A DNA stretch of 64,000 nucleotides from Gordonia lacunae (GTDB lineage: Bacteria; Actinomycetota; Actinomycetes; Mycobacteriales; Mycobacteriaceae), in the NCBI RefSeq assembly GCF_002149015.1, contig NZ_NGFO01000001.1, forward strand, positions 310,001 to 374,000, in the 5' to 3' direction. The notes under the pieces were generated by a model. The model saw only the letters and a program-made list of their open reading frames with translations. It made no database searches and was not told the DNA's origin. The stretch's first letter is position 1. Each line of letters begins with the position of its first letter. Of this stretch, positions 1-64,000 are shown piece after piece. Made by a program: the position numbers and the translations under genes.

Positions 1-211
1 GCCGCTGATAGATGGTCAGCGAGAACTCGTCGACCGCGGCGAGTCGCACCTCGTCGTCGCCGGCGAGGTCGCGCAGTTCCCGGGCCAGCTGGGTCTGGCG
101 TTGCAGGGTCGTCGATTCCCGTTCGCGGTATCGCACGAACCCGACGACGCCGAACGCCGTAGCCAAGAGTCCCAAGCCGACCATCACACCCCAGTAGTCC
201 ACGGCAGTCAC
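1..211 (-). CDS. Membrane-anchored protein of unknown function, N-terminal part only
   Basis: The reverse strand opens with GTG at 211 and stays open to the window edge, giving about 70 residues. Residues 8-25 form a hydrophobic segment (VMVGLGLLATAFGVVGFV), followed by a charged stretch rich in Arg, Glu and Gln that looks helical (RYRERESTTLQRQTQLAREL). This suggests a single N-terminal membrane anchor with a cytoplasmic coiled-coil-like region. No family was recognised. An in-frame ATG lies nine codons further in. There is no clear Shine-Dalgarno sequence, so a leaderless or near-leaderless message is possible. A KstR-type palindrome sits 9 bp upstream of the GTG. Confidence 0.6.
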   Translation of the reverse strand, partial: MTAVDYWGVMVGLGLLATAFGVVGFVRYRERESTTLQRQTQLARELRDLAGDDEVRLAAVDEFSLTIYQR

Positions 212-219
212 GCTACAAC

Positions 220-233
220 TAGAACCTGTTGCA
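220..233. promoter_or_regulatory. KstR-like operator (TNNAACNNGTTNNA)
   Basis: The sequence TAGAACCTGTTGCA matches all eight fixed positions of the KstR consensus TNNAACNNGTTNNA known from mycobacteria and rhodococci, where the TetR-family repressor KstR controls sterol catabolism genes. It lies between the divergent genes at 211 (reverse) and 415 (forward), 9 bp from the reverse GTG. The placement suits repression of the reverse-strand gene. The motif match is seen directly; regulation by KstR is inferred. Confidence 0.5.
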
Positions 234-414
234 GTCGTGAAGCGGGTCACAGGGTCGCATCGTCGTGGCCGGTCACGACCTCGCCCCGCGGTGACGGTCG
301 AACCCGCACCGCACGCGCTGCTACGTTGGGCGACCGTCTGCGCCGGAACGGACGGGTCGGGGCGAGCCCGGCGGCCTGCGCGGAGGATTCGGGAACGAAC
401 GGGAGGGTGCGCGG

Positions 415-1887
415 GTGACCGGTCGGGTGATCTGGACGTCGATCGTGTGCGTGGCTGTCGGCCTCGCGGTGAGCGCTTCGGCAACCGGTGTCGGGGCGTC
501 AGGTGTCGGGGCGTCCGGGATCGGCGCGTATACGAGTCCGTCGCCGGGCGTCGACGTACTCGCCGGCGATGTGCCGGAGTCGGTTCAGCTCAGTCGCGAG
601 CTGTACGCCCGATCCGACGAGGCGATCCTGGTGGGTCCCGACGCACTCGACGACGCCGCTCGCCGAGCCGCTGCGGCGCGTGTCGCACAGGACAAGCACG
701 TGCCGGTCCTGGCGGTCACCCCGCAGACGGCGCCGAGCGTCGCCGGCGAGCTCCGACGGCTCGGGGTCGACACGGAGGTCCGCCTCGGCCGGGTCGACGG
801 CGTTCCGGCCCCGCGTACCTCCGCGGATCTCGACGACCTGCGGGGCAACGCACCGAGGTCGGGGACCGCGCCAGTGGTGATGCTGACCCGCGACGCTCCC
901 GCCGACGCGATCATGACGGCACGGTCCGCGGCACGGGTCGTCGAGGTGCCGGTACCCGATCCGCGTGCGACCGCCGAGTCGGTGGCGACGATCGAGGCGG
1001 CCGCGTCCGAACCGACCGCAGTGCGGGCGGTGGGTCCCGGGTTCGGCACCGCTGCGGAGTTCGCCCGTCGCGTCGAACAAGCCCGCGACACACCGGAACT
1101 GCCCGGCGGCGGGCAGGTCGTCTTCCCGGGTAGGCGGATGGTGGCGCTGTACGGATCGCCGGACGCACCGGCGCTCGGACCCCTCGGCCGGCAGGGCATC
1201 GCGGCGTCGATAGACCGGGTGCGCCGCCTCGCCGCCGAGTACCAGCGGGTGAGCGCCGAGCCGGTGGTCCCGGCGTTCGAGATCATCGCGTCGGTCGCCT
1301 CGGCCGAACCGGGCCCGGGGTCGACCTACACGAACATGATCGATCCGGAGACCCTGCGGCCCTGGGTCGAGGCCGCCGGCCGCGCCGGGGTCTACGTGAC
1401 CCTCGACCTCCAGCCGGGGCGCATGGACTTCCTGACGCAGGCGCGTCGCTATGCCGACCTGCTGGCGCAACCCCACGTCGGCCTGGCGCTGGACCCCGAG
1501 TGGCGACTGACGCCCCATCAGGTCCACCTCACCCAGATCGGTTCGGTCGGCGCCGAGGAGGTCAACCGGACCTCGGACTGGCTCGCCGGATTCGTCCGCG
1601 ACCGTCGTCTACCGCAGAAGCTGTTCGTCCTGCACCAGTTCGACGCCGGGATGCTCGACGACCGGCCCGCGATCGTGACCGATCGCGACGAGCTGCAGGT
1701 GGTTCTCCATGCCGACGGGCACGGCACCCCGGACGTCAAGATGGAAACGTGGCGCAGATTGGTCACCGATCTCCCGGCGGGAATGTGGATGGGCTGGAAG
1801 AATTTCTACACGGAGGACAAGCCGACGTTCTCGCCCGCGGCCACGCTGGCGGTGCGCCCGTCCCCGTGGTTCGTGTCGTATCAGTGA
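415..1887 (+). CDS. Exported conserved protein with CWB2-like N-terminal region
   Basis: 490 residues. A Sec-type signal is visible at residues 1-30 (VIWTSIVCVAVGLAVSASATG). Residues 45-150 read like the cell-wall-binding repeat 2 fold, with an Ala/Asp-rich pattern around AILVGPDALDDAA and VPVLAVTP. The C-terminal half (from about 280) contains VVPAFEIIASVAS, VYVTLDLQPG and VGLALDPEWRL, consistent with a TIM-barrel-like exported domain seen in actinobacterial hypothetical proteins. The GTG start follows a purine-rich GGGAGGG. A surface location is inferred; substrate and activity are unknown. The fold assignment rests on pattern only. Confidence 0.75.
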   Translation: MTGRVIWTSIVCVAVGLAVSASATGVGASGVGASGIGAYTSPSPGVDVLAGDVPESVQLSRELYARSDEAILVGPDALDDAARRAAAARVAQDKHVPVLAVTPQTAPSVAGELRRLGVDTEVRLGRVDGVPAPRTSADLDDLRGNAPRSGTAPVVMLTRDAPADAIMTARSAARVVEVPVPDPRATAESVATIEAAASEPTAVRAVGPGFGTAAEFARRVEQARDTPELPGGGQVVFPGRRMVALYGSPDAPALGPLGRQGIAASIDRVRRLAAEYQRVSAEPVVPAFEIIASVASAEPGPGSTYTNMIDPETLRPWVEAAGRAGVYVTLDLQPGRMDFLTQARRYADLLAQPHVGLALDPEWRLTPHQVHLTQIGSVGAEEVNRTSDWLAGFVRDRRLPQKLFVLHQFDAGMLDDRPAIVTDRDELQVVLHADGHGTPDVKMETWRRLVTDLPAGMWMGWKNFYTEDKPTFSPAATLAVRPSPWFVSYQ

Positions 1888-2016
1888 CCTCGGCGTCACC
1901 GGCCGGCGCGGGGCCCGACGGACGTCGTTCGCGGCGGTTCACCGCGGGTTCCGAACGGGCCCGGAGAACTGCAACTCCGCCCGGTGGCGGGGCCGCACCG
2001 ACGTGAAGGAGCATCC

Positions 2017-3393
2017 GTGGTCGCACCTCTGTCCACCCTGCCCACCGCTGTCGAACTCGCCGCGTGCCCCACGCCGACCGAGCGAGCCGACCCACTGAAA
2101 ATACTGGCGGCACAGGCCGAGACCCGGGTCGCCGACCTCATCCCGGTGCGGCACGCCCGGATGTCGGCCACCCCGTTCACCTTCTATCGTGGCGCGGCCG
2201 CGGTGATGTCCGACGACCTGTCGCGGACCCCCGACACCGGGATCATCACGCAACTCTGCGGCGATGCGCACCTCAGCAATCTCGGTCTCTTCTTCAGTCC
2301 GGAGCGTCGAATGGTGTTCGACCTCAACGACTTCGACGAGACCCACGTCGGTCCGTTCGAGTGGGACGTCAAACGCCTCGCGGCCAGCTTCACGATCGCC
2401 GGACGCAACAACGGGTTCGACGACACGACCAACCGCAAGGTCGCCAAGACCGTCGCTAAGGCATACCGACGGGCCATTGCGCGCAGCGTCACGCAGACGA
2501 CGCTCGAGAACTGGTACGCCGGAATCGACGCCGACGACTTCCTGACGGACTTCGGCCCGAAGCTGGACACGTCGATGAGCGAGCGCACGCAGAAGGCCCT
2601 CACCAAGGCCCGCCACCGCGACAGCGCCCAGGCCCTCGCGAAACTCTGCGTGATCGACGCTGACGGTACGGCGCACATCCGCAGTGACCCGCCGCTGTTG
2701 GTTCCGCTGCACGAACGCTTCCCCGCGGAGACCGCCGACATCGTCGCCGAGCGGGTCCGGGAGCGGATCGAGGCCTATCGCGACACCGTGCCGCTGCACG
2801 TGCAGGCGCTCCTCGACCAGTTCGAGATCGTCGACATCGCGTTCAAGGTGGTGGGCGTCGGGAGTGTCGGCACGCGGGCGTGGATCATCCTGCTCACCGG
2901 CAAGGAGATGGGTGACCCGCTGTTCCTCCAGGTCAAGGAGGCGCAGCGGTCGGTTCTCGCCGACCACGTGCCGGCCTCCGGGTTCGACAACCAGGGGCAG
3001 CGGGTGGTCGAGGGTCAGCGACTGCTCCAGGCGACCAGCGACCTGTTCCTCGGCTGGTCGACGGGGACCGACGAGAACGGCGAGCGACGCGACTTCTACG
3101 TCCGTCAACTCCGAGACGGCAAGGGCTCGGTGGTCGTCGAGGCCCTGAGCCCCGAGGGTATGAAGCTGTATGCGCAGTTGTGCGGCCTGGTCCTCGGTCA
3201 GGCGCATGCGCGTACGGCGAGCCGGTTCCAGATCGCCGAGTACCTGAAGACGACGAAGGGCTTCGGCGAGGCCATCGCCGAGTTCTCGATCGGCTACGCG
3301 GATCTCAACGACTCCGACCACTCGAGGATGATGGAGGCCATCGGCCGCGGCGAGCTCGAGGTGTACGACCTGGCGGCCGAGGGTAAGAGCTGA
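2017..3393 (+). CDS. DUF2252 family protein
   Basis: The GTG at 2017 is preferred to the upstream GTG at 1984 because GAAGGA lies 6 bp before it. The 458-residue product carries the signature motifs of DUF2252: GDAHLSNLGLF, FDLNDFDET, WDVKRLAASF, and near the C-terminus GLVLGQAHAR. The family has a protein-kinase-like fold and is common in actinobacteria; no defined reaction is established for it. It lies 130 bp after the exported protein on the same strand and 54 bp before the peptidase gene, so the three may be co-transcribed, but nothing in the sequence links their functions. Confidence 0.85.
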   Translation: MVAPLSTLPTAVELAACPTPTERADPLKILAAQAETRVADLIPVRHARMSATPFTFYRGAAAVMSDDLSRTPDTGIITQLCGDAHLSNLGLFFSPERRMVFDLNDFDETHVGPFEWDVKRLAASFTIAGRNNGFDDTTNRKVAKTVAKAYRRAIARSVTQTTLENWYAGIDADDFLTDFGPKLDTSMSERTQKALTKARHRDSAQALAKLCVIDADGTAHIRSDPPLLVPLHERFPAETADIVAERVRERIEAYRDTVPLHVQALLDQFEIVDIAFKVVGVGSVGTRAWIILLTGKEMGDPLFLQVKEAQRSVLADHVPASGFDNQGQRVVEGQRLLQATSDLFLGWSTGTDENGERRDFYVRQLRDGKGSVVVEALSPEGMKLYAQLCGLVLGQAHARTASRFQIAEYLKTTKGFGEAIAEFSIGYADLNDSDHSRMMEAIGRGELEVYDLAAEGKS

Positions 3394-3447
3394 GTCCGCC
3401 GGCGATCGGCCGGGCGGCCCGATTCGACGACACACGGGAGATCGCTG

Positions 3448-4812
3448 GTGGAACCGACTGCGCGAGACGACGAGATGACCCTGCGGGACGAGGTGACCGC
3501 GCTGATGCCGCAGGCGAGATCGGATCTCGCGGAGATGGTCCGGTTCCGGTCGGTGCACGACCAACACCAGTTCCCGGTCGAGGAATGCGACGGGATGGTC
3601 GACTGGCTGCTGGCGGCGTTCCGGGATGTCGGCGTCGACGACATCGCCGCACACGTCACCAGCGACGGCAGCAAGGCGATCACCGGGTCCATTCCCGGCC
3701 CGGAGGGCGCGCCGACCGTCCTGCTCTACTTCCACCACGATGTGCAGCCACCCCTCGGTGATGACGAATGGGATTCCCCCGTCTGGGAACTGACCGACCG
3801 CGACGGGCGCTGGTACGGGCGCGGAGCGGCGGACTGCAAGGGCAACATCGCCGTACACCTCACCGCGCTGCGGGCACTCGCCGGCCGGGCGGGGGTGACC
3901 GTGAAGATCATCGGCGAGGGCTCGGAGGAGCAGGGGACCGGCGGTCTCGAGGACTTCGCCGTACGGAACCCGGAACTGCTTGCCGCCGACGCTATCCTGA
4001 TCGCGGACTCCGGGAACTTCGCCGTCGGGAAGCCGAGCCTGACGACCACCCTGCGCGGTATCGCGAACATCGTGGTGTCCGTGGAAACTCTCGGGTCGGC
4101 CATGCACTCCGGGATGTTCGGCGGCGCCGCCCCGGATGCCCTCGCAGCCCTCATCTCGATGCTCGCCACCCTGCGTGACGAGCACGGCAACACCACCGTC
4201 CACGGACTCGACGCCGACGCTCGCTGGTCTGGCGTGTCCTACCCGCCCGAGCGGTTCCGCAGCGATGCAACGGTTCTCGACGGGGTGGGACTGGTCGGTT
4301 CGGGATCGGTGTCGGACATGGTGTGGGCGCGCCCGGCCGCCACGGTGCTCGGCATCGACTGTCCTCCGGTGGTCGGCTCATCGGCGGCCGTGCAGCCGAA
4401 AGCGCGGGCGCGGATCAACCTCCGGGTGCCGCCGGGGATGGACCCCACGCATGCGCAGGACGCACTCATCGAGCATCTCCGGGCCGTCACGCCGTGGAAC
4501 GCACGGGTGTCCTTCGAGCGGGAGGCGGTGGGAGCGCCGTTCGTCGGCTCCACCAGTGGCCCCGCGTACGACACCCTCACCGACGCGCTGGCGACCGCGT
4601 ACGGCAGTGAGGTGCTGATCCAGGGACAGGGCGGCTCGATCCCGTTGTGCAACGTCCTCCAGTCGTTGTTCCCGGACGCGGAGATCATGCTCTTCGGTGT
4701 CGAGGAACCGCGCTGCCTGATCCACGCGCCCAACGAGAGCGTCGATCCGTCGGAGATCGAACGGATCGCGTTGGCCGAGGCCATCTTCCTGCGCGACTTC
4801 AGGCACCGCTGA
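3448..4812 (+). CDS. M20 family metallopeptidase (dipeptidase type)
   Basis: 454 residues, the usual size of M20 dipeptidases. Di-metal ligands are visible in order: His and Asp in YFHHDVQPP, the bridging Asp in GRGAADCKGN, the catalytic/ligand Glu pair in GEGSEEQGTGG, Asp in LIADSGN, and the late His in CLIHAPNES. The central dimerisation domain is present between about residues 200 and 330. It should be a cytoplasmic hydrolase of dipeptides or N-acyl amino acids; the substrate cannot be read from sequence. The GTG start has GGGAGA upstream; an internal ATG ten codons on is an alternative. Its 3' end overlaps the convergent acyl-CoA dehydrogenase gene by 14 bp. Confidence 0.88.
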   Translation: MEPTARDDEMTLRDEVTALMPQARSDLAEMVRFRSVHDQHQFPVEECDGMVDWLLAAFRDVGVDDIAAHVTSDGSKAITGSIPGPEGAPTVLLYFHHDVQPPLGDDEWDSPVWELTDRDGRWYGRGAADCKGNIAVHLTALRALAGRAGVTVKIIGEGSEEQGTGGLEDFAVRNPELLAADAILIADSGNFAVGKPSLTTTLRGIANIVVSVETLGSAMHSGMFGGAAPDALAALISMLATLRDEHGNTTVHGLDADARWSGVSYPPERFRSDATVLDGVGLVGSGSVSDMVWARPAATVLGIDCPPVVGSSAAVQPKARARINLRVPPGMDPTHAQDALIEHLRAVTPWNARVSFEREAVGAPFVGSTSGPAYDTLTDALATAYGSEVLIQGQGGSIPLCNVLQSLFPDAEIMLFGVEEPRCLIHAPNESVDPSEIERIALAEAIFLRDFRHR

Positions 4813-5914
4813 AGCGCTGCAACAGAGCAGTTTTCAATTCCGGCCGGCTCGCGGCGACCAGGACGAACGCGGCTTCGCGGAACAGCCGCTCGGAAGCGCT
4901 CCCGCGTACCACCGCGCGGCCGCCGTCCGCGGCCGCCAGTGCGGCGGCGGCGTCGAGTGCCAGGCGCGCCGCGTCGGCCCGGGCTGCCAGCAGTGCGGTG
5001 GCATCCGCCATCCCGGCGTCCAGTGCGGTCCGGACGACGTCGGCGCGCTCACGTAGTGCCCGGGCCTCCCGATTGTGCCCGCGGACATCGAGCAGCGCGG
5101 TACAGCGTCTGATGAGTCCGAACGGGAGCGTGCCGTTGAGCCGGACGCCGACGTTCTGGCTCGCGAAGAACTCCCCGAGACCCACGCGGGTGACCACGCG
5201 GTCGACGGGGACGGTCAGGCCGTCGACCCGCAGCGACACCGTCCTCGTCGCGGTGGCCGCGGACAGGTCGACGGGCGTGGCCCGCACCGCGTCGGCCGAC
5301 GCGCCCTCGAGGAGGTCGGGCATGCGCAGAATCGCGGACACGACGTCGTCGGTGGCAGCGTCGCGGGCCGAGACCTGCAGGAGGTCGACGTCGCCCCAGC
5401 CGCTCACGAACGGAGCATGACCGGTGAGGAGCCAGCCGTCGCCGGTGGCGGTCGCGGTCATCCGCGGCGGCGTGGGGACGACCCCGGCATAGGCGACCCC
5501 GGCACGGAGTCGCCCGGTCACGGTCGCTTCGAGGAGTTCCGCACGTAGGTCGGCGTTCGTGGTCCGGGACAGGGACAGCACCACCCCGTGATGCTGGATC
5601 CAGGTGAACGCGGTGGCGAGACAGCCGCTGGTCAGTACCTCCAGGATCTCGGTGACCTCCCCGAATTCGAGCCCCGGCCCGCCGGCGTCGACGGGCGCGG
5701 CGATCCCGTACAGGCCGGCCTCGGCCAGTGCCTGCCAGTGCGACTCGGGCACGGCGCCGGTGCGGTCGACGTCACCGGCGGCGGGGAACAGGACCTCATC
5801 GGCCAGCCTGATCGCGGCCGTCCGGAGCTCGGCGCGTCGTGCGTCTGCGGCGTCGTCGATGGTCACGGTTGACACCCTACGGCGCGTGTCCGCGCCGGCC
5901 CCGTTGTTGGACAT
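4799..5914 (-). CDS. Acyl-CoA dehydrogenase family flavoprotein
   Basis: About 371 residues from the ATG at 5914 (product MSNNGAG...); a GTG at 5875 is an equally possible start, and the frame is open as far as 6088. The acyl-CoA dehydrogenase layout is recognisable: N-terminal helical domain (LADEVLFPAAGDVDRTG, PESHWQALAEAGLYGIAAP), beta domain (GDGWLLTGHAPFVSGWGDVDLLQV), and a C-terminal helical bundle very rich in Ala. The catalytic Glu could not be located with confidence, and the C-terminal domain is atypical, so it may be a specialised FAD oxidoreductase rather than a beta-oxidation enzyme. It is divergent from the AraC-type regulator at 6079, which may control it. Confidence 0.75.
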   Translation of the reverse strand: MSNNGAGADTRRRVSTVTIDDAADARRAELRTAAIRLADEVLFPAAGDVDRTGAVPESHWQALAEAGLYGIAAPVDAGGPGLEFGEVTEILEVLTSGCLATAFTWIQHHGVVLSLSRTTNADLRAELLEATVTGRLRAGVAYAGVVPTPPRMTATATGDGWLLTGHAPFVSGWGDVDLLQVSARDAATDDVVSAILRMPDLLEGASADAVRATPVDLSAATATRTVSLRVDGLTVPVDRVVTRVGLGEFFASQNVGVRLNGTLPFGLIRRCTALLDVRGHNREARALRERADVVRTALDAGMADATALLAARADAARLALDAAAALAAADGGRAVVRGSASERLFREAAFVLVAASRPELKTALLQRFSGA

Positions 5915-6078
5915 CTGACCAAGACTGTCGCCGACCCCTCTCACGGAAGTCGTCGTGGCGCAGCACGATCCCGGGACCAGAATCCTTGAAAGTGGGACCA
6001 AAGGCCCAAGACCGGCGAGGGGCGCGTCGATAGACTCATGTTCGGGTGGGAGCATTCTCTCGCGTGGAAGGAACCCTG

Positions 6079-6522
6079 GTGACCGCAATCCTCAATGGTC
6101 GGGACGTGCAGTCGATACGTGTAGTGCCGGAATCGAATTCGGGTGCTCTACGGTCGGATATGCGGACGAGTGAGCGGTACTTGCGCGCCGCGGTCACCGA
6201 CCTCATCGAGCGCAACTTCCGTGATCCCGACTTCAGTGTCGAGATCGTCGCCCGGCACCTGCACGTGAGTCGCCGACACCTCTACCGGGTTCTCGCCGGT
6301 GGCACCACGTCGCTCGCGGAGATGATCGCCGACCGCCGCCTGGAATGGGCCCAGGGGTTGCTCATGGGTCCGGGCAACCTCAAACTCGAAGCCATCGCGC
6401 ACGCGTCGGGCTTCGCCTCGACGGCGACGATGCGCAACCGGTTCCGGTCGAAGTTCGGGTGCACCCCCGACGAGTTCCGCCGCACCGCCCCGGTGTCCGG
6501 CTCGGCCGCCGAAGCGAGCTGA
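6079..6522 (+). CDS. Short AraC-family transcriptional regulator
   Basis: 147 residues from GTG 6079, chosen because GGAAGG lies 7 bp upstream; an earlier GTG at 6046 is less well placed. Residues 35-135 are an AraC/XylS DNA-binding domain with both helix-turn-helix units: VEIVARHLHVSRRHLYRVLAG and LEAIAHASGFASTATMRNRFRSKFGCTPDEFRR. There is little protein before the DNA-binding domain (about 35 residues), so the usual ligand-binding domain is missing. It is divergently placed from the acyl-CoA dehydrogenase, 165 bp apart, and is followed by a strong hairpin terminator. Confidence 0.85.
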   Translation: MTAILNGRDVQSIRVVPESNSGALRSDMRTSERYLRAAVTDLIERNFRDPDFSVEIVARHLHVSRRHLYRVLAGGTTSLAEMIADRRLEWAQGLLMGPGNLKLEAIAHASGFASTATMRNRFRSKFGCTPDEFRRTAPVSGSAAEAS

Positions 6523-6525
6523 AAC

Positions 6526-6565
6526 ACTCCGGCGCAAGCACTTTCGTGCCTGCGCCGGAGTTTCT
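6526..6565. terminator. Bidirectional hairpin terminator
   Basis: Two 16-nt arms (ACTCCGGCGCAAGCAC and GTGCCTGCGCCGGAGT) pair with a single mismatch around a TTTC loop, followed by TTTC. It sits between the convergent AraC-type gene and lipocalin gene and could end transcripts from both sides. Confidence 0.8.
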
Positions 6566-6587
6566 GGTCATCGTCTGACGGTGGCCG

Positions 6588-7202
6588 TCACACCGTGCAC
6601 AGAGGCGAGTAGTCGCTGCGCCCGCCGGTCGTCGGGGAGACGAGGAAGGTGCACGGGTTGTACCCGACCTTCTCGATCTCCTTGGTCAGGCGACGCAATT
6701 CCGAGTTGGGGACCACTTTGTCGCGGGAGAGCAGGAATCCCGATCCGCGGGTCGGATCACCGACGATCGCGTACTGGTAGGGGCCCGTGGGGTTCGGGCC
6801 GTCCTCGAGATAGGCGACGATGTAGTTGGGCGCGCTGCCGGGATTGATGCTCCCCGGGGTCTGCGGGAAGCGAACGCTCAGTTGCGCATTGGTCTGGGGG
6901 TCGACGACGGTCGCGCGCCCGACGACACCTCCGCGCATGCCGGTGGGGCCGGTGCACTGGTTGTCGACGCCGATGGTCTTGGCGTCGACGTAGGTGTAGG
7001 TCGCGCTGGTGTCCCGGGCGCACGTGACCCCGAAGAAGGACGGCACGGTTGCCAGCTGCCACCACTTACCGAGGTAGCGGTCCACCTCGACCTTCGCCAC
7101 CGGGGCCAGCGGCGCGGCGTGCGCCGGCCCTGCTCCGGCAGCGAAGCCGACGCTGAGGAATACGCCGGCGACAAGGGCTGCAAGGGACCGGGTGATGCGC
7201 AT
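6588..7202 (-). CDS. Exported lipocalin family protein
   Basis: 204 residues. Residues 1-30 are a Sec signal peptide (RSLAALVAGVFLSVGFAAGAG, cleavage near AHA-AP). The mature part starts with the lipocalin hallmark VDRYLGKWWQLATVP (G-x-W motif), continues with a beta-barrel pattern (ATYTYVDAKTIGVDNQC, GRATVVDPQTNAQLSVRF, NYIVAYLEDG, YQYAIVGDPTRGSGFLLSRD) and ends with a helix and conserved Cys residues. This is the Blc-like bacterial lipocalin type, which binds hydrophobic ligands outside the membrane. AAAGGA lies 6 bp before the ATG. No lipobox Cys is present, so it is predicted to be secreted rather than lipid-anchored. Confidence 0.85.
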   Translation of the reverse strand: MRITRSLAALVAGVFLSVGFAAGAGPAHAAPLAPVAKVEVDRYLGKWWQLATVPSFFGVTCARDTSATYTYVDAKTIGVDNQCTGPTGMRGGVVGRATVVDPQTNAQLSVRFPQTPGSINPGSAPNYIVAYLEDGPNPTGPYQYAIVGDPTRGSGFLLSRDKVVPNSELRRLTKEIEKVGYNPCTFLVSPTTGGRSDYSPLCTV

Positions 7203-7350
7203 GGTGTTCCTTTCGGGCGATACGTCGTCGCGCCGCTCCCGAGGTGGAGCAGCGTCACCAGACGATTCGGACCGGATGCGCGTCGTGGATTGGTCGTCCC
7301 CCGCAGCCCCCGTCTCAGCGAACTCTTCGCACTGCGTCAGAGCCGGTCGG

Positions 7351-7776
7351 TCACAGGTTGTATTCGTTGTTGGGGTTCCAGGTGGAGACGGCCCAGATCA
7401 CGATCAGGTCCAGGACGATGATCAGGATGGCCCACGCGGGGTAGTAGGGCAGCCACAGGAACTGCGCGATGATCGACAGCGAGGCGATGATGATCGCGGA
7501 GATGCGCGCCCAGTCCGCGCCCACGGCGAGACCGCCGGCGACGAGGACTCCGACGATGCCCAGGATCAGGTGGATCCAGCCCCAGGTGGTGAGGTCGAAC
7601 TCGAAGATGTAGTTCGGGCTCGCGACGAACAGGTCGTCGTTCGCGATCGCGGAGATGCCCTGGAAGATCGAGACCAGACCGGCTACGAAGAGCAGCGCGG
7701 CGGCCACGATCGCGATCCCGAATGCGAAACCCTGCTTGGCAGACGAGTTGGCCTGCTGATCCGGGGAAGCGCTCAT
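7351..7776 (-). CDS. Small four-helix membrane protein, DUF7144-like
   Basis: 141 residues with four hydrophobic helices, approximately at residues 15-40, 60-85, 88-105 and 110-132, and a short hydrophilic Ser/Gln-rich N-terminus. The motif WGWIHLILGIVGVLVAGGL and the WARISAIIIASLSIIAQFLWLPYYPAW stretch are typical of a widespread actinobacterial membrane family (DUF7144). The function is unknown. AAAGGA is 9-10 bp before the ATG. It is a monocistronic unit between the lipocalin and tRNA-Pro genes. Confidence 0.8.
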   Translation of the reverse strand: MSASPDQQANSSAKQGFAFGIAIVAAALLFVAGLVSIFQGISAIANDDLFVASPNYIFEFDLTTWGWIHLILGIVGVLVAGGLAVGADWARISAIIIASLSIIAQFLWLPYYPAWAILIIVLDLIVIWAVSTWNPNNEYNL

Positions 7777-7930
7777 GGTTGGCGTGTCCTTTCAGTGGTT
7801 GTACGCCGACTCCCTGGCCCCGACCGACGGCGCGGCGGCACTGGTACGGATGGACCACATCAAGAATGAGGTGCGCGGCACACTTTCGCACGAGTTTCAG
7901 CCACACCGGACACATCTTTGACCAGGCGAT

Positions 7931-7958
7931 TTAGTACTCGACGAGAGTGGGGTATAAG
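7931..7958 (+). promoter_or_regulatory. Probable promoter of tRNA-Pro
   Basis: A good -10 hexamer TATAAG lies at 7953-7958, 17 bp before the mature tRNA start. The -35 is weak (TTAGTA at 7931-7936, spacing 16). A TTGACC at 7918-7923 is too far away (29 bp) to pair with it. Confidence 0.45.
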
Positions 7959-7975
7959 CTATCGCAGGCTACACA

Positions 7976-8049
<74 letters not shown>

Positions 8050-8070
8050 CGCAAGGTTGAGATTGCAGAA

Positions 8071-8105
8071 GAGACCCTGACCTGGAGAAATCCGGTCGGG
8101 GTCTC
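8071..8105 (+). terminator. Hairpin terminator after tRNA-Pro
   Basis: GAGACCCTGACCTGGA and TCCGGTCGGGGTCTC form a 15-bp stem with G-T wobbles around GAAA, 22 nt after the tRNA. It is followed by CTCGTTT. Confidence 0.7.
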
Positions 8106-8127
8106 CTCGTTTCCGGAGGTCGCCGGG

Positions 8128-8322
8128 TCACTCCGGATCGTCGTCGGAGCACATCCGACCGCCGATGTGGGCCAGGATGATCGGATCGTCGGTGAGGACG
8201 CGGTCGACCTCTTCGCCGCCGTCGCAGCGCAGCAGACCCAGCGTGACCCCGTCCGGTCCGTGGTGGACCACCCGCCACGACGCCCCGGAGTCCTCCCAGC
8301 GCAGCAGGTCGTCGAGTGTCAT
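8128..8322 (-). CDS. Small conserved protein downstream of the HAD gene
   Basis: 64 residues beginning MTLDDLLRWEDSGASWRVV, with a compact beta-rich pattern (VTLGLLRCDGGEEVDRVLTDDPIILAHIGGR). The ATG overlaps the stop of the HAD hydrolase gene by 4 bp (ATGA), so it is translationally coupled to it. The long frame extending upstream across the HAD gene is an antisense-like artefact. Small proteins of this pattern recur in actinobacterial genomes; the function is unknown. Confidence 0.7.
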   Translation of the reverse strand: MTLDDLLRWEDSGASWRVVHHGPDGVTLGLLRCDGGEEVDRVLTDDPIILAHIGGRMCSDDDPE

Positions 8323-9044
8323 CCGAGCGGTGCGCTCTCCGAGCGGCTCAGCTGCCGCGCGAGGTCGAGCAGATCCGTGGCGTGGACGTCGTTGTCCGGC
8401 GAACCGGAGTCGTCCTTCTCGTCCCCGCCCCACTCGTCCGGCCGCTCGATGAACGCCGTCCGGAGTCCGAACGATCGCGCGGCGTCGAGATCGCTCTGGT
8501 GGGTCGCCACCATCATCACCTCGGCGGGTTCGACCTCGAGGAGATCGGCCAGCCCGCAATAGGTCTCGCGTGCCGGTTTGTAGTGCCGCCAGAGGTCGGA
8601 ACCGCCGATCACGTCCCACGGGAATCCGTTGTGCCGGGCCATGTCGGTCAGCAACGCGACGGTGCCGTTGCTCAGCGCACAGATGATGTGGTCGCGTTTG
8701 AGGCGCCGGAGGCCGTCGGCGGCGTCCGGCCAGCCCGGGATCGTCCGCCAGGCGCGGACGAGAGAGCGTGCCTGCGCGTCGTCGAGCGAGACGTCGTACA
8801 GCGTGGCGACATCGTGCAGCGTCTCGGTCTGCAGATCGTCGAGGCGCCGCCACGGCAGTTCGCCGGATTCGACGCGCGCCAGGATCGGCGAGTAGCGGCG
8901 TCGCCATTCCTTGGCGAACGCCGCCGCGTCGATTCCCGGGACCGTCGCCTGAACGGCGCCGGAGATGCCGGTGAACCAGTCGGTGACCGTCCCGAAGGTG
9001 TCGAAAGCGAGGACCTTCACACGGGGATGAAGGTCAGCGCTCAC
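8319..9044 (-). CDS. HAD superfamily hydrolase, haloacid dehalogenase type II-like
   Basis: 241 residues. Motif I is LAFDTFGTVTDW (nucleophile Asp), motif II is CALSNGT, the motif III Lys is in RHYKPARETYCG, and motif IV is MMVATHQSDLDAARSFGLRTAFIERP. The substitution pattern FDTFGTVxDW and the loop SNG are those of type II 2-haloacid dehalogenases, although many such proteins are phosphatases. Motif IV has HQSDLDAA where dehalogenases usually have an equivalent Asp. It is the middle gene of a three-gene reverse operon, sharing 4-bp ATGA overlaps with the metallophosphoesterase upstream and the small protein downstream. Confidence 0.85.
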   Translation of the reverse strand: MSADLHPRVKVLAFDTFGTVTDWFTGISGAVQATVPGIDAAAFAKEWRRRYSPILARVESGELPWRRLDDLQTETLHDVATLYDVSLDDAQARSLVRAWRTIPGWPDAADGLRRLKRDHIICALSNGTVALLTDMARHNGFPWDVIGGSDLWRHYKPARETYCGLADLLEVEPAEVMMVATHQSDLDAARSFGLRTAFIERPDEWGGDEKDDSGSPDNDVHATDLLDLARQLSRSESAPLG

Positions 9045-10051
9045 ATGCTCTCCCGGGCCAGCTGAGGCAGCGACTGGTCGGCGTCGTAGTCGGCGTCGCC
9101 GTGCGATACAGGCGTGAGGGTGAGCAGGCTGGCCTCCGGGCGGCAGCAGAAGCGCGCCGGGGCATACGGAGAGGTGCCCAGTCCCGCGCTCACGTGCAGC
9201 TTCATCGACGATCCCCAGCTCGACGGACCCTTCACCCGGGACCGATCGAGCTGGCAGTTGGTCACCAGCGCCCCGAAGAACGGCAGACAGAGCTGCCCGC
9301 CGTGCGTGTGACCGGCCATGACGAGGTCATAACCGTCGGCGGCGAACCGATCGAGGACCCGCGGCTCGGGTGAGTGGGTCAGACCGAGCCGCAGGTGGGC
9401 CAGCGGGTTCGGGCGGCCGGCGACCGTCTCGTAGCGGTCCCGCTCGATGTGTGGATCGTCGACGCCGGCCGCGACGACCCGCACGCCGCTGACCTCCAGC
9501 TCCCGGACCGTGTGCGTCGCGTCGAGCCAGCCGCGCTCGGTGAACGCGGCACGCAGATCCTGCCACGGGAGGGGCTCGCCCTGCGTGCGCTGATGGTCCT
9601 TCTTGAAATACTTGAGCGGATTCTTGGGCTTGGGACCGAAGTAGTCGTTGGACCCGAACACGAACAAGCCGGGCCGCGACAGCAACCCGCCGAGCGCCTG
9701 GATCACCGACGGAACCGCCTGTGGGTGCGCGAGGTTGTCCCCGGTGTTGACGACGAGGTCCGGTTCGAGCGCCTCGAGCTCGGCGATCCATGCCTGCTTG
9801 AGACGCTGGCCGGGCATCATGTGCAGATCGCTGATGTGCAGGACGCGCAGCGGCGAGGCGCCGGGTTCGAGCACCGACAGCGTCGTGTGTCGCAGCGCGA
9901 ATGCGTTGCGCTCGATCACCGTCGAGTAGAACAGCCCGGCCGCGGCGAGTCCCGCGGCGCCGGCCAGAGCGCGGACGGGTACCCCGGAACCGGACGGACC
10001 GAGGCGGGGGATGCCGAGGCGTGCGATGTCGAGTTCGGAGTGCTGCATCAC
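9041..10051 (-). CDS. Membrane-associated metallophosphoesterase (YaeI/Rv3683 type)
   Basis: 336 residues. An N-terminal hydrophobic stretch (VRALAGAAGLAAAGLFYSTVI) probably anchors the protein. Calcineurin-like metal-binding motifs follow in order: VLHISDLHM (D-x-H), VVNTGDN (GD), VFGSNDY (GN-equivalent, here SND), and the C-terminal MAGHTHGGQ (GH-x-H). This is the order and spacing of the bacterial membrane phosphoesterases that follow ponA2 in mycobacteria. It lies directly after ponA2 on the same strand (80-bp gap) and is the first gene of the coupled trio with the HAD protein. Confidence 0.88.
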   Translation of the reverse strand: MMQHSELDIARLGIPRLGPSGSGVPVRALAGAAGLAAAGLFYSTVIERNAFALRHTTLSVLEPGASPLRVLHISDLHMMPGQRLKQAWIAELEALEPDLVVNTGDNLAHPQAVPSVIQALGGLLSRPGLFVFGSNDYFGPKPKNPLKYFKKDHQRTQGEPLPWQDLRAAFTERGWLDATHTVRELEVSGVRVVAAGVDDPHIERDRYETVAGRPNPLAHLRLGLTHSPEPRVLDRFAADGYDLVMAGHTHGGQLCLPFFGALVTNCQLDRSRVKGPSSWGSSMKLHVSAGLGTSPYAPARFCCRPEASLLTLTPVSHGDADYDADQSLPQLARESM

Positions 10052-10131
10052 CCCAGAATACGCATCCCGTACGACGGTTCCGCCCCGGTTTCTCCAGCGG
10101 CGCGGGCGCGTCGTCGAGCAACCGTTCGCGG

Positions 10132-12579
10132 TCAGCCCGGTAGCTGGATCACCACCGGTCCGACGCCGGGCACGACGACCGTGGTCTCGGTGGGGCCGCC
10201 GTCGTCGCCACCGGCGCGGCGGCCGTTGCTGACGTAGATGGTCACAGTGCTGCCGGGCATGGCCGAGTCGGACGGAGCGGTGAAGACCACGGTGCCCTGC
10301 GGACGGCCGCTGTCGACGTCGAGCTCGCTCACCTTGAATCCGGCGCCCTGCAGCCGGGACGTGGCCTCGCTCGCGGGGAGGCCGCTGACCTGCGGGATGC
10401 GACCGCGGTCGCTCCCGTTCCAGTACTCACGGTCGATCGGGGGCAGGGTGACCGGGCCGAACTTCGTCGCCACCGGTCGGACTGCCTGGAACCATGTCCG
10501 GGCCGGTTCCATGCCGCCGTACAGGTCACCGTCGTAGCAGGAACGCAGCGGGCTGCTGCACACGCCCTGCGGGTTCGGGCCGTCGCTGTAGACGTATGCG
10601 GCGCCGGCGATCTGGTTGGTGAAGCCGATGAACGCCGAGGAGCGGTGCGCCTCGGTGGTACCGGTCTTGCCCGACATCGGGAGGGTCCAACCCGCCGAGC
10701 CGGCCGCACCGGCCGCGGTGCCGCCGCCCACGTCGTCCTTGCTCATCGCGTTGGCGAGGGTGTGCGCGAGTCCCTCGTCCACGACCTGCTCACAGGGCGG
10801 GGGCGTGAACGGGACTGCCGTCAGGGCGCGCCGGCCGTCCGGTCCCATCACCGGGTTGCCGTACTGGTCCCGCTTGATCCGGCTGATGGCCTTGATCGGA
10901 TTGGGCGGACACCATGTGCCGCCCGACGCGATGGTGGCGGCGACGTTGGCGAGCTCGAGACCGTTGAGCGGCAGGGGGCCGAGGGTGAAGGAACCGAAGT
11001 TCCCGTCCTTGACGTACTGGGCCATGCTCTTCTCGCCGTAACCCGACGATCCGGGGATGGTGTACGAGCGCAGGCCCAGGCGGACGGCCATGTCGACCGC
11101 AGGCTTGACGCCGACCTGCTGGAGCAGCTTCACGAACGCGGTGTTCGGCGACTGCGCGAGAGCGTTGGTCACCGACAACGAGGCCGGGTACCGGCCGTCG
11201 TTCTTGACGCAATAGGCGTTGGCGGGACAGCCGTTGGCCCCTCCGCTGTTGCCCATGCCCTCCACGGCGATGGAGCCGGGAACGGGGATGTTGGACCCCG
11301 CGCCGAGACCCTTCTCCATCGCGGCGGCGACGGTGAAGATCTTGAACACCGAGCCGGCGCCGTCGCCGACCATCGAGAACGGCTGCGGTTGCATCGTCTC
11401 ACCGGCGCCGAGGTCGAGGCCGTAGTCGCGGCTCGACGCCATCGACAGCACGTCGTGCGACTTCTTCCCGGGGCGCAGCGTGCTCATCACGTCGGCGACA
11501 CCGTCGGCGGTCGGGCTGGCCTGCGCCTTCACCGCCCGCACGGTGGAGCGCTGGACCTCGGGGTCGAGCGTCGTCTGGATGATGTAGCCGCCGCGCAGGA
11601 CCGAGTTGCGGGACATGCCGTTCTCGGCCAGGAACTGCAGGGCGTAGTCGCAGAAGAAGCCGTTGTTGTCCGCCGCGATACATCCCTGCGTCGGGGTCTG
11701 GGGACGCGGCAGCACGCCGAGCGGCTTCTGCTTGGCCGCGACCAGCTCGTCACGCCGTTCCGGGAAGTTCTCGATCATCGTGTCCAGCACGACGTTCCGG
11801 CGGGCGAGGGAGGCCTCGGGGTTGGAGTAGGGGTTCAGTGCGGAGCTGGACTGCACCATGCCGGCGAGCAGGGCGGCCTGCTCGACCCGCAGGTCCTTGG
11901 CCGGGATGCCGAAGTAGGTCTGCGCAGCGGCCTCGATGCCGTAGGCGTTGTTGCCGAACGGCACCACGTTCAGGTACCGGGTGACGATCTGCTTCTTCGC
12001 CTCCTGCTTGGCGGCGGCGTCGTCGAGTCCCTTGTCGCGCTTGGCCTGATCGATGAGGGTCTGCTCGAGGGTGAGCGCCATGCGCACCTCGCGGAGCTTG
12101 CGCGCGGGCGTGGTCTCCACCGCGGCCTGCCGGTCGGCCTCGGTCCGGGCGAGCACGAGGAGCTGGTAGTTCTTGATGTACTGCTGATCGAGCGTCGACG
12201 CGCCCTGCTGGACCTCACCCGACGACGAGTTCTTCAGGGCGGCACGGATGGTGCCCTTCCAGTCGACGCCGTCGTGTTCGAGGAACCGTCGGTCCTCCAC
12301 CGAGATGATCGCGCGGATCATGTCGGGGGAGATGTCGTTGTAGCCCACCTGGTAGCGGTACTGGTCGAACAGCACCGCGATCGGCTTCCCGTCGACATCG
12401 GTCATCGTGGTGACCTCTGGCAACGTGCCGTTGAGGAGTTCAGAGGACACGTTCTCGACTGCGGCCGCCGCTCGGTTGGAGACGACGCCGATTCCGCTGG
12501 CCACGGGGTAGAGCAGGCCGGCGACGAGAACTCCGGCCAGCAGGCTCGCCCACGCCAGCGACCACAGTTTCTTCGACAT
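10132..12579 (-). CDS. ponA2: Bifunctional penicillin-binding protein PonA2
   Basis: 815 residues from ATG 12579; the frame is open to 12624. After one membrane helix (LWSLAWASLLAGVLVAGLLYPVAS) comes a glycosyltransferase domain (ISVEDRRFLEHDGVDWKG, STLDQQYIKN, RKLREVRMALTLE), then a transpeptidase domain with the nucleophile Ser in GAGSVFKIF, the SPN motif in AQSPNTAF, and KTG in MSGKTGTTEAHRSSAF. A single C-terminal PASTA domain is present (IPQVSGLPASEATSRLQGAGFKVSE). It polymerises and cross-links peptidoglycan at the cell surface. Order and motifs match mycobacterial PonA2, as does the divergent whiB4 neighbour. It ends with a Gly/Val-rich tail. Confidence 0.95.
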   Translation of the reverse strand: MSKKLWSLAWASLLAGVLVAGLLYPVASGIGVVSNRAAAAVENVSSELLNGTLPEVTTMTDVDGKPIAVLFDQYRYQVGYNDISPDMIRAIISVEDRRFLEHDGVDWKGTIRAALKNSSSGEVQQGASTLDQQYIKNYQLLVLARTEADRQAAVETTPARKLREVRMALTLEQTLIDQAKRDKGLDDAAAKQEAKKQIVTRYLNVVPFGNNAYGIEAAAQTYFGIPAKDLRVEQAALLAGMVQSSSALNPYSNPEASLARRNVVLDTMIENFPERRDELVAAKQKPLGVLPRPQTPTQGCIAADNNGFFCDYALQFLAENGMSRNSVLRGGYIIQTTLDPEVQRSTVRAVKAQASPTADGVADVMSTLRPGKKSHDVLSMASSRDYGLDLGAGETMQPQPFSMVGDGAGSVFKIFTVAAAMEKGLGAGSNIPVPGSIAVEGMGNSGGANGCPANAYCVKNDGRYPASLSVTNALAQSPNTAFVKLLQQVGVKPAVDMAVRLGLRSYTIPGSSGYGEKSMAQYVKDGNFGSFTLGPLPLNGLELANVAATIASGGTWCPPNPIKAISRIKRDQYGNPVMGPDGRRALTAVPFTPPPCEQVVDEGLAHTLANAMSKDDVGGGTAAGAAGSAGWTLPMSGKTGTTEAHRSSAFIGFTNQIAGAAYVYSDGPNPQGVCSSPLRSCYDGDLYGGMEPARTWFQAVRPVATKFGPVTLPPIDREYWNGSDRGRIPQVSGLPASEATSRLQGAGFKVSELDVDSGRPQGTVVFTAPSDSAMPGSTVTIYVSNGRRAGGDDGGPTETTVVVPGVGPVVIQLPG

Positions 12580-12798
12580 CACCCCGACAGGATACGTGCG
12601 TTCGTCTCGAACATCGCCCTGCACTCGCCCGCGGAGACGGCGGTGACCGGGTCGACCGCGCTTCGCGGGGTCGCCGGGTGCGCCCGCGCGATATGGGCGA
12701 TTGCGGACCGTCCGAACGGATGAGTTTGCACGGTTGTCCCACTTTGTTGCTTCCAGGGGTTGCGCCCCCCAGCACAGATCCCTAGATTGAGTGCAGAA

Positions 12799-12814
12799 TG
12801 TGACTCACTTAACA
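12799..12814. promoter_or_regulatory. Crp-like site between ponA2 and whiB4
   Basis: TGTGACTCACTTAACA matches the Crp/GlxR consensus TGTGAN6TCACA at nine of ten fixed bases. It is 79 bp upstream of whiB4 and 220 bp from ponA2. A Crp-type regulator is encoded at 22565-23239. Binding is inferred only. Confidence 0.35.
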
Positions 12815-12892
12815 GTTCGCTGCAAATGTGGCTTGAGCAGCGAGGTTGAGACGTTCTCGCAGCTACGCAGATACGACAGGTAGGGGTGGCGG

Positions 12893-13201
12893 ATGGCGAC
12901 AGCGGCAGTTTCCAACGAAGAGGATCGCCTGGCGTGGGTCGCTCAGGCGCGATGTAGAGGGGGAGACCCCGACGATCTGTTCGTGCGGGGCGCAGCCCAG
13001 CGCAAAGCCGCCACGATCTGCCGCCACTGCCCGGTGCAGCTCGAATGCGGCGCCGATGCGCTCGACAACCGTGTCGAGTTCGGGGTGTGGGGCGGATTGA
13101 CCGAACGTCAGCGTCGCGCCCTCCTCCGCCAGCATCCCGAGGTCACGTCCTGGTCGGCGTTCTTCGCCGCACAGCGTCGGCGTCACCGCGACGCAGTCTG
13201 A
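12893..13201 (+). CDS. whiB4: WhiB4 iron-sulfur redox-responsive regulator
   Basis: 102 residues with the four WhiB cluster cysteines at positions 21, 43, 46 and 52 (ARCRGG, CRHC, LEC) and the turn GVWGG at 64-68, followed by an Arg-rich C-terminus (LTERQRRALLRQ, RRRHRD) that binds DNA. It lies between ponA2 (divergent) and the ArsA-like pair, exactly as whiB4 in M. tuberculosis, where it senses oxygen and redox stress through a [4Fe-4S] cluster. The ATG follows GTAGGGG at about 7 bp. A Crp-like site and a strong downstream hairpin frame the gene. Confidence 0.95.
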   Translation: MATAAVSNEEDRLAWVAQARCRGGDPDDLFVRGAAQRKAATICRHCPVQLECGADALDNRVEFGVWGGLTERQRRALLRQHPEVTSWSAFFAAQRRRHRDAV

Positions 13202-13215
13202 ACCCTGTCCCTTCG

Positions 13216-13248
13216 CGAGCCGTGTCGAGTGGATTTCGACACGGCTCG
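13216..13248. terminator. Hairpin terminator after whiB4
   Basis: A perfect 13-bp inverted repeat (CGAGCCGTGTCGA / TCGACACGGCTCG) with a 7-nt loop, 14 nt after the whiB4 stop and facing the convergent ATPase gene. No T-run follows, as is common in high-GC actinobacteria. Confidence 0.75.
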
Positions 13249-13310
13249 TCGCATGCTCCTCGCCTGCTCAATCAGCAGGGACCGGCTCGTCGCATGCTCA
13301 ACCGGCAGGT
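13242..13310. repeat. Short direct repeat in the whiB4/ATPase intergenic region
   Basis: CGGCTCGTCGCATGCTC occurs at 13242-13258 and again at 13283-13299, each followed by a related CTCAAYCRGCAGG stretch. The first copy overlaps the terminator's right arm, so the repeat may be a partial duplication of a hairpin element. Confidence 0.6.
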
Positions 13311-13321
13311 GAGCGCAGGCC

Positions 13322-14416
13322 TCAGCCCCGGCCGGTGATCTGCTCGGCCACCGCGCGCAGCGCCGTCACGTCCGCCACCTCGAACGGCAATGCCGGCACC
13401 CCGACGATCGGCACCCGCGGATGCGACGCCGTGAATCGTTGCAGCAGATGGAGTTCGCGCTTGCCGGTGGCCGCCCGGTCCGCGTGGATCCGCAGGACGC
13501 CCCGGGCGAGGTCGTCGGTGACCGACTCCAGGGCGACCAGCGCGGCCTCCTCGTGGATCGACGTCAGGTTCGGGTGTGTCCGGTTGAGGATCAACCCGGC
13601 CAGCGGCATCGATTCCTCCGACAGGCGGTCGACGAAGAACGCGGCCTCCCGCAGGGCGTCGGCCTCCGCCGCGGCCACGACGGCGAACTGGGTACCCGGC
13701 TGCTTGAGCAGGGCGTAGGTCTTCGCGGCACGGTCCTGGAACCCGCCGAACATCGAATCCAGCGATTGCACGAACATCGCGACGTCGCGGAGCATGTCGC
13801 CGCCGATGATCGTCGCGACACCGCGCATGGCCAGGCTCATCGCACCGGTCACCATGCGGCCGACCCCGCGGCCACCGCCGACCAGCACCTTCATGAGGCG
13901 ACCGGAGAGAAACGAACCCAGCCGCTGCGGGGCGTCGAGGAAGTCGAGAGCGTTCCGCGACGGCGGGGTGTCGACGACGATCAGATCCCAGTGGTCCTGC
14001 TCGAGCAGCTTGCCGAGCTTCTCCATCGCCATGTACTCCTGCGTGCCGGAGAACGACGAGGCCACGGTCTGATAGAAGGCGTTCTCCATGATCGCCTCGG
14101 CTCGCTCCGGCGAGGAGTACTCGAGCACCATCTCGTCGAAGGTGCGTCGCATGTCGAGCATCATCGCGTCGAGCGTGCCCTTGCCGTCGATCGCGACCGG
14201 TTGCGGATCGTTGGTGAGTTCGGACATCCCCAGGGACTGGGCCAGACGCTTGGCCGGGTCGATCGTCAGCACGGCCACGGTCCGGCCCTGCTCGGCGGCG
14301 TACATGGCCATCGCGGCCGCGGTGGTCGTCTTCCCGACTCCACCCGCGCCGCAACAGATCACGACGCGCGTCGACGGATCGGTGAGCACCGAGCCCATCT
14401 TGAGATCGAGTGGCAT
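13322..14416 (-). CDS. ArsA/GET3-like anion-transporting ATPase, second subunit (Rv3680 type)
   Basis: 364 residues from ATG 14416. A deviant Walker A ([19 protein letters not shown]) near residue 22, a Walker B/switch region ([22 protein letters not shown]), and the nucleotide base loop LILNRTHPN are clear. The family is SIMIBI-class P-loop ATPases related to ArsA/GET3, which act as dimers. It follows its paralogue with TGATG stop-start overlap, indicating translational coupling and probable heterodimer formation. In mycobacteria the pair Rv3679-Rv3680 has been linked to glycerol and nitrate metabolite handling; that role is inferred here. A GTG one codon earlier is an alternative start. Confidence 0.9.
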
Positions 14417-15513
14417 CACGCACCCGCTTTCTGGAGGAGGTTGGCCAGCTCGTAGATGGACCCCAGGTCGACGCCGTCGCCGAGGGACGGCAGTTCGAGC
14501 GTCGGCAACTCCACCTCGTCGAGCTGGGCCTTGGCGATCTGCTGCGCCTGCAGCCGGGTCGCGTGCTCGATGGTCTCGGTGAGCAGCCCGGCCAGATCCC
14601 CGTCGGTGAGCTTGAGCCCGGCCGCGGTCAGGGCGTCCTCCACCCGCCCGGCATCGACCCGTCCCTCGGCGATCTCGTCGATCACCTCGGCGGGTAGATG
14701 GGGTGCGCTCACGCGGTTGATGACGAGGCTGCCCAGGTTGAGGTTCTTGCCCCGGAGCTCGTCGATGGCCTCGATGGTCTCCTGGATCGGCATCGCCTCG
14801 AGGAGGGTCACGAGGTGGATGATCGTCTCCTCCGAGTGCAGGAGCCGCACGACGCCTTCGCTCTGGTTGCGGATCGGACCGGTCTTGGCGAGATCGGCCA
14901 TCGCCTGCGTGACGTCGAGGAAGTTCCCGATGCGTCCGGTCGGCGGAGCGTCCACGACCACCGCGTCGTACACGCGGTTCCCCTGCTTGTCGGTGTGGAT
15001 GATCCGCTCTTTGATCTTGCCGGTGAGCAGCACGTCGCGGAGGCCGGGTGCGACGGTCGTGACGAAGTCGATGGCGCCGATCCGCTTCATCGCGCGACCG
15101 GCGAAGCCGAGGTTGTAGAACATGTCGAGGTACTCGAGCAGCGCATGCTCGATGTCGATTGCCAGCGCGGACACCTCGCCGCCGCCCTCGGCGGTCGCGA
15201 TGCGGGTGTCGGTCGGGGGCAGCGGCGGGATGTCGAAGACCTGCGCGATGCCCTGCCGGCCCTCGGTCTCGACGAGGAGGACCTTCTTGCCGTCGGCGGC
15301 GAGCGCCAGCGCCAGCGCCGCGGCCACCGTGGTCTTCCCGGTGCCGCCCTTGCCGGACACGAAGTGCAGGCGGGCGCGGGCGGCGGCCGCAGGCCACTCG
15401 TTCCCACCCGCGACGGACGAAGCGTCTGTCGCGCCGCTGCCGGAAGCGTCGTCTGTCACGCCGGAATCGAGCGACTCACCCGACCCGGAACGCGAGCCCT
15501 GTTCGTTGGCCAC
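14416..15513 (-). CDS. ArsA/GET3-like anion-transporting ATPase, first subunit (Rv3679 type)
   Basis: 365 residues. The first 40 residues are Ser/Gly/Asp-rich and probably disordered. Then come [19 protein letters not shown] (Walker A with signature Lys), [16 protein letters not shown], the switch region [23 protein letters not shown], and [10 protein letters not shown]. It is paralogous to the next gene, with which it overlaps by one base. The gene is divergent from the DUF4177/RidA pair, with only about 43 bp between start codons, so the two operons share a compact promoter region. Confidence 0.9.
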
Positions 15514-15556
15514 GGCAACACCTTATCCATTGACCGTCGCCAGATAGGGTGAGTCC

Positions 15557-15721
15557 ATGAGTGAAGTGACCGCGTGGGAATACGTGACGGTGCCGCTGCT
15601 GACGCACGCCACGAAGCAGATCCTCGATCAGTGGGGTGCCGATGGCTGGGAGCTGGTTTCGGTTCTGCCCGGTCCGACGGGCGAGCAGCACGTCGCATAC
15701 CTGAAGCGTCCGAAGGGCTGA
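15557..15721 (+). CDS. DUF4177 small protein (Rv3678A type)
   Basis: 54 residues starting at ATG 15557: MSEVTAWEYVTVPLLTHA, then ILDQWGADGWELVSVLPGP and a C-terminal VAYLKRP. The pattern WEYxxVPLxxH...LNxxGxxGWELVxVxP is the DUF4177 hallmark. Its function is unknown. It is two bases from the RidA gene start, so the two are one operon. The gene is short enough to be missed by length-filtered gene finders. Confidence 0.9.
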   Translation: MSEVTAWEYVTVPLLTHATKQILDQWGADGWELVSVLPGPTGEQHVAYLKRPKG

Positions 15722-15723
15722 CC

Positions 15724-16197
15724 ATGGCGACCACGTGGACCGATCGTCTCGCCGAGCTGGGCATCGAGCTCCCGTCCGTGGTGCCGCCGGTGGCGAGCTA
15801 CACCCCGGCCGTGCGCACCGGCAACCTCGTCTACACCTCGGGCCAGTTGCCCGTGGTCGACGGCGAACTGTCAGCGCGCGGCAAGGTGCACGAGGGTGCC
15901 GAAGGCGTCGTTCGTCCGGATGAGGCGACCGCGGCGGCCCGGGTCTGTGCACTCAATGCGCTCGCCGCGATCGACGCGCTGGTCGGGATCGATGCGATCG
16001 TGCGCGTGGTCAAGGTCGTCGGTTTCGTCGCGTCCGCACCGGGGTTCACCGGTCAGCCTGCGGTGATCAACGGGGCGTCGGACGTCCTCGGTGAGATCTT
16101 CGGCGACGCGGGCGTGCACGCCCGGTCGGCAGTCGGCGTCGCCGAACTCCCGCTGGGTGCGCCGGTCGAGGTGGAACTGATCGTCGAAGTGGCCTGA
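15724..16197 (+). CDS. RidA-like (YjgF/Rv3678c) family protein
   Basis: 157 residues. It has the RidA-fold sequence order: GNLVYTSGQLPVVDGEL, AARVCALNALAAIDALVG, RVVKVVGFVASAPGFTGQPAVINGASD, and the C-terminal HARSAVGVAELPLGAPVEVELIVEV, whose Arg corresponds to the carboxylate-binding Arg of active RidA enamine/imine deaminases. Longer than canonical RidA (about 130 residues), it resembles the Rv3678c subgroup. It is likely a cytoplasmic trimer that hydrolyses reactive 2-aminoacrylate-type intermediates. It directly follows the DUF4177 gene. Confidence 0.9.
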   Translation: MATTWTDRLAELGIELPSVVPPVASYTPAVRTGNLVYTSGQLPVVDGELSARGKVHEGAEGVVRPDEATAAARVCALNALAAIDALVGIDAIVRVVKVVGFVASAPGFTGQPAVINGASDVLGEIFGDAGVHARSAVGVAELPLGAPVEVELIVEVA

Positions 16198-16205
16198 CGT
16201 CTCCG

Positions 16206-16967
16206 TTGGACGTCGCGCTGCTGATCGCCGCTGCCGCCGCGGCCGGATGGGTCGATGCCGTGGTCGGTGGCGGTGGCCTCGTCCTGATCCCGGCGATGCT
16301 GATCGTCCAACCGGGACTGCCCACCGCGACGGCCCTGGGGACCAACAAACTCGCCGCGGTGTTCGGCACGGCGTCGGCGGCGTGGCGCTACACGCGGCAC
16401 GTCCGGATCGATCTACGTCGGCTGATCCCGGTGTTCGTTGCTGCGCTCGTCTTCTCGGCGCTCGGTGCGACGGTGGCGGTGGCCCTGCCCACCGAGATCT
16501 TCACGCCGATCGTGCTGGTGATGCTGGTGTGCGTCGGACTGTTCGTCGCGCTCAATCCCGGCTTCGGGGGTGACGCGTCCACGGGACCGCGCTCGCGTGT
16601 GTCGACGATTGCGGGGCTCGTGGTGGCCGGTGTCGTCGTGGCCTTCTACGACGGGGTGATGGGCCCGGGGACCGGGACGTTCCTGATCATCAGTCTGACC
16701 GCGCTGGTCGGGACGAGCTTCCTGGAGAGTTCGGCGATGGCCAAGGTCATCAACACCGGCACGAATCTCGGCGCGCTCGCGGTGTTCGGTCTGCAGGGAA
16801 ATGTCCTGTGGCTCTTGGGGTTGGGGCTCGCCGTCGCCAACGTCATCGGCGCTCAGGTCGGATCCCACATGGCGATCGGACGGGGGAGTTCGTTCGTGCG
16901 GTGGGTCCTGCTGGCCGTCGTCGTCGTGATGGTGGGGAAACTCGGGTACGACCTCATCGCGGGGTGA
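16206..16967 (+). CDS. TauE/SafE family membrane exporter
   Basis: 253 residues with about eight hydrophobic helices. The N-terminal motif AAAAAAGWVDAVVGGGGLVLIPAML and PTATALGTNKLAAVFGTASAAWRY, and the second-half repeat GVMGPGTGTFLIISLTALVG with AKVINTGTNLGALAVF, are classic for the TauE/SafE (DUF81) family, which exports sulfite or organosulfonate-type anions. Translation appears to start at TTG 16206, eight bases after the RidA stop; no other start fits. This gene opens a five-gene insertion relative to the M. tuberculosis gene order. Confidence 0.85.
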   Translation: MDVALLIAAAAAAGWVDAVVGGGGLVLIPAMLIVQPGLPTATALGTNKLAAVFGTASAAWRYTRHVRIDLRRLIPVFVAALVFSALGATVAVALPTEIFTPIVLVMLVCVGLFVALNPGFGGDASTGPRSRVSTIAGLVVAGVVVAFYDGVMGPGTGTFLIISLTALVGTSFLESSAMAKVINTGTNLGALAVFGLQGNVLWLLGLGLAVANVIGAQVGSHMAIGRGSSFVRWVLLAVVVVMVGKLGYDLIAG

Positions 16968-17080
16968 CGGCGGCCGGGCTCGGCGCAACAGCCCGGTAGG
17001 ACGGCTCCGCCCGATCTATGCTCTCCTCGTCGAGCCCGCGGCGGACGGGCCGCGACCGATTGTCGTGGAGGCGGTTCACA

Positions 17081-18655
17081 GTGGGCGATTCGACGACTTC
17101 GGAAACCGCGGCTCCGCTGTCGGGCAAGCAGCGGGTCCTCGCGCTGCTGCTCGCGATGGCGATGTTCGTTCTGGTCGTGGACACCTCGTTCATGAACGTT
17201 TCGATCTCGGCGGTGGTTCGCGATCTAGACACGACCGTGAGTGGGGTGCAGTCGGCGATCGCCCTCGAGGCATTGGTGTCCGCGGCGTTCATCCTGATCG
17301 GGGGCAAGGTCGGCGATCTGATCGGCCGGCGGCGGGCGTACGTCATCGGACTGCTCGCCTACGCCGTCGGCGCCTCCGCCATGGCACTCGCGCAGGGACT
17401 CACGACGATCATCGTCTTCTGGGCGATCATCGGCGGGATAGGGGCGTCCCTCCTCCTGCCCGCGATGCAGTCGCTGGTACACGGCAACTTCCATGGCGAC
17501 GACCAGAAGCGGGTGTACGCCCTCGTGGGCGCCGCGGCGGCGATCGCGGCTGCGGTCGGCCCGCTCCTGGGCGGATTCATCACGACGTACTTCTCGTGGC
17601 GGCTGGCCTTCGTCGGTGAGGTCGTCATCATCGCGATCGTGTTGTGCGGAATCGGTTTGGTCCGCGATGTCGCGTACACCGGACCGCGCGGCGTGGACCC
17701 GATCGGTGCGCTGCTCTCCGTGCTGGGGATGGGCGGGATCGTCCTGGGGATCCTCGTCTGGCAGGAAGGCGGTGAGGCCGTCGGCATCCTGCTGGTCGCG
17801 GGAGCCGCGGGTCTGGTCGGCCTCACCTGGTGGTTGATGCGCCGGCGCCGCGCCGGCCGGCCCACGCTCCTGGACCCGGATCTGTTCCGGTCCAGGCCGT
17901 TCCGCCTGGGTGTCAGTCAGCAGCTGCTCCAGCAGATCGCGCTCGGCGGCATCATGATCTCGCTGCCGATCTATCTCCAGATGGTCCTCGAATACGACGC
18001 CATGGAAGCCGGGCTGTCACTGGCGCCGTTGTCGCTCAGCATGTTCGCGGTCGCGCTGGTCGCCGGCCGGCGGACGCACACCCGCCCCCCGTCGACGATC
18101 GTGCTCGTCGGTTTCGCATTGCTGACGCTCGGTGTCGCCGTCCTCCTCCCGATCGTGCCGCGGGCGGACTTCGGTTGGGGTCTGATCGTGCCGCTCATCG
18201 TGGCGGGTGCCGGTCTGGGGCTGCTCGTCTCGCAGCTGAACGACTACACGCTGGGGCCGATCAGTGACGAACGCGTGAGCGAGGCCGCCGGGACGAACTC
18301 TGCGGCCGGGTCGTTCGGGTTGTCCTTCGGACTGGCCAGCGCCGGCGCGGTCCTGCTGGCGTCGCTTGCCTTCGGATTCGTCCGCGAGGCGGAGTCCAGT
18401 GCGGTCCTGGCGCCCGCGGAACAGCAACGGGTGGCGCAAGTGCTCGACGACGATGCGCAGGTGATGAGCAACACGCAGCTGACCGAGTTGCTGGCCGGTC
18501 AGCCCGCGGACGTTCGCGAGGAGATCATCCGCATCAACACCGAGGTGCGGCCGGTGGCGCTACAGGTGGCACTGGTGATCCCGTTGGCCGCGGGCGTGCT
18601 CGGCACGGTCAACGCGCTGCGGATGAGAAGCGGGTCGGGCCGGCGGCGATCATGA
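17081..18655 (+). CDS. MFS drug:H+ antiporter, 14-helix (DHA2) type
   Basis: About 524 residues from GTG 17081, preferred to ATG 17018 because GGAGG lies 10 bp upstream. About fourteen hydrophobic segments are visible. The DHA2-type signatures include the first helix motif VLVVDTSFMNVSISAVV, motif A GGKVGDLIGRRRAYVIG, and motif C-like AAAAIAAAVGPLLGGFITTYFSWRLAF. A hydrophilic C-terminal loop (residues about 440-490) precedes the last helix. It is predicted to be a multidrug efflux pump of the EmrB/QacA class. Its stop overlaps the start of the next MFS gene by 4 bp. Confidence 0.88.
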   Translation: MGDSTTSETAAPLSGKQRVLALLLAMAMFVLVVDTSFMNVSISAVVRDLDTTVSGVQSAIALEALVSAAFILIGGKVGDLIGRRRAYVIGLLAYAVGASAMALAQGLTTIIVFWAIIGGIGASLLLPAMQSLVHGNFHGDDQKRVYALVGAAAAIAAAVGPLLGGFITTYFSWRLAFVGEVVIIAIVLCGIGLVRDVAYTGPRGVDPIGALLSVLGMGGIVLGILVWQEGGEAVGILLVAGAAGLVGLTWWLMRRRRAGRPTLLDPDLFRSRPFRLGVSQQLLQQIALGGIMISLPIYLQMVLEYDAMEAGLSLAPLSLSMFAVALVAGRRTHTRPPSTIVLVGFALLTLGVAVLLPIVPRADFGWGLIVPLIVAGAGLGLLVSQLNDYTLGPISDERVSEAAGTNSAAGSFGLSFGLASAGAVLLASLAFGFVREAESSAVLAPAEQQRVAQVLDDDAQVMSNTQLTELLAGQPADVREEIIRINTEVRPVALQVALVIPLAAGVLGTVNALRMRSGSGRRRS

Positions 18656-19887
18656 GTTCGCCTCTCGCCCTGCAGCGGCGAACCGTCGTCCTGCTCTGTA
18701 CGGCCCAGGTCCTGGGCGGATTGTCGATGGGTGGCGCCCTCGCGCTCGGCGCGATCCTCGGTGAGGAACTGTCGGGGACGGACTCGATGGCCGGACTGCC
18801 GACCACCGTGGTCACTCTCGGTGCGGCCGCCGCAGGGCTCCCACTCGCTTCCCTTGCGGCCGGGCGCGGGCGTCGTCCCGCGCTGACCACCGGCCTGCTG
18901 ATCGCCGGCTTCGGGACCCTGACCGTGGCCGTGGCGGTCGACCACGGTTGGTTCGTGGTGATGCTCATCGGCATGGCCGGATTGGGGTCGGGCAGCGCGG
19001 TGAGTCTGCAGGCGCGGTTCGCCGCGACCGACCTGTCGTCGGCAGGCACACGTGGGCGTGATCTCTCGCTCGTGGTGTGGACGACGATGGTCGGCGCGGT
19101 GATCGGCCCCGCAGTGGTCCCGTTCGGTGCGACCGTCGCCGGGTGGTTCGCGATGACCGATCTGTCGGGACCGTTCCTCGTCGGCGCCGCGGGGTGTTTC
19201 GGCGCGGCGGCCGTGCTCTTCGCCGGGTTGCGTCCCGATCCGCTCGTCATGGCGCTCGGCGAGACCGACGGATCGCGCACCACGGTGTCATTGGCCGACG
19301 GCCTCTCGGCGATCGTGCACACACCGCCGGCACGGGCGGCGATGGCCGCCGTGGTGTCGGCGCACGCGGTCATGGTCGGGGTCATGGCACTGACGCCGGT
19401 CCACATGCATCATGGCGGTGCCTCGGTGACCCTGGTCGGTCTGTCGATCAGCGCGCACATCGCCGGGATGTATGCGCTCGCACCGGTGATGGGCCTGCTC
19501 TCCGATCGGGCCGGCCGGATTCCGGTCATCCTCGGCGGCCAGGCGGTACTCGTCGTCAGCTGCGTCATCGGTTTCGTCTTCGCGGAGTCGCAGACCGGCC
19601 TCGTCGTGGCCCTGGTCCTGCTCGGCGTCGGATGGTCGGCCTCGACGGTCGCAGCGTCGGCGTTGCTCACCGACAGCGTGGACACCGCACGGCGTGCACC
19701 GGCGCAAGGCGTTTCGGATACCTCGATGAGCCTCGCCGGGGCGGCCGCGGGGGCGCTCGCCGGGATCATCGTCGGGACCTTCGGTTACCCGGCGCTGGTC
19801 CTCGGTGCCGCGGTGGTCGCGGTGGTGACCGCGGCCTACGTCGTGCTCGACGGTGTCCGCGACCGGCGCCGGAGCGCGATGGCCTAG
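18652..19887 (+). CDS. MFS transporter, 12-helix type
   Basis: 411 residues, about twelve hydrophobic helices. Landmarks are LPTTVVTLGAAAAGLPLASLAAGRGRRPALTTGLL (motif A-like loop), WTTMVGAVIGPAVVPFGATVAGWFAM, and in the second half GLLSDRAGRIPVILGG (second motif A). The ATG overlaps the preceding MFS gene (ATGA), so both transporters are co-translated. The substrate cannot be inferred. Confidence 0.85.
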   Translation: MSSPLALQRRTVVLLCTAQVLGGLSMGGALALGAILGEELSGTDSMAGLPTTVVTLGAAAAGLPLASLAAGRGRRPALTTGLLIAGFGTLTVAVAVDHGWFVVMLIGMAGLGSGSAVSLQARFAATDLSSAGTRGRDLSLVVWTTMVGAVIGPAVVPFGATVAGWFAMTDLSGPFLVGAAGCFGAAAVLFAGLRPDPLVMALGETDGSRTTVSLADGLSAIVHTPPARAAMAAVVSAHAVMVGVMALTPVHMHHGGASVTLVGLSISAHIAGMYALAPVMGLLSDRAGRIPVILGGQAVLVVSCVIGFVFAESQTGLVVALVLLGVGWSASTVAASALLTDSVDTARRAPAQGVSDTSMSLAGAAAGALAGIIVGTFGYPALVLGAAVVAVVTAAYVVLDGVRDRRRSAMA

Positions 19888-19980
19888 CAGAGCGTCTCGG
19901 GAAACGGGAGACCGGTCGCGGGCTTGCGCGACGTACCACTAGGGTTCGAGTCACTGGCGGGCGAGTCGAGGAGGCGTCGG

Positions 19981-20211
19981 ATGTCAGCGGCGCAACTCGT
20001 CGGACGCACCGGGACCGTGACGATGTCCATTCCCGGAGGCGAGGCGCTCGGTGAGATCGAGCTGCCGTTCGCCGGCGGGACCGAGCGGTTCCTCGCGCGC
20101 GCCATGGGGCCGATCGGAATCGACGAGGCGGTGCTGGTGATCGCGGAGTGGCCCGGCCGTGTCGTCGATGTCGAACCATGGGCGCCGGTCCCCGGACACG
20201 AGCCCCGGTGA
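19981..20211 (+). CDS. Short NfeD-like OB-fold protein
   Basis: 76 residues from ATG 19981, with CGAGGAGG 6-7 bp upstream. The pattern LVGRTGTVTMSIPGGEALGEIELPFAGGTERFLAR...IGIDEAVLVIAEWPGRVVDVEPW is the C-terminal OB-fold of NfeD proteins (short, NfeD1b-like), but with no membrane helices. NfeD proteins are partners of flotillin/SPFH proteins and are normally encoded next to them, as here: the flotillin gene starts 178 bp downstream. Confidence 0.75.
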   Translation: MSAAQLVGRTGTVTMSIPGGEALGEIELPFAGGTERFLARAMGPIGIDEAVLVIAEWPGRVVDVEPWAPVPGHEPR

Positions 20212-20295
20212 GTCGCGCCACGCCATGTGAACAACAGATCGTCATGAGCCCGCCGATGCGGCAGGATCTGAATCCGACCCGGACGCCCCGTGGGC

Positions 20296-20309
20296 CTGTC
20301 GTACGACAG
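20296..20309. promoter_or_regulatory. 14-bp perfect palindrome upstream of the flotillin gene
   Basis: CTGTCGTACGACAG reads identically on both strands and lies 80 bp before the flotillin ATG, in the gap after the NfeD-like gene. It may be an operator; no regulator is encoded beside it. Confidence 0.3.
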
Positions 20310-20389
20310 ACGACGGCATCCCGCCCACAACGCGTCCGACACCGGTGAGACACGGCGCGCTCGTTCCGCCGACGACACGAGGAGAGACC

Positions 20390-21532
20390 ATGCTCGGCTA
20401 CTACGTTCCCGAACCCGACGAGGCGATGTTGATCTCCGGCGCCAAGTCAGAGGCCGACAACGCGCCGTTCGTCGTGGTCGTGGGGCACGGGAAGTGGGTC
20501 ATGCCCTTCTTCCGGAAGGTTCGGTTCCTGTCGATGGCGTTGCACGAGGCGACGATCCGCGAGGTCTGTGTGACGACTCAGGGCATCCAGCTCAACGTGC
20601 GGGCGGTCATCGCCCACAAGGTCGGCAACGACGTGGCGTCGATCGTGAATGCCGGCCAACGGTTCATCTCCGAGCAGGAGAACGAGATGAACCAGCTGAC
20701 CGGACAGATCTTCTCGGGCCACCTGCGCTCCATCGTGGGCTCGATGACCGTCGAGCAGATCATCCGCGAACGCGACACCCTGGCCCGTCAGGTGCTCGAT
20801 GCCTCCAAGCGTGAGATGGGATCGATCGGCCTCGTCGTCGACTCGTTCCAGATCCAGTCGATCGACGACATGGACTCCGGTTACATCAATGCGCTGGCCG
20901 CTCCCAACATCGCCAAGGTGCAGCGCGAGGCCGCCGTCGAACGGGCTCGCGCAGATCAGGAGTCGGCCAAGGCGCAGCAGGAGTCGCTGCGCAACCAGGC
21001 CGACTACGAACGCGAGACGGCCATCAAGCGGGCTGCGATCAAGGCCGAGACCGACAAGGCCAATGCCGAAGCCGCCCAAGCCGGTCCGCTCGCGCAGGCC
21101 CGCGTCAACCAGGAAGTCATCCGCGAACAGTCCGTGCTCGCGCAGGCGCAGGCCGAACTCCGTGAGCAGGAACTGATCTCGGAGGTCGTGAAGCCGGCCG
21201 AGGCCGAGGCGTTGCGCCGTCAGATCATCGCCGAGGCAGAGGCCAAGGCCGTCGAGATCCAATCGGCGGCAGCCGCGCAGCACAACCGGATCGCCCTCGA
21301 CCAGCAGCTCATCGAAGCCCTGCCCACGCTCGTCGGCGAGGTCGCCAAGGGACTCAGCACCGCGAACCTCACCGTGTACAACGGCGCCGAGGGGGTCAAC
21401 GAGATCATGACCGGCGTGATCACCCAGGGTGCCGCGCTGCTGCGGAGTCTGCAGGATCAGGTGGCGCCGGCGACGGTCGACGGATCGGCCGACGAGCAGT
21501 ACGTGAACGGCACCCCGGTGCGCGAGAACTGA
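20390..21532 (+). CDS. Flotillin-like SPFH (Band 7) protein
   Basis: 380 residues from ATG 20390, with GAGGAGA 5 bp upstream. The N-terminal SPFH domain (VVVVGHGKWVMPFFRKVRFLSMAL, IREVCVTTQGIQLNVRAVIAHKVGND) is followed by a long coiled coil rich in Ala, Glu and Gln (about 180-310) with the flotillin EA repeats (AEAEALRRQIIAEAEAKAVEIQ), then a C-terminal domain (LIEALPTLVGEVAKGLSTANL). No strong membrane helix precedes the SPFH domain, so association with the membrane is probably peripheral or hairpin-type. With NfeD it would organise membrane microdomains. Confidence 0.9.
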   Translation: MLGYYVPEPDEAMLISGAKSEADNAPFVVVVGHGKWVMPFFRKVRFLSMALHEATIREVCVTTQGIQLNVRAVIAHKVGNDVASIVNAGQRFISEQENEMNQLTGQIFSGHLRSIVGSMTVEQIIRERDTLARQVLDASKREMGSIGLVVDSFQIQSIDDMDSGYINALAAPNIAKVQREAAVERARADQESAKAQQESLRNQADYERETAIKRAAIKAETDKANAEAAQAGPLAQARVNQEVIREQSVLAQAQAELREQELISEVVKPAEAEALRRQIIAEAEAKAVEIQSAAAAQHNRIALDQQLIEALPTLVGEVAKGLSTANLTVYNGAEGVNEIMTGVITQGAALLRSLQDQVAPATVDGSADEQYVNGTPVREN

Positions 21533-21610
21533 TCCGGCCGTTCGGCCCGGCGTGGTCGGATCGTCGGGCTTCGCCCGGCCGGCCCGGCCGAGTCGATAGG
21601 CTCGGAGACC

Positions 21611-22432
21611 ATGAGCTCACCGAATGACGCCGCACCGCAGCACCCGGCCTACGGGGTGCTGCGGCAAGTGACCCCGTTCGCGTCGGTCCTGTTGTGCGAC
21701 AACTCCGGGATGATGGAACTCGACGGTACGAACACCTATGTGTTGCGTGCGCCCGGTAGTGACGACTGCGTCGTCGTCGACCCCGGGCCGCCGAAGTACA
21801 AGCACCATGCCCGGCGTCTCGCCGAACTGCCCGGGGTCTCGCTGGTGCTGGTGACCCACCGGCATTTCGACCACACCGGCGGGGTTTCGCGTCTGCACAA
21901 GCGCACCGGCGCTCCGGTGCGCGCTCGTCTCGAGAAGCACTGCCGCAGAGGGGCGCCGCTCCGGGACCGCGAGGTGATCGAGGCCGCGGGCCTGCGAATC
22001 ACGGTGCTGTTCACGCCCGGACACACGGGGGACTCCGTCAGCTTTCTCGTCGAACACGACGGTCAGCGGGCAGTCCTGACGGGTGACACGATCCTCGGGA
22101 GTGGGACGACCGTGCTCGATCCCGCCGACGGCGGTTTGCGCGACTACCTGAACTCGCTGAACCGGCTCATCGTCGAGGGTGAAGGAGCGGCGTTGCTCCC
22201 GGCGCACGGTCCCGACCATCCCGACCTGGGCCCGGTGGCGCGGTACTACAAAGCCCATCGCGAGGAGCGGATCGACCAGATCGTCGCGGCCCTCGACACG
22301 ATGGGGGTGTCGGCTCGGGACGCGAAGCCGATGAAGGTGGTGCGCAAGGTGTACTCCGACGTCGACAAGAAGCTGTGGCCCGCCGCGCGGATGTCGGTGA
22401 AGGCACAACTGGAGTACCTGCGCGAGGCCTGA
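21611..22432 (+). CDS. MBL-fold metallo-hydrolase (Rv3677c/LACTB2-like)
   Basis: 273 residues. Metal-binding motifs of the metallo-beta-lactamase fold are in order: VTHRHFDHTGG (HxHxDH, with F between), FTPGHTGDSVSF, LTGDTIL and LLPAHGPDHPD. The N-terminal DGTNTYVLRAPGSDDCVVVDPGP is typical of the LACTB2/RNase-like glyoxalase II-type hydrolases. A C-terminal winged-helix-like region (VRKVYSDVDKKLWPAARMSVKAQLEYL) is also typical. It lies upstream of and convergent with crp, as in M. tuberculosis, and ends at a strong terminator. Confidence 0.9.
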   Translation: MSSPNDAAPQHPAYGVLRQVTPFASVLLCDNSGMMELDGTNTYVLRAPGSDDCVVVDPGPPKYKHHARRLAELPGVSLVLVTHRHFDHTGGVSRLHKRTGAPVRARLEKHCRRGAPLRDREVIEAAGLRITVLFTPGHTGDSVSFLVEHDGQRAVLTGDTILGSGTTVLDPADGGLRDYLNSLNRLIVEGEGAALLPAHGPDHPDLGPVARYYKAHREERIDQIVAALDTMGVSARDAKPMKVVRKVYSDVDKKLWPAARMSVKAQLEYLREA

Positions 22433-22439
22433 CCACGAC

Positions 22440-22473
22440 GAAGGCCGCCGGCTCGGGGGAGCCGGCGGCCTTC
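22440..22473. terminator. Perfect hairpin terminator after the MBL-fold gene
   Basis: GAAGGCCGCCGGCTC and GAGCCGGCGGCCTTC form a 15-bp stem without mismatches around a GGGG loop, followed by AGTTCGTG. It begins 8 nt after the stop codon. Confidence 0.85.
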
Positions 22474-22485
22474 AGTTCGTGTCAG

Positions 22486-22561
22486 TGCCTGCTCGCTTGG
22501 GGAGCGAGCGCTATGGCTCGCTTCCCGTTCCCTGAGGAGCGAGCGCAGCGAGCGTCTCGAA
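22486..22561. repeat. Dispersed GAGCGAGCG-type intergenic repeat
   Basis: This stretch contains CTTGGGGAGCGAGCGC and CTGAGGAGCGAGCGCAGCGAGCGTCTCG, with self-complementary CGCTCG/CGAGCG blocks. Related words occur at the marP 3' end (about 27460), inside topA (44535-44553) and near 29140. It abuts the crp stop codon at 22565, making it part of that gene's 3' end or terminator. Confidence 0.5.
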
Positions 22562-22564
22562 GGG

Positions 22565-23239
22565 TCAGCGCGCGCGGCGCGCGAGACGCTCGGAGTCGGC
22601 GATGAGGACGCTCTTGCCCTCGAGGCGCAGCCATCCGCGCTGGGCGAAGTCGGCCAGGGCCTTGTTGACGGTCTCGCGCGACGCCCCGACGAGCTGGGCG
22701 ATCTCTTCCTGGGTCAGGTCGTGCGTGACGCGCAGGGCGCCGCCCTCCTGGGTCCCGAAGCGCTGGGCGAGCTGCAGGAGCTGCTTGGCGACGCGACCGG
22801 GGACGTCGGTGAAGATGAGGTCGGCGAGGTTGTTGTTGGTGCGGCGCAGGCGACGTGCCAACACGCGCAGCAACTGCTCGGCGATCTCCGGACGGTCCTT
22901 GATCCACGCCTTGAGTGCGTCGCGGTCCATCGACACCGCGCGGACCTCGGTGACGGTCGTCGCGGATGACGTACGCGGGCCGGGGTCGAAGATGGAGAGT
23001 TCACCGAACATGTCCGACGGTCCCATGATCGTCAGCAGGTTCTCGCGTCCGTCAGGGGAGCGACGGCCGACCTTCACCTTGCCGGACATGATGATGTAGA
23101 GCCGATCCCCGGGCTCGCCTTCGTGGAAGATCACATGTCCGCGAGGGAAGTCGACGGGCTGAAGCTGCTTGGTCAGCGCCGCGACGGCGGAGGGCTCGAC
23201 GCCTTGGAATATGCCCGCCCGCGCCAGTACTTCTTCCAC
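22565..23239 (-). CDS. crp: Crp/GlxR-type cAMP-responsive regulator
   Basis: 224 residues, as in M. tuberculosis Rv3676 and corynebacterial GlxR. The N-terminal cyclic-nucleotide domain has [28 protein letters not shown] and the phosphate-binding cassette [19 protein letters not shown]. The C-terminal winged helix has the recognition motif [24 protein letters not shown]. It starts at GTG 23239. Acting as a homodimer on TGTGAN6TCACA sites, it is a global regulator; matching sites in this window lie upstream of acs and whiB4. A membrane adenylate cyclase is encoded at 46.4 kb. Confidence 0.95.
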
Positions 23240-23420
23240 CTAGGGAACCTTTCTCGAATCTTTGCTACAGCCACGCGTCAGATCGCGCCCTTGGATACGC
23301 TACCCCGCGCACAAGCATATGTGTTGGATGGGTCACTGGAAGCTCATTGCGCGTGTGTCCGGTCGTCGAGGTGCCGACGTGGTGTTCGGGGCGAGGTGGT
23401 GGCGGTCGCGGGGTGACCGG

Positions 23421-23684
23421 TCAGCTGGCCCGTTGCGGTGACTCGGCGTGACCGGCGACGGCAGATTCGTGGCGGGTGACCCGGCGGTCGCGGAGTTCGT
23501 CGAGAGCGGCGGGCATCCCCTCGCGGGCGAGGGTCTGGACGTTCTGGGCGTCGGCCGCGTCGAGGAAGTCCTCGACCTCGTCGCGGGAGACCGCCGAGCG
23601 GTCGATCCGGGACTGGACCTTGTCCATCCCCATGGCGAAGAGCATGAGTACAGCCGGGAACAGCAGCGCCGCGAGACCGTGCAT
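23421..23684 (-). CDS. Small membrane-anchored protein (Rv3675-like position)
   Basis: 87 residues from ATG 23684; an earlier ATG at 23723 would add 13 residues. The N-terminus is a single hydrophobic helix (LAALLFPAVLMLFAMGM), followed by a charged helical tail (DKVQSRIDRSAVSRDEVEDFLDAADA). It lies between crp and nth, the location of the small membrane protein Rv3675 in M. tuberculosis. The frame is open far upstream across nth, but that part is antisense to a clear enzyme and is not coding. The function is unknown. Confidence 0.65.
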   Translation of the reverse strand: MHGLAALLFPAVLMLFAMGMDKVQSRIDRSAVSRDEVEDFLDAADAQNVQTLAREGMPAALDELRDRRVTRHESAVAGHAESPQRAS

Positions 23685-23930
23685 GGGGACCAGTAAACAC
23701 AATGGACTCGCCGGAATCCCCATCCGGAGGGCCGCCGTCACTGACTTGTTACCTGACCGTAGGTTGTGTGTGAGCCGATCGATGCGACCGGCACAGGGGC
23801 GTGGCCTCGGGCGGAGAGTTCGCCGTGACCTGCGGAAACGCCGAGCCTGTCGGTGCTGTGCCGACAGTCCGGGGTGCACCGGGCGCCGGTGAAATCGGGA
23901 TTGCCGCAGTACATCGCTAATCTGAATCAG

Positions 23931-24707
23931 GTGAGCGCACGCAAGACTGCGGCCGCGGGCCCGGCCCCGGCACGCAAGCAGGAGACCCATCTCGGATTGG
24001 TCCGGCGCGCGCGACGGATGAACCGCACCCTGAAGGTCGCCTTCCCGCACGTGTACTGCGAGCTCGACTTCACCGATCCGCTGGAACTCTCGGTGGCGAC
24101 GATCCTGTCGGCGCAGTGCACCGATGTCCGGGTCAACCAGACCACCCCGGCGCTGTTCGCGAAGTACCGGACGGCCGCGGACTACGCCGGCGCCGACCGC
24201 ACCGAACTCGAGGAGATGATCCGCCCGACCGGGTTCTACCGGAACAAGGCGAACTCGATCATGGGACTCGGCCAGGCCCTCGTCGAGCGGTTCGACGGTG
24301 AGGTGCCGAACAACCTGAAGGACCTGGTGTCGTTGCCCGGATTCGGGAGGAAGACCGCGAACGTGGTGCTGGGCAATGCCTTCGGCGTTCCGGGGATCAC
24401 CGTTGACACCCACTTCGGCCGCCTGGTCCGACGCTGGCAGTGGACCGAGGAGACCGATCCGGTGAAGGTCGAGCACGCCATCGGTGAGCTGATCGAGCGG
24501 CGCGAGTGGACCGACCTGTCGCACCGGGTCATCTTCCACGGCCGTCGTGTCTGCCATGCGCGGAAGCCGGCCTGCGGCGTGTGCATCCTCGCGAAGGACT
24601 GCCCATCGGTGGGGACCGGTCCGATGGACAAGGCCGAAGCCGCAGCCCTCGTGAAGGGGCCGGAGACCGAGCATCTCCTCGCGCTGGCCGGGATCGCCGC
24701 CCCGTGA
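23931..24707 (+). CDS. nth: Endonuclease III (DNA glycosylase/AP lyase)
   Basis: 258 residues from GTG 23931; the frame extends to 23853 but those codons do not look like the family. The helix-hairpin-helix [20 protein letters not shown] carries the catalytic Lys, and the catalytic Asp is in [11 protein letters not shown]. The C-terminal iron-sulfur loop is complete: [17 protein letters not shown] (C-x6-C-x2-C-x5-C). It removes oxidised pyrimidines in base-excision repair. It is the first gene of a four-gene operon in which each stop overlaps the next start by 4 bp. Confidence 0.95.
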
Positions 24708-25480
24708 ACGACACCAGAGACAGCGGCACCACCGACAGCGGCAGCACGGGCAGCAGTGCCACGGTCAGCGGCACCGACACCGAGAGCGAAGCGCGCCGGT
24801 CGACGCGGGATTCCCGTTTCCCGCCCGCCGCGCGCTGGACCGTCGTCTTCGTGATCGTGATGATCGCGCTGATCGTGGCGATCTGGCCACGCGGGGACGA
24901 TCCGTCGCCGATGACCGCCGCGCCGTCGTCGGCGAGCGGACCCCGACCGATCGACGCCCCGGTCGACGAGGCGCGTGTGGCGGAGGCGCGTCAAGCCGCA
25001 GCCCTACCGGATTGCCCGGTCACGGGTCTGCCGGAGTCCCCCGATTCCGTCCTCGCGGGCGTCGTCGAGCCGTGTCTGGGTACCGGCGCGCCGTATGACC
25101 TCGGTGCGGCGACGGCGGGCCGGCCGCTGGTGATCAACGTGTGGGCCCAGTGGTGCGCGCCGTGCAAGACCGAGTTGCCCTACTTCGAGGAGTTCGCCGC
25201 GCGCGCCGGGGACCGGGTCACCGTGCTGGCCCTGCACGCCAAGGAGGGCGGCAGCAATCCGTTCTTCCCGCTGACGCTGCTCACCGAGATCGGAGTCCGT
25301 GTGCCGTCCGTGCTCGACCTCGACGGAAAGGTCGCCGCGGCCGTCGGCGCGCCCCGGGTGTTCCCGTCGACCGTCTTCCTGAGACCCGACGGCACGGTGG
25401 CCAAGGTCTATCCCGGCGTCTTCGACAGCCCGGAGGAGATCGCCGACTCGGTGGCCGAGCACCTGGGCGTGCGGGTATGA
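24704..25480 (+). CDS. TlpA-like membrane-anchored thiol-disulfide oxidoreductase
   Basis: 258 residues from GTG 24704, overlapping the nth stop (GTGA). The N-terminal 35 residues are Ser/Thr/Gly-rich and cytoplasmic; a membrane helix follows ([17 protein letters not shown]). The extracytoplasmic domain has the thioredoxin-fold active site in [20 protein letters not shown] (C-A-P-C) and the cis-Pro region in [13 protein letters not shown]. Two further Cys residues (LPDCPVTG and VEPCLGTG) precede the domain. It is the Rv3673c equivalent and probably acts in extracytoplasmic disulfide reduction. Confidence 0.92.
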
Positions 25481-26313
25481 GCGGGCGATCGCCCGGCGAC
25501 GCGGGTCCGCTGGTCCCGCGTACGGAGATCCCGCCCTGGCTACGAGCCCTCACCGATGACGTCACCGCGGTCACCAGGAGTGTCGACAACCGCGGCGGCG
25601 ACCGGTCGCGCTGGGCATCGATGCTGCGGACGAAGTCGCGGTCGGCGGCGGTCCTGATCCTGTTCTCCGGATCGTGGGAGTCGGCCGACGACCATCCCGG
25701 CGGTGTGCCCGCAGACGCCGAGGTCCTGCTGACCGAGCGTGCGCCGACGCTGCGGCAGCACAGCGGTCAGGTCGCGTTCCCCGGCGGTGCGGCCGATCCG
25801 GGCGACGACTTCCCGGTCGGCACCGCGTTGCGCGAGGCCGCCGAGGAGACCGGCCTCGACGCGTCCGGGGTGAGCATCCTCGCGACCCTGCCGAGCTTTC
25901 CGGTCGGCGTCTCGGGGTTCGACGTCGTCCCGGTGATCGGCTACTGGCACCGTCCGAGCGAGGTGCGCGTCGTCGACGAGGGCGAGACCGCGCGAGTGGA
26001 CCGCATCAACCTGCGGGAGCTGCTCGACCCGGCCAATCGATTCCAGGTCCGTCGCAAAGCGGTGGGCATCGTCTACAAGGGCCCGGCCTTCTTCGTCGAC
26101 CGACTGCTCGTGTGGGGATTCACCGGTGGGCTCGTCGCCGCCATCAGCGAGGTGTCCGGCTGGGACCGCCCGTGGGACAAGAACGACGTGCGTTCGCTGG
26201 AGAAGATGATCGAACTCGCCGGCAGCCGTCAGGAGTCCGGTTTCGCGGAACTGCGGTCGGACGACCGTGACGTCGTCGATGCCCGCAACGCCGAGTCCGG
26301 GGGTTCCCGGTGA
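25477..26313 (+). CDS. NUDIX hydrolase, CoA pyrophosphatase type
   Basis: 278 residues from ATG 25477 (ATGA overlap with the tlpA-like gene). The NUDIX box is complete: GGAADPGDDFPVGTALREAAEETGL. The preceding QHSGQVAFPGG matches the CoA-pyrophosphatase (UPF0035-type) signature LLxxRxxxxRxHxGQVaFPGG. The equivalent M. tuberculosis gene is Rv3672c. It would cleave CoA or acyl-CoA to 3',5'-ADP and phosphopantetheine; the exact substrate is inferred from the motif. Confidence 0.92.
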   Translation: MSGRSPGDAGPLVPRTEIPPWLRALTDDVTAVTRSVDNRGGDRSRWASMLRTKSRSAAVLILFSGSWESADDHPGGVPADAEVLLTERAPTLRQHSGQVAFPGGAADPGDDFPVGTALREAAEETGLDASGVSILATLPSFPVGVSGFDVVPVIGYWHRPSEVRVVDEGETARVDRINLRELLDPANRFQVRRKAVGIVYKGPAFFVDRLLVWGFTGGLVAAISEVSGWDRPWDKNDVRSLEKMIELAGSRQESGFAELRSDDRDVVDARNAESGGSR

Positions 26314-27503
26314 CCGGCTCGACCTGGGTCGACGTCATCGTGATCGGCATCGCGCTGCTCGCCGCGGCGAGCGGTTACCGATCGGGTGCGGTCGCCTCGG
26401 CCCTGGCGTTCATCGGTGTCGCGCTCGGTGCCGTGGCCGGTCTGCTGCTCGCGCCGCGCCTGATCGAACAGTTCGACGACCTGCAGGTACGGCTGCTCGC
26501 CGGAATCCTGGTGCTTGTCGTGCTCGTCGTCGTCGGCGAGGTCGCAGGCATGGTTCTGGGACGCGCGGCTCGCGGTGGTATCCGGTCGCCCGGCCTGCGT
26601 GCTGTCGATAGTGGTGTCGGTTCGCTCCTACAGGTGGTCGCGGTGCTGCTGGCCGCCGGGCTGCTGGCCATCCCGCTGCGGGAGTCGGCGGACCCGGCGA
26701 TCGCCGGGGCGGTGCGCGACTCCAAGGTGCTGACCGGCGTCGACGCGGTGTCCCCGCAGTGGGTCGACGACCTGCCCGATGATTTCAAGGCGCTCCTGGA
26801 CAGTTCCGGGCTCCCGAAGCTCCCGTTCGTCAGCACCCCGTCGACGAACGTCGACCCGCCCGATCAGGCGCTGGCCGAACTGCCGGTGGTGACGCAGGCG
26901 CGTCCCAGTGTCGTGAAGATCGAGGGCGTCGCGCCGAGCTGCCGGCAGGCGCTCGAGGGGAGCGGGTTCGTCGTGTCGCCCGAGCGGGTCATGACCAACG
27001 CGCACGTGGTCGCGGGTACCGAGCGGCTGGAGGTGCAGACCTCGACCGGGGCGCAGCTGCCGGCTCGCGTCGTACTCTTCGACAGCGAGAACGACATCGC
27101 GGTGCTCGACGTCCCGGGGCTGCGTGCGCCGGCTCTGCGGTTCGCCTCACGCCCCGCGTCGACCGGGGACGATGCGATCGCGCTCGGCTTCCCTGAGGCC
27201 GGACCGTTCTACGTGAGCCCGCTGCGGGTTCGCGCGGTGTTCGCCCACACCGGCGACGACATCTACCGCACCGGGCAGGTGACCCGTGAGGTCTATGCCG
27301 TTCGCGGTCTGATCCGTCAGGGCAATTCGGGTGGCCCGCTGCTCAACTCGGACGGCGAGGTGCTCGGCGTGGTCTTCGGGGCGGCCGAGAATGCCGCCGA
27401 CGAAACCGGTTTCGTGCTCACCGCCCGTCAGGTCCGCTCCGACTTCGACGAATCCGAGCGGCGAAGCGAGCGGGTGAGTACGCAACGCTGCGTCCTCGCC
27501 TGA
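26310..27503 (+). CDS. marP: MarP periplasmic-side serine protease
   Basis: 397 residues from GTG 26310 (GTGA overlap). Four N-terminal membrane helices form a CvpA-like domain (residues 1-125). The chymotrypsin-like protease domain has the catalytic triad His232 (TNAHVV), Asp262 (NDIAVLDV) and Ser340 (RQGNSGGPL). Cys211 (PSCRQALEGSG) and Cys394 near the C-terminus (STQRCVLA) match the redox-sensitive disulfide pair of M. tuberculosis MarP, which is needed for acid and oxidative stress resistance. It ends the nth-tlpA-NUDIX-marP coupled operon. The last 86 bp overlap the convergent ephE frame. Confidence 0.95.
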   Translation: MTGSTWVDVIVIGIALLAAASGYRSGAVASALAFIGVALGAVAGLLLAPRLIEQFDDLQVRLLAGILVLVVLVVVGEVAGMVLGRAARGGIRSPGLRAVDSGVGSLLQVVAVLLAAGLLAIPLRESADPAIAGAVRDSKVLTGVDAVSPQWVDDLPDDFKALLDSSGLPKLPFVSTPSTNVDPPDQALAELPVVTQARPSVVKIEGVAPSCRQALEGSGFVVSPERVMTNAHVVAGTERLEVQTSTGAQLPARVVLFDSENDIAVLDVPGLRAPALRFASRPASTGDDAIALGFPEAGPFYVSPLRVRAVFAHTGDDIYRTGQVTREVYAVRGLIRQGNSGGPLLNSDGEVLGVVFGAAENAADETGFVLTARQVRSDFDESERRSERVSTQRCVLA

Positions 27504-28482
27504 CTTTCCGTGCCGATCGGCGCGTGCCGTCCGCGGTCGGTTCGGGCTCGTGGCGCAGGAACTCGAGGATGTGCTCGGTCACCGCGGCCGGTTGTTCCTG
27601 ATGGACGAAGTGGCCGCTGCCCTCGACCTGTCGATACTGCTGGTGCGCGGCCCACCGGTGGCTGTCGGCCATCGCGTCGTCGAGGATGTACGGGTCGTCG
27701 CGGCCGCGGAGGGCGAGCACCGGCAGGTGCAGCCGTTGATCCATGAGCTCCATGAAACGGGCGCCGTCGGGCCGGAACTGTGAACGGAACGCCCAGCGCC
27801 GGTACTCCAGGCTGCAGTGCGCGACGTTGGGGATCAGCATCGCCGACCGGTTGAGTTCGACGGTGTGCGCGTAGTCGGGTTCGGCCCGCCAGGGGTCCGA
27901 CGACCGTTCCGCGAAGTAGTCGGAGACGAAGGCGGCGTCGTCGCGCGTGACCTGACGTTCGCCGAGACGCGGGATCTGGTTGCGCAGGAACAGCGGCAGG
28001 AACTGCGCTCGCTGGGCCTTGTCGCGCAGCACCCGTCGACGCAGGGCGCGCGGGTGGGGGGACGCGACGACGACGATCCGGTCGACGACGCGCGGGTGCA
28101 GAGTGGCGGTCGCCCAGCAGACCAGTCCGCCGTCGGAATGCCCGATGAGGGTGGCGCGGGTGTGTCCGAGCGCGCGCACCAGCCCGTTGGTGTCGCCGGC
28201 CAGGGTCCAGCCGTCGTAGCCGCGCGGGGGTTTGTCGGTGTCGCCGTAACCGCGGAGGTCGACGGCGACGGCGCGGAAGCCGGCGTCGGTGAGTGCGGTG
28301 AGCTGATGTCGCCAGCTCCACCAGAACTCGCCGAAGCCGTGGAGCAGCAGCACCAGCGGGCGGTCGCCCGCAGGGACGCCCGCGGGTTGGACGGCGTGGA
28401 ACCGGACTCCGTTGGCGCGGACGTCGAAGTGCTCCCAGTCGCCCGGGAGACGAACGCTCGAGGGGTCAGGCTCCTCGCTCAC
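27418..28482 (-). CDS. ephE: Alpha/beta hydrolase, epoxide hydrolase EphE-like
   Basis: 354 residues from GTG 28482, with AAGGA 6 bp upstream. The alpha/beta-hydrolase core is LVLLLHGFGEFWWSWRHQL (oxyanion HGF), AVDLRGYGDTDKPP, and a nucleophile elbow GHSDGGL with Ser in the usual Asp position for epoxide hydrolases (they need an Asp at GHDWG); the charge relay includes RGRDDPYI and the catalytic His in GSGHFVHQEQP. So the chemistry may be esterase-like. The last 45 residues are a basic tail (RRSARKVRRGR) encoded opposite the marP 3' end. It follows the holin-like gene by 3 bp. Confidence 0.85.
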   Translation of the reverse strand: MSEEPDPSSVRLPGDWEHFDVRANGVRFHAVQPAGVPAGDRPLVLLLHGFGEFWWSWRHQLTALTDAGFRAVAVDLRGYGDTDKPPRGYDGWTLAGDTNGLVRALGHTRATLIGHSDGGLVCWATATLHPRVVDRIVVVASPHPRALRRRVLRDKAQRAQFLPLFLRNQIPRLGERQVTRDDAAFVSDYFAERSSDPWRAEPDYAHTVELNRSAMLIPNVAHCSLEYRRWAFRSQFRPDGARFMELMDQRLHLPVLALRGRDDPYILDDAMADSHRWAAHQQYRQVEGSGHFVHQEQPAAVTEHILEFLRHEPEPTADGTRRSARKVRRGRSVAYSPARFAARIRRSRSGPDGR

Positions 28483-28485
28483 GGG

Positions 28486-28992
28486 TCATCCTTCGCGGGC
28501 GGGCGGAATTCTCGGGTGGGTGGTCTCGTGCGCCGCGCCCCGATGCGGCAGGACGGTCGGCAACTCGTTGACCGATTCGATCGTCTTCTCGGGTCCGCGT
28601 ACCCGTTTGAAGAAGAGGTAGCCGACGAAGGCCGCGATCAGGGTGACCGTCACCAGGATGAGGAAGACGATCAGGAACGCCAGCCAGCGCCAGACCCATT
28701 CGTCGAGCAGCTCGGCGAGGAAGAAAAAGAAGAAGAAGCTGGAGTACAGCGCCATCACGCCGGCGACGATCAGCAGCCCCGTGCCGGCGCCGGCCTTCTT
28801 CGCCTCGGTGACCAGTTCGGCCTTGGCGAGCGCGACCTCGGATCGGAACAGGGTGGAGACACTGGTGGTCGCGTCCTTGACCAGGCTTCCGATGGTCGGC
28901 TCGCCGTTGTGGCCGGCGTTCGCGTCGGAGAGCGGGATCGACGGGACGGAGTCCCGGCCCGCGTCGGGCAGGCCGTGCTCGTTGGGGCTCAC
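28486..28992 (-). CDS. Phage-holin-like (Actinobacterial holin-X) membrane protein
   Basis: 168 residues from GTG 28992, chosen because GGAGGATT precedes it; the frame open to 29154 runs into tandem repeats. The sequence has an Asp/Pro-rich N-terminus, an amphipathic region SIGSLVKDATTSVSTLFRSEVALAKAELVTEAKK, and two long hydrophobic helices (GLLIVAGVMALYSSFFFFFFLAELL and LAFLIVFLILVTVTLIAAFVGYLFF). This is the Pfam phage_holin_3_6 type common in actinobacterial chromosomes (Rv3669). It is an integral membrane protein of uncertain role and need not be phage-derived. Confidence 0.85.
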   Translation of the reverse strand: MSPNEHGLPDAGRDSVPSIPLSDANAGHNGEPTIGSLVKDATTSVSTLFRSEVALAKAELVTEAKKAGAGTGLLIVAGVMALYSSFFFFFFLAELLDEWVWRWLAFLIVFLILVTVTLIAAFVGYLFFKRVRGPEKTIESVNELPTVLPHRGAAHETTHPRIPPAREG

Positions 28993-29047
28993 AGAATCCT
29001 CCGTTGTTCGGCTGATGGCCATATGTTGCCATGCGCGGGCGGTCCGG

Positions 29048-29130
29048 GTGGCGAGCCACCCGTCGAAGGAGTGGCGAGCCACCCGTCGAATGGAGTGGCG
29101 AGGTACCCGTCGAATGCTGTGGCGAGCCCT
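29048..29130. repeat. Tandem repeat, 23-24 bp units
   Basis: Three consecutive copies of GTGGCGAGCCACCCGTCGAA plus 3-4 variable bases (29048-29070, 29071-29094, 29095-29118), and a fourth partial copy from 29119. The third copy has GGTA for GCCA. The array lies between the holin-like gene and the 45-bp array and occupies its upstream region. Confidence 0.9.
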
Positions 29131-29160
29131 CGCCGGACGCAGCGGAGCGAGCAAGTGATG

Positions 29161-29340
29161 GTGCGGTTCCCACCGCTCTCCGAGGAGTGGCCGTCGCTTG
29201 CGGAGGTGCGGTTCCCACTGCTCCCTGAGGAGCGGCCGTAGCTTGCGGAGGTGCGGTTCCCACTGCTCCCTGAGGAGCGGCCGAAGCTTGCGGAGGTGCG
29301 GTTCCCACTGCTCCCTGAGGAGCGGCCGAAGCTTGCGGAG
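29161..29340. repeat. Perfect four-copy 45-bp tandem repeat
   Basis: Four 45-bp units (29161-29205, 29206-29250, 29251-29295, 29296-29340). Units 3 and 4 are identical; unit 2 differs by one base (GTAG for GAAG); unit 1 differs from unit 2 at five positions. Each unit begins GTGCGGTTCCCAC and ends GCTTGCGGAG. The 45-bp period is a multiple of three, so it creates spurious long frames on both strands. The array lies immediately downstream of the acs terminator and contains CTCCCTGAGGAGCGGCC, resembling the dispersed repeat near crp. Confidence 0.95.
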
Positions 29341-29353
29341 GCCGCGTCACGAA

Positions 29354-29384
29354 GGGGCCTGCCGACTCGACGTCGGCAGGCCCC
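29354..29384. terminator. Perfect hairpin terminator of acs
   Basis: GGGGCCTGCCGAC and GTCGGCAGGCCCC pair without mismatch around TCGAC, 33 bp beyond the acs stop codon. Confidence 0.85.
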
Positions 29385-29416
29385 GATCGGGCGTCGGTGA
29401 TTTCGCGGGAGGGTGG

Positions 29417-31357
<1,941 letters not shown>

Positions 31358-31432
31358 CGGTGAGAAGGGCCTTTCGCTGTCGACGGCGGTCACTCAACAG
31401 TAAGGTGACCCGACGTCAGTACGGGGAAACAG

Positions 31433-31448
31433 TGTGAGCGTAGTCACG
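31433..31448. promoter_or_regulatory. Crp/GlxR operator upstream of acs
   Basis: TGTGAGCGTAGTCACG matches TGTGAN6TCACA at nine of ten fixed positions. It lies 40 bp before the GTG and 76 bp before the ATG of acs. Crp is encoded at 22565-23239 in this window. Confidence 0.6.
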
Positions 31449-31754
31449 TCGGCGTCATGCCAGGAACCGTCCGGTATGCGAACGCAACCGATACGCGATG
31501 AACGGCTGTTGAGCGACGACGAACGGTCGGCCGCAGGCCGGTGGTCGGCCACCGACCGATCGAGACGGTTCGCTTCGATGGGGCCACTGGCCGCGCGATA
31601 GGAACAATAACCGTTTCCGAATCACACAACGGCGACTAACAATGGCCGATCGGTATTCCCTATTCATCGAGAGCTTCCGGCGGCGGGTGTCGTCGTGGTC
31701 GGGCAACCGAGGGTGACCCGAGGACGGTGTCGCCGACACAACTATCGTCGGTTC

Positions 31755-32510
31755 GTGACCACCGACCCACTGTTGCCCCTGCTGGAGCTCCCCGGCGTCG
31801 CCGCTGCGTCCGACCGCGCACGTGATGCCCTGTCGGCAGTCCACCGGCACCCCGCCAACCTGCGCGGATGGGACAAGACCGCCACCGAGGCCTCGTGGCG
31901 GGCGGGTAGGTCCTCGGCTGCCATCGACGGTGGAAGCGTCGAGCTCCGGCGTGACGGCGACTTCGACGACCCGATCCTCGCGGGTGCGATGCGGGTGTCG
32001 CAGGCACTCGACGGGGACTCCCTGGTCACGCTGACCGCGGTGATCCGGCGGGCGCCCGCGCAGGCCCTGGCGCGGTTGCACACCCTCGCTGCCGCAGACC
32101 TCGTCGACGACCCCGAGACGTTGGGGCGCCCGCGAAGTGGGACGGATGTCAGCGAACGTCTCAACTTGTTGGGGCAGTTGACAACCGGTGCGACCTCGGT
32201 CCCGGCGCCTGTGCTCGTCGCGGTGGTCCACGGGGAGCTGCTGGCCGTGAACGCCTTCCCGACCGCCAACGGCATCGTCGCCCGTGCCGCGTCCCGCCTC
32301 GTCGGCGCCGCGACCGGTCTGGACCCGCACTGCCTCGGTGTGCCGGAGGTGACCTGGTTCAAGCGGGTCGGCGAGTACCGCACCTTGGCGACGAACTTCG
32401 GAGCCGGTACCGAATCGGGCCTGCGGGACTGGATCGTCTTCTGTTGCGAGGCCTTGGAAGCCGGTGCGGCGGAGGCGAAGTCGATCGCCGACGCGGCACG
32501 GGCGGGGTAG
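31755..32510 (+). CDS. Rv3662c-like protein with a degenerate Fic-type motif
   Basis: 251 residues from GTG 31755. The all-helical pattern (ASDRARDALSAVHRHPANLRGWDKTATEASWRAGRSSAAIDGGS, LARLHTLAAADLV) and the segment NAFPTANGIVAR at 166-177 resemble the Fic fold: the Fic consensus HPFxxGNGRxxR is changed to N-A-F-x-x-A-N-G-I-x-A-R, so the catalytic His and the anion-hole Arg are missing. It matches the Mycobacteriales protein family of Rv3662c, located between acs and ssd. A non-catalytic or modified Fic-like role is inferred; the mechanism is unknown. It is divergent from acs, and a GC-rich hairpin follows it. Confidence 0.75.
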   Translation: MTTDPLLPLLELPGVAAASDRARDALSAVHRHPANLRGWDKTATEASWRAGRSSAAIDGGSVELRRDGDFDDPILAGAMRVSQALDGDSLVTLTAVIRRAPAQALARLHTLAAADLVDDPETLGRPRSGTDVSERLNLLGQLTTGATSVPAPVLVAVVHGELLAVNAFPTANGIVARAASRLVGAATGLDPHCLGVPEVTWFKRVGEYRTLATNFGAGTESGLRDWIVFCCEALEAGAAEAKSIADAARAG

Positions 32511-32545
32511 CGCCCAGGGGTGGCGAACCCGCCCCGGACAGCACT

Positions 32546-32590
32546 GCGGGCGGCCGCCGGCGTCGTAAACGACGCGGTTGCCGCCCGCGT
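32546..32590 (+). terminator. Hairpin terminator after the Rv3662c-like gene
   Basis: GCGGGCGGC and GCCGCCCGC enclose an inner stem GCGTCGT/ACGACGC-like pairing (CGTCGTAAACGACG), giving a long GC-rich hairpin 36 nt after the stop codon. Confidence 0.6.
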
Positions 32591-33205
32591 AGCACGGACT
32601 CAAGTTACCAAGCGTGCTTGGTGGGTTGTGGTTACCGCCTCGGCGATTGATCGCGAGTCGGGATTGCGGACCGTCCACGTGCTGCCAGCTGTGGGCCATT
32701 CCTCCCGGGCCTGGCGCCTCAAGAGAGGAAGGCGTGGCGCAACGAGTGGTGGCGGTCGGTTGTCCTGACTGTGATGTCGCAGGCGCACAACACTTTTGCC
32801 ATATGCGGCGTGCTCCGCGTGGGTGCTTGCCGCCCGTGCTGGGAAGTGCTCGGCGTGGGGGTCCGTTCCTTCTCTTCCGGATCGAACTTGGCCTTCCGAG
32901 TTTCCGTAACCACTGTTCTACACCGTGATGCCGATCACATCAAGCGTTCCGTGCCGGAATGTTGCCCGATTTCCAGATTCTGCCGAAATGTGTTGAGGCG
33001 CAGGTGATTTGTCGAGCCTGGCGGTGGAATCAGGGCCTGAGGCGCGCCGATAGGGCCCGTCGTCCAGGGGGGCAACGTTGCAATGACGTTGCGCGTTTTC
33101 TGTGTCGAAAAGGCGTTTGTCGGATAACGCCCCACAGCGGAACGTGCATTTGCTCGTGTTGTTACCGGGGAGTAGAACGGACATTCGCGAATGGGATTGT
33201 TGTGC
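32591..33205. other. Gene-poor segment between the Rv3662c-like gene and 6C RNA
   Basis: About 600 bp without a convincing gene. Short frames exist on both strands (for example 32918-33238 reverse) but none has a family match, a good ribosome-binding site or actinobacterial codon bias. The base composition is visibly less GC-rich than in the flanks, particularly from 32770 to 33210. In M. tuberculosis the HAD protein Rv3661 occupies this position; nothing resembling it is seen here. Confidence 0.6.
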
Positions 33206-33235
33206 TTGCAAAGAATCCGAATCCGTGTGTATAGT
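33206..33235 (+). promoter_or_regulatory. Promoter of the 6C small RNA
   Basis: TTGCAA (33206-33211) and TATAGT (33230-33235) separated by 18 bp. This sigma-70-like promoter would start transcription near 33242, just before two strong stem-loops. Confidence 0.7.
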
Positions 33236-33241
33236 CATCGG

Positions 33242-33334
33242 TACCCGGTTCTCATACCGTCACGTTTCAGCCCGACCCCCCGGGGCTGAAACGTGACGAC
33301 CCCGGCCTCCTCCCCCCCTGGCCGGGGTTGTCCT
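33242..33334 (+). ncRNA. 6C small RNA
   Basis: Two consecutive stem-loops with C-rich loops, the definition of the actinobacterial 6C RNA. Stem 1 (33258-33298) is a perfect 16-bp pairing of CGTCACGTTTCAGCCC with GGGCTGAAACGTGACG around GACCCCCCG. Stem 2 (33299-33328) pairs ACCCCGGCC with GGCCGGGGT around a loop with seven C residues and is probably the terminator. In M. tuberculosis the 6C RNA (B11) lies next to ssd (Rv3660c), the same place as here, and on the same strand. The C-rich loops act on G-rich mRNA targets. The ends are estimated from the promoter and the second hairpin. Confidence 0.9.
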
Positions 33335-33449
33335 CTGTCTGGGGTCTTTTCTACCCCGCGGACGAGCCGGCAGCGGCCGGTTGTCCACAGGCTTGGACTC
33401 CATCCCCAGGCGGTCGGATCGTGCCTGTCGGCATCCCCCGCCTTCCCTC

Positions 33450-34523
33450 ATGATCATCGGCATGCCCGACGAACTCCTGGTCCTCGTGGATCCCGATCTT
33501 CGCGACGATGTCGCACGCTGCGCGGCAGCCGCCGGCTACCTCGTGCAGGTCGCCCCCGCCGACGACTGCCGGCGGGAATGGCTGACGGCCCGGGCCGTGG
33601 TCGCGGACCCACCCGCGGTCGAGGTGCTGTCCCGCGTACGTCCGCCCCGCCGTCCCGGCCTCGTCCTGGTGAGCGCCGCCGAACCGGGTGCACACACCTG
33701 GCGGATGGCGATGGACCTGGGTGCCGAGGACGCGTCGACGCTGCCGGCCGAGGAAGGGCGCCTCGTCCGGGTGCTGACCGAGTGCCGGGTGCCTCGACGC
33801 CGCCCGGCCGGTGTCGTCGCCGTGATCGGGGCACATGGCGGTGCCGGGGCATCCACGCTCGCCGCCGCGGTGGCGCTGACATCGGCCGGCGCCGGCTCGC
33901 CCACGCTCCTCCTCGACCTCGACGACATGGGAACCGGTGCCGACCTCCTGCTCGGCATCGAACGCCGCCCCGGGCTGCGCTGGCAGGATCTCTCGCTCGA
34001 CGGCGGGGTCGTCGGCGGTATGGCTCTCCACCAGGCGCTGCCGAGTGCGCGTGAGGGTCTCGCGGTGCTGACCTCACAGCGACTGCCGGCTGCCGGGTTG
34101 AGCGTCGAGGCCGTCACCGCGGTGATCGACGCGGGACACACCCACGGTGATCTCGTCGTGCTCGATCTGCCGCGCTCGGACAACCCGGTGGTCCGGGCGG
34201 CGATCGCATCCACCGACGTCGTGGTGGTGGTGACCACCCCCACCGTCGGCGGATGCGCCGCCGCCCGACGCATCGTCGATCGTGTCGTCGGCGACGAGGT
34301 GGCCGTCGAGCTCGTCGTGCGGGGACCCTCGCCGGGCGGACTGCGGCCACAGCAGGTCGCCGATGCGATCGGACTCCCGCTGCTCGCCGCCTGCCGACCG
34401 GAGCCTCGCCTGGCCGCGCGTCTGGAAGGCGGACCGTTGCGACCGCGCCCTCGTGGTCCGCTCGGGCGCGCGGCACGAACGGTGTACACGAGGGTCGCCG
34501 AGCGCAGGCGGCTCGCATCATGA
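33450..34523 (+). CDS. ssd: Ssd, septum site-determining CpaE/MinD-like protein
   Basis: 357 residues from ATG 33450; ATG 33462 is an alternative and no ribosome-binding site stands out. It has an N-terminal receiver-like region (residues 5-110), then a MinD-like P-loop domain. The deviant Walker A is GAHGGAGASTLAAAVAL, in which the signature Lys residues are replaced, as in mycobacterial Ssd. LLLDLDDMGTGADLLLG and LVVLDLPRSDNPVVRAAI supply the remaining switch motifs. It is the CpaE homologue of actinobacterial tad loci and may position pilus machinery; in mycobacteria it modulates septation and dormancy genes. It overlaps the next start (ATGA). Confidence 0.9.
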   Translation: MIIGMPDELLVLVDPDLRDDVARCAAAAGYLVQVAPADDCRREWLTARAVVADPPAVEVLSRVRPPRRPGLVLVSAAEPGAHTWRMAMDLGAEDASTLPAEEGRLVRVLTECRVPRRRPAGVVAVIGAHGGAGASTLAAAVALTSAGAGSPTLLLDLDDMGTGADLLLGIERRPGLRWQDLSLDGGVVGGMALHQALPSAREGLAVLTSQRLPAAGLSVEAVTAVIDAGHTHGDLVVLDLPRSDNPVVRAAIASTDVVVVVTTPTVGGCAAARRIVDRVVGDEVAVELVVRGPSPGGLRPQQVADAIGLPLLAACRPEPRLAARLEGGPLRPRPRGPLGRAARTVYTRVAERRRLAS

Positions 34524-35728
34524 CCCGAGCACGAACGGACGGGCAGACCGACGAGGCGCTCCTGGACCGGGTGCGCTCGCGCCTGGCCGCCGACGCGGCC
34601 GACCCGAGCCCGGCCGTCATCGCCGACGCGATCCGGGCGGAGGCCGGGGGTGTGCTCGGCGACACCGACCTGCTCGCCGCGCTCCGGTTCCTGCAGACCG
34701 AGCTGACCGGGGCGGGCAAGCTCGAGCAACTGCTCGCCGAACCCGACATCGCCGACATCCTGGTCGCGGGCCCCGACGAGGTGTGGGTGGATCGAGGCTC
34801 CGGACTCGAGTCGACGCCGATCCGATTTCCGGACGAGGCGTCGGTACGTCGCCTCGCGGGACGGCTCGCGCTCGGCGCCGGCCGCCGACTCGACGATGCG
34901 CAGCCCTGGGTCGACGGGCAGTTGTCGAACGTCGGACGCCGGGGGTACACCGTGCGGTTGCACGCGATCATCCCGCCACTCGCAGCGGACGGGACGTGCA
35001 TCTCGCTACGGGTACTGCGTTCGGCGTCCAAGGACCTGCCGAGCCTGGTCGACGGTGGCGCGATCCCGTCCGAGGTGGTGCCGGTCATCGCCGACATCCT
35101 CCGCAACCGGCTCGCCTTCCTGGTCATCGGCGGCACCGGTTCCGGGAAGACGACTCTGCTCAACGCACTGATCGGCGCCATGGATCCGCGCGAGCGGGTG
35201 GTCTGCGTCGAGGACGCCCTCGAGCTCGACCCGCGCCATCCGCAGGTGGTACGGCTGGTCGCGCGGGCGTCGAATGTCGAAGGCGTGGGCGAGGTCCCGG
35301 TGCGGACCCTGGTCCGTCAGGCGCTTCGGATGAGGCCGGACCGGATCATCGTCGGGGAGGTCCGCGGCGGCGAGGTCATCGACCTCCTCACGGCGCTGAA
35401 CACCGGCCACGACGGAAGTGCCGGAACGGTCCATGCGAACTCGACGTCGGAGGTACCGGCACGGATGGAAGCGCTTGCCGCGCTGGGGGGTATGGCCCGC
35501 GACGCACTGCACAGTCAGCTGGGCGCCGCGTTGCAGGTGGTCCTCGGGGTGGCACGGAATGCGGGCGGGGCGCGCGGCCTGGTCGAGATCGGGGTCGTCC
35601 GGCGAGGCGATTCCGGACGAGTGACGATCGTGCCGATCTGGTTGCGCAACAGTGGTTTCACCGCGGACCGCGGCCACTTCGACGCCCTGATCGCCGGCCG
35701 CGGGCCGGCGTCGGTGGACCGTCGGTGA
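34520..35728 (+). CDS. tadA: TadA/CpaF secretion ATPase
   Basis: 402 residues from ATG 34520. The VirB11/GspE family motifs are complete: Walker [19 protein letters not shown], the Asp box ([11 protein letters not shown]), Walker B ([20 protein letters not shown]) and the His box ([15 protein letters not shown]). The N-terminal domain has [16 protein letters not shown]. It is the cytoplasmic hexameric motor for the tad pilus or secretion machinery (Rv3659c type). Its stop shares a base with the tadB-like start (TGATG). It is part of a four-gene coupled unit ssd-tadA-tadB-tadC. Confidence 0.94.
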
Positions 35729-36579
35729 TGTCCATGCCGGTCGCGATCGCGCTGGTGCTGGCCGCCGCCGCTGTCGCGCTGCTGGTGTCGTCGCCGCCAC
35801 GGGTGACCGACCGGCTTCAGGCCGTGTGCGGGTGCGCTCTCTCTGCTCGGTTGTCGACTCCGGCGATGCTGGGCCCGATGGCGGTGCCGGTCGGAGCGCT
35901 CCTGGCAGGCGGGATACCGGCCGCGGTCGCAGCGGCGATCGTCGTGACGGTCGTGCTGTGGGTGCGCCGACGGCGGATGGCGGAGAAGCAGCGTGATCGC
36001 CGGTCGGACGACCTCCTTCTCGCCCTGTCGCTGATGACCGCCGAACTGTCGGTCGGCGCGCCGCCGGTACGGGCCTGCGAGGTCGCGGTCGCCGAACTCC
36101 GTCGTCGTGATCCCGGTGACTCGGGTTCCGGATCGGAGATCGCCGACGGCCTGGAGGCGATGGCCTGTCGTGCCGCACTGGGTGGTTCGGTGCTCGAGTC
36201 GACGTCCGGGGACGACGCCTCGGTGGGCGACGATTCGGGTGCGGGGTCATGGGTTCGTATCGGCGTGGCGTGGCAGATCGCCGACGACCGTGGTCTCCCG
36301 ATGGTCGACCTCCTCGGCGCGGTGCGCTCGGATCTACAGGCCCGGCGCGGTTTCGCCGATCGGACTCGGGCGGGACTGTCGGGGCCGCGCGCGACGGCGG
36401 CGGTCCTGGCCGGCCTGCCGCTGCTCGGGATCGCGCTGGGACAGGCGACGGGTGCGGGACCGATCCAGGTACTCCTCGGTGGAGGTCTGGGTGGCGTTCT
36501 CCTGGTGGTCGGGTGTGGCCTGGTGGCCGCGGGGATCGGGTGGTCGGAGCGCATCACCGGGAAGGTGCTGGCGCAGTGA
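35728..36579 (+). CDS. tadB: TadB-like inner-membrane platform protein
   Basis: 283 residues from ATG 35728. N-terminal hydrophobic helices (AIALVLAAAAVALLV, GPMAVPVGALLAGGIPAAVAAAIVVTVVLW) are followed by a cytoplasmic type II secretion system F domain (DLLLALSLMTAELSVGAPPVRACEVA, WQIADDRGLPMVDLLGAVRSDL) and two C-terminal helices. This matches the Rv3658c family, the assembly platform for pilus proteins. It overlaps tadC by GTGA. A short acidic insertion (STSGDDASVGDDSGAG) lies in the middle. Confidence 0.85.
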   Translation: MSMPVAIALVLAAAAVALLVSSPPRVTDRLQAVCGCALSARLSTPAMLGPMAVPVGALLAGGIPAAVAAAIVVTVVLWVRRRRMAEKQRDRRSDDLLLALSLMTAELSVGAPPVRACEVAVAELRRRDPGDSGSGSEIADGLEAMACRAALGGSVLESTSGDDASVGDDSGAGSWVRIGVAWQIADDRGLPMVDLLGAVRSDLQARRGFADRTRAGLSGPRATAAVLAGLPLLGIALGQATGAGPIQVLLGGGLGGVLLVVGCGLVAAGIGWSERITGKVLAQ

Positions 36580-37214
36580 CGTCCGGCGGGATGACGGGTG
36601 CTGCCTGCTCGGCGGCCGCCTGCTCGGCGGCCCTGTTCGCCGTGGCGCTGTGGATCTGGCCCGCGCCGCGGTGGTTGCTGTGTCGCGTGACCGGGCCGCC
36701 GCCGCCGCGTGATCGCTCGCCGCGGTGGCTGGGCGCCGGACCCCCGCCCGACGATCCGTTCGCGGTGGCGTCGGCATTCGATCTCTTCGCCGTGTGCCTG
36801 CGCGCCGGTCTCCCGGTGGGGACCGCGGCGTCGGTGGTCGCCGAACGCGCGCCGGCGTCGATGGCCGGCCCCCTCGCGCACGTCGCCGACCTGCTGCAAC
36901 TCGGTGCCGACCCGGACGCGGCCTGGTCGGCACTGATCGACGGGTCGAGCGGCGGGACGTCGGACGACCATCTCGATGCGCTCGCCGCGATGGCTCGCCG
37001 GTCGGCGCGGGCCGGCTCGTCGCTCGCGGGTGGGCTCGCCGAACTCGCCGAAGACGTGCGGCGCCGGGCCCACGACGACGCCCTGGCGGCCGCTGAGCGA
37101 GCCGGTGTCGCCATCAGTGGCCCGCTCGGATTGTGCTTCCTTCCCGCGTTCATCTGTCTCGGCATCGTCCCGGTCGTCGTCGGCCTCGCCTCGACGGTTC
37201 TGGGCTCAATCTGA
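36576..37214 (+). CDS. tadC: TadC-like inner-membrane platform protein
   Basis: 212 residues from GTG 36576. It has one N-terminal helix (ACSAALFAVALWIW), a GspF-like cytoplasmic domain (AFDLFAVCLRAGLPVGTAASVVAER, LDALAAMARRSARAGSSLAGGLAELAEDVRRRA) and two C-terminal helices (GLCFLPAFICLGIVPVVVGLAST). It is paralogous to TadB and corresponds to Rv3657c. It ends the coupled ssd-tadA-tadB-tadC series; the pilin genes resume 556 bp later, after a VOC-family gene. Confidence 0.85.
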   Translation: MTSGGMTGAACSAAACSAALFAVALWIWPAPRWLLCRVTGPPPPRDRSPRWLGAGPPPDDPFAVASAFDLFAVCLRAGLPVGTAASVVAERAPASMAGPLAHVADLLQLGADPDAAWSALIDGSSGGTSDDHLDALAAMARRSARAGSSLAGGLAELAEDVRRRAHDDALAAAERAGVAISGPLGLCFLPAFICLGIVPVVVGLASTVLGSI

Positions 37215-37247
37215 CGCGCTGTCGGTGCAAGGACGCACAATGGGTCC

Positions 37248-37622
37248 ATGACCGACTCAGGTTCTCGACACCACGCGATCGACTACATCGAACTCACCGT
37301 CACCGACTCCGCAGCGGCGCAGGCGTTCTACTCGTCGGCGTTCGGTTGGCGGTTCAACGACTACGGGCCCGCGTACGCGGGGATCGTGAATCCGGGCGGT
37401 CCCGATCTACCCGAGGTCGGTGGTCTCGCGACGGGCGAGACCGCTGCCGTTCGCGGTGGCCCTCTCGTGCTCCTCTACTCCGACGACCTCGACGCCACGG
37501 TGGAGCAGGTGCGCGCCGCTGGTGGCGAGATCGTCAACGGGCCCTACGCTTTTCCCGGCGGCCGTCGGTTCCATTTCACGGATCCGAGCGGCAACGAACT
37601 CGGGGTGTGGTCGACCTCGTAG
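37248..37622 (+). CDS. VOC/glyoxalase family protein inserted in the tad locus
   Basis: 124 residues, a single vicinal-oxygen-chelate unit pair: IDYIELTVTDSAAAQAFYSSAFGWRFNDYG for the first half, and LVLLYSDDLDATVEQVRAAGGEIVNGP with RFHFTDPSGNELGVWS for the second. The terminal Glu of GNELGVW is the usual metal ligand, whereas the first His ligand is replaced (YIELTV). It is probably a cytoplasmic isomerase or resistance-type protein. It splits the tad locus between tadC and flp, and no such gene is present at this place in M. tuberculosis. Confidence 0.85.
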   Translation: MTDSGSRHHAIDYIELTVTDSAAAQAFYSSAFGWRFNDYGPAYAGIVNPGGPDLPEVGGLATGETAAVRGGPLVLLYSDDLDATVEQVRAAGGEIVNGPYAFPGGRRFHFTDPSGNELGVWSTS

Positions 37623-37770
37623 GCAGCCGTCATCCGGGTCCGGTCCGGGCTCGGCGTGGTCTCGAGAATCCGATGGATCCGAACCGGCACGCGGTGCGTC
37701 CAAGTACTGCAACACCGCAACTGCTACCGCACCAGCCTTCCCGCGGTTCCATCGACTCCCAGGAGAGACC

Positions 37771-38031
37771 ATGTCACGCACCATCTTCCGGACCAACGAC
37801 GACGAACCGGCGGCCGCGGTGCACAGCCGAGGTGACGTGTTCGGACGCCTCGGCGCACACCTGACTCGCCTCATGGTCGACGAGGAAGGGATGTCGACCG
37901 CCGAGTACGCGATCGGGACGATCGCCGCCGCCGCGTTCGGTGCGATCCTCTACACAGTCGTGACAGGTGACAACATCGTGAGCGCGTTGACCGGCATCAT
38001 CGGGAAGGCGCTCAACACCTCGGTCGGCTGA
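37771..38031 (+). CDS. Flp-like pilin, DUF4244 (Rv3656c type)
   Basis: 86 residues from ATG 37771, with AGGAGA 4-5 bp upstream. A 45-residue hydrophilic leader precedes the prepilin-like junction EEG-MSTAEYAIG, with the Glu at position +5 of the mature part conserved, then one hydrophobic helix (TIAAAAFGAILYTVVTG) and a short tail. This is the structural subunit of the actinobacterial Flp/tad pilus. The leader would be cleaved by a prepilin peptidase; none is encoded in the window. Its stop overlaps the tadE start. Confidence 0.9.
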   Translation: MSRTIFRTNDDEPAAAVHSRGDVFGRLGAHLTRLMVDEEGMSTAEYAIGTIAAAAFGAILYTVVTGDNIVSALTGIIGKALNTSVG

Positions 38032-38423
38032 TGCTCCGGTCACATCGATTGCGACGCTTGGCCGGCGACGAGTCGGGGATGGTGACCGTCGAGGCAGCGT
38101 ACGCGATCGCCGCGATCGTCGTCACGGTGCTGATCGCGGTCGGCGCCATCGCCGCGGTGACCACGCAGATCCGATGCACCGACGCGGCACGCGAGGTGGC
38201 GCGACTGTCCGCCGCGGGGGATGCCTCGGCGCGAGAGGCCGCCCGGCAGCTCGTCGGCGACGCTGCACACGTGTCGATCTCGTTCTCCGACGAGCATGTC
38301 GTCGTCGAGGTCAGGTCGGAGGTGGCGATGCTGCCCGGTCTGACGATGTCGGCACGGGCGGTGGCGGCGAAGGAGCCGGCAGGTGCGGATCAGGTGGTGT
38401 TCGCGTCGGGGGTCGGACCATGA
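38031..38423 (+). CDS. TadE-like minor pilin
   Basis: 130 residues. The N-terminal DESGMVTVEAAYAIAAIVVTVLIAVGAIAAVTTQIRCTDAAREVARL is the TadE pattern: hydrophobic helix with the conserved Glu, then a Cys and the DAAREVAR amphipathic segment. The remainder is an extracytoplasmic beta domain. It matches Rv3655c. Its start overlaps the flp stop by one base, and its stop overlaps the following gene by 4 bp, so the three pilin genes are coupled. Confidence 0.85.
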   Translation: MLRSHRLRRLAGDESGMVTVEAAYAIAAIVVTVLIAVGAIAAVTTQIRCTDAAREVARLSAAGDASAREAARQLVGDAAHVSISFSDEHVVVEVRSEVAMLPGLTMSARAVAAKEPAGADQVVFASGVGP

Positions 38424-38791
38424 CGCCCGGCCGGGGGCTTCTCGCCGACGACACCGGCCACTCGACGGTCCTGGGCGCATTCGTGATCGCGGCATTCGCC
38501 GCCGTCCTCGTGATGGTGATCTACGTCGGCGGCGCGGTGCTCGCCCGCCACCAGGCGCAGTCGGCCGCCGATCTGTCGGCACTGGCCGCGGCGATCGCCC
38601 ACGTTGCCGGCGAGGTGAATCCGTGTGCGGCGGCGCAAGACCTGGCCGCGCGCCAACGGTCCGGGGCAGAACTCGTCGGGTGTCGTATCGACGGGGACGA
38701 CGTGGTGGTGACGGTGCGGGTGCCGGTCGAACTCGGGAACTTCGGGACGAACGACGCCATCGCACAGGCGCGGGCGGGACCGGTCGGCTGA
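38420..38791 (+). CDS. TadE/TadG-like pilin of the helicase/secretion neighbourhood (Rv3654c type)
   Basis: 123 residues from ATG 38420. A short hydrophilic N-terminus, a hydrophobic helix (VLGAFVIAAFAAVLVMVIYVGGAVL) and the segment ARHQAQSAADLSALAAAIAHVAGEV are the TadG-like signature. Two Cys residues follow (NPCAAAQDL and VGCRIDG) and may form a disulfide. It ends the tad locus. In actinobacteria this family consistently neighbours the DECH helicase, which is nearby at 39.4 kb on the other strand. Confidence 0.82.
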   Translation: MTPGRGLLADDTGHSTVLGAFVIAAFAAVLVMVIYVGGAVLARHQAQSAADLSALAAAIAHVAGEVNPCAAAQDLAARQRSGAELVGCRIDGDDVVVTVRVPVELGNFGTNDAIAQARAGPVG

Positions 38792-38807
38792 CGCCGCCGG
38801 GGCGGAT

Positions 38808-39359
38808 CTACCCGAGTCCGTCCGAATCGACGGAGATCCGCTTCGGATACACACGGATGGATTGCATGGGAGCGAACCACAATTGGTGAAAGTGCACATC
38901 CGTGTCACCGCGGTAGGCGAGCTCGAGGGCATCGGTGCCGGTGTTCATCGGGATCCACGACCGGGCCGCCCGGACGAACGACGACCAGTGGATGAGCTCG
39001 CCCTCGGTGAGGAAACCCCCTGCTGCGGCCCAGATCTCACCGGAGTGGGCATCGGCGGACGCCAGGTAGACCTCCCCGAGGGACGCGGTCACCCGTGGTC
39101 CGACCATCGCCGTCTGGAGGTACCACTGCGCCGTGGTCACGACGTCGGTGAAGCCACCGGACCGGGCAGCACACCAGGCGTAATGGAGGTCCAGGGCGTC
39201 GAGTGCCTCCTCTTCGGAGAAGAACACGTCGCGTTCGCCGATCGAGGACGGCAACTGGTCGGTGTTCTGCGTCGGCCGGGCGAGCAGGAAGAAGGCACGG
39301 GAGGGGCGGGTGACCTGACGGTACGTGTGGATCCCCCGGTCGGATGCCTCGTCATGCAT
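38808..39359 (-). CDS. Uncharacterised protein coupled to the DECH helicase
   Basis: 183 residues. The ATG lies 8 bp inside the 3' end of the helicase gene, so the two are translationally coupled. The sequence is rich in Trp, Tyr and Phe (HYAWCAARSGGF, AQWYLQTAMVG, GEIWAAAGGFLTEGELIHWSSF, DVHFHQLWF) with no motif I recognise. It has no signal peptide or membrane helix, suggesting a cytoplasmic protein. It sits between the tad pilins (convergent) and the helicase, where M. tuberculosis carries Rv3650-Rv3653 genes of a different type. Confidence 0.65.
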   Translation of the reverse strand: MHDEASDRGIHTYRQVTRPSRAFFLLARPTQNTDQLPSSIGERDVFFSEEEALDALDLHYAWCAARSGGFTDVVTTAQWYLQTAMVGPRVTASLGEVYLASADAHSGEIWAAAGGFLTEGELIHWSSFVRAARSWIPMNTGTDALELAYRGDTDVHFHQLWFAPMQSIRVYPKRISVDSDGLG

Positions 39360-41679
39360 GGGCCAAGTATTCCCGACGGAGAAGATCCAGGACGGCTACT
39401 GCACCATTCTTGTCCAGCGGATCGTTACCGTTACCGCATTTGGGACTCTGGACGCAGGACGGGCAGCCGCTCTCGCAACCGCAGCTGGCCACCGCGTCCC
39501 GGGTGGCGTCGATCCAGGTCAGGAAGGCCGAATGGCCTCGTTCGGCGAAACCGGCACCGCCCATGTAGCCGTCGTAGACGAAGACCGTCGGCAGTCCGGT
39601 GTCCGGGTGGAGGTCGGTGGAGAGTCCGCCGATGTCCCACCGGTCGCAGGTCGCCACCAGGGGGAGGAGGCCGATGGCCGCATGCTCGGCGGCGTGAAGG
39701 GAACCGGGGAGCCGGGTCTCGTCGATGCCGGCGTCGGCGAGCGATTCCGGCGTGAGGGTGTACATCACGGCGCGGGTGTTCAGCGTCTGTTCGGGCATGT
39801 CGAGTTCGACGGCGTCGAGCACCTCGCCGGTCCGCAACGTGCGTAGATACCCGACGACCTGGTGCGTGACGTCGACCTCGACGAACGCGACCGTCAGCGG
39901 ACCGAGTCGCCGGCTCGCGAGGGTCGCGGTCACGGTGATGTCGGTCGTCTCCCGCGCCGACGTCGTCCAGTCCGGGTCCTCCGGATGAGCCAGCGCCAGG
40001 CCGTCGTCGAGATCGAGCTCGTCGACGAGATAGGTCTCGCCCTGGTGGATGTGGACGGCGCCGGGGTGCACCGTGGACATCGCCCGACCGGTGTCGACCG
40101 TACCGAGCAGCTGCGACGTCGTGGTGTCGACGATGAGGACCTGACCGCCGATGCCGCCGCGGATGTCGACGTCGGCGTGGGGTTCGGTACCGGCGGTGAC
40201 GTACCACCCGGACTTGCGCTTGCGGAGGAGGCCTTCGGCGGCCAGGTCGTGCGCCACGTCGCGCGCGTTCCAGGCGTCGATCTCCTTGTCCGACAGCGGC
40301 TTCTCCATCGCAGCGCACAGCAGGTGCGGGCCGAGGATGTACGGGTTGGCGGGGTCGGTGACCGTGGCCTCGACGGGTTTGCCGAGCAGCGACTCGGGAT
40401 GGTGCACGAGGTAGGTGTCGAGTGGATCGTCGCGTGCGACGAGCACGACGAGCGAGTCGCCGGACTCGCGCTGGCGTCCCGCACGTCCGGCCTGCTGCCA
40501 GAACGAGGCGACCGTGCCGGGATACCCGCTGACGATCACCGCGTCGAGTCCGCTGATGTCGACGCCGAGTTCGAGCGCGTTGGTGGTGGCCACGCCGAGC
40601 AGCTCACCGTCGGAGATGGCCTTCTCGAGACGCCGGCGGTCGTCGGCCAGATAGCCGGCGCGGTAGGCCCCGATCCGGGACTCGAGCTCGGGGGCACTCT
40701 GCGACAACAGGTGTCGCGCGCTGAGGGCCGTCAGCTCCACACCGCGGCGGCTGCGGGCGAAGCACAGCGTGCGGGCGCCTTCCACCACGAAATCGGCAAG
40801 CAGACGGGCGGATTCGGCTCCGGCCGAGCGGCGGACGGGTGCGCCGTTCTCGCCGGTGACCACCGGGAGGAAGTCGGGCTCCCACAGGGCGACGGTCCGC
40901 TCACCGCGCGGAGACGCGTCGTCGGTCACCGCGACCGCCGGTTCGCCGATCAGCCGTCCCAGCGCCTCGGCCGGCTCGGCGACCGTCGCGCTGGCCCCGA
41001 TGACGATCGGGTCTGCGCCTGCGGCCCGGGCTATCCGCAGCAGCCGTCGCATCACCAGCGCGGTGTGGGAGCCGAACACCCCACGGTAGTGGTGACATTC
41101 GTCGACGACGATGAAGCGGAGATGCCGGAAGAACTGCCGCCACCGGTGATGGTGGGAGAGAATGCCGATGTGCAACATGTCCGGGTTGGTGAAGATCCAG
41201 CGCGAATGCGCGCGGGCCCACTGCCGGATCTCGGGATCGGTGTCGCCGTCGTACGCGCACGGTTGCAGGTGACCGAACTCCGGTCGTCCGGCGATGATCG
41301 ACGACACCGCCCGGATCTGGTCGGCGCCGAGTGCTTTTGTCGGCGCGAGGTATAGCGCGGTCGCATTCTTTTCGTTCAGCAAAGCAGTGAGAATAGGCAT
41401 TTGATACGACATCGATTTGCCTGACGCGGTGCCCGTACAAATAGCGACATGATTTCCGCGGAATGCGGCGTCGGCCGCGCGCGCCTGGTGAGTCCACACC
41501 TTCTCGATGCCGTTGTCGGCGTATGCGTCGATCAGGGGTTGCGGCACCCAGTCCGGCCAGTCGTCGAAAGATGCTGAGCGCGACGGGATTACCGACAGGT
41601 GCGTGAGTGGGGAGGGGTCGGCGTCGGAACCCGCGAGGGTCCGGGCCAGCAGCCCTGTCCCGAATGTGGAGTACTGCAT
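39352..41679 (-). CDS. DECH-box superfamily 2 helicase with DUF1998 zinc domain (Rv3649/MrfA type)
   Basis: 775 residues. Q-like region EKVWTHQARAADAA, Walker A CTGTASGKSMSYQMP, Ia LYLAPTKALGADQ, motif II VVDECHHYRG (DECH), motif III IGASATVAEP, and motifs V/VI GVATTNALELGVDISGLDAVI and WQQAGRAGRQ. The C-terminal DUF1998 domain has the four-Cys cluster CGCESGCPSCVQSPKCGN. The family includes B. subtilis MrfA, a DNA-repair helicase acting on mitomycin lesions. It is a cytoplasmic 3'-5' DNA helicase by inference. It lies next to the tad locus in many actinobacteria. Confidence 0.93.
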   Translation of the reverse strand: MQYSTFGTGLLARTLAGSDADPSPLTHLSVIPSRSASFDDWPDWVPQPLIDAYADNGIEKVWTHQARAADAAFRGNHVAICTGTASGKSMSYQMPILTALLNEKNATALYLAPTKALGADQIRAVSSIIAGRPEFGHLQPCAYDGDTDPEIRQWARAHSRWIFTNPDMLHIGILSHHHRWRQFFRHLRFIVVDECHHYRGVFGSHTALVMRRLLRIARAAGADPIVIGASATVAEPAEALGRLIGEPAVAVTDDASPRGERTVALWEPDFLPVVTGENGAPVRRSAGAESARLLADFVVEGARTLCFARSRRGVELTALSARHLLSQSAPELESRIGAYRAGYLADDRRRLEKAISDGELLGVATTNALELGVDISGLDAVIVSGYPGTVASFWQQAGRAGRQRESGDSLVVLVARDDPLDTYLVHHPESLLGKPVEATVTDPANPYILGPHLLCAAMEKPLSDKEIDAWNARDVAHDLAAEGLLRKRKSGWYVTAGTEPHADVDIRGGIGGQVLIVDTTTSQLLGTVDTGRAMSTVHPGAVHIHQGETYLVDELDLDDGLALAHPEDPDWTTSARETTDITVTATLASRRLGPLTVAFVEVDVTHQVVGYLRTLRTGEVLDAVELDMPEQTLNTRAVMYTLTPESLADAGIDETRLPGSLHAAEHAAIGLLPLVATCDRWDIGGLSTDLHPDTGLPTVFVYDGYMGGAGFAERGHSAFLTWIDATRDAVASCGCESGCPSCVQSPKCGNGNDPLDKNGAVAVLDLLRREYLAHA

Positions 41680-42017
41680 CTTCTGGTGAGAACTCTTCGA
41701 AATAGTGTCGCGGCGACAGGTCTCCTGACCTGCGCCGATGTTACCGGCTGATGTCGTTGATCTGAAGTTTGACGAGGTTTTGACTCACTTTGGTTCGTGT
41801 GACTATCGCTGGGCGGCCGAACATGATTGACTGGTTCCGGCCGCAGCTTTCGCGACCCACCGCTCGGTGGGCGACAAGCATGTTGCAGCCGTGGTACTGA
41901 GGTTAGTTTGGCGGATCGATGCAGATCTTCGCGGGGCTCTTTGAGGTATGGCGGTCGACCGGCCACGACACGATGACCCATCGTGTCGCGACAGTTGATA
42001 TGTAAAGGATTGCAAGA
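41680..42017. other. Upstream region of cspA
   Basis: 338 bp without a gene between the divergent helicase and cspA. A promoter candidate TTGACT (41780-41785) with CTATCG 17 bp later is only moderate. If used, it would give a long untranslated leader of about 200 nt, as is common for cold-shock genes. AAAGGA lies 8 bp before the cspA ATG. Confidence 0.4.
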
Positions 42018-42221
42018 ATGGCACAGGGAACTGTGAAGTGGTTCAACGCGGAAAAGGGCTTCGGCTTCATCGCGCCTGATGAGGGTTCCGACGACGTGTT
42101 CGTCCACTATTCCGAGATCCAGGGAGCCGGTTTCCGCACCCTCGAGGAGAACCAGCGGGTCGAGTTCGAGGTCGGACAGGGCACCAAGGGGCCGCAGGCC
42201 ACCGGTGTCCGCGCCGTCTGA
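42018..42221 (+). CDS. cspA: Cold-shock protein CspA
   Basis: 67 residues with both RNP motifs: [15 protein letters not shown] (RNP1) and [10 protein letters not shown] (RNP2), then the beta-barrel end [20 protein letters not shown]. It is a single-stranded nucleic-acid-binding chaperone (Rv3648c type). The gene is monocistronic: SD AAAGGA upstream, and a strong hairpin begins 42 nt downstream. Confidence 0.97.
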
Positions 42222-42263
42222 GAACACCCGCGTGTGACTGCACCACGCAGTCGGGGCAAACCA

Positions 42264-42301
42264 CCGCTCCCGTTTCGATTCGTCGAGGCGGGAGCGGTTT
42301 G
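42264..42301 (+). terminator. Hairpin terminator of cspA
   Basis: CCGCTCCCGTTTCGA and TCGAGGCGGGAGCGG form a 15-bp stem (two G-T wobbles) around TTCG, followed by TTTGTTG. Confidence 0.88.
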
Positions 42302-42423
42302 TTGTCAGTGCCCCCTGGTTCGCCGGAGTTCGGCGTCCCGCGCGCCGTCGTCGCGCCGGATCCCCCGATGACTCCACCGGAAACCGGCCACCTATTTCCG
42401 AGACACACCACTAGTCTCGACTC

Positions 42424-43008
42424 GTGGGCCAGTTGTCGTTTTTCTCTGCGGAGACCGAACAGCCCGCGTACGCCGACCTCGCGGGGCTGCTCGCGGCGCA
42501 CGGACAGTCCGTCCGATCCGAAACCGGTACGCGGGTGTCGATCGTGGTCGCCGACCGCTGGCGGGCCGAGCAGATCGTCGTCGAGATGCGCGCGGCCGGC
42601 CTCGACGCCGAGTCGACGACGTCGGACGAGGGCACCCCGCTGGCGCGCACCGCCTCCTGCCACGAACTGGACCCGCTGCACAAGGCGTGGTCGGCGGGAG
42701 CGGTGAAGGCGATGCCGTCCGGCTGGGTCCCGAGCTACCGGGCGCTGCGCCTGTGGGTGATCGCCGCAGGTCATTCGGATGCCGGTCGCTACCAGCTCGG
42801 ATTGGACCCGCATGCCCCGGAGTCGCACGCCGCGCTCGCGACCGCGCTGATGCGTGTCGGGATAGCCCCGACCCTGGTCGGTACGCGCGGGCACTCGCCG
42901 GCACTGCGGATCGCGGGCCATCGGCGACTGTCCCGGCTGCACGAGTACGTCGGGGTGCCGCCCTGCGCGGAGGCCGTCGCCGACTGGCCTCCGGTCGACG
43001 AGCATTAG
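42424..43008 (+). CDS. Conserved actinobacterial protein (Rv3647c type)
   Basis: 194 residues starting at GTG 42424. It begins QLSFFSAETEQPAYADLAGLLAAHGQ, then RVSIVVADRWRAEQIVVEMRAAGL, LDPLHKAWSAGAVKAMPSGWVPSYRALRLWVIAAG, and ends with LHEYVGVPPC. Two halves show weak internal similarity around the A-x-H-G and R-x-L patterns. No catalytic motif is visible and the protein lacks membrane helices. It lies between cspA and topA as in mycobacteria. The function is unknown. Confidence 0.82.
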   Translation: MGQLSFFSAETEQPAYADLAGLLAAHGQSVRSETGTRVSIVVADRWRAEQIVVEMRAAGLDAESTTSDEGTPLARTASCHELDPLHKAWSAGAVKAMPSGWVPSYRALRLWVIAAGHSDAGRYQLGLDPHAPESHAALATALMRVGIAPTLVGTRGHSPALRIAGHRRLSRLHEYVGVPPCAEAVADWPPVDEH

Positions 43009-43193
43009 CCATCCCACACTCGAGCCTCTGAACTGGTACAACGTGTCAATGTGCCGGCGGATCCGACGTCTGTTCGGGTCCGGCGCGGAATTCAAATGTG
43101 CAAACGGCGCTATACATAAGGTACAAACCCAACGAACACACCTGAACTGACACGCAGGAACGTTCTCCACCCAGTCAACCAAAGGACGCCCCG

Positions 43194-46100
43194 GTGGCAG
43201 AGACCAGCACCGCATCCCGCTCGAGCGGGGCTACCCGACGCCTCGTGATCGTCGAGTCGCCGACCAAGGCCCGCAAGATCGCCGGGTACCTCGGGTCGAA
43301 CTATGTGGTGGAGTCCTCCCGCGGGCACATCCGCGACCTCCCGCGCGGTGCCGCCGACGTGCCGGCCAAGTACAAGGGCCAGCCCTGGGCCCGTCTCGGG
43401 GTGAACGTCGACGAGAACTTCGAGCCGCTGTACGTGGTGTCCCCGGACAAGAAGGCGACCGTCAGCGAACTCAAGTCCCTGATGAAGGACGTCGACGAGC
43501 TCTACCTCGCCACCGACGGTGACCGCGAGGGGGAGGCGATCGCCTGGCATCTCCTCGAGACACTGAAGCCGAAGATCCCGGTCAAGCGCATGGTGTTCCA
43601 CGAGATCACCGAGCCGGCCATTCGCGCGGCCGCCGAGAATCCGCGAGACCTCGACATCGACCTGGTCGACGCCCAGGAGACCCGCCGCATCCTCGACCGC
43701 CTGTACGGCTACGAGGTGTCGCCGGTGCTGTGGAAGAAGGTCATGCCGAAGCTGTCGGCGGGCCGCGTGCAGTCGGTGGCCACGCGCATCATCGTCGAGC
43801 GCGAACGCGAACGGATGGCGTTCGTGTCGGCCGAGTACTGGGACATCTCGGCGATGATGGACGCGAGCGCGGAAACGGCGGACGACGCCAACCCGCAGAC
43901 GTTCAAGGCGCGCCTGGTCAACGTCGACGAGGCGCGGGTCGCCACGGGACGCGACTTCGAGTCCACGGGTGCGCTGAAGAAGTCCGACGGGGTGATCGTG
44001 CTCGACGCCGACCGCGCCGAGAGCCTGGCGGCGGGTCTGCGGGGCGCGGCGATGACCGTCACCTCGGTCGAGGAGAAGCCGTACACGCGCCGGCCGTACG
44101 CACCCTTCATGACCTCGACGCTGCAGCAGGAAGCCGGCCGCAAGCTGCGGTTCACCTCGGACCGCACGATGCGGATCGCGCAGCGGCTGTACGAGAACGG
44201 CTTCATCACCTACATGCGTACCGACTCGACGAGTCTGAGCGAGTCGGCGATCAACGCCGCACGCGCACAGGCCCGCGAGCTCTACGGCGACAGTTTCGTC
44301 CATCCGACGCCACGTCAGTACACACGCAAGGTCAAGAACGCCCAGGAGGCGCACGAGGCCATCCGGCCCGCCGGCGAGACCTTCCGCACCCCGGGCCAGG
44401 TCGCCGGGCAGCTCGAGGCCGACGAGTTCCGCCTGTACGAACTGATCTGGCAGCGCACCGTCGCCTCGCAGATGGCCGACGCCAAGGGCACGACGCTGAG
44501 CCTGCGGATCGCCGGCACCGCGTCTCCCGTCGCCGGGAGCGAAGCGAGCGGGACGAATCGAACCGGAGGTGAGCGCTGCACGTTCGCCGCGTCGGGCCGG
44601 ACGATCACCTTCCCCGGCTTCCTGTCGGCGTATGTCGAGACGGTCGACGAGCTGAGCGGCGGCCAGGCCGACGACGCCGAGAACCGGCTCCCGCAGCTGA
44701 CCGAGGGACAGTCCCTCACCGCGACCGATCTGACCGCCGACGGCCACTCCACCAACCCGCCCGCGCGCTTCACCGAGGCGTCGCTGGTCAAGGTGCTCGA
44801 AGAGCTCGGGATCGGCCGCCCGTCGACCTATGCCTCGATCATCGGCACCATCCAGGACCGCGGTTACGTGGTGAAGAAGGGCAACGCCCTCGTGCCGTCG
44901 TGGATCGCCTTCGCGGTCGTCGGTCTGCTCGAGGCGTACTTCCAGAGTCTCGTCGACTACGACTTCACCGCGACCCTCGAAGACGACCTGGACCAGATCG
45001 CGAACGGCAACGAGAACCGGACGAAGTGGTTGACGGACTTCTACTTCGGCGACACCCATCCCGGCGCGGACGGCGAGATCCGTTCCGCCCATTCGGCGAT
45101 CGCGCAGCACGGCGGACTGAAGAAGCTCGTCGGCGTCAACCTCGAGGAGATCGACGCCCGGCAGGTCAACTCCATCCGGCTGTTCAACGACGAGGAAGGG
45201 CGACCGATCTACGTGCGGGTCGGCCGATTCGGTCCGTACCTCGAGCGCAATGTCGCCACGTCGCCCGACGCCGAGCCGGACCTGCAGCGTGCCAACCTGC
45301 CCGCCGACATCACCCCGGACGAGCTGACGCTGGCGGTCGCCGAAAAGCTCTTCGCGACACCGCAAGAGGGTCGTTCGCTGGGAACGGATCCGGCGACGGG
45401 TCACGAGATCGTCGCCAAGGAGGGCCGATTCGGTCCCTATGTGACCGAGATCCTGCCGTCGGACGACGATGACGACGACGGTGACACCCCGGCGACCATC
45501 CCCGCGGGCCCGACCCCGCGCGACGGCGGGGCCGGCGGTGGCACAGGCGGTTCCGACTCCGCCGACGGCGACGTCGTCCCGCTCGACGCGCCGGGCGGCG
45601 GCACGGCGACGAAGACGAAGCCGGCGGCCAAGAAGACCGCGAAGAAGGCTGCGAAGAAGGCCGGACCCAAGCCGCGCACGGGCTCGCTGTTCAAGACGAT
45701 GGACATCTCGACGGTCACCCTCGACGATGCCCTGAAGCTGCTGTCGCTGCCGCGTGTCGTCGGCGTCGACCCGGAGTCCGGCGACGAGATCACCGCGCAG
45801 AACGGCCGGTACGGCCCGTACCTCAAGAAGGGATCGGACTCGCGGTCGCTCGGTTCCGAGGAGCAGCTTTTCGAGATCACCCTCGACGAGGCGTTGAAGA
45901 TCTACTCCGAGCCCAAGCGCCGCGGTCGACAGGCCGCCGCACCGCCGCTGCGTGAGCTCGGCAAGGACGACGAGGTCAGCGGCAAGCCGATGGTCATCAA
46001 GGACGGCCGCTTCGGACCGTATGTGACCGACGGCGAGACCAACGCCAGCCTGCGCAAGGGCGACGAGGTCGCCTCGATCACGCCGGAGCGAGCGATGGAG

Positions 46101-46304
46101 TTGCTCGCCGATCGTCGGGCACGCGGTCCGGCCAAGAAGGCCACCAAGAAGGCGGCGAAGAAGGCACCGGCCAAGAAGGCCGCGGCGAAGAAGACGACCG
46201 CCAAGAAGACCGCGGCCAAGAAGACGACCGCCAAGAAGACCGCGACGAAGAAGACGACAGCCAAGAAGACCGCGGCGAAGAAGGCGACCCCGGACGCCGA
46301 GTAG
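43194..46304 (+). CDS. topA: DNA topoisomerase I (type IA)
   Basis: 1036 residues from GTG 43194. The Toprim domain has VIVESPTKARKIAGYLG (Glu) and YLATDGDREGEAIAWHL (DxDxE). The active-site Tyr is Tyr340 in GFITYMRTDSTSLS. C-terminal TopA_C repeats follow (GRFGPYVTEILP, NGRYGPYLKKG, DGRFGPYVTDG), with no zinc fingers, as in mycobacteria. The protein ends in a long Lys/Ala-rich basic tail of about 65 residues, which aids DNA binding. Residues about 443-459 (SPVAGSEASGTNRTGGE) are absent from the M. tuberculosis protein and are encoded by repeat-like DNA. It relaxes negative supercoils. Confidence 0.97.
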   Translation: MAETSTASRSSGATRRLVIVESPTKARKIAGYLGSNYVVESSRGHIRDLPRGAADVPAKYKGQPWARLGVNVDENFEPLYVVSPDKKATVSELKSLMKDVDELYLATDGDREGEAIAWHLLETLKPKIPVKRMVFHEITEPAIRAAAENPRDLDIDLVDAQETRRILDRLYGYEVSPVLWKKVMPKLSAGRVQSVATRIIVERERERMAFVSAEYWDISAMMDASAETADDANPQTFKARLVNVDEARVATGRDFESTGALKKSDGVIVLDADRAESLAAGLRGAAMTVTSVEEKPYTRRPYAPFMTSTLQQEAGRKLRFTSDRTMRIAQRLYENGFITYMRTDSTSLSESAINAARAQARELYGDSFVHPTPRQYTRKVKNAQEAHEAIRPAGETFRTPGQVAGQLEADEFRLYELIWQRTVASQMADAKGTTLSLRIAGTASPVAGSEASGTNRTGGERCTFAASGRTITFPGFLSAYVETVDELSGGQADDAENRLPQLTEGQSLTATDLTADGHSTNPPARFTEASLVKVLEELGIGRPSTYASIIGTIQDRGYVVKKGNALVPSWIAFAVVGLLEAYFQSLVDYDFTATLEDDLDQIANGNENRTKWLTDFYFGDTHPGADGEIRSAHSAIAQHGGLKKLVGVNLEEIDARQVNSIRLFNDEEGRPIYVRVGRFGPYLERNVATSPDAEPDLQRANLPADITPDELTLAVAEKLFATPQEGRSLGTDPATGHEIVAKEGRFGPYVTEILPSDDDDDDGDTPATIPAGPTPRDGGAGGGTGGSDSADGDVVPLDAPGGGTATKTKPAAKKTAKKAAKKAGPKPRTGSLFKTMDISTVTLDDALKLLSLPRVVGVDPESGDEITAQNGRYGPYLKKGSDSRSLGSEEQLFEITLDEALKIYSEPKRRGRQAAAPPLRELGKDDEVSGKPMVIKDGRFGPYVTDGETNASLRKGDEVASITPERAMELLADRRARGPAKKATKKAAKKAPAKKAAAKKTTAKKTAAKKTTAKKTATKKTTAKKTAAKKATPDAE
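44521..44575 (+). repeat. Repeat-like in-frame insert in topA
   Basis: About 55 bp including GGGAGCGAAGCGAGCGGGA (44535-44553), a word typical of the intergenic repeats of this genome; GCGAAGCGAGCGGG recurs at the marP 3' end. It encodes the Ser/Gly/Thr-rich loop between the beta strands LSLRIAGT and CTFAASGRTITF, which abut more closely in other TopA proteins. The reading frame is kept. Confidence 0.55.
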
Positions 46305-46401
46305 GACCACCGCAGAGCCGCTGGTCCCTGGGCGAAGAACCGTGTGATCTGCGGTTACCGGAGTCCGTCTCGTAGAGCTGTCCGCCGGTGTCGGAGGTCG
46401 C

Positions 46402-47988
46402 TCAGTCCTGCCGGTCCGGCTCGAGGTGCGGGCGGGCGAGGAGCGTCTCGATCCCGCGGCCGCGGAGTTCGACGCCCTCGCCGATCTCCCAGTGCTCGGC
46501 TTCCTCGTGCGACGCCAGGAACACGGCGCGCGCCGACCCGAGGACTCGGGTGGGCTCGTCTTTGGCGAGTTCGGTCAGGCGGGCCGCCTCGTTGACCGGG
46601 TCGCCGATGACGGTGTACTCGAGTCGCTGTTCGGCACCGATGTGACCGGCGATGGCCTTGCCGGCCGACACCCCGATGCCGATGTCGGTGTCGCCCAGGG
46701 TCTCGTAGAGCTCGGCACGCAGCTCCCGCGCCGATGCGAGCGCCCGGCCGGCGAAGTCGTCGAGGTCGAGCGGCGCCCCGAAGATCGCGAGCGCCGCGTC
46801 GCCCTGGAACTTGTTGACGAACCCGCCGTGGCGTCCGACGACGCCGACGACGACGCGGAAGAACTCGTTGAGGAGTTCGACGATCTCGCGGGGTGGCCGG
46901 TTCACCGCCAGCCGCGTCGAGCCGACGATGTCGACGAACAGGACGCCGACGTAGCGCTCCTCGCCACCGAGTTCGGTGCCGGTCTCGATCGCGCGGCGCG
47001 CGACGTCCTCGCCGACGTAGCGGCCGAACAGATTGCGGAGCTGCTGCCGTTCGCGCAGGTCGGCGACCATGTCGTTGAATCCGGCCTGCAGCAGGCCGAG
47101 ATCACTGCCGTCGTAGATCTTCACCGCGACGTTGAGGTCGCCCTCGCTGACCTTGGACTGCGCGCGCCGCAGTTGCTTGATCGGGTCGTTGATGGCGGCC
47201 ACGACGCGCACGATGGCGATCACGCTGAACGCGAGCGCGGAGATGGCCATCCACAGGATCGGGCGTTCCAGACCGGTGGAGTCGGCCTCGATGATCCCCA
47301 GCCGGTGCAGCACGATCATCCCGATGATGACCAGCATCGGCGCCACGACGCTGATCACCCAGAACGCGGTGATGCGGGTGGTGACGCTGGGGGCGATCGC
47401 GTTGTCGGGGTTGTTGGCCATGGCCGCGACGGTGATGGGTCGCATGACCTTCTCCGCCTGCATATAGCTCAGCGCGCACGTGACCATCGCGCCGATCGTG
47501 CTCGCGATCGCGACGATGAAGGCGTTCTTCGACGACACGGTCAGGTTGACCAGCGTGAACAGCGTGCCGCCGACGATCCACAGCGCGGCGTTGACCGCGG
47601 TCAGCAGCATCGGTAGCGCGAGGGCGCGGCGTCGTGCGGCCTCGTTGTCGAGGCGGGTGCGACGCCGATGCCAGATGAGCACCGGTAGTGACAGCTGGAT
47701 GCTGGCGAAGCCGCCGATCACCATTGCGATCAGCAGGTAGGCCGCGAAGATGACCTGGTTCAGCGCGGTGATCTCGTCGAGGCTGATCGAATCCTGGATC
47801 GGCATGCCGAAGCGCAGGAACGCGAAGGTGAACAGTGCGCCGACGAGATTCGCCCGCAGCATGTCGAGCGCGAGAATCGGCCACGGCGTATGAATCAGCC
47901 ATCGGGCCAGATGCAGGCCCTTTGACCACCGCGACCGTTGTTGAACCACGGAGTCCACGGTAGCTGGCTGCTTGCAATCGTTAAACAC
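46402..47988 (-). CDS. Membrane adenylate cyclase with HAMP domain (Rv3645 type)
   Basis: 528 residues. Six membrane helices in residues 35-260 form the input domain. HAMP follows (AINDPIKQLRRAQSKVSEGDLNVAV), then a class III cyclase domain with metal-binding Asp in LFVDIVGSTRL and Asp in NKFQGDAALAIFGAP, and transition-state Asn/Arg in GDPVNEAARLTEL. The length and architecture match Rv3645, the main adenylate cyclase of M. tuberculosis, which responds to fatty acids. It makes cAMP for Crp, encoded 23 kb away here. It starts at GTG 47988; the position is convergent with topA and divergent from holB. Confidence 0.93.
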   Translation of the reverse strand: MFNDCKQPATVDSVVQQRSRWSKGLHLARWLIHTPWPILALDMLRANLVGALFTFAFLRFGMPIQDSISLDEITALNQVIFAAYLLIAMVIGGFASIQLSLPVLIWHRRRTRLDNEAARRRALALPMLLTAVNAALWIVGGTLFTLVNLTVSSKNAFIVAIASTIGAMVTCALSYMQAEKVMRPITVAAMANNPDNAIAPSVTTRITAFWVISVVAPMLVIIGMIVLHRLGIIEADSTGLERPILWMAISALAFSVIAIVRVVAAINDPIKQLRRAQSKVSEGDLNVAVKIYDGSDLGLLQAGFNDMVADLRERQQLRNLFGRYVGEDVARRAIETGTELGGEERYVGVLFVDIVGSTRLAVNRPPREIVELLNEFFRVVVGVVGRHGGFVNKFQGDAALAIFGAPLDLDDFAGRALASARELRAELYETLGDTDIGIGVSAGKAIAGHIGAEQRLEYTVIGDPVNEAARLTELAKDEPTRVLGSARAVFLASHEEAEHWEIGEGVELRGRGIETLLARPHLEPDRQD

Positions 47989-48034
47989 GGTTCCGTGTCT
48001 CAGGCGTGTCCGAACTGCGGATTAGGGTGTTGCT

Positions 48035-49324
48035 GTGACAAATGTCTTCGATCGGCTGACCGGGCAAGAGGCCATTGCCGACGATCTGCGGGCGGCCGCG
48101 CGCGCCGCACGGGTTCTGGCGGCGAGGCTCGACGCGGGGTCCTCGACCGACCTGTTCCTCGCCGACGACGAGATCCCGGCCGTCGATGCGGGATGGTCGC
48201 GGGCGTCGATGACCCATTCGTGGTTGTTCACCGGGCCGCCGGGCAGCGGTCGGTCGGTGGCCGCGCAGTGCTTCGCCGCGGCCCTGCAGTGCCAATCGCC
48301 CGACGCCGCGAACATCGGCTGCGGCGAATGCCGCGCCTGCGTCACCGTGATGGCCAAGACCCACGCCGATGTCCGCCATGTGGTGCCGGAGGGGTTGAGT
48401 CTCGCCGTGGGGGCCATGCGCGACATCGTCCAGGCCGCCGCTCGCCGTCCGGGGACGGGGCGCTGGCAGATCGTCATCGTGGAGGATGCCGACCGGCTCA
48501 CCGAGCAGGCCGCGAACGCGCTGCTGAAGGTCGTCGAGGAGCCTCCGTCACGAACGGTCTTCCTGCTGTGTGCGCCGTCGGTCGATCCCGAGGACATCTC
48601 GGTGACCCTGCGCTCGCGCTGCCGGCACGTCGCACTCGTCACGCCGACGACCGCCGACATCGAGCGGGTCCTCGTCGAGCGAGACGGCCTCGACCCGGAG
48701 CAGGCGAGGTGGGCGGCGTCGGTGTGCGGCGGACACATCGGACGTGCGCGCCGCCTGGCGACCGACCCGGAGGCGCGCTCGCAACGGGAGAAGGCCCTCG
48801 GGCTGGCGCGTGCCGCCGCTCGGGACTCGACGGCCTACGCCGCCGCCGAGGAGTTGGTCCGGTCGGCCGACGAGGCCGCCAAGGCGATCAGCGCCGAACT
48901 CGACTCGGCCGAGACCGACGAGATGAAGACCGCGCTCGGCGCGGGCGGCACCGGCAAGGGCACCGCGCGGATGCCGCGCGGCAGTGCCGGCGCGCTCAAA
49001 GAACTGGAGAAGCGGCAGAAGTCGCGCGCCACCCGCGTCGGACGCGACGTCCTCGACCGCGCTCTGGTCGACCTCGCGGCGCTGTTCCGCGACGCACTCG
49101 TGGTCGGCGTCGGCGCCCAGGTCACCGCGATGCATCCGGACAAGGCCGAGGACATCGCGAACCCGCTCGCCGGCTACGCCGAGCCCGAGCAACTGCTGCA
49201 GTGTGTCGAGGCCGTGCTCGCGTGCCGGGAGGCGCTCGACATGAACGTGAAGCCGAAGTTCGCGGTCGACGACATGGTCGCGCGGATCGGACTGGCGCTC
49301 GCACGCCCGGTCCGAGCCCAGTGA
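48035..49324 (+). CDS. holB: DNA polymerase III delta' subunit
   Basis: 429 residues from GTG 48035. It has the clamp-loader AAA+ order: SWLFTGPPGSGRSVAAQCFAAAL (degenerate Walker A with Arg for Lys, as in delta' proteins), a four-Cys zinc module (CQSPDAANIGCGECRAC), the Walker B-like WQIVIVEDADRLTEQAANALLKVVEEPP and the SRC sensor region LRSRCRHVAL. It belongs to the replisome clamp loader. The C-terminal collar domain includes a Gly/Thr-rich linker. It is divergent from the adenylate cyclase with only 46 bp between starts. Confidence 0.94.
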   Translation: MTNVFDRLTGQEAIADDLRAAARAARVLAARLDAGSSTDLFLADDEIPAVDAGWSRASMTHSWLFTGPPGSGRSVAAQCFAAALQCQSPDAANIGCGECRACVTVMAKTHADVRHVVPEGLSLAVGAMRDIVQAAARRPGTGRWQIVIVEDADRLTEQAANALLKVVEEPPSRTVFLLCAPSVDPEDISVTLRSRCRHVALVTPTTADIERVLVERDGLDPEQARWAASVCGGHIGRARRLATDPEARSQREKALGLARAAARDSTAYAAAEELVRSADEAAKAISAELDSAETDEMKTALGAGGTGKGTARMPRGSAGALKELEKRQKSRATRVGRDVLDRALVDLAALFRDALVVGVGAQVTAMHPDKAEDIANPLAGYAEPEQLLQCVEAVLACREALDMNVKPKFAVDDMVARIGLALARPVRAQ

Positions 49325-49343
49325 GAGGCAGGCACGCTGGCCC

Positions 49344-49369
49344 CATTGGTAACTGATGTGTTACCAATG
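49344..49369. promoter_or_regulatory. Perfect inverted-repeat operator of the ArsR gene
   Basis: CATTGGTAAC and GTTACCAATG flank TGATGT: 10-bp perfect arms ending 4 bp before the ArsR GTG. This suits autoregulation by the ArsR-type repressor that follows. Transcription from inside this element would give a leaderless mRNA. Confidence 0.75.
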
Positions 49370-49373
49370 AAGA

Positions 49374-49811
49374 GTGGATGAGTTCGAGGCGATTGCCGAC
49401 CCCGTGCGTCGTGCGCTGATCGAGCGCCTCGCTCGCGGGCCGGCTCGCGTCGTCGACCTCGCCGCCGACCATGCGATCAGCCGGCCGGCGATCTCCCGTC
49501 ATCTGCGTGTGCTGGGCGAGGCAGGCCTCACGACGGCTGTCGACCACGGCCGCGAGCGACACCACGAACTCACGCCCGGTGCGTTGTCCGCGGTCCGGGG
49601 GTGGCTCGACGCCCTGGACTCGCCGGTCGTGGACCAGGCTGCGGCCTCGGCGGACGTCCGGCCGAGATTCGACAGCCGTCATCTCGACGCGCTCGACCTC
49701 GAGGTCCGACGCACCGTTCGCGAACGGGGTTCGGTCGACGCCGATGGCGAACCACTCGATTCCGCGCGGACACAGGTCGATTCCGTCAGTCGACAGAAGG
49801 AGACAGGATGA
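49374..49811 (+). CDS. ArsR-family winged-helix repressor
   Basis: 145 residues from GTG 49374. The ArsR fold is clear: FEAIADPVRRALIERLARGPARVVDLAADHAISRPAISRHLRVLGEAGLTTAVDHGRERHHELTPGAL. There is no metal-binding ELCVCDL motif, so it belongs to the non-metal group often paired with SRPBCC proteins. The C-terminal 60 residues are a charged extension. Its stop overlaps the SRPBCC start (ATGA). A perfect inverted repeat lies immediately upstream. Confidence 0.9.
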   Translation: MDEFEAIADPVRRALIERLARGPARVVDLAADHAISRPAISRHLRVLGEAGLTTAVDHGRERHHELTPGALSAVRGWLDALDSPVVDQAAASADVRPRFDSRHLDALDLEVRRTVRERGSVDADGEPLDSARTQVDSVSRQKETG

Positions 49812-50332
49812 GCGCCGACGTCACGGCCACGGGCCGTCGAGAGATTCGGGACGGTGTGGCCCACGTCGTACTCGAGCGCACCTTCGCCGCGCCGATCGAT
49901 GCTGTGTGGGCGGCGATCACCGAGCCGTCGCGACTCGAACGCTGGATCGGCACGTGGGCGGGCGATCCGGCCGACGGTGTCGTCGAATTCCGGATGACCG
50001 CGGAAGGGGAGGACGTGGAGTCCGAGCGGTTCTCGATCCTGGAGTGCGATCCGCCGCGCCGGCTCGTCGTCGAGTCGGCGTCGCCCGGCGGCGACGGGGT
50101 CGACGACGTCTGGCGCCTGGAGCTCGATCTGGCCGAAACCGACGGCACCACCACGCTGACGTTCGCGCAGGGGTTGCCGCGGCCGGACTCGGCCGAGAAC
50201 GTCGGGCCCGGGTGGGAGTACTACCTGGACCGGCTGGTCGCAGCCGAGGCCGGTCGTGGCGTCGCCGGCGTCGAGTGGGATGCCTACCATCCAGCTCTGG
50301 CGTCGTCGTACGAGGCGATGTTCCGAGACTGA
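49808..50332 (+). CDS. SRPBCC (AHSA1-like) ligand-binding protein
   Basis: 174 residues from ATG 49808. It has the START/Bet v1 pattern: VLERTFAAPIDAVWAAITEPSRLERWIGTWAGDP, then FSILECDPPRRLVVES and WEYYLDRLVAAEAGR. Partners of ArsR repressors of this type bind small hydrophobic molecules or act in detoxification. Co-translation with the repressor suggests that both respond to the same compound; its identity is unknown. Confidence 0.88.
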   Translation: MSADVTATGRREIRDGVAHVVLERTFAAPIDAVWAAITEPSRLERWIGTWAGDPADGVVEFRMTAEGEDVESERFSILECDPPRRLVVESASPGGDGVDDVWRLELDLAETDGTTTLTFAQGLPRPDSAENVGPGWEYYLDRLVAAEAGRGVAGVEWDAYHPALASSYEAMFRD

Positions 50333-50436
50333 TCGGGCGGTGCCCGGATGTGATCACCGGAGGTGACACGGGTCGGGACCTATCATGAGACCACGGTCGC
50401 GAGCCGCGATCGTCGACGATGAGCGAGGAGCAGGCG

Positions 50437-50616
50437 ATGTCGGACTTCATCCGCAAGATCAAGGAAGATGCCAAGGCCGTCTCGGCTGCCATCGATCAGG
50501 AACTGACGGTTCTCGAGGGTGTGCCGGGTTATGACCCCCTCGCCGACAACAACGACGCAGAGGCGTCCGACGAGACCGCCGAGGATGCGGCGCCGGTCGA
50601 GGGCGACGCTCGATAG
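50437..50616 (+). CDS. Small acidic protein of unknown function
   Basis: 59 residues from ATG 50437 (GAGGAG 6 bp upstream; ATG 50419 is an alternative). The first half is an amphipathic helix (SDFIRKIKEDAKAVSAAIDQEL), the second half is acidic and probably disordered (NNDAEASDETAEDAAPVEGD). It is followed within 15 bp by a perfect terminator, which supports a real transcription unit. No family was recognised. Confidence 0.55.
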   Translation: MSDFIRKIKEDAKAVSAAIDQELTVLEGVPGYDPLADNNDAEASDETAEDAAPVEGDAR

Positions 50617-50630
50617 GAGCCCGACGACGA

Positions 50631-50664
50631 ACGGCCGCCGGATGGGAAACCATCCGGCGGCCGT
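50631..50664 (+). terminator. Perfect hairpin terminator
   Basis: ACGGCCGCCGGATGG and CCATCCGGCGGCCGT pair without mismatch around GAAA; CCTGTTCC follows. It sits between the small acidic protein and the convergent hydrolase. Confidence 0.88.
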
Positions 50665-50709
50665 CCTGTTCCACGGGGTGTGCTCACCGGGTGAACCCAC
50701 CCGGGGCGC

Positions 50710-51645
<936 letters not shown>

Positions 51646-51650
51646 CTAGA

Positions 51651-51662
51651 GAACGATCGTTC
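51651..51662. promoter_or_regulatory. TetR operator candidate 2
   Basis: GAACGATCGTTC is a perfect 12-bp palindrome 46 bp before the tetR GTG, just after a -10-like TACACT (51642-51647). The pair of sites could control both divergent genes. Both also fit the loose pattern GAACN4GTTC of LexA boxes, but lack the usual outer CG flanks. Confidence 0.65.
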
Positions 51663-51708
51663 CCCGCGCAACCCGTAGCCGGGAATCGGTAGCAGAGGAG
51701 TCTTCGAG

Positions 51709-52269
51709 GTGACCGACGCAGTGGATCCGCACGAGCGGGTGGTCCGCGCCGCTGACCAGTTGTTCAACGCGCACGGCGTCCACGCGGTCGGGATGGACAA
51801 GGTCCGCGATGCCGCCGGGGTGTCGCTGAAGAAGATCTACTCGATGTTCCCCTCGAAGGAGGCACTGATCCTCGCCGTTCTCGAGGACCGGACCCGGCAG
51901 TGGAATGCCGGGATCGCCGCCTGTGCGGATGGGCTGTCGTCGCCGCGGGAGAAGTTGCTCGCCGTGTTCGACTTCCTGCTCGAGTGGTTCGGCACCGACG
52001 AGTTCCGTGGCTGCGCGTTCATCAACGCCTACGGTGAACTCGGGGCCGAGATGCCGTCGGTCGCCGCGGCGGTCCGAGCGCAGAAGGCGGACTTCCAGCG
52101 GTACGTCGCGGGTCTGGTGGCCGAGTTGGGTGCGCCCGACGGGCTCGGCGCTCAACTCTCCATCCTCGCCGAAGGTGCGCAGACGACGGCGGCGATAGCC
52201 GGTTCGGTGCGGGCCGCCGACGACGCGCGTGCCGCCGCGGAAGCCCTGATCGACCAAGCGCTCCGCTGA
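51709..52269 (+). CDS. TetR-family repressor
   Basis: 186 residues from GTG 51709. The N-terminal HTH is canonical: VVRAADQLFNAHGVHAVGMDKVRDAAGVSLKKIYSMFPSKEALILAVLEDR. The C-terminal helical domain (WFGTDEFRGCAFINAYGELGAEMPSVAAAVRAQKADFQRYV) matches the TetR_C group that regulates adjacent hydrolases. It is divergent from the haloperoxidase-like gene, with two GAACGNNCGTTC palindromes between them. Confidence 0.92.
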   Translation: MTDAVDPHERVVRAADQLFNAHGVHAVGMDKVRDAAGVSLKKIYSMFPSKEALILAVLEDRTRQWNAGIAACADGLSSPREKLLAVFDFLLEWFGTDEFRGCAFINAYGELGAEMPSVAAAVRAQKADFQRYVAGLVAELGAPDGLGAQLSILAEGAQTTAAIAGSVRAADDARAAAEALIDQALR

Positions 52270-52380
52270 TGGTGTCGAGAAGCGCTGCAGCCGTGTCCTT
52301 CTCGCGTCAGTGACGGGTATCTGGCGTGAAGTCGTCGAAAAGGGGTCGCACGGCGACCCGAATGATGCGACGCTGCGACG

Positions 52381-53112
52381 GTGACCGATCTGGACCCTTC
52401 CATCGCCGAGGCCTTCGTCGAGAACGGCTTTGTCAAGATCGAGCGTCCGTCGCTGCGGGGCGCGGCAGACCGCGCACGGGCGGGTCTGTGGGCACAGTTG
52501 GGGCTTTCGGAGGACGATCCCGCGGGCTGGACGGAACCCGTGCGCTGGGCGTCGGATCTGCTGGGTGCCGGCCCGTTCGGAGCGCTGGCGAACAGTCCGG
52601 AGCTGACCGAGGCGCTCGATGTGATCTGTGGCGTCGGCGGCTGGACACCGCGGGGAGCGTTGGGCAACATCCCGGTCCGCTTCCCGGTGCCGCCGACCGT
52701 CGATGACCGCGGCTGGCACATCGACGCCAACACCCCGCGTGACGACGGAACGTGGGTGGTGAGCCGACAGTCCCACACCGTGCTGGTCCTGACCGTGCTC
52801 TCCGAGATCGGGCCCACCGACGCACCGACCCGCATCCGGGTGGGATCACACCTCGACGCCGTCGACGTGCTCGACGACGAGGGTCGGAGTCCGTTCGACG
52901 TCGGCCCGTCACTCGAGGCGGCGAGCCGCGATCGGCCCGTTGCCTTCGCGACCGGCAGTCCCGGCGACGTCTACGTGGTCCATCCGTTCACCGTGCACGC
53001 GGCTGACGAACACCGGGGCGAGGCACCGAGATTCATGGCTCAGGGGCCGGTGATGCTCGCCTCGCCGTTGTCGCCGGGTTCGGCCGGGCCACTCGCGTGC
53101 GTGTTCGGCTGA
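52381..53112 (+). CDS. Phytanoyl-CoA dioxygenase-family protein
   Basis: 243 residues from GTG 52381. The 2-oxoglutarate/Fe(II) facial triad is visible as RGWHIDANTPRDDG (H-x-D) and VHPFTVHAADEHRGEAPRFMAQGP (distal His and the 2OG-binding Arg). The N-terminal FVENGFVKIERPSLR is typical of PhyH proteins. It is predicted to hydroxylate a small molecule in the cytoplasm; the substrate is unknown. It is convergent with the secreted acidic protein, with 13 bp between stops. Confidence 0.85.
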   Translation: MTDLDPSIAEAFVENGFVKIERPSLRGAADRARAGLWAQLGLSEDDPAGWTEPVRWASDLLGAGPFGALANSPELTEALDVICGVGGWTPRGALGNIPVRFPVPPTVDDRGWHIDANTPRDDGTWVVSRQSHTVLVLTVLSEIGPTDAPTRIRVGSHLDAVDVLDDEGRSPFDVGPSLEAASRDRPVAFATGSPGDVYVVHPFTVHAADEHRGEAPRFMAQGPVMLASPLSPGSAGPLACVFG

Positions 53113-53125
53113 GCGCCCACGACGC

Positions 53126-54292
53126 CTAGGCGGTGGACTCCGCCGACTCGCTGCCGGAACTGTCGTCACCGGAGCGGTCGCTCGATTCGGAGTCGGCATC
53201 GCCCGATCCGGGATCGCCGCCTTCCGCCGGGTCGACCGATCCCGGGCTGCCGGGCTGCTCGGGCCGGTTGTCGTCGACCTGCTCACCTGCGTGCGGATTG
53301 TCGCCGGGGTTCGCGCTGTCCTCGCGCTCGGTCGGCGTATCCGTACCGCCGTCGACGTCGGTGTCCGGCCGGGTCTCTCGATCCACGCGCCGTGGTTCTC
53401 CGGAGTCCCGGGGTGGCTCGGCATCGGTGCCCGCGTCGGAGCGGGTCTCGATGTCGCGGGTCTCCGTGTTCGGCTCGATGGGCCGGCCGCGGGGTGGTTC
53501 GGCGGCGTCCGGTTCGCCGCGGGTGTCCGGGTCGGTGCGAGGTGTCTCGACGGGCCGTTCGGTTCTCGGGGGGACGCTGCCCCGACCCAGCGACTTCAGG
53601 AGCGCGGAGACGAGCGGGATGGTCTCGAGCCAGGCCCGAATGCTCCACGGCCCCCGCGGATCCGACACCAGGACGATGACCGGTCCATCGGTGTCGGTCG
53701 GGGGCGGAGGCGTCAGGCTGGTGCCACCATCGGGTACGCCGGGTCCGCCGGAACCCTGGGCGTCGCCGGTGTAGACGACGAAGGGGCTGTTCGCATCCAG
53801 GCCGGCGATGACGGTCATGACCGCCAGGTTCTGTTGCACCGCTCGTTCTTTGGTCTCGTCGTCGAACTCGGTGGACAGTACGGCGCGGGTTCGGGGGCCG
53901 CTGGCGATGATGGGACCGATCGACTGCGGATGGTCGATGACCAGGGTCCGAGGAGCGCCGGCGACGGGCAGGTCTCGTGTGAAGAGGGTGTCGGCGGCGG
54001 CCGGGGAAGCCGCGAGAATTCCCCGCGTGGGGTGACCGACGGCAACCTGCGGGGGCTGATTCGGGAGCAGCGATGTGGTGTGCGCCTGTGCCGCGACCTG
54101 GACGGTGGCGGGTGCGGCGAGGGCGTGGACCAGGGTGGTGGCGTTGATCGACGCGACTGCCGTCGGGATCACCGTGCAGAGCGAGAGTGCGGCGAGGGTC
54201 AGGGAGGTACCGGCGACGCCCGAGGGTCGCCGAAGAGGACCGCCGCCGTCGTTGTCGACGGCGCGGTGCGTGCCGCGCCGATGTGATGCCAC
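53126..54292 (-). CDS. Exported protein with long acidic low-complexity tail
   Basis: 388 residues from GTG 54292, chosen because GAGGGGG lies 8 bp upstream; an ATG at 54343 is an alternative. An N-terminal signal region (GVAGTSLTLAALSLCTVIPTAVAS) precedes a central domain of about 160 residues (TLVIDHPQSIGPIIASGPRTRAVLSTEFDDE, NLAVMTVIAGLDANSPFVVYTGDAQG, PVIVLVSDPRGPWSIRAWLETIPLVSALLKSLG). The last 150 residues are Pro/Asp/Glu/Ser/Arg-rich and disordered. No family was recognised. A surface role is inferred. The opposite strand is also open for 331 codons owing to the biased composition. Confidence 0.65.
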   Translation of the reverse strand: MASHRRGTHRAVDNDGGGPLRRPSGVAGTSLTLAALSLCTVIPTAVASINATTLVHALAAPATVQVAAQAHTTSLLPNQPPQVAVGHPTRGILAASPAAADTLFTRDLPVAGAPRTLVIDHPQSIGPIIASGPRTRAVLSTEFDDETKERAVQQNLAVMTVIAGLDANSPFVVYTGDAQGSGGPGVPDGGTSLTPPPPTDTDGPVIVLVSDPRGPWSIRAWLETIPLVSALLKSLGRGSVPPRTERPVETPRTDPDTRGEPDAAEPPRGRPIEPNTETRDIETRSDAGTDAEPPRDSGEPRRVDRETRPDTDVDGGTDTPTEREDSANPGDNPHAGEQVDDNRPEQPGSPGSVDPAEGGDPGSGDADSESSDRSGDDSSGSESAESTA

Positions 54293-54441
54293 CCCTGGGC
54301 CCCCTCTTTGTCGATCAGATAGTAGACGACGCAGGGGTGGCATGGTGTCGTCTGAATGACGCGAATCGGGACATCTGCTCGGTGCGTCGAGCCGGCACCG
54401 GTCGGTGACGTCATCGTGGTGCGGCAACGGGGCCGACATGG

Positions 54442-54514
54442 AGCCGCCCAGGGGAATCGAACCCCTGACCTATTCATTACGAGTGAATTGCTCTACCGAC
54501 TGAGCTAGGGCGGC
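54442..54514 (-). tRNA. tRNA-Thr (anticodon CGT)
   Basis: A 73-nt cloverleaf on the reverse strand. The acceptor GCCGCCC pairs with GGGCGGC, the D arm is AGCTCAGTCGGTAGAGC, the anticodon stem is TTCACT/AATGAA-like with anticodon CGT, and the T arm is CAGGGGTTCGATTCCCCTG. There is no encoded CCA. No copy of its 3' end was found elsewhere in the window, so there is no sign of an integrated element using it here. Confidence 0.96.
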
Positions 54515-54615
54515 GTGCTACGCGAGGCAGCGCAGACGAGTCTAGCGAGGGTCCGGGAACGAACAAAACCCGGGTCGTCGACGCGGGTGATGCCTCCGTC
54601 GGAGCGCTGGTCGGC

Positions 54616-55467
54616 TCAGCCCGGGAAGTCCGAGCCACAGGCGACGGGCACCCGGTGATCCGGGTCGAGCGCGTTGCGGACCAGCGCCCCGACGGTCGGG
54701 GAGTAGGCCATCCCGACATGACCGATCTTCGACGCCGGGCACACATCCTGGACCAGCGTGTTGGTGATGTTCGGACCGGGCGGCATCAGGGTGAGCACGT
54801 ACGGGGTCGAGATCTCGTCGTAGCGCGTCGCGAGGTTCACGTACGTGATCGCGGGATGTCGCGGGCCCCAATAGCTCTGTCCGGGAGCCCGAGCCGGCAG
54901 CCGATCGGTGATGGAGCCGACCCGCGAATAGCCGCGGTTCGACGCGGACAGTCCGACGATCGTGCCCACCTGGGCCGCGCGTCCGGGTAGCTGGGTGACG
55001 AGCTGGGCGATCGCGCCGCCCTGGCTGTGGCCGACGAAGTCGACCTGCCTGGCGCCGGTGGCGGTCAGGACTCGTCCGACGAAGGCCGAGACCGCGCGGG
55101 CGGATTGCTCCTTGTTGCCCAGACCTCCCGTGGTGCCGCTCCAACTGGTCTGGCCGTAGGTCAGGCTGAACACGCAGTAGCCCGCATTCGCCAGTGTGGG
55201 AGCGAGGTACGCCCAGTTGGCGCTCTGGTTCATGGCCGTCGCGTGCAGCAGCACGACGGGGTTGCGGCCGTCACGGTCGCGGCAGTCGAAGCGGTTGGCG
55301 CCGGGAGGCGACTCCGATGCCGGGTTCAGGTACCGAGAGGCGATGGCGGTCACCGCATCGGTCGTGACCGGAAACGGCGTGGCGTGCGCGGTGCCCGCGA
55401 CGAGACACAGGATCGTGGCCGCCATCGCGATGAACGCCGACGTGACCCCGGTTCGGATGCGGTTCAT
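54616..55467 (-). CDS. Secreted lipase/esterase (class 2, EstA-like)
   Basis: 283 residues from ATG 55467. A signal peptide is present (VTSAFIAMAATILCLVAGTAHA). The mature enzyme has NPVVLLHATAMNQSANWAYLAPTLANAGYCVFSLTYG, the nucleophile elbow DFVGHSQGGAIAQL (Ser), an acidic residue in LATRYDEISTP, and a His in GHVGMAYSP. Four Cys residues can form disulfides. The family comprises extracellular triacylglycerol lipases and esterases of actinobacteria. The frame extends 29 codons upstream but lacks family similarity there. Confidence 0.9.
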   Translation of the reverse strand: MNRIRTGVTSAFIAMAATILCLVAGTAHATPFPVTTDAVTAIASRYLNPASESPPGANRFDCRDRDGRNPVVLLHATAMNQSANWAYLAPTLANAGYCVFSLTYGQTSWSGTTGGLGNKEQSARAVSAFVGRVLTATGARQVDFVGHSQGGAIAQLVTQLPGRAAQVGTIVGLSASNRGYSRVGSITDRLPARAPGQSYWGPRHPAITYVNLATRYDEISTPYVLTLMPPGPNITNTLVQDVCPASKIGHVGMAYSPTVGALVRNALDPDHRVPVACGSDFPG

Positions 55468-55519
55468 GGAGGGAATTGTCGCCGACCGGACCGTAGCGGC
55501 ACGGCGTTTCGGCGTACCG

Positions 55520-56101
55520 CTACTCGGAGTCGCGTCGACGGAATTCGACGCCACGCGGCGACAGTTCGTAGCCGACGACGAGGCTGTCGGTCAGTCCGAG
55601 CTTCTTGAGCTTGGTGATGTCCTGCTTCAATCCCGCTCTCTCGCGGCCGAGTTCGGCCGCGAGGTCGGTGGACACCACCCCTGGGCGGCGGGCGATCACG
55701 TCGAGCACGTCACGCGTCCACGGTCCGCGAGTGGACCGCGCGTCCATACGATCGAGGCGGGTCCGGATCTCGTCGACATCGTCGTCGGACAGATCGTCAT
55801 CGGCGCGCAGAGCGATTCGCGGGTCCTCGCCGATACACCGCAGTCCGATCCGGTACGTCGGGTTGTGGACGTTGACGCACAGGGCGGCGCGGACGTCGTC
55901 GGCGGCGTCGTATCCCGCGCGACGTGCTTCGTCGTCCGTGATCCGCTCGGGGTCGACGCGCTGCATGGACGTCACCTCGATCACGTGCGTCAGCGCGATG
56001 AAGCTCGAGCCCGGATGTATGCGCGGGTCCCCCCATCGCCGGAAGGCGAGGTCGACGGTTCCATCGGCGACCCCGCGAGCGACTGCGGCCGTGAGAAGCA
56101 C
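55520..56101 (-). CDS. ASCH-like domain protein with C-terminal winged helix
   Basis: 193 residues from GTG 56101. The first 110 residues show an ASCH/PUA-like layout: VDLAFRRWGDPRIHPGSSFIALTHVIEVTSMQRVDPERITDDEARRAGYDAAD, a pattern where a nucleic-acid-binding beta-barrel follows the R-W-G loop. The last 70 residues look like a winged helix (TRDVLDVIARRPGVVSTDLAAELGRERAGLKQDITKLKKLGL). The combination suggests an RNA- or modified-base-binding regulatory protein. The function is not established. Confidence 0.7.
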   Translation of the reverse strand: MLLTAAVARGVADGTVDLAFRRWGDPRIHPGSSFIALTHVIEVTSMQRVDPERITDDEARRAGYDAADDVRAALCVNVHNPTYRIGLRCIGEDPRIALRADDDLSDDDVDEIRTRLDRMDARSTRGPWTRDVLDVIARRPGVVSTDLAAELGRERAGLKQDITKLKKLGLTDSLVVGYELSPRGVEFRRRDSE

Positions 56102-56321
56102 AGTCGCGACCTTAGCCAGCGGGCCGGCGCGGTGCAGGATCCGTGGTCAGACGCCTGTGTCACCCCTGTGGACGACAGCTGAGAGGTCGCTGAGAGCTGT
56201 TGTAGGGTAACCCGAGGTCAGCGACGGCATTGCCGACGTCTTCGGGGGACCCCCTGCGTCGTGCCGTCGTCGAACGCAACTTCACGACGACATGATCACC
56301 GGCCGGGGGGAGGGATCTTTG

Positions 56322-57200
56322 GTGCCGCCGCGCGTTCTCGCACTGTGGTTTCCCGACGTCCCACCGTGGCCTGCCGTCGATGCGACACCCGCCGCCGATC
56401 TGGCCGCTCACCTGGCCCGACACCGTTCCGTCGGCCCAGCTCACGACGCTCCGCAACCGGCGGCGGTGGCCGTGCTCGAGCGTCCGATTCCGGTGTTCGA
56501 GGAGCCGGCCCGGACGCCGATCCCGGTGGCAGACGTCGTTGTTCCGCGTCCCTCTTCTGAGCTCGACGCGTTCCTCGCCGAGGCCGAGAAGTCGGTGCGG
56601 GCACAGCGTAAGACCGGGTCGGGCAAGCGCAGGGAACGTCGTCCCCACGCCGGTTCGCCCCTGCGAATAGCGGGTGCGGTAGCAGCGATTCTTGTGATCG
56701 TGACCACAGTTCTGGGTGTGGTCCTGGCTCAGGGCGGTGAGCCCGAGTCGGCAACGGCGTCGACGCCGAGCACCGACGCCGCGTCGGACCCGCTCATTCC
56801 GTCCACCTCGGCAGTAGCGAGCGAGCCCGCCTGTACGCAGCGACCGGTGGGGGCGGGGACGACGGTGTCCGACGGCGACGACGCCGGCAATCAGGAATCG
56901 GGTGCCGGAGCGATCCGCGCCTTCAACCATGCCTATTACGTCCTGCGCTCGGCGAAGGCGGCACGCGCGGTCGCAGCCCCGGGCGCGGTGGCCTCCGAGT
57001 ACGTCATGCAGCAGTACATCAACCAGCGACCGCTCGGGACCCGGCACTGCCTGACCGTCTCCGACCGCGGATCCGGCGAGTACTCGGTGGTGCTGACCGA
57101 ACTGCAGCCCGACGCGGCGCCCATCACCTACCGGCAGGTCATCCGCACCACGACCGCCGGCGGCAAGTCCTACATCCAGTCGATTCGATCCGTTGAGTGA
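56322..57200 (+). CDS. Single-pass membrane protein with extracytoplasmic domain, first gene of the secreted-protein cluster
   Basis: 292 residues from GTG 56322, chosen because a GGGGGGAGGG stretch precedes it; ATG 56292 is an alternative. The N-terminal 110 residues are cytoplasmic and Pro/Ala-rich (PPRVLALWFPDVPPWPAVDA), followed by a basic patch, one membrane helix (IAGAVAAILVIVTTVLGVVLAQ), a Ser/Thr-rich linker and a C-terminal domain of about 100 residues (AIRAFNHAYYVLRSAKAAR...QYINQRPLGTRHCLTVS...YSVVLTELQ). That domain resembles an NTF2-like fold by eye, the topology of VirB8/TcpC proteins, but no motif proves it. It lies 43 bp before the glycine-rich protein gene. Confidence 0.65.
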   Translation: MPPRVLALWFPDVPPWPAVDATPAADLAAHLARHRSVGPAHDAPQPAAVAVLERPIPVFEEPARTPIPVADVVVPRPSSELDAFLAEAEKSVRAQRKTGSGKRRERRPHAGSPLRIAGAVAAILVIVTTVLGVVLAQGGEPESATASTPSTDAASDPLIPSTSAVASEPACTQRPVGAGTTVSDGDDAGNQESGAGAIRAFNHAYYVLRSAKAARAVAAPGAVASEYVMQQYINQRPLGTRHCLTVSDRGSGEYSVVLTELQPDAAPITYRQVIRTTTAGGKSYIQSIRSVE

Positions 57201-57243
57201 GTTTTCGTCCGCCACCGCGGGCACACCAGAGAGGTAGTCGGTA

Positions 57244-58449
57244 ATGAGTCATGGTCGGGGTCGGCACCGGAAGCGTCGTGTGCCGAGTGGTCCATTGCTG
57301 TCGGTGACGTCGGCGGTGGTCGCGGTGTCGATCACCGCGGGCGCCGGGGCGGCGTTCGCGGTTCCGGAGCAGGGCGGAACCAGCCCGGGTGACACGGCTC
57401 CCGGTCAGGGCGGCACGAGTCCGGGGGATGTGTCCCCGGACGGTGGCGCCGGTGCGGAGGCGACGGTGGAGCCGATCGTGGTTCCCGGTCCGGGCAGCAT
57501 CCCCGGTCCGCCGGTGGAGGCGCCGTATCAGGCGTACACCGCGCCGGGGTCGCAGTCTTATGACGAGCCCTACACCCCGCTGATCAACAATCGGGTGGCA
57601 CCGCGGGTTGCGCCGCCGGTCCGGCCGATCGCGCCGCCGCCGGAGAAGATCCGTGTGGGCAACTTCGTCACCGACATCCCTGAGGGCATGTCGAAGCGTG
57701 ATGTGAACTCGATCAATGCGTGGTCGGCCTATGGTGAGGCGAAGATCGCGCAGGGTCTGATCTCGGCTGGTGTTCCTGAGGACGAGGCGACTCGTCGTGC
57801 GGCTGCGACGATCATCGGCGTGATGGCTGGTGGTACCGCCGGTGCTGTCGCACTGGGCATTCCGTCGGCGGTCGTGGGGGCGGTCGGGGGAGCGGGAGTG
57901 GGCGCGAGCGCCGGCGCAATAGTGGGCATCTTTACGACCCTTGGGCTGACTTCAGGTGCTGACGCGTTGGCGGGCGCGGGCATCGGTGCTGCGGTTGGCG
58001 GTATCGGCGCAGGCGTAGCGGGTGCGGTTATCGGTGCAGCCATCGGGGGCACGGCAGGCGGACTGCTGGCGTACTCGCTCGGTGCCGGAGATCCCGGTGC
58101 GAACCCTGATGAGCCGTGGCGCCAGAACGGGCCGCGTCACGCGCTGCCAGAATCTGGCCCGAATCAATTCGAATTTCACTTGTCATCGGACCAGGCCCGT
58201 CTTTCGGGGCTGCCTGCTGTCGACTATGTCGTGAATCATCGCGGTGACGTCGACGCGCAGGTTGGCACGTCGACCTTCAAATGGACTGGTGTACAGGCTC
58301 GTTCGCCCTACGCTGTGTTGGGACCACAAGTTGAGAAGTCAGTCCGTGATTGGACGCGGGCGCAATCTGAGAATCTCAAGAACGCGGTCCCAGGGAGTAA
58401 CGTGCTGTGGCCCGGAGAGGATGACGACAGTAAAGCATTCAGGCAGTGA
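57244..58449 (+). CDS. Exported protein with glycine-zipper hydrophobic domain
   Basis: 401 residues. A signal peptide with a basic start (RGRHRKRR) ends near residue 39 (AAFA-VPEQ). Residues 40-135 are Gly/Pro-rich with a repeated GGTSPGD motif. Residues 146-185 are a helical polar segment (MSKRDVNSINAWSAYGEAKIAQ). Residues 186-283 are a long Gly/Ala-rich hydrophobic region with G-x3-G spacing (GVMAGGTAGAVALG, GAVGGAGVGASAGAIVG, GIGAAVGGIGAGVAGAVIGAAIGG). The C-terminal 115 residues are polar. Such glycine-zipper regions occur in pore-forming peptides and membrane-inserting toxins; that role is inferred. GC content declines towards its 3' end. Confidence 0.75.
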   Translation: MSHGRGRHRKRRVPSGPLLSVTSAVVAVSITAGAGAAFAVPEQGGTSPGDTAPGQGGTSPGDVSPDGGAGAEATVEPIVVPGPGSIPGPPVEAPYQAYTAPGSQSYDEPYTPLINNRVAPRVAPPVRPIAPPPEKIRVGNFVTDIPEGMSKRDVNSINAWSAYGEAKIAQGLISAGVPEDEATRRAAATIIGVMAGGTAGAVALGIPSAVVGAVGGAGVGASAGAIVGIFTTLGLTSGADALAGAGIGAAVGGIGAGVAGAVIGAAIGGTAGGLLAYSLGAGDPGANPDEPWRQNGPRHALPESGPNQFEFHLSSDQARLSGLPAVDYVVNHRGDVDAQVGTSTFKWTGVQARSPYAVLGPQVEKSVRDWTRAQSENLKNAVPGSNVLWPGEDDDSKAFRQ

Positions 58450-58505
58450 GCTGAAGTGCGCGAGATGGCCTGCATCGATTCTGTGTAGAACTAAGAGAGT
58501 ATGAA

Positions 58506-58991
58506 ATGAAGAAGCCGGTGGTGGCAATTTGCGTTGCGGTAGTCGCGATGTTCAGTGTCTTGTTCGGTGGAGGGAACGCGTCCGCTACTCCAATGCAGAA
58601 CTTCAGTACAAATGGCACGACGTTCGGGACATTTGGTGACCATTCCTTCTGCCGCGGTGCCATTACATACAAGGTGGACGGGGTGGCGAAGAAGCGCGGA
58701 GTGGTCCGGGTCACCGCGACTTCGCACGGCTTCTCGGGCCAGGGTCCGAGCTGGTTTCGCAACCCCAACTGTCGAGTCCTGTTTCGATCGGCCTTTACGA
58801 GTAGCAGAGGGCTGGATCTTGAAAAGTGGACGATCGGACCATTCGGTTCAAGGCCCGGCCAGAAGAAGGTCTGGGAAGTCGTCACTGGCTCAGGCCTGGC
58901 GACGGTAGGTATCACGACTTACGCAGTTAACAGCGCGGTTCGTGTTCCCCAAGCTCCAGCTGGTCCTGCCTTCTTCATGGCGGTCCCGTGA
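58506..58991 (+). CDS. Secreted two-cysteine protein, paralogue 1
   Basis: 161 residues. Signal peptide 1-27 (VVAICVAVVAMFSVLFGGGNASA). The mature protein starts near TPMQNFSTNG and has the landmarks GTFGDHSFCRGA, KKRGVVRVTATSHGF, a W-x-RNPNCRVL block, LEKWTIGPFG and KVWEVVTGSG. The two Cys residues are positioned to form a disulfide. The family was not recognised. It is the first of three tandem paralogues, with a 56-bp gap after the glycine-zipper gene. Its codons are less GC-biased than in flanking genes. Confidence 0.75.
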   Translation: MKKPVVAICVAVVAMFSVLFGGGNASATPMQNFSTNGTTFGTFGDHSFCRGAITYKVDGVAKKRGVVRVTATSHGFSGQGPSWFRNPNCRVLFRSAFTSSRGLDLEKWTIGPFGSRPGQKKVWEVVTGSGLATVGITTYAVNSAVRVPQAPAGPAFFMAVP

Positions 58992-59041
58992 ATGAGTTCA
59001 AACTGACATGTCGTCGCTATAGAGATACCCGAGGGGTTGGT

Positions 59042-59524
59042 ATGAAAAGGTTGGTAGTAGCACTATCCGCTGTGGGGCTCATGTTCTCGGTGGCGTTTGC
59101 GGGTGCCGGAAGCGCATCTGCGGCTCCTCTGCAGATACTTCAGACGAGCAGTACCACGTTCGGCACTTTCGGCGACCATTCGTTCTGCCGCGGCGCTCTT
59201 TCGGTGAGGTGGCAAAGTGTCCCGAACAAGCGTGGTGTCGTCCGTGTAACCGCGACCTCGCATGGATTTGGTGGCGACGGCGCGACGTGGAAGCGCAATC
59301 CCAAGTGTCGTGTACTTCTACTAACGCAGACGACGAGCATCCGTGGTCTGTATGTCCAGAAGTGGGTGCCCGCGTCGTTCGGGCCGCGACGAGGTATTGC
59401 GAAGAGCTGGGATGTTATGACTGGCTCCGGATTCGCCAATATTGCTGTTATGCCGTACTCGGCGAACGGGCCGGTGCCACTGCGCCAAGGATACGGCGCT
59501 GGCGCCAACATGATCGTTCCCTAA
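59042..59524 (+). CDS. Secreted two-cysteine protein, paralogue 2
   Basis: 160 residues from ATG 59042, chosen for GAGGGG 5 bp upstream; a GTG at 58988 overlaps the previous stop. Signal peptide 1-28 (LVVALSAVGLMFSVAFAGAGSASA). Shared blocks: GTFGDHSFCRGA, KRGVVRVTATSHGF, W-KRNPKCRVL, VQKWVPASFGPRRG and SWDVMTGSGF. It is closest to paralogue 1 in the first half and to paralogue 3 in the second. Its role is unknown. Confidence 0.75.
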   Translation: MKRLVVALSAVGLMFSVAFAGAGSASAAPLQILQTSSTTFGTFGDHSFCRGALSVRWQSVPNKRGVVRVTATSHGFGGDGATWKRNPKCRVLLLTQTTSIRGLYVQKWVPASFGPRRGIAKSWDVMTGSGFANIAVMPYSANGPVPLRQGYGAGANMIVP

Positions 59525-59553
59525 TGGCGTTTGAACTCGACGAAGGACGTACC

Positions 59554-60033
59554 GTGAAACGAGTTCTTGCAATTGTCGGGCTGGCGGTGTCGGCCGTTCT
59601 GTGCGTCTTTGCCACAGGTTCGGCGTCCGCGGCTCCGATTCCCCAGGTTTCGACTACCGGCTACAACTTCGGGATATTCGGCGACCACTCTTACTGCCGG
59701 GGTGCGGTCAACGCGACTGTGGATGCGCCGAAGGGTAAGCGGGGTGTAGTCAGGGTCACGGTGCGATCGCATGGGTTCACCGGGGCTGGGGCGAGTTGGA
59801 AGCGTAATCCGAATTGCCGAGTGCTGTTTGGGAACTACTACACCAGCGTGCGGGGTTACAACCTGGAAAAGTGGGTTACCGCAACGTTCGGCCCGCGCGC
59901 AGGCGAGAAGAAGGTGTGGGAGATCAACACCGGCTCAGGACCAGTCAGCCTTGGGTTCGGTGGGTTCTCGCCCAATAGCCCAGTTCGAGTCCCTTCCGGC
60001 TACGGTTCGACCATCTACATGCTCGTTCCCTGA
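59554..60033 (+). CDS. Secreted two-cysteine protein, paralogue 3
   Basis: 159 residues from GTG 59554, preferred because GAAGGA lies 6 bp upstream; ATG 59524 overlaps the previous stop. Signal peptide 1-26 (VLAIVGLAVSAVLCVFATGSASA). The family blocks are FGIFGDHSYCRGA, GKRGVVRVTVRSHGF, W-KRNPNCRVL, LEKWVTATFGPRAG and KVWEINTGSG. The aromatic residues in the FGDHS block and the two cysteines are invariant in all three copies. It ends 6 bp before the MinD-like gene. Confidence 0.75.
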   Translation: MKRVLAIVGLAVSAVLCVFATGSASAAPIPQVSTTGYNFGIFGDHSYCRGAVNATVDAPKGKRGVVRVTVRSHGFTGAGASWKRNPNCRVLFGNYYTSVRGYNLEKWVTATFGPRAGEKKVWEINTGSGPVSLGFGGFSPNSPVRVPSGYGSTIYMLVP

Positions 60034-60039
60034 CCCCCT

Positions 60040-60747
60040 ATGACCAACCCGACCACACCACGCGACGACGACCCGCAGGCTTGGGCCGAGCGGGCCGCCG
60101 TCGTGTGCGGGACCGCGGGCGGTGTTGGGACGTCGGTCGTTTCGGCGCTGCTCGCCGAGCACCGGGCGTCGTCGACGCTCGGTCTGCTGTCGTGGTGGGT
60201 GGACGCGTCGGGCAACGACTGCGACATCGAACTGCGGCTCCGTGGGTCGGGTAACCCCGAACTGTTGCGCACGGCGTCGGGGACGGGTCTGTGGCTGCCT
60301 CCCGAGGAGGCGACGGTCACCGACGCCGTCGTCGAGACGTGGCGGCAGGGTGCGGTTCCCGTCGTCGATGCCGGTGCGCATCCGCTGACGTTGCTCCCCG
60401 AACTCGCCGAGGACGATCTTCCGAACCTCACGCCGGTGCTCGTCATCGCGGCACGCCCCGACCTGCTCAATCGCGCGCGCGTCGTCTTCACCGAATGGGA
60501 CCGGGCCGGGGTGCTGGAGAAGACGATCGTCGTCATCTCGTCTCAGCTACCGACCACCCACCACGACGGGCTCGCCGACATGCTGGTCAATGTGGTGTCC
60601 GGTGCGGTCGGCGGCGTGATCGGCCTCGACTACGACCCCGTGATCGGCGCCGGCACCGCCCTCGACCAGGGCGCGCGCCGCGGGTGCCTCCCGGCGACGC
60701 ACCAGACCATCGCGACTCTCGCCGCGGCGACCACGAACAGGCGCTGA
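60040..60747 (+). CDS. MinD/CpaE-like protein with a lysine-less P-loop
   Basis: 235 residues from ATG 60040. The N-terminal AAVVCGTAGGVGTSVVSALLAEH occupies the Walker A position of MinD/ParA-type proteins, but both Lys positions are lost (GTAGGVGTS), so ATP hydrolysis is doubtful. Later strands fit the fold (LGLLSWWVDASG, VPVVDAGAHP, PVLVIAARPDLLNRARVVFTEWDRAGV, TIVVISSQLP). Ssd at 33.5 kb has a similarly lysine-poor loop. No Shine-Dalgarno is visible, and only 6 bp separate it from the last secreted paralogue, suggesting translational coupling. Confidence 0.65.
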   Translation: MTNPTTPRDDDPQAWAERAAVVCGTAGGVGTSVVSALLAEHRASSTLGLLSWWVDASGNDCDIELRLRGSGNPELLRTASGTGLWLPPEEATVTDAVVETWRQGAVPVVDAGAHPLTLLPELAEDDLPNLTPVLVIAARPDLLNRARVVFTEWDRAGVLEKTIVVISSQLPTTHHDGLADMLVNVVSGAVGGVIGLDYDPVIGAGTALDQGARRGCLPATHQTIATLAAATTNRR

Positions 60748-60793
60748 CCGGCCCCCTTTCGCAATCCCGAGGAAGCGGGCAGCATGGGGCGGT

Positions 60794-61465
60794 ATGACCG
60801 GCTCCACTCGCACACCGCTCACCCCCGCCCAGGCCGCCGAGATGGTTGCCGATCCGTGGCGCGTCATCGCCGACCGACTGGCAGCCGCCTACAGCACCGG
60901 GTCGATGGTGCGGGGCGGCGAGTTCGTCGCCGCGATCATCGACGCCGCCGAACAGGCGAATCACCACCCCGACATCGATCTTCGGTATGGGACGGTGCAT
61001 CTCGTCCTCACGACACACAGCGCCCATCAACTCACGGAAGCCGACGTCGCGCTGGCGAACCGGATCACCGGCATTGCCGCCGACCTCGGCCTCGAACCGG
61101 CGTCCGCGCCCGTCACGCAATTCAACCTGGCCATCGACGCTCTCGACATCCCGGCCATCAGGCCCTTCTGGAAAGCGGTCCTCGGCTATGGCGACGCCGC
61201 CGAACGGGAGCCCGTCGACCTCGTCGACCCGGCCGGCCGTTTACCCAGCGTCTGGTTCCAGCAAATGGACGAACCCCGGCCGCAGCGCAGCCGCATGCAC
61301 GTCGACCTCTGGGTTCCGACCGACGAGTTACACGGGCGGCTGCAGTCGGCGATCACCGCCGGCGGTCAATTGCTCACCGACGACTACGCTCCCGCGTTCT
61401 GGGTGCTCGCCGACGCCGAGGGCAATGAGGTGTGCCTGTGTACCTGGCAGGACCAGAACTTCTGA
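60794..61465 (+). CDS. Pterin dehydratase-like/VOC fusion protein
   Basis: 223 residues. Residues 10-100 resemble pterin-4a-carbinolamine dehydratase: VRGGEFVAAIIDAAEQANHHPDIDLRYGTVHLVLTTHSAHQLTEADVALANRI, with the paired HH and the later His. Residues 105-223 form a VOC/glyoxalase unit (FNLAIDALDIPAIRPFWKAVLGYGD, HVDLWVPTDELHGRLQSAITAGGQLL, FWVLADAEGNEVCLCTWQ). The two-domain arrangement recurs in actinobacteria. It may act on a pterin or an unrelated metabolite. Confidence 0.85.
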   Translation: MTGSTRTPLTPAQAAEMVADPWRVIADRLAAAYSTGSMVRGGEFVAAIIDAAEQANHHPDIDLRYGTVHLVLTTHSAHQLTEADVALANRITGIAADLGLEPASAPVTQFNLAIDALDIPAIRPFWKAVLGYGDAAEREPVDLVDPAGRLPSVWFQQMDEPRPQRSRMHVDLWVPTDELHGRLQSAITAGGQLLTDDYAPAFWVLADAEGNEVCLCTWQDQNF

Positions 61466-61502
61466 TTCAGGCGAGCCATCAACTACTGATCGACTTCAAC
61501 TC

Positions 61503-61534
61503 GACTGCCAGACTTCGATCGAAGTCTGGCAGTC
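61503..61534. terminator. 32-bp perfect palindrome, bidirectional terminator
   Basis: GACTGCCAGACTTCGA is followed directly by its exact reverse complement, TCGAAGTCTGGCAGTC. Folded, it makes a 14-bp stem with a CGAT-type tetraloop. It lies between the convergent VOC fusion gene and malic enzyme. Confidence 0.75.
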
Positions 61535-61565
61535 GGATTGACGTCTGGCGGTCGACGCCGAGCAG

Positions 61566-62762
61566 TCAGGAGCAGTGCCCCTCGGCGCGGGCGACATCGG
61601 CGACGGCTGCTGCGACTGCCGGGGCGACCCGGTCGTCGAGCGGGCTGGGCACGATGCGGTCGGCGCGCAGGTCGTCGGCGGCGACCGAGAAGATGGCTTC
61701 GGCCGCAGCGATTTTCATACCCTCGCTGATGCGGCGTGCGCCGGCGTCCAGGGCGCCCTTGAAGACACCGGGGAAGGCGAGCACGTTGTTGATCTGATTC
61801 GGGAAGTCGCTGCGCCCGGTCGCGACGATCGCGGCGTACTTGGCCGCGGCCTCCGGGTGGATCTCCGGGTCGGGGTTCGACAGCGCGAAGACGATCGAGT
61901 CGTCGTTCATCGACGCGATGAGCTCTTCGGGGATCAGGCCGGCCGACACGCCGATGAAGACGTCGGCGCCGGCGAGGGCCTCGACCGCGCCGCCGGTCAG
62001 TCCGCGCGGGTTGGTGCGCGACGCCAGTTCGCTCTTCGACTCGTTCAGTCCGTCCCGTCCCTGGGACACGATGCCCTTGGAGTCCAGCACGACGACGTCG
62101 GAGATGCCTACTGCGAGAAGAATGTTCGCGCAGGCGACACCCGCCGCGCCGGCGCCGGAGATCACGACTCTCAGGCCGGCGAGGTCGCGGCCGAGGTGGG
62201 TCGTCGCGCCCTTGAGGGCGGCCAGCACGACAATCGCGGTGCCGTGCTGGTCGTCGTGCATGACCGGGCAGTCGAGGGCCTCGATGACGCGGCGCTCGAT
62301 CTCGAAGCAGCGCGGTGCGGAGATGTCCTCGAGGTTGACGGCGCCGAAGCTCGGGCGGAGCCGGATCAGGGTCTCGACGATCTCGTCGGGATCCTGGGTG
62401 TCGAGCACGATGGGGATGGAGTTGAGTCCGGCGAAGCTGCGGAAGAGCGCCGATTTGCCCTCCATGACCGGCAGTGAGGCGCGGGGACCGATGTCGCCGA
62501 GTCCCAGAACCGCCGATCCGTCGCTCACCACGGCCACCAGACGATCGGTCCAGGTGTACTTGTTCACCAGCGTGGCGTCGGTGTCGATCGCGCGCGACAC
62601 CTGGGCCACACCCGGGGTGTAGGCGATCGACAGGTCGCGCTGCGTGTCGATGGGTGCCCGCAACTCCACCGAGAGCTTGCCGCCGACGTGGGCCAAGAAG
62701 ATCTCTTCGTCGGTGATGGGGTGATCGGCGATTGTGGGTTCGGTGTAGGGGGTCTCACCCAT
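61566..62762 (-). CDS. NAD(P)-dependent malic enzyme
   Basis: 398 residues from ATG 62762 (GGAGG 8 bp upstream). It has the short bacterial malic enzyme layout: AYTPGVAQVSRAI, VVSDGSAVLGLGDIGP, the metal-binding FGAVNLEDISAPRCFEIE and CPVMHDDQHGTAIVVLAAL, and the dinucleotide fold VVISGAGAAGVACANILL. No phosphotransacetylase domain follows, so it is the about 400-residue form. It converts malate to pyruvate and CO2. The frame runs upstream to 63167 but only as antisense to the divergent regulator. The GntR gene lies 268 bp away. Confidence 0.94.
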   Translation of the reverse strand: MGETPYTEPTIADHPITDEEIFLAHVGGKLSVELRAPIDTQRDLSIAYTPGVAQVSRAIDTDATLVNKYTWTDRLVAVVSDGSAVLGLGDIGPRASLPVMEGKSALFRSFAGLNSIPIVLDTQDPDEIVETLIRLRPSFGAVNLEDISAPRCFEIERRVIEALDCPVMHDDQHGTAIVVLAALKGATTHLGRDLAGLRVVISGAGAAGVACANILLAVGISDVVVLDSKGIVSQGRDGLNESKSELASRTNPRGLTGGAVEALAGADVFIGVSAGLIPEELIASMNDDSIVFALSNPDPEIHPEAAAKYAAIVATGRSDFPNQINNVLAFPGVFKGALDAGARRISEGMKIAAAEAIFSVAADDLRADRIVPSPLDDRVAPAVAAAVADVARAEGHCS

Positions 62763-62998
62763 ACGTGTGTCCTCCGTGCTCGTCACGGGTCCTCCTGGAA
62801 AGCCGCGAAATATGCGGGTTGCATCGTCTCGCCGGCCACGCTGCCCGCGAGCTAGAAGTGATCCGCATCGACGCGAGCGGGTGGACTCAGCGGACGCGGG
62901 CCGGGCTCGTGTGAGCGGGGTGACGCTCGTTACGGCCGGATTAAGTGTCTCACCGTCTGGGATCGGGACGGAAGGTGGGTCGGGCCAGGTGAAACACA

Positions 62999-63010
62999 CA
63001 ATGATCATTG
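62999..63010. promoter_or_regulatory. 12-bp palindrome upstream of the GntR gene
   Basis: CAATGATCATTG is a perfect palindrome 20 bp before the GntR start, overlapping its likely promoter. It is a candidate autoregulatory operator and also lies in the shared gap with malic enzyme. Confidence 0.4.
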
Positions 63011-63030
63011 GTAAGGTACAACTTGTGTCT

Positions 63031-63696
63031 ATGTTGCATGCGACCTCCGAATCCGCTGCTGAGCGGGTATATGCCGAGGTCAAAGAGCAAATTCTCACAA
63101 ACGAGATCGCCGGCGGTGAGCTGATCAGCGAGGGTGAGATCGCCGCGAGGTGCTCGGTGAGCCGCACTCCGGTGCGCGAGGCGTTCCTGCGTCTGGAGAC
63201 CGAAGGCTGGATGCGTCTCTACCCCAAGCGTGGGGCGCTCGTGGTCCCGATCGGCGAGCGCGAGATCCGGGACGTCATCGACGCTCGCCTCCTCCTCGAA
63301 CGGCACGCGGTGCGGTCGGTCGTCACGCGCCCGGCAGCGACCGCCGGACTCGTGCGGGGTCTGCGCGACAACCTGGCCGCACATCGCCGAGCCGATGCCG
63401 CCGACATCCAGGAGTTCTCACGCATCGATGCCGAGTTCCATCAGCTGATCGCCGCGGCGGGTGACAATCCGTTGCTCTCCGACTTCTACGCGACGCTGGG
63501 GGAGCGGCACCGCCGGATGACGACGGCCTCGGTGCACCGGGACGCGAGCATCGCCCCGCGAATCCTCGACGACCACCGCGCGCTTCTCGACGCCATCGAG
63601 TCCGTTGACGCCGACCGCTTCGACGAACTGCTCGCCGGCCATCTCGTCGCGGTTCACGATCTGCCCGGACACGACCTCCCCGGGGCGTCGGCATGA
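63031..63696 (+). CDS. GntR-family regulator, FadR/FCD type
   Basis: 221 residues from ATG 63031; GTG 63025 is an alternative. The winged helix is AERVYAEVKEQILTNEIAGGELISEGEIAARCSVSRTPVREAFLRLETEGWMRLYPKRGALVVPI. The C-terminal FCD ligand domain has the metal-binding residues in SRIDAEFHQLIAAAGDNPLL and LDDHRALLDAIESVDADRFDELLAGHLVAV. It is divergent from malic enzyme and overlaps the MFS gene start (ATGA), so it may control the transporter. Confidence 0.92.
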   Translation: MLHATSESAAERVYAEVKEQILTNEIAGGELISEGEIAARCSVSRTPVREAFLRLETEGWMRLYPKRGALVVPIGEREIRDVIDARLLLERHAVRSVVTRPAATAGLVRGLRDNLAAHRRADAADIQEFSRIDAEFHQLIAAAGDNPLLSDFYATLGERHRRMTTASVHRDASIAPRILDDHRALLDAIESVDADRFDELLAGHLVAVHDLPGHDLPGASA

Positions 63697-64000
63697 GCGC
63701 CGACCGCGCCCGCTTCGGATGGCCCGCCGTCGCGCTCGCCGTGTTCGCCACCGCGTGGGGCGGCAACGAGTTCACCCCGCTGCTGGTGATGTACCGCCAG
63801 ATCACCGATCTGTCACCGGTGGTCGTCGACGCGCTGCTCTTCGCCTACGTCCTGGGCATCGTGCCCGCCCTGCTGATCGGCGGTCCGTTGTCGGACCGGC
63901 TGGGTCGGCGACCGCTCATGTTGCCCGCGCCGCTGTTCGCGGCCGTCGGTTCGGGACTGCTGGCCGCGGGGTCGGAGTCGGTCGCACTGCTGACCGCGGG
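63693..64000 (+). CDS. MFS transporter, N-terminal part
   Basis: About 102 residues before the window ends. Helix 1 is WPAVALAVFATAWGGNEFTPLLVMYRQI, helix 2 is VVVDALLFAYVLGIVPALLIGGPLSDRLGRRPLMLPA (motif A: GGPLSDRLGRRP), and helix 3 begins LFAAVGSGLLAAGS. The WGxNEFTPLL motif occurs in 12-helix drug or sugar exporters. The start overlaps the GntR stop, so the two genes are co-translated. Confidence 0.85.
   Translation, partial: MSADRARFGWPAVALAVFATAWGGNEFTPLLVMYRQITDLSPVVVDALLFAYVLGIVPALLIGGPLSDRLGRRPLMLPAPLFAAVGSGLLAAGSESVALLTA

Follow-up and report, generated by a model that had tools for sequence, protein, structure and literature searches.

A movable chromosomal island of Gordonia that joins relatives of conjugation-operon genes to a repertoire of secreted basic paralogues

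Six adjacent genes (g1-g6) of Gordonia lacunae form a single unit, a movable chromosomal island, and g1 and g2, and to a lesser extent g6, have relatives in plasmid conjugation operons of Gordonia, Rhodococcus, Nocardia and Hoyosella. The favored explanation, with a probability of about 0.4, is that an adaptor for conjugation through the mycolate envelope has been re-used on the chromosome for the export or display of a family of secreted paralogues (PARs, g3-g5). With equal reserve, the cluster can be regarded as an orphan envelope module of g2 (family GZ) and g1, often accompanied by g6, that stands without a type IV secretion system (T4SS) and has been joined to a PAR repertoire. The window is the whole stretch of 64,000 nucleotides that was analyzed, and the features are given in its coordinates:

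55520-56101, minus strand: left flanking gene, HTH-like (weak), outside the module
56322-57200, plus strand: g1, GTG start, single-pass membrane protein with an outside domain that carries two invariant cysteines
57244-58449, plus strand: g2 (GZ), exported protein with a proline-rich linker, a glycine-zipper hydrophobic region and a C-terminal domain
57805-58080, plus strand: glycine-zipper region of g2 (about residues 188-279)
58099-58446, plus strand: C-terminal domain of g2 (g2C)
57844-59560, plus strand: exchanged segment, running from the middle of g2 (about codon 200) into the PARs, marked by a jump in dS
58506-58991, plus strand: g3 (PAR 1), Sec-type signal, two conserved cysteines, basic
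59042-59524, plus strand: g4 (PAR 2), same PAR family
59554-60033, plus strand: g5 (PAR 3), GTG start, the PAR best kept in close relatives
60040-60747, plus strand: g6, MinD/ParA-like but lacking the Walker A lysine, presumed cytoplasmic
60794-61465, plus strand: right flanking gene, pterin-4a dehydratase/glyoxalase-like, outside the module

The preliminary description of this DNA had proposed six same-strand genes with gaps of 6-56 bp, and the open reading frames were recovered in this arrangement (gaps from g1 to g6 of 43, 56, 50, 29, and 6 bp). A promoter and terminator scan returned a single promoter-like site, on the minus strand, and no terminator-like sites. The lower GC content reported for 57.9-59.6 kb was found, with an onset slightly later than claimed (GC 0.55-0.62 at about 58.2-60.0 kb versus 0.63-0.74 for the rest of the blocks between 54.0 and 62.4 kb). 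The architectures suggested for the individual proteins held up. The single-pass membrane protein g1 contains one hydrophobic segment (residues 116-134) and beyond it, in the outside domain, a cysteine pair that is invariant in 16 aligned proteins, and its N-terminal tail is taken as cytoplasmic; its start was placed at 56322 despite an alternative upstream ATG at 56292 because a WF-D-P motif near 56322 is common to its relatives. The exported glycine-zipper protein g2 combines a signal-like N terminus with a glycine-rich hydrophobic stretch (about residues 188-279) and has no cysteine. The three tandem genes g3-g5 do encode one secreted two-cysteine family, with the cysteine pair invariant in 27 aligned proteins, and g6, described as MinD/CpaE-like without a P-loop lysine, reads GGVGTS at the Walker A lysine position, the lysine being missing in 14 out of 14 aligned g6 proteins.

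The grouping of the six genes is more than chance because it recurs in other Gordonia between genes that are adjacent elsewhere. Both flanking genes were found in 28 Gordonia genomes (one row per genome, from 34 right-flank and 28 left-flank rows with weak rows dropped). The site is occupied in 11 of these (3.3-10.7 kb between the flanks), empty in 16 (flanks 48-78 bp apart) and split over contigs in one; gaps were measured from one match edge to the other, and G026 and G041 have a fragmented left gene. The co-occurrence check proposed earlier likewise revealed conserved linkage: g1 and g2 are present in the identical 31 out of 59 Gordonia genomes, g6 in 29 and PARs in 27 of these 31, and all four are absent from the remaining genomes at the cut-offs used (relatedness uncorrected, the weak g2 of G037 excluded and g1 counted from strong rows only). 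The GZ-g1 pair occurs at two or more places on the chromosome, and g2 loci have multiplied, some genomes carrying additional g2 or g2-PAR loci but a single chromosomal g1-g6 pair. Twelve out of 56 g2 places (short or weak rows excluded, neighboring pieces merged as coordinates) lack both g1 and g6 in their vicinity; all twelve lie in genomes with g6 elsewhere, a figure to be read against the presence of g6 in 29 of the 31 g2 genomes regardless. In one genome (G051) g1 and g6 stand next to each other with no g2, and g2 with a PAR array is located about 54 kb away. Most PAR places (65 out of 73) lie at most 5 kb from a g2 place; three of the other eight are at 11-21 kb, and PAR relatives without a nearby g2 occur also in another genus.

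The mature PARs are strongly basic, with a pI of 9.6-11.2 in all 61 proteins tested (those >140 amino acids among 67 collected, the signal removed by a simple pattern), compared with a median of 5.4 for control secreted-like proteins of the same loci (n = 16, of which three also reach 9.6). An AlphaFold2 model of g5 is all-beta (pLDDT 85.9), and fold comparison yielded general sandwich domains with no single family prominent. The PARs are predicted to be Ig-like, and up to five are found in the island. A link to porins through the MspA rim domain (Foldseek rank 3, E 0.015) was dropped because the TM score is 0.30 and unrelated sandwiches score alike, and a PDB chain annotated as ribonuclease inhibitor that matched the PAR profile (0.0032) was set aside, no single stretch falling under the limit. 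For g2 the predicted structure is of low confidence (pLDDT 38.9), so that its membrane placement and any pore are guesses. The C-terminal domain is one homologous domain in 21 aligned Gordonia proteins, and that of the window finds full-length matches in Gordonia only. From mid-g2 into the PARs dS rises to 1.1-1.4, compared with 0.4-0.6 outside the segment and 0.7 in the last PAR, and this segment has been exchanged between strains; the earlier proposal of interchangeable paralogues is supported to this extent.

Searches of Pfam, NCBIfam, PHROGs, PADLOC and PDB sequences with the six proteins or their families returned nothing convincing. Weak matches of g1 to the SCO2400 family (2 out of 16 members, best E 0.0016) and of g6 to DUF7697 (2 out of 14 members, E 0.0024) were set aside, as was a PHROG tape-measure match to g2 (1.8e-6), which covers the glycine-rich stretch and was taken as composition. 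A phage origin was rejected: phage records contain no match to g2 or g5 and no viral contig encodes a g2 relative. In its P-loop-like region g6 shows a weak alignment to FleN (E 0.14-0.27), whereas MinD/FleN-type ATPases differ in having the Walker A lysine, and no MinD/FleN-type Pfam family matched any of 14 g6 members at E<=0.1. Neither this gene set nor the term "insoluble domain protein", the RefSeq name of four Rhodococcus g2 relatives, was found in open-licence PMC papers. The statement that no described system has this gene set was half right: a convincing family match is lacking, but relatives of g1 and g2, and some of those of g6, are part of a known machine, an outcome that had been named at the outset as evidence against the proposal.

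The machine in question is the SCO6880-type conjugative T4SS, in whose operons (Gordonia pKB1; Rhodococcus pCP135, pDK4 and pRJH3; Hoyosella pAS9A-2; a plasmid of Nocardia sp. NBC_01503) relatives of g1, g2 and partly g6 are adjacent and co-directional, with a cutinase beside them; the island differs in carrying PARs. At the locus there is no SCO6880-type ATPase and no T4SS coupling protein (PF02534), the only match to each in the genome being on contig C22 and the window on C1, and no cutinase was found in the window's stretch of C1. Among the 59 Gordonia genomes, SCO6880 genes occur at nine places in eight genomes; at seven of them a GZ gene is no more than 6 kb away, at another it is about 9.5 kb away if the contig is circular, and one is without GZ. 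Models built from Gordonia only and left unrefined detected g1 in 6/6 (E 3e-25 to 1e-30) and GZ in 5/6 (E 2e-19 to 5e-34) Rhodococcus, Nocardia and Hoyosella plasmids, and on the sixth plasmid GZ (E 5.9e-30) and a cutinase lie at the far end of the circular record.

The distribution of the module was compared on 18 plasmids, hand-picked from 374 SCO6880 records by match and host genus before the GZ search; L147, L151 and nine Gordonia loci, which had been picked by GZ, were excluded. Among ten plasmids from the mycolate-coated Mycobacteriales, g1 was present in ten (one weak), GZ in seven and a cutinase in nine, compared with none of the three in eight plasmids from outside the order (Fisher p = 2e-5, 0.004 and 4e-4, unrefined models; presence cut-off about E 1e-5, best outside E 6e-4 for g1 and 0.9 for GZ). 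GZ was not detected in the remaining three (Dietzia and two Corynebacterium), all of which have g1; one of the three also lacks the cutinase. E-values of refined models inside the Mycobacteriales are not independent, since the sequences scored had also served for the refinement. With the refined g6 model, matches were obtained in 6/8 outside plasmids (E 2e-15 to 1e-19) and only 6/10 inside, so g6 is not a mycolate-specific part. The link to the mycolate envelope is confounded with lineage: ATPase identity is 29-34% outside, mostly below the 34-37% of the Mycobacteriales plasmids picked first, although GZ is carried by a Rhodococcus erythropolis plasmid with 30% identity and missing from a Paenarthrobacter plasmid with 33.5%. 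On plasmids the PARs are the exception, 16 out of 17 plasmid-type loci having none beside g2 (plasmid and chromosome labels were partly judged from context), and two plasmid-like contigs outside this set (G015:C2 and G040:C74) do carry one. PAR export is consequently not the original job of the module.

Two rival explanations, surface exclusion and antagonism, are still in play. The former, judged unlikely, holds that g2 and g1 block incoming conjugation in the manner of TraT and that varied chromosomal g2/PAR pairs exclude several plasmid types. It would account for a module that stands close to the start of transfer operons in several plasmid backbones and also occurs in chromosomal islands of genomes without an SCO6880 T4SS, and for PAR variability that peaks around residues 94-109, a predicted hairpin. 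TraT of F-like plasmids displays the same pattern (a transfer-operon gene with chromosomal copies that lack a tra operon, taken up independently by plasmid families) and likewise has an alpha-helical membrane part and a beta-sandwich, but in one chain, according to PMC11733297; in the island the sandwich is a separate secreted protein, the PAR. However, there is no sequence kinship with TraT, g2 has no Pfam family at E<=1 and no cysteine for lipidation, and exclusion alone gives no reason why, among the sampled plasmids, Mycobacteriales alone carry g1, GZ and cutinase, or why several PARs should be needed. Antagonism ranks after it and is also unlikely: the PARs would be basic effectors secreted against neighbors, with g2, g1 and g6 as a release or self-protection device. 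The basic pI relative to the controls fits this explanation, as do the multiple diverged PARs that a genome carries and that strains exchange, whereas the PARs match no convincing toxin or enzyme family and only general sandwich folds.

A classical polymorphic toxin-immunity system, with g2C as the toxin, the PARs as immunity proteins and loose g2C pieces as displaced tips, fits poorly and is very improbable. The conserved front, exchanged rear, satellite loci and loose C-terminal pieces resemble CDI and Rhs loci, and alternating g2/PAR arrays, loose g2C beside PARs (L099, L100 and L101), the abrupt change of divergence within g2 and the correlation of g2C and PAR distances over 26 adjacent pairs (0.48, or 0.39 when allowing for the N part) all point in this direction. 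Against this, the correlation falls to 0.07 among the 16 members of the window's clade, the rear is a single homologous domain that evolves under purifying selection (dN/dS 0.07, five close loci) with no swapped non-homologous toxin domains among the 21 aligned Gordonia proteins, the PARs are exported and basic, and the majority of plasmid g2 copies lack a PAR. Toxin-immunity was rejected as first choice on these grounds, and the "immunity-type partners" of the preliminary description have lost support. Least probable of all is a functionless remnant of an integrated plasmid. Fragmented g2 copies (L091, L101 and L104) and a phylogeny that permits descent from plasmid copies would suit it, but purifying selection acts alike on g2 residues 1-200 (dN/dS 0.04, close loci), g6 (0.07) and g7 (range 0.04-0.07), and the g1, g2 and g6 frames are unbroken in many genomes.

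In the preferred reading, a conjugation adaptor re-used for PAR export or display, the six-gene set is probably an envelope complex. The earlier suggestion that it may build a surface or membrane complex stands as far as a linked, exported unit is concerned, and the complex itself is a prediction. Cytoplasmic g6 and inner-membrane g1 would assemble g2 or set its position, and the glycine-zipper helices of g2 would be embedded in a membrane, for which the mycolate outer membrane is the likeliest candidate. The PARs would exit via Sec and, through physical contact with g2, pass through it or be displayed on it at the surface, where their diversity may set what is recognized. A broader version, doubtful at present, makes GZ and g1 (with or without g6) an all-purpose passage through the mycolate outer membrane, which mycolate bacteria would attach to the common actinobacterial T4SS for the transfer of DNA and which, as a free-standing copy on Gordonia chromosomes, would serve the secretion of Sec-exported PARs.

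The route by which protein and DNA pass the mycolate outer membrane is a problem of long standing. The GZ-g1 pair is a concrete candidate for this step, being present in mycolate conjugation operons and absent from the same T4SS outside (in a small sample). The island represents a natural experiment in which the pair is set apart from the transfer machine, together with diversifying secreted partners and at several sites on the chromosome (more than one), and it may help explain how waxy-coated bacteria move things through their outer membrane.

The six genes occupy one strand between two flanking genes that are divergent neighbours elsewhere:

55520-56101, minus strand: left flanking gene
56322-60747, one strand: six-gene cluster, consisting of
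g1: membrane protein with a single transmembrane segment, past which lie two invariant Cys
g2 (GZ): exported protein comprising a Pro-rich linker, a glycine-zipper region and a domain at the C terminus
g3-g5: secreted proteins, paralogous to one another (PAR), that share two invariant Cys
g6: MinD-like protein in which the Walker A lysine is missing
60794-61465, plus strand: right flanking gene (g7)

Library searches returned no convincing described family for any of the six proteins. Both flanking genes were identified in 28 Gordonia genomes and are separated by 48-78 bp in 16 genomes, by 3.3-10.7 kb in 11 genomes and located on separate contigs in one. Across 59 Gordonia genomes, g1 and g2 are present in the same 31, of which 29 contain g6 and 27 contain PAR (genome relatedness inflates tests of this co-occurrence). 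As judged from these sequence comparisons, the six-gene cluster is one unit. The module was also identified at a second site, downstream of a gyrA-like gene and tRNA-Ile/tRNA-Ala and upstream of a peptidyl-prolyl-isomerase-like gene (gene names assigned from the sequence); both tRNAs were present in four of the five loci scanned. Neither an integrase nor a transposase was noticed within the module. A tandem duplicate of g7 lies beside the island in genome G025 (locus L100, 13299-14709). Left of the site, relatives retain a large low-complexity protein (53126-54439 in the window, minus strand; no Pfam or NCBIfam match) that adjoins a presumably lipase-like gene.

Divergence along the module was compared in five close loci (ten pairs). 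The median dS is 0.4-0.5 for g2 codons 1-200, g6 and g7, 0.6 for g1, 1.4 for g2 codons 201-392, 1.1 for the first PAR and 0.7 for the last PAR. The dN/dS values in order along g2 are 0.04, 0.15 and 0.07, and those of the PARs are 0.14 (last) and 0.49 (first, where dS is close to saturation). The pattern in the g2 201-392/PAR segment looks like cassette exchange by recombination and not like runaway change. The exchanged segment roughly overlaps the drop in GC, and some relatives (L099, L100, and L101) carry g2-PAR-g2-PAR arrays together with detached C-terminal pieces of g2. In six loci (L073, L074, L076, L105, L106, and L111) one or two diverged PARs are located past g6 on the opposite strand, with additional PAR pieces in L106. 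A cluster of small exported proteins unlike PAR (c36, ~131-138 aa; L071 9412-9828, also L083, L085, L107, L112, and L166) recurs in the vicinity of g2 loci or on a plasmid that carries g2. PAR relatives were found in other genera (L182 9581-10120 and L183 10286-11614, both minus strand), one match being strong and the other weak with an odd frame; the fetched stretches of these two loci contained no g1, g2 or g6 match.

A total of 56 g2 places were identified: 30 with g1 and g6 nearby, 11 with g1 only, three with g6 only and 12 with neither. All 12 of the latter have g6 elsewhere in the genome, which is partly expected since 29 of the 31 g2 genomes carry g6. By our count ten of the 12 are chromosomal satellites, the others being one contig with a type IV secretion system (T4SS) and one contig-end piece, and a PAR or PAR piece adjoins g2 in eight of the ten. 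In G051, g1 is next to g6 with no g2 between them, and g2 with a PAR array is located ~54 kb away. No contig of any Gordonia genome contains more than one strong g6 copy; the second strong copies of G028 and G038 and the sole strong copy of G036 are on T4SS contigs.

Relatives of g2 are carried by 25 Gordonia plasmids. pKB1 and others share the order cutinase, g1, g2, (g6), DUF6668-like, small proteins and the T4SS ATPase SCO6880, with a coupling protein and relaxase beyond. Among the plasmids seen, Rhodococcus and Hoyosella mostly have the order cutinase-GZ-g1-g6, an R. erythropolis plasmid has GZ-g1-g6-cutinase, and Nocardia has a variant order. The g1-g2 pair also occurs on other conjugation-like backbones, adjoining a T4SS coupling protein in L155 (where g1 forms part of a 629-aa protein) and an AAA_10 ATPase and an FtsK-like ATPase in L150. 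The SCO6880 gene was found at nine places in eight of the 59 Gordonia genomes, so most chromosomal modules are in genomes without this T4SS. GZ lies <6 kb from SCO6880 at seven of the nine places and ~9.5 kb away at another if the contig is circular; the place in G033 lacks GZ. In the genome of the window, SCO6880 and the coupling protein are confined to contig C22, and the window itself contains no cutinase match. C22 (L090) holds a second g1-g2 pair inside the T4SS operon, and its SCO6880 protein is 97% identical to that of pKB1 and has the same score as that of a 172,385-base contig of G038 (L160).

In a GZ tree of 65 regions, plasmid and chromosomal copies cluster (6 changes vs. 19 in shuffles), and 36 Gordonia chromosomal rows form one supported group that includes two long-branch plasmid rows of unsure placement. 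As read from this unrooted tree, the chromosomal modules were likely captured from plasmids.

The association with the mycolate-coated Mycobacteriales was analyzed in 18 plasmids selected by SCO6880 match and host genus. The ten Mycobacteriales plasmids contain g1 in ten (one weak, C. glutamicum), GZ in seven and cutinase in nine cases, and each was found in 0/8 plasmids from outside (two Arthrobacter, Paenarthrobacter, Pseudarthrobacter, Kocuria, Streptomyces, Aeromicrobium, and Micromonospora). GZ was undetected in the plasmids of Dietzia and two Corynebacterium, whose conjugation operons (L200, L201, and L202) carry a g1 homologue (weak in L201). A refined g6 model matched 6/10 plasmids inside and, more weakly, 6/8 outside the Mycobacteriales, and the MinD-like protein is therefore probably one of the operon's older components. 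PMC6794481 cites a report that conjugation of a Rhodococcus fascians plasmid is promoted by a cutinase. Read most simply, cutinase, g1, and GZ would equip a common T4SS for the mycolate envelope, a link confounded by T4SS lineage (ATPase identity to the query 26-37% inside and 29-34% outside the Mycobacteriales).

A role in exclusion has a close precedent in TraT, a protein encoded in transfer operons that also has chromosomal copies, in some cases where no tra operon is present, and that plasmid families acquired independently (PMC11733297). The module is likewise found in transfer operons and on chromosomes, but the likeness is an analogy without kinship, and a TraT-like function seems rather unlikely. 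Antagonism through the PARs would suit their charge and diversity and is also judged unlikely, and a toxin-immunity pair, which fits poorly, would be very improbable. The favoured reading, held tentatively at a probability of roughly 0.4, is that the module may represent an envelope adaptor re-used for the export or display of the PAR proteins.
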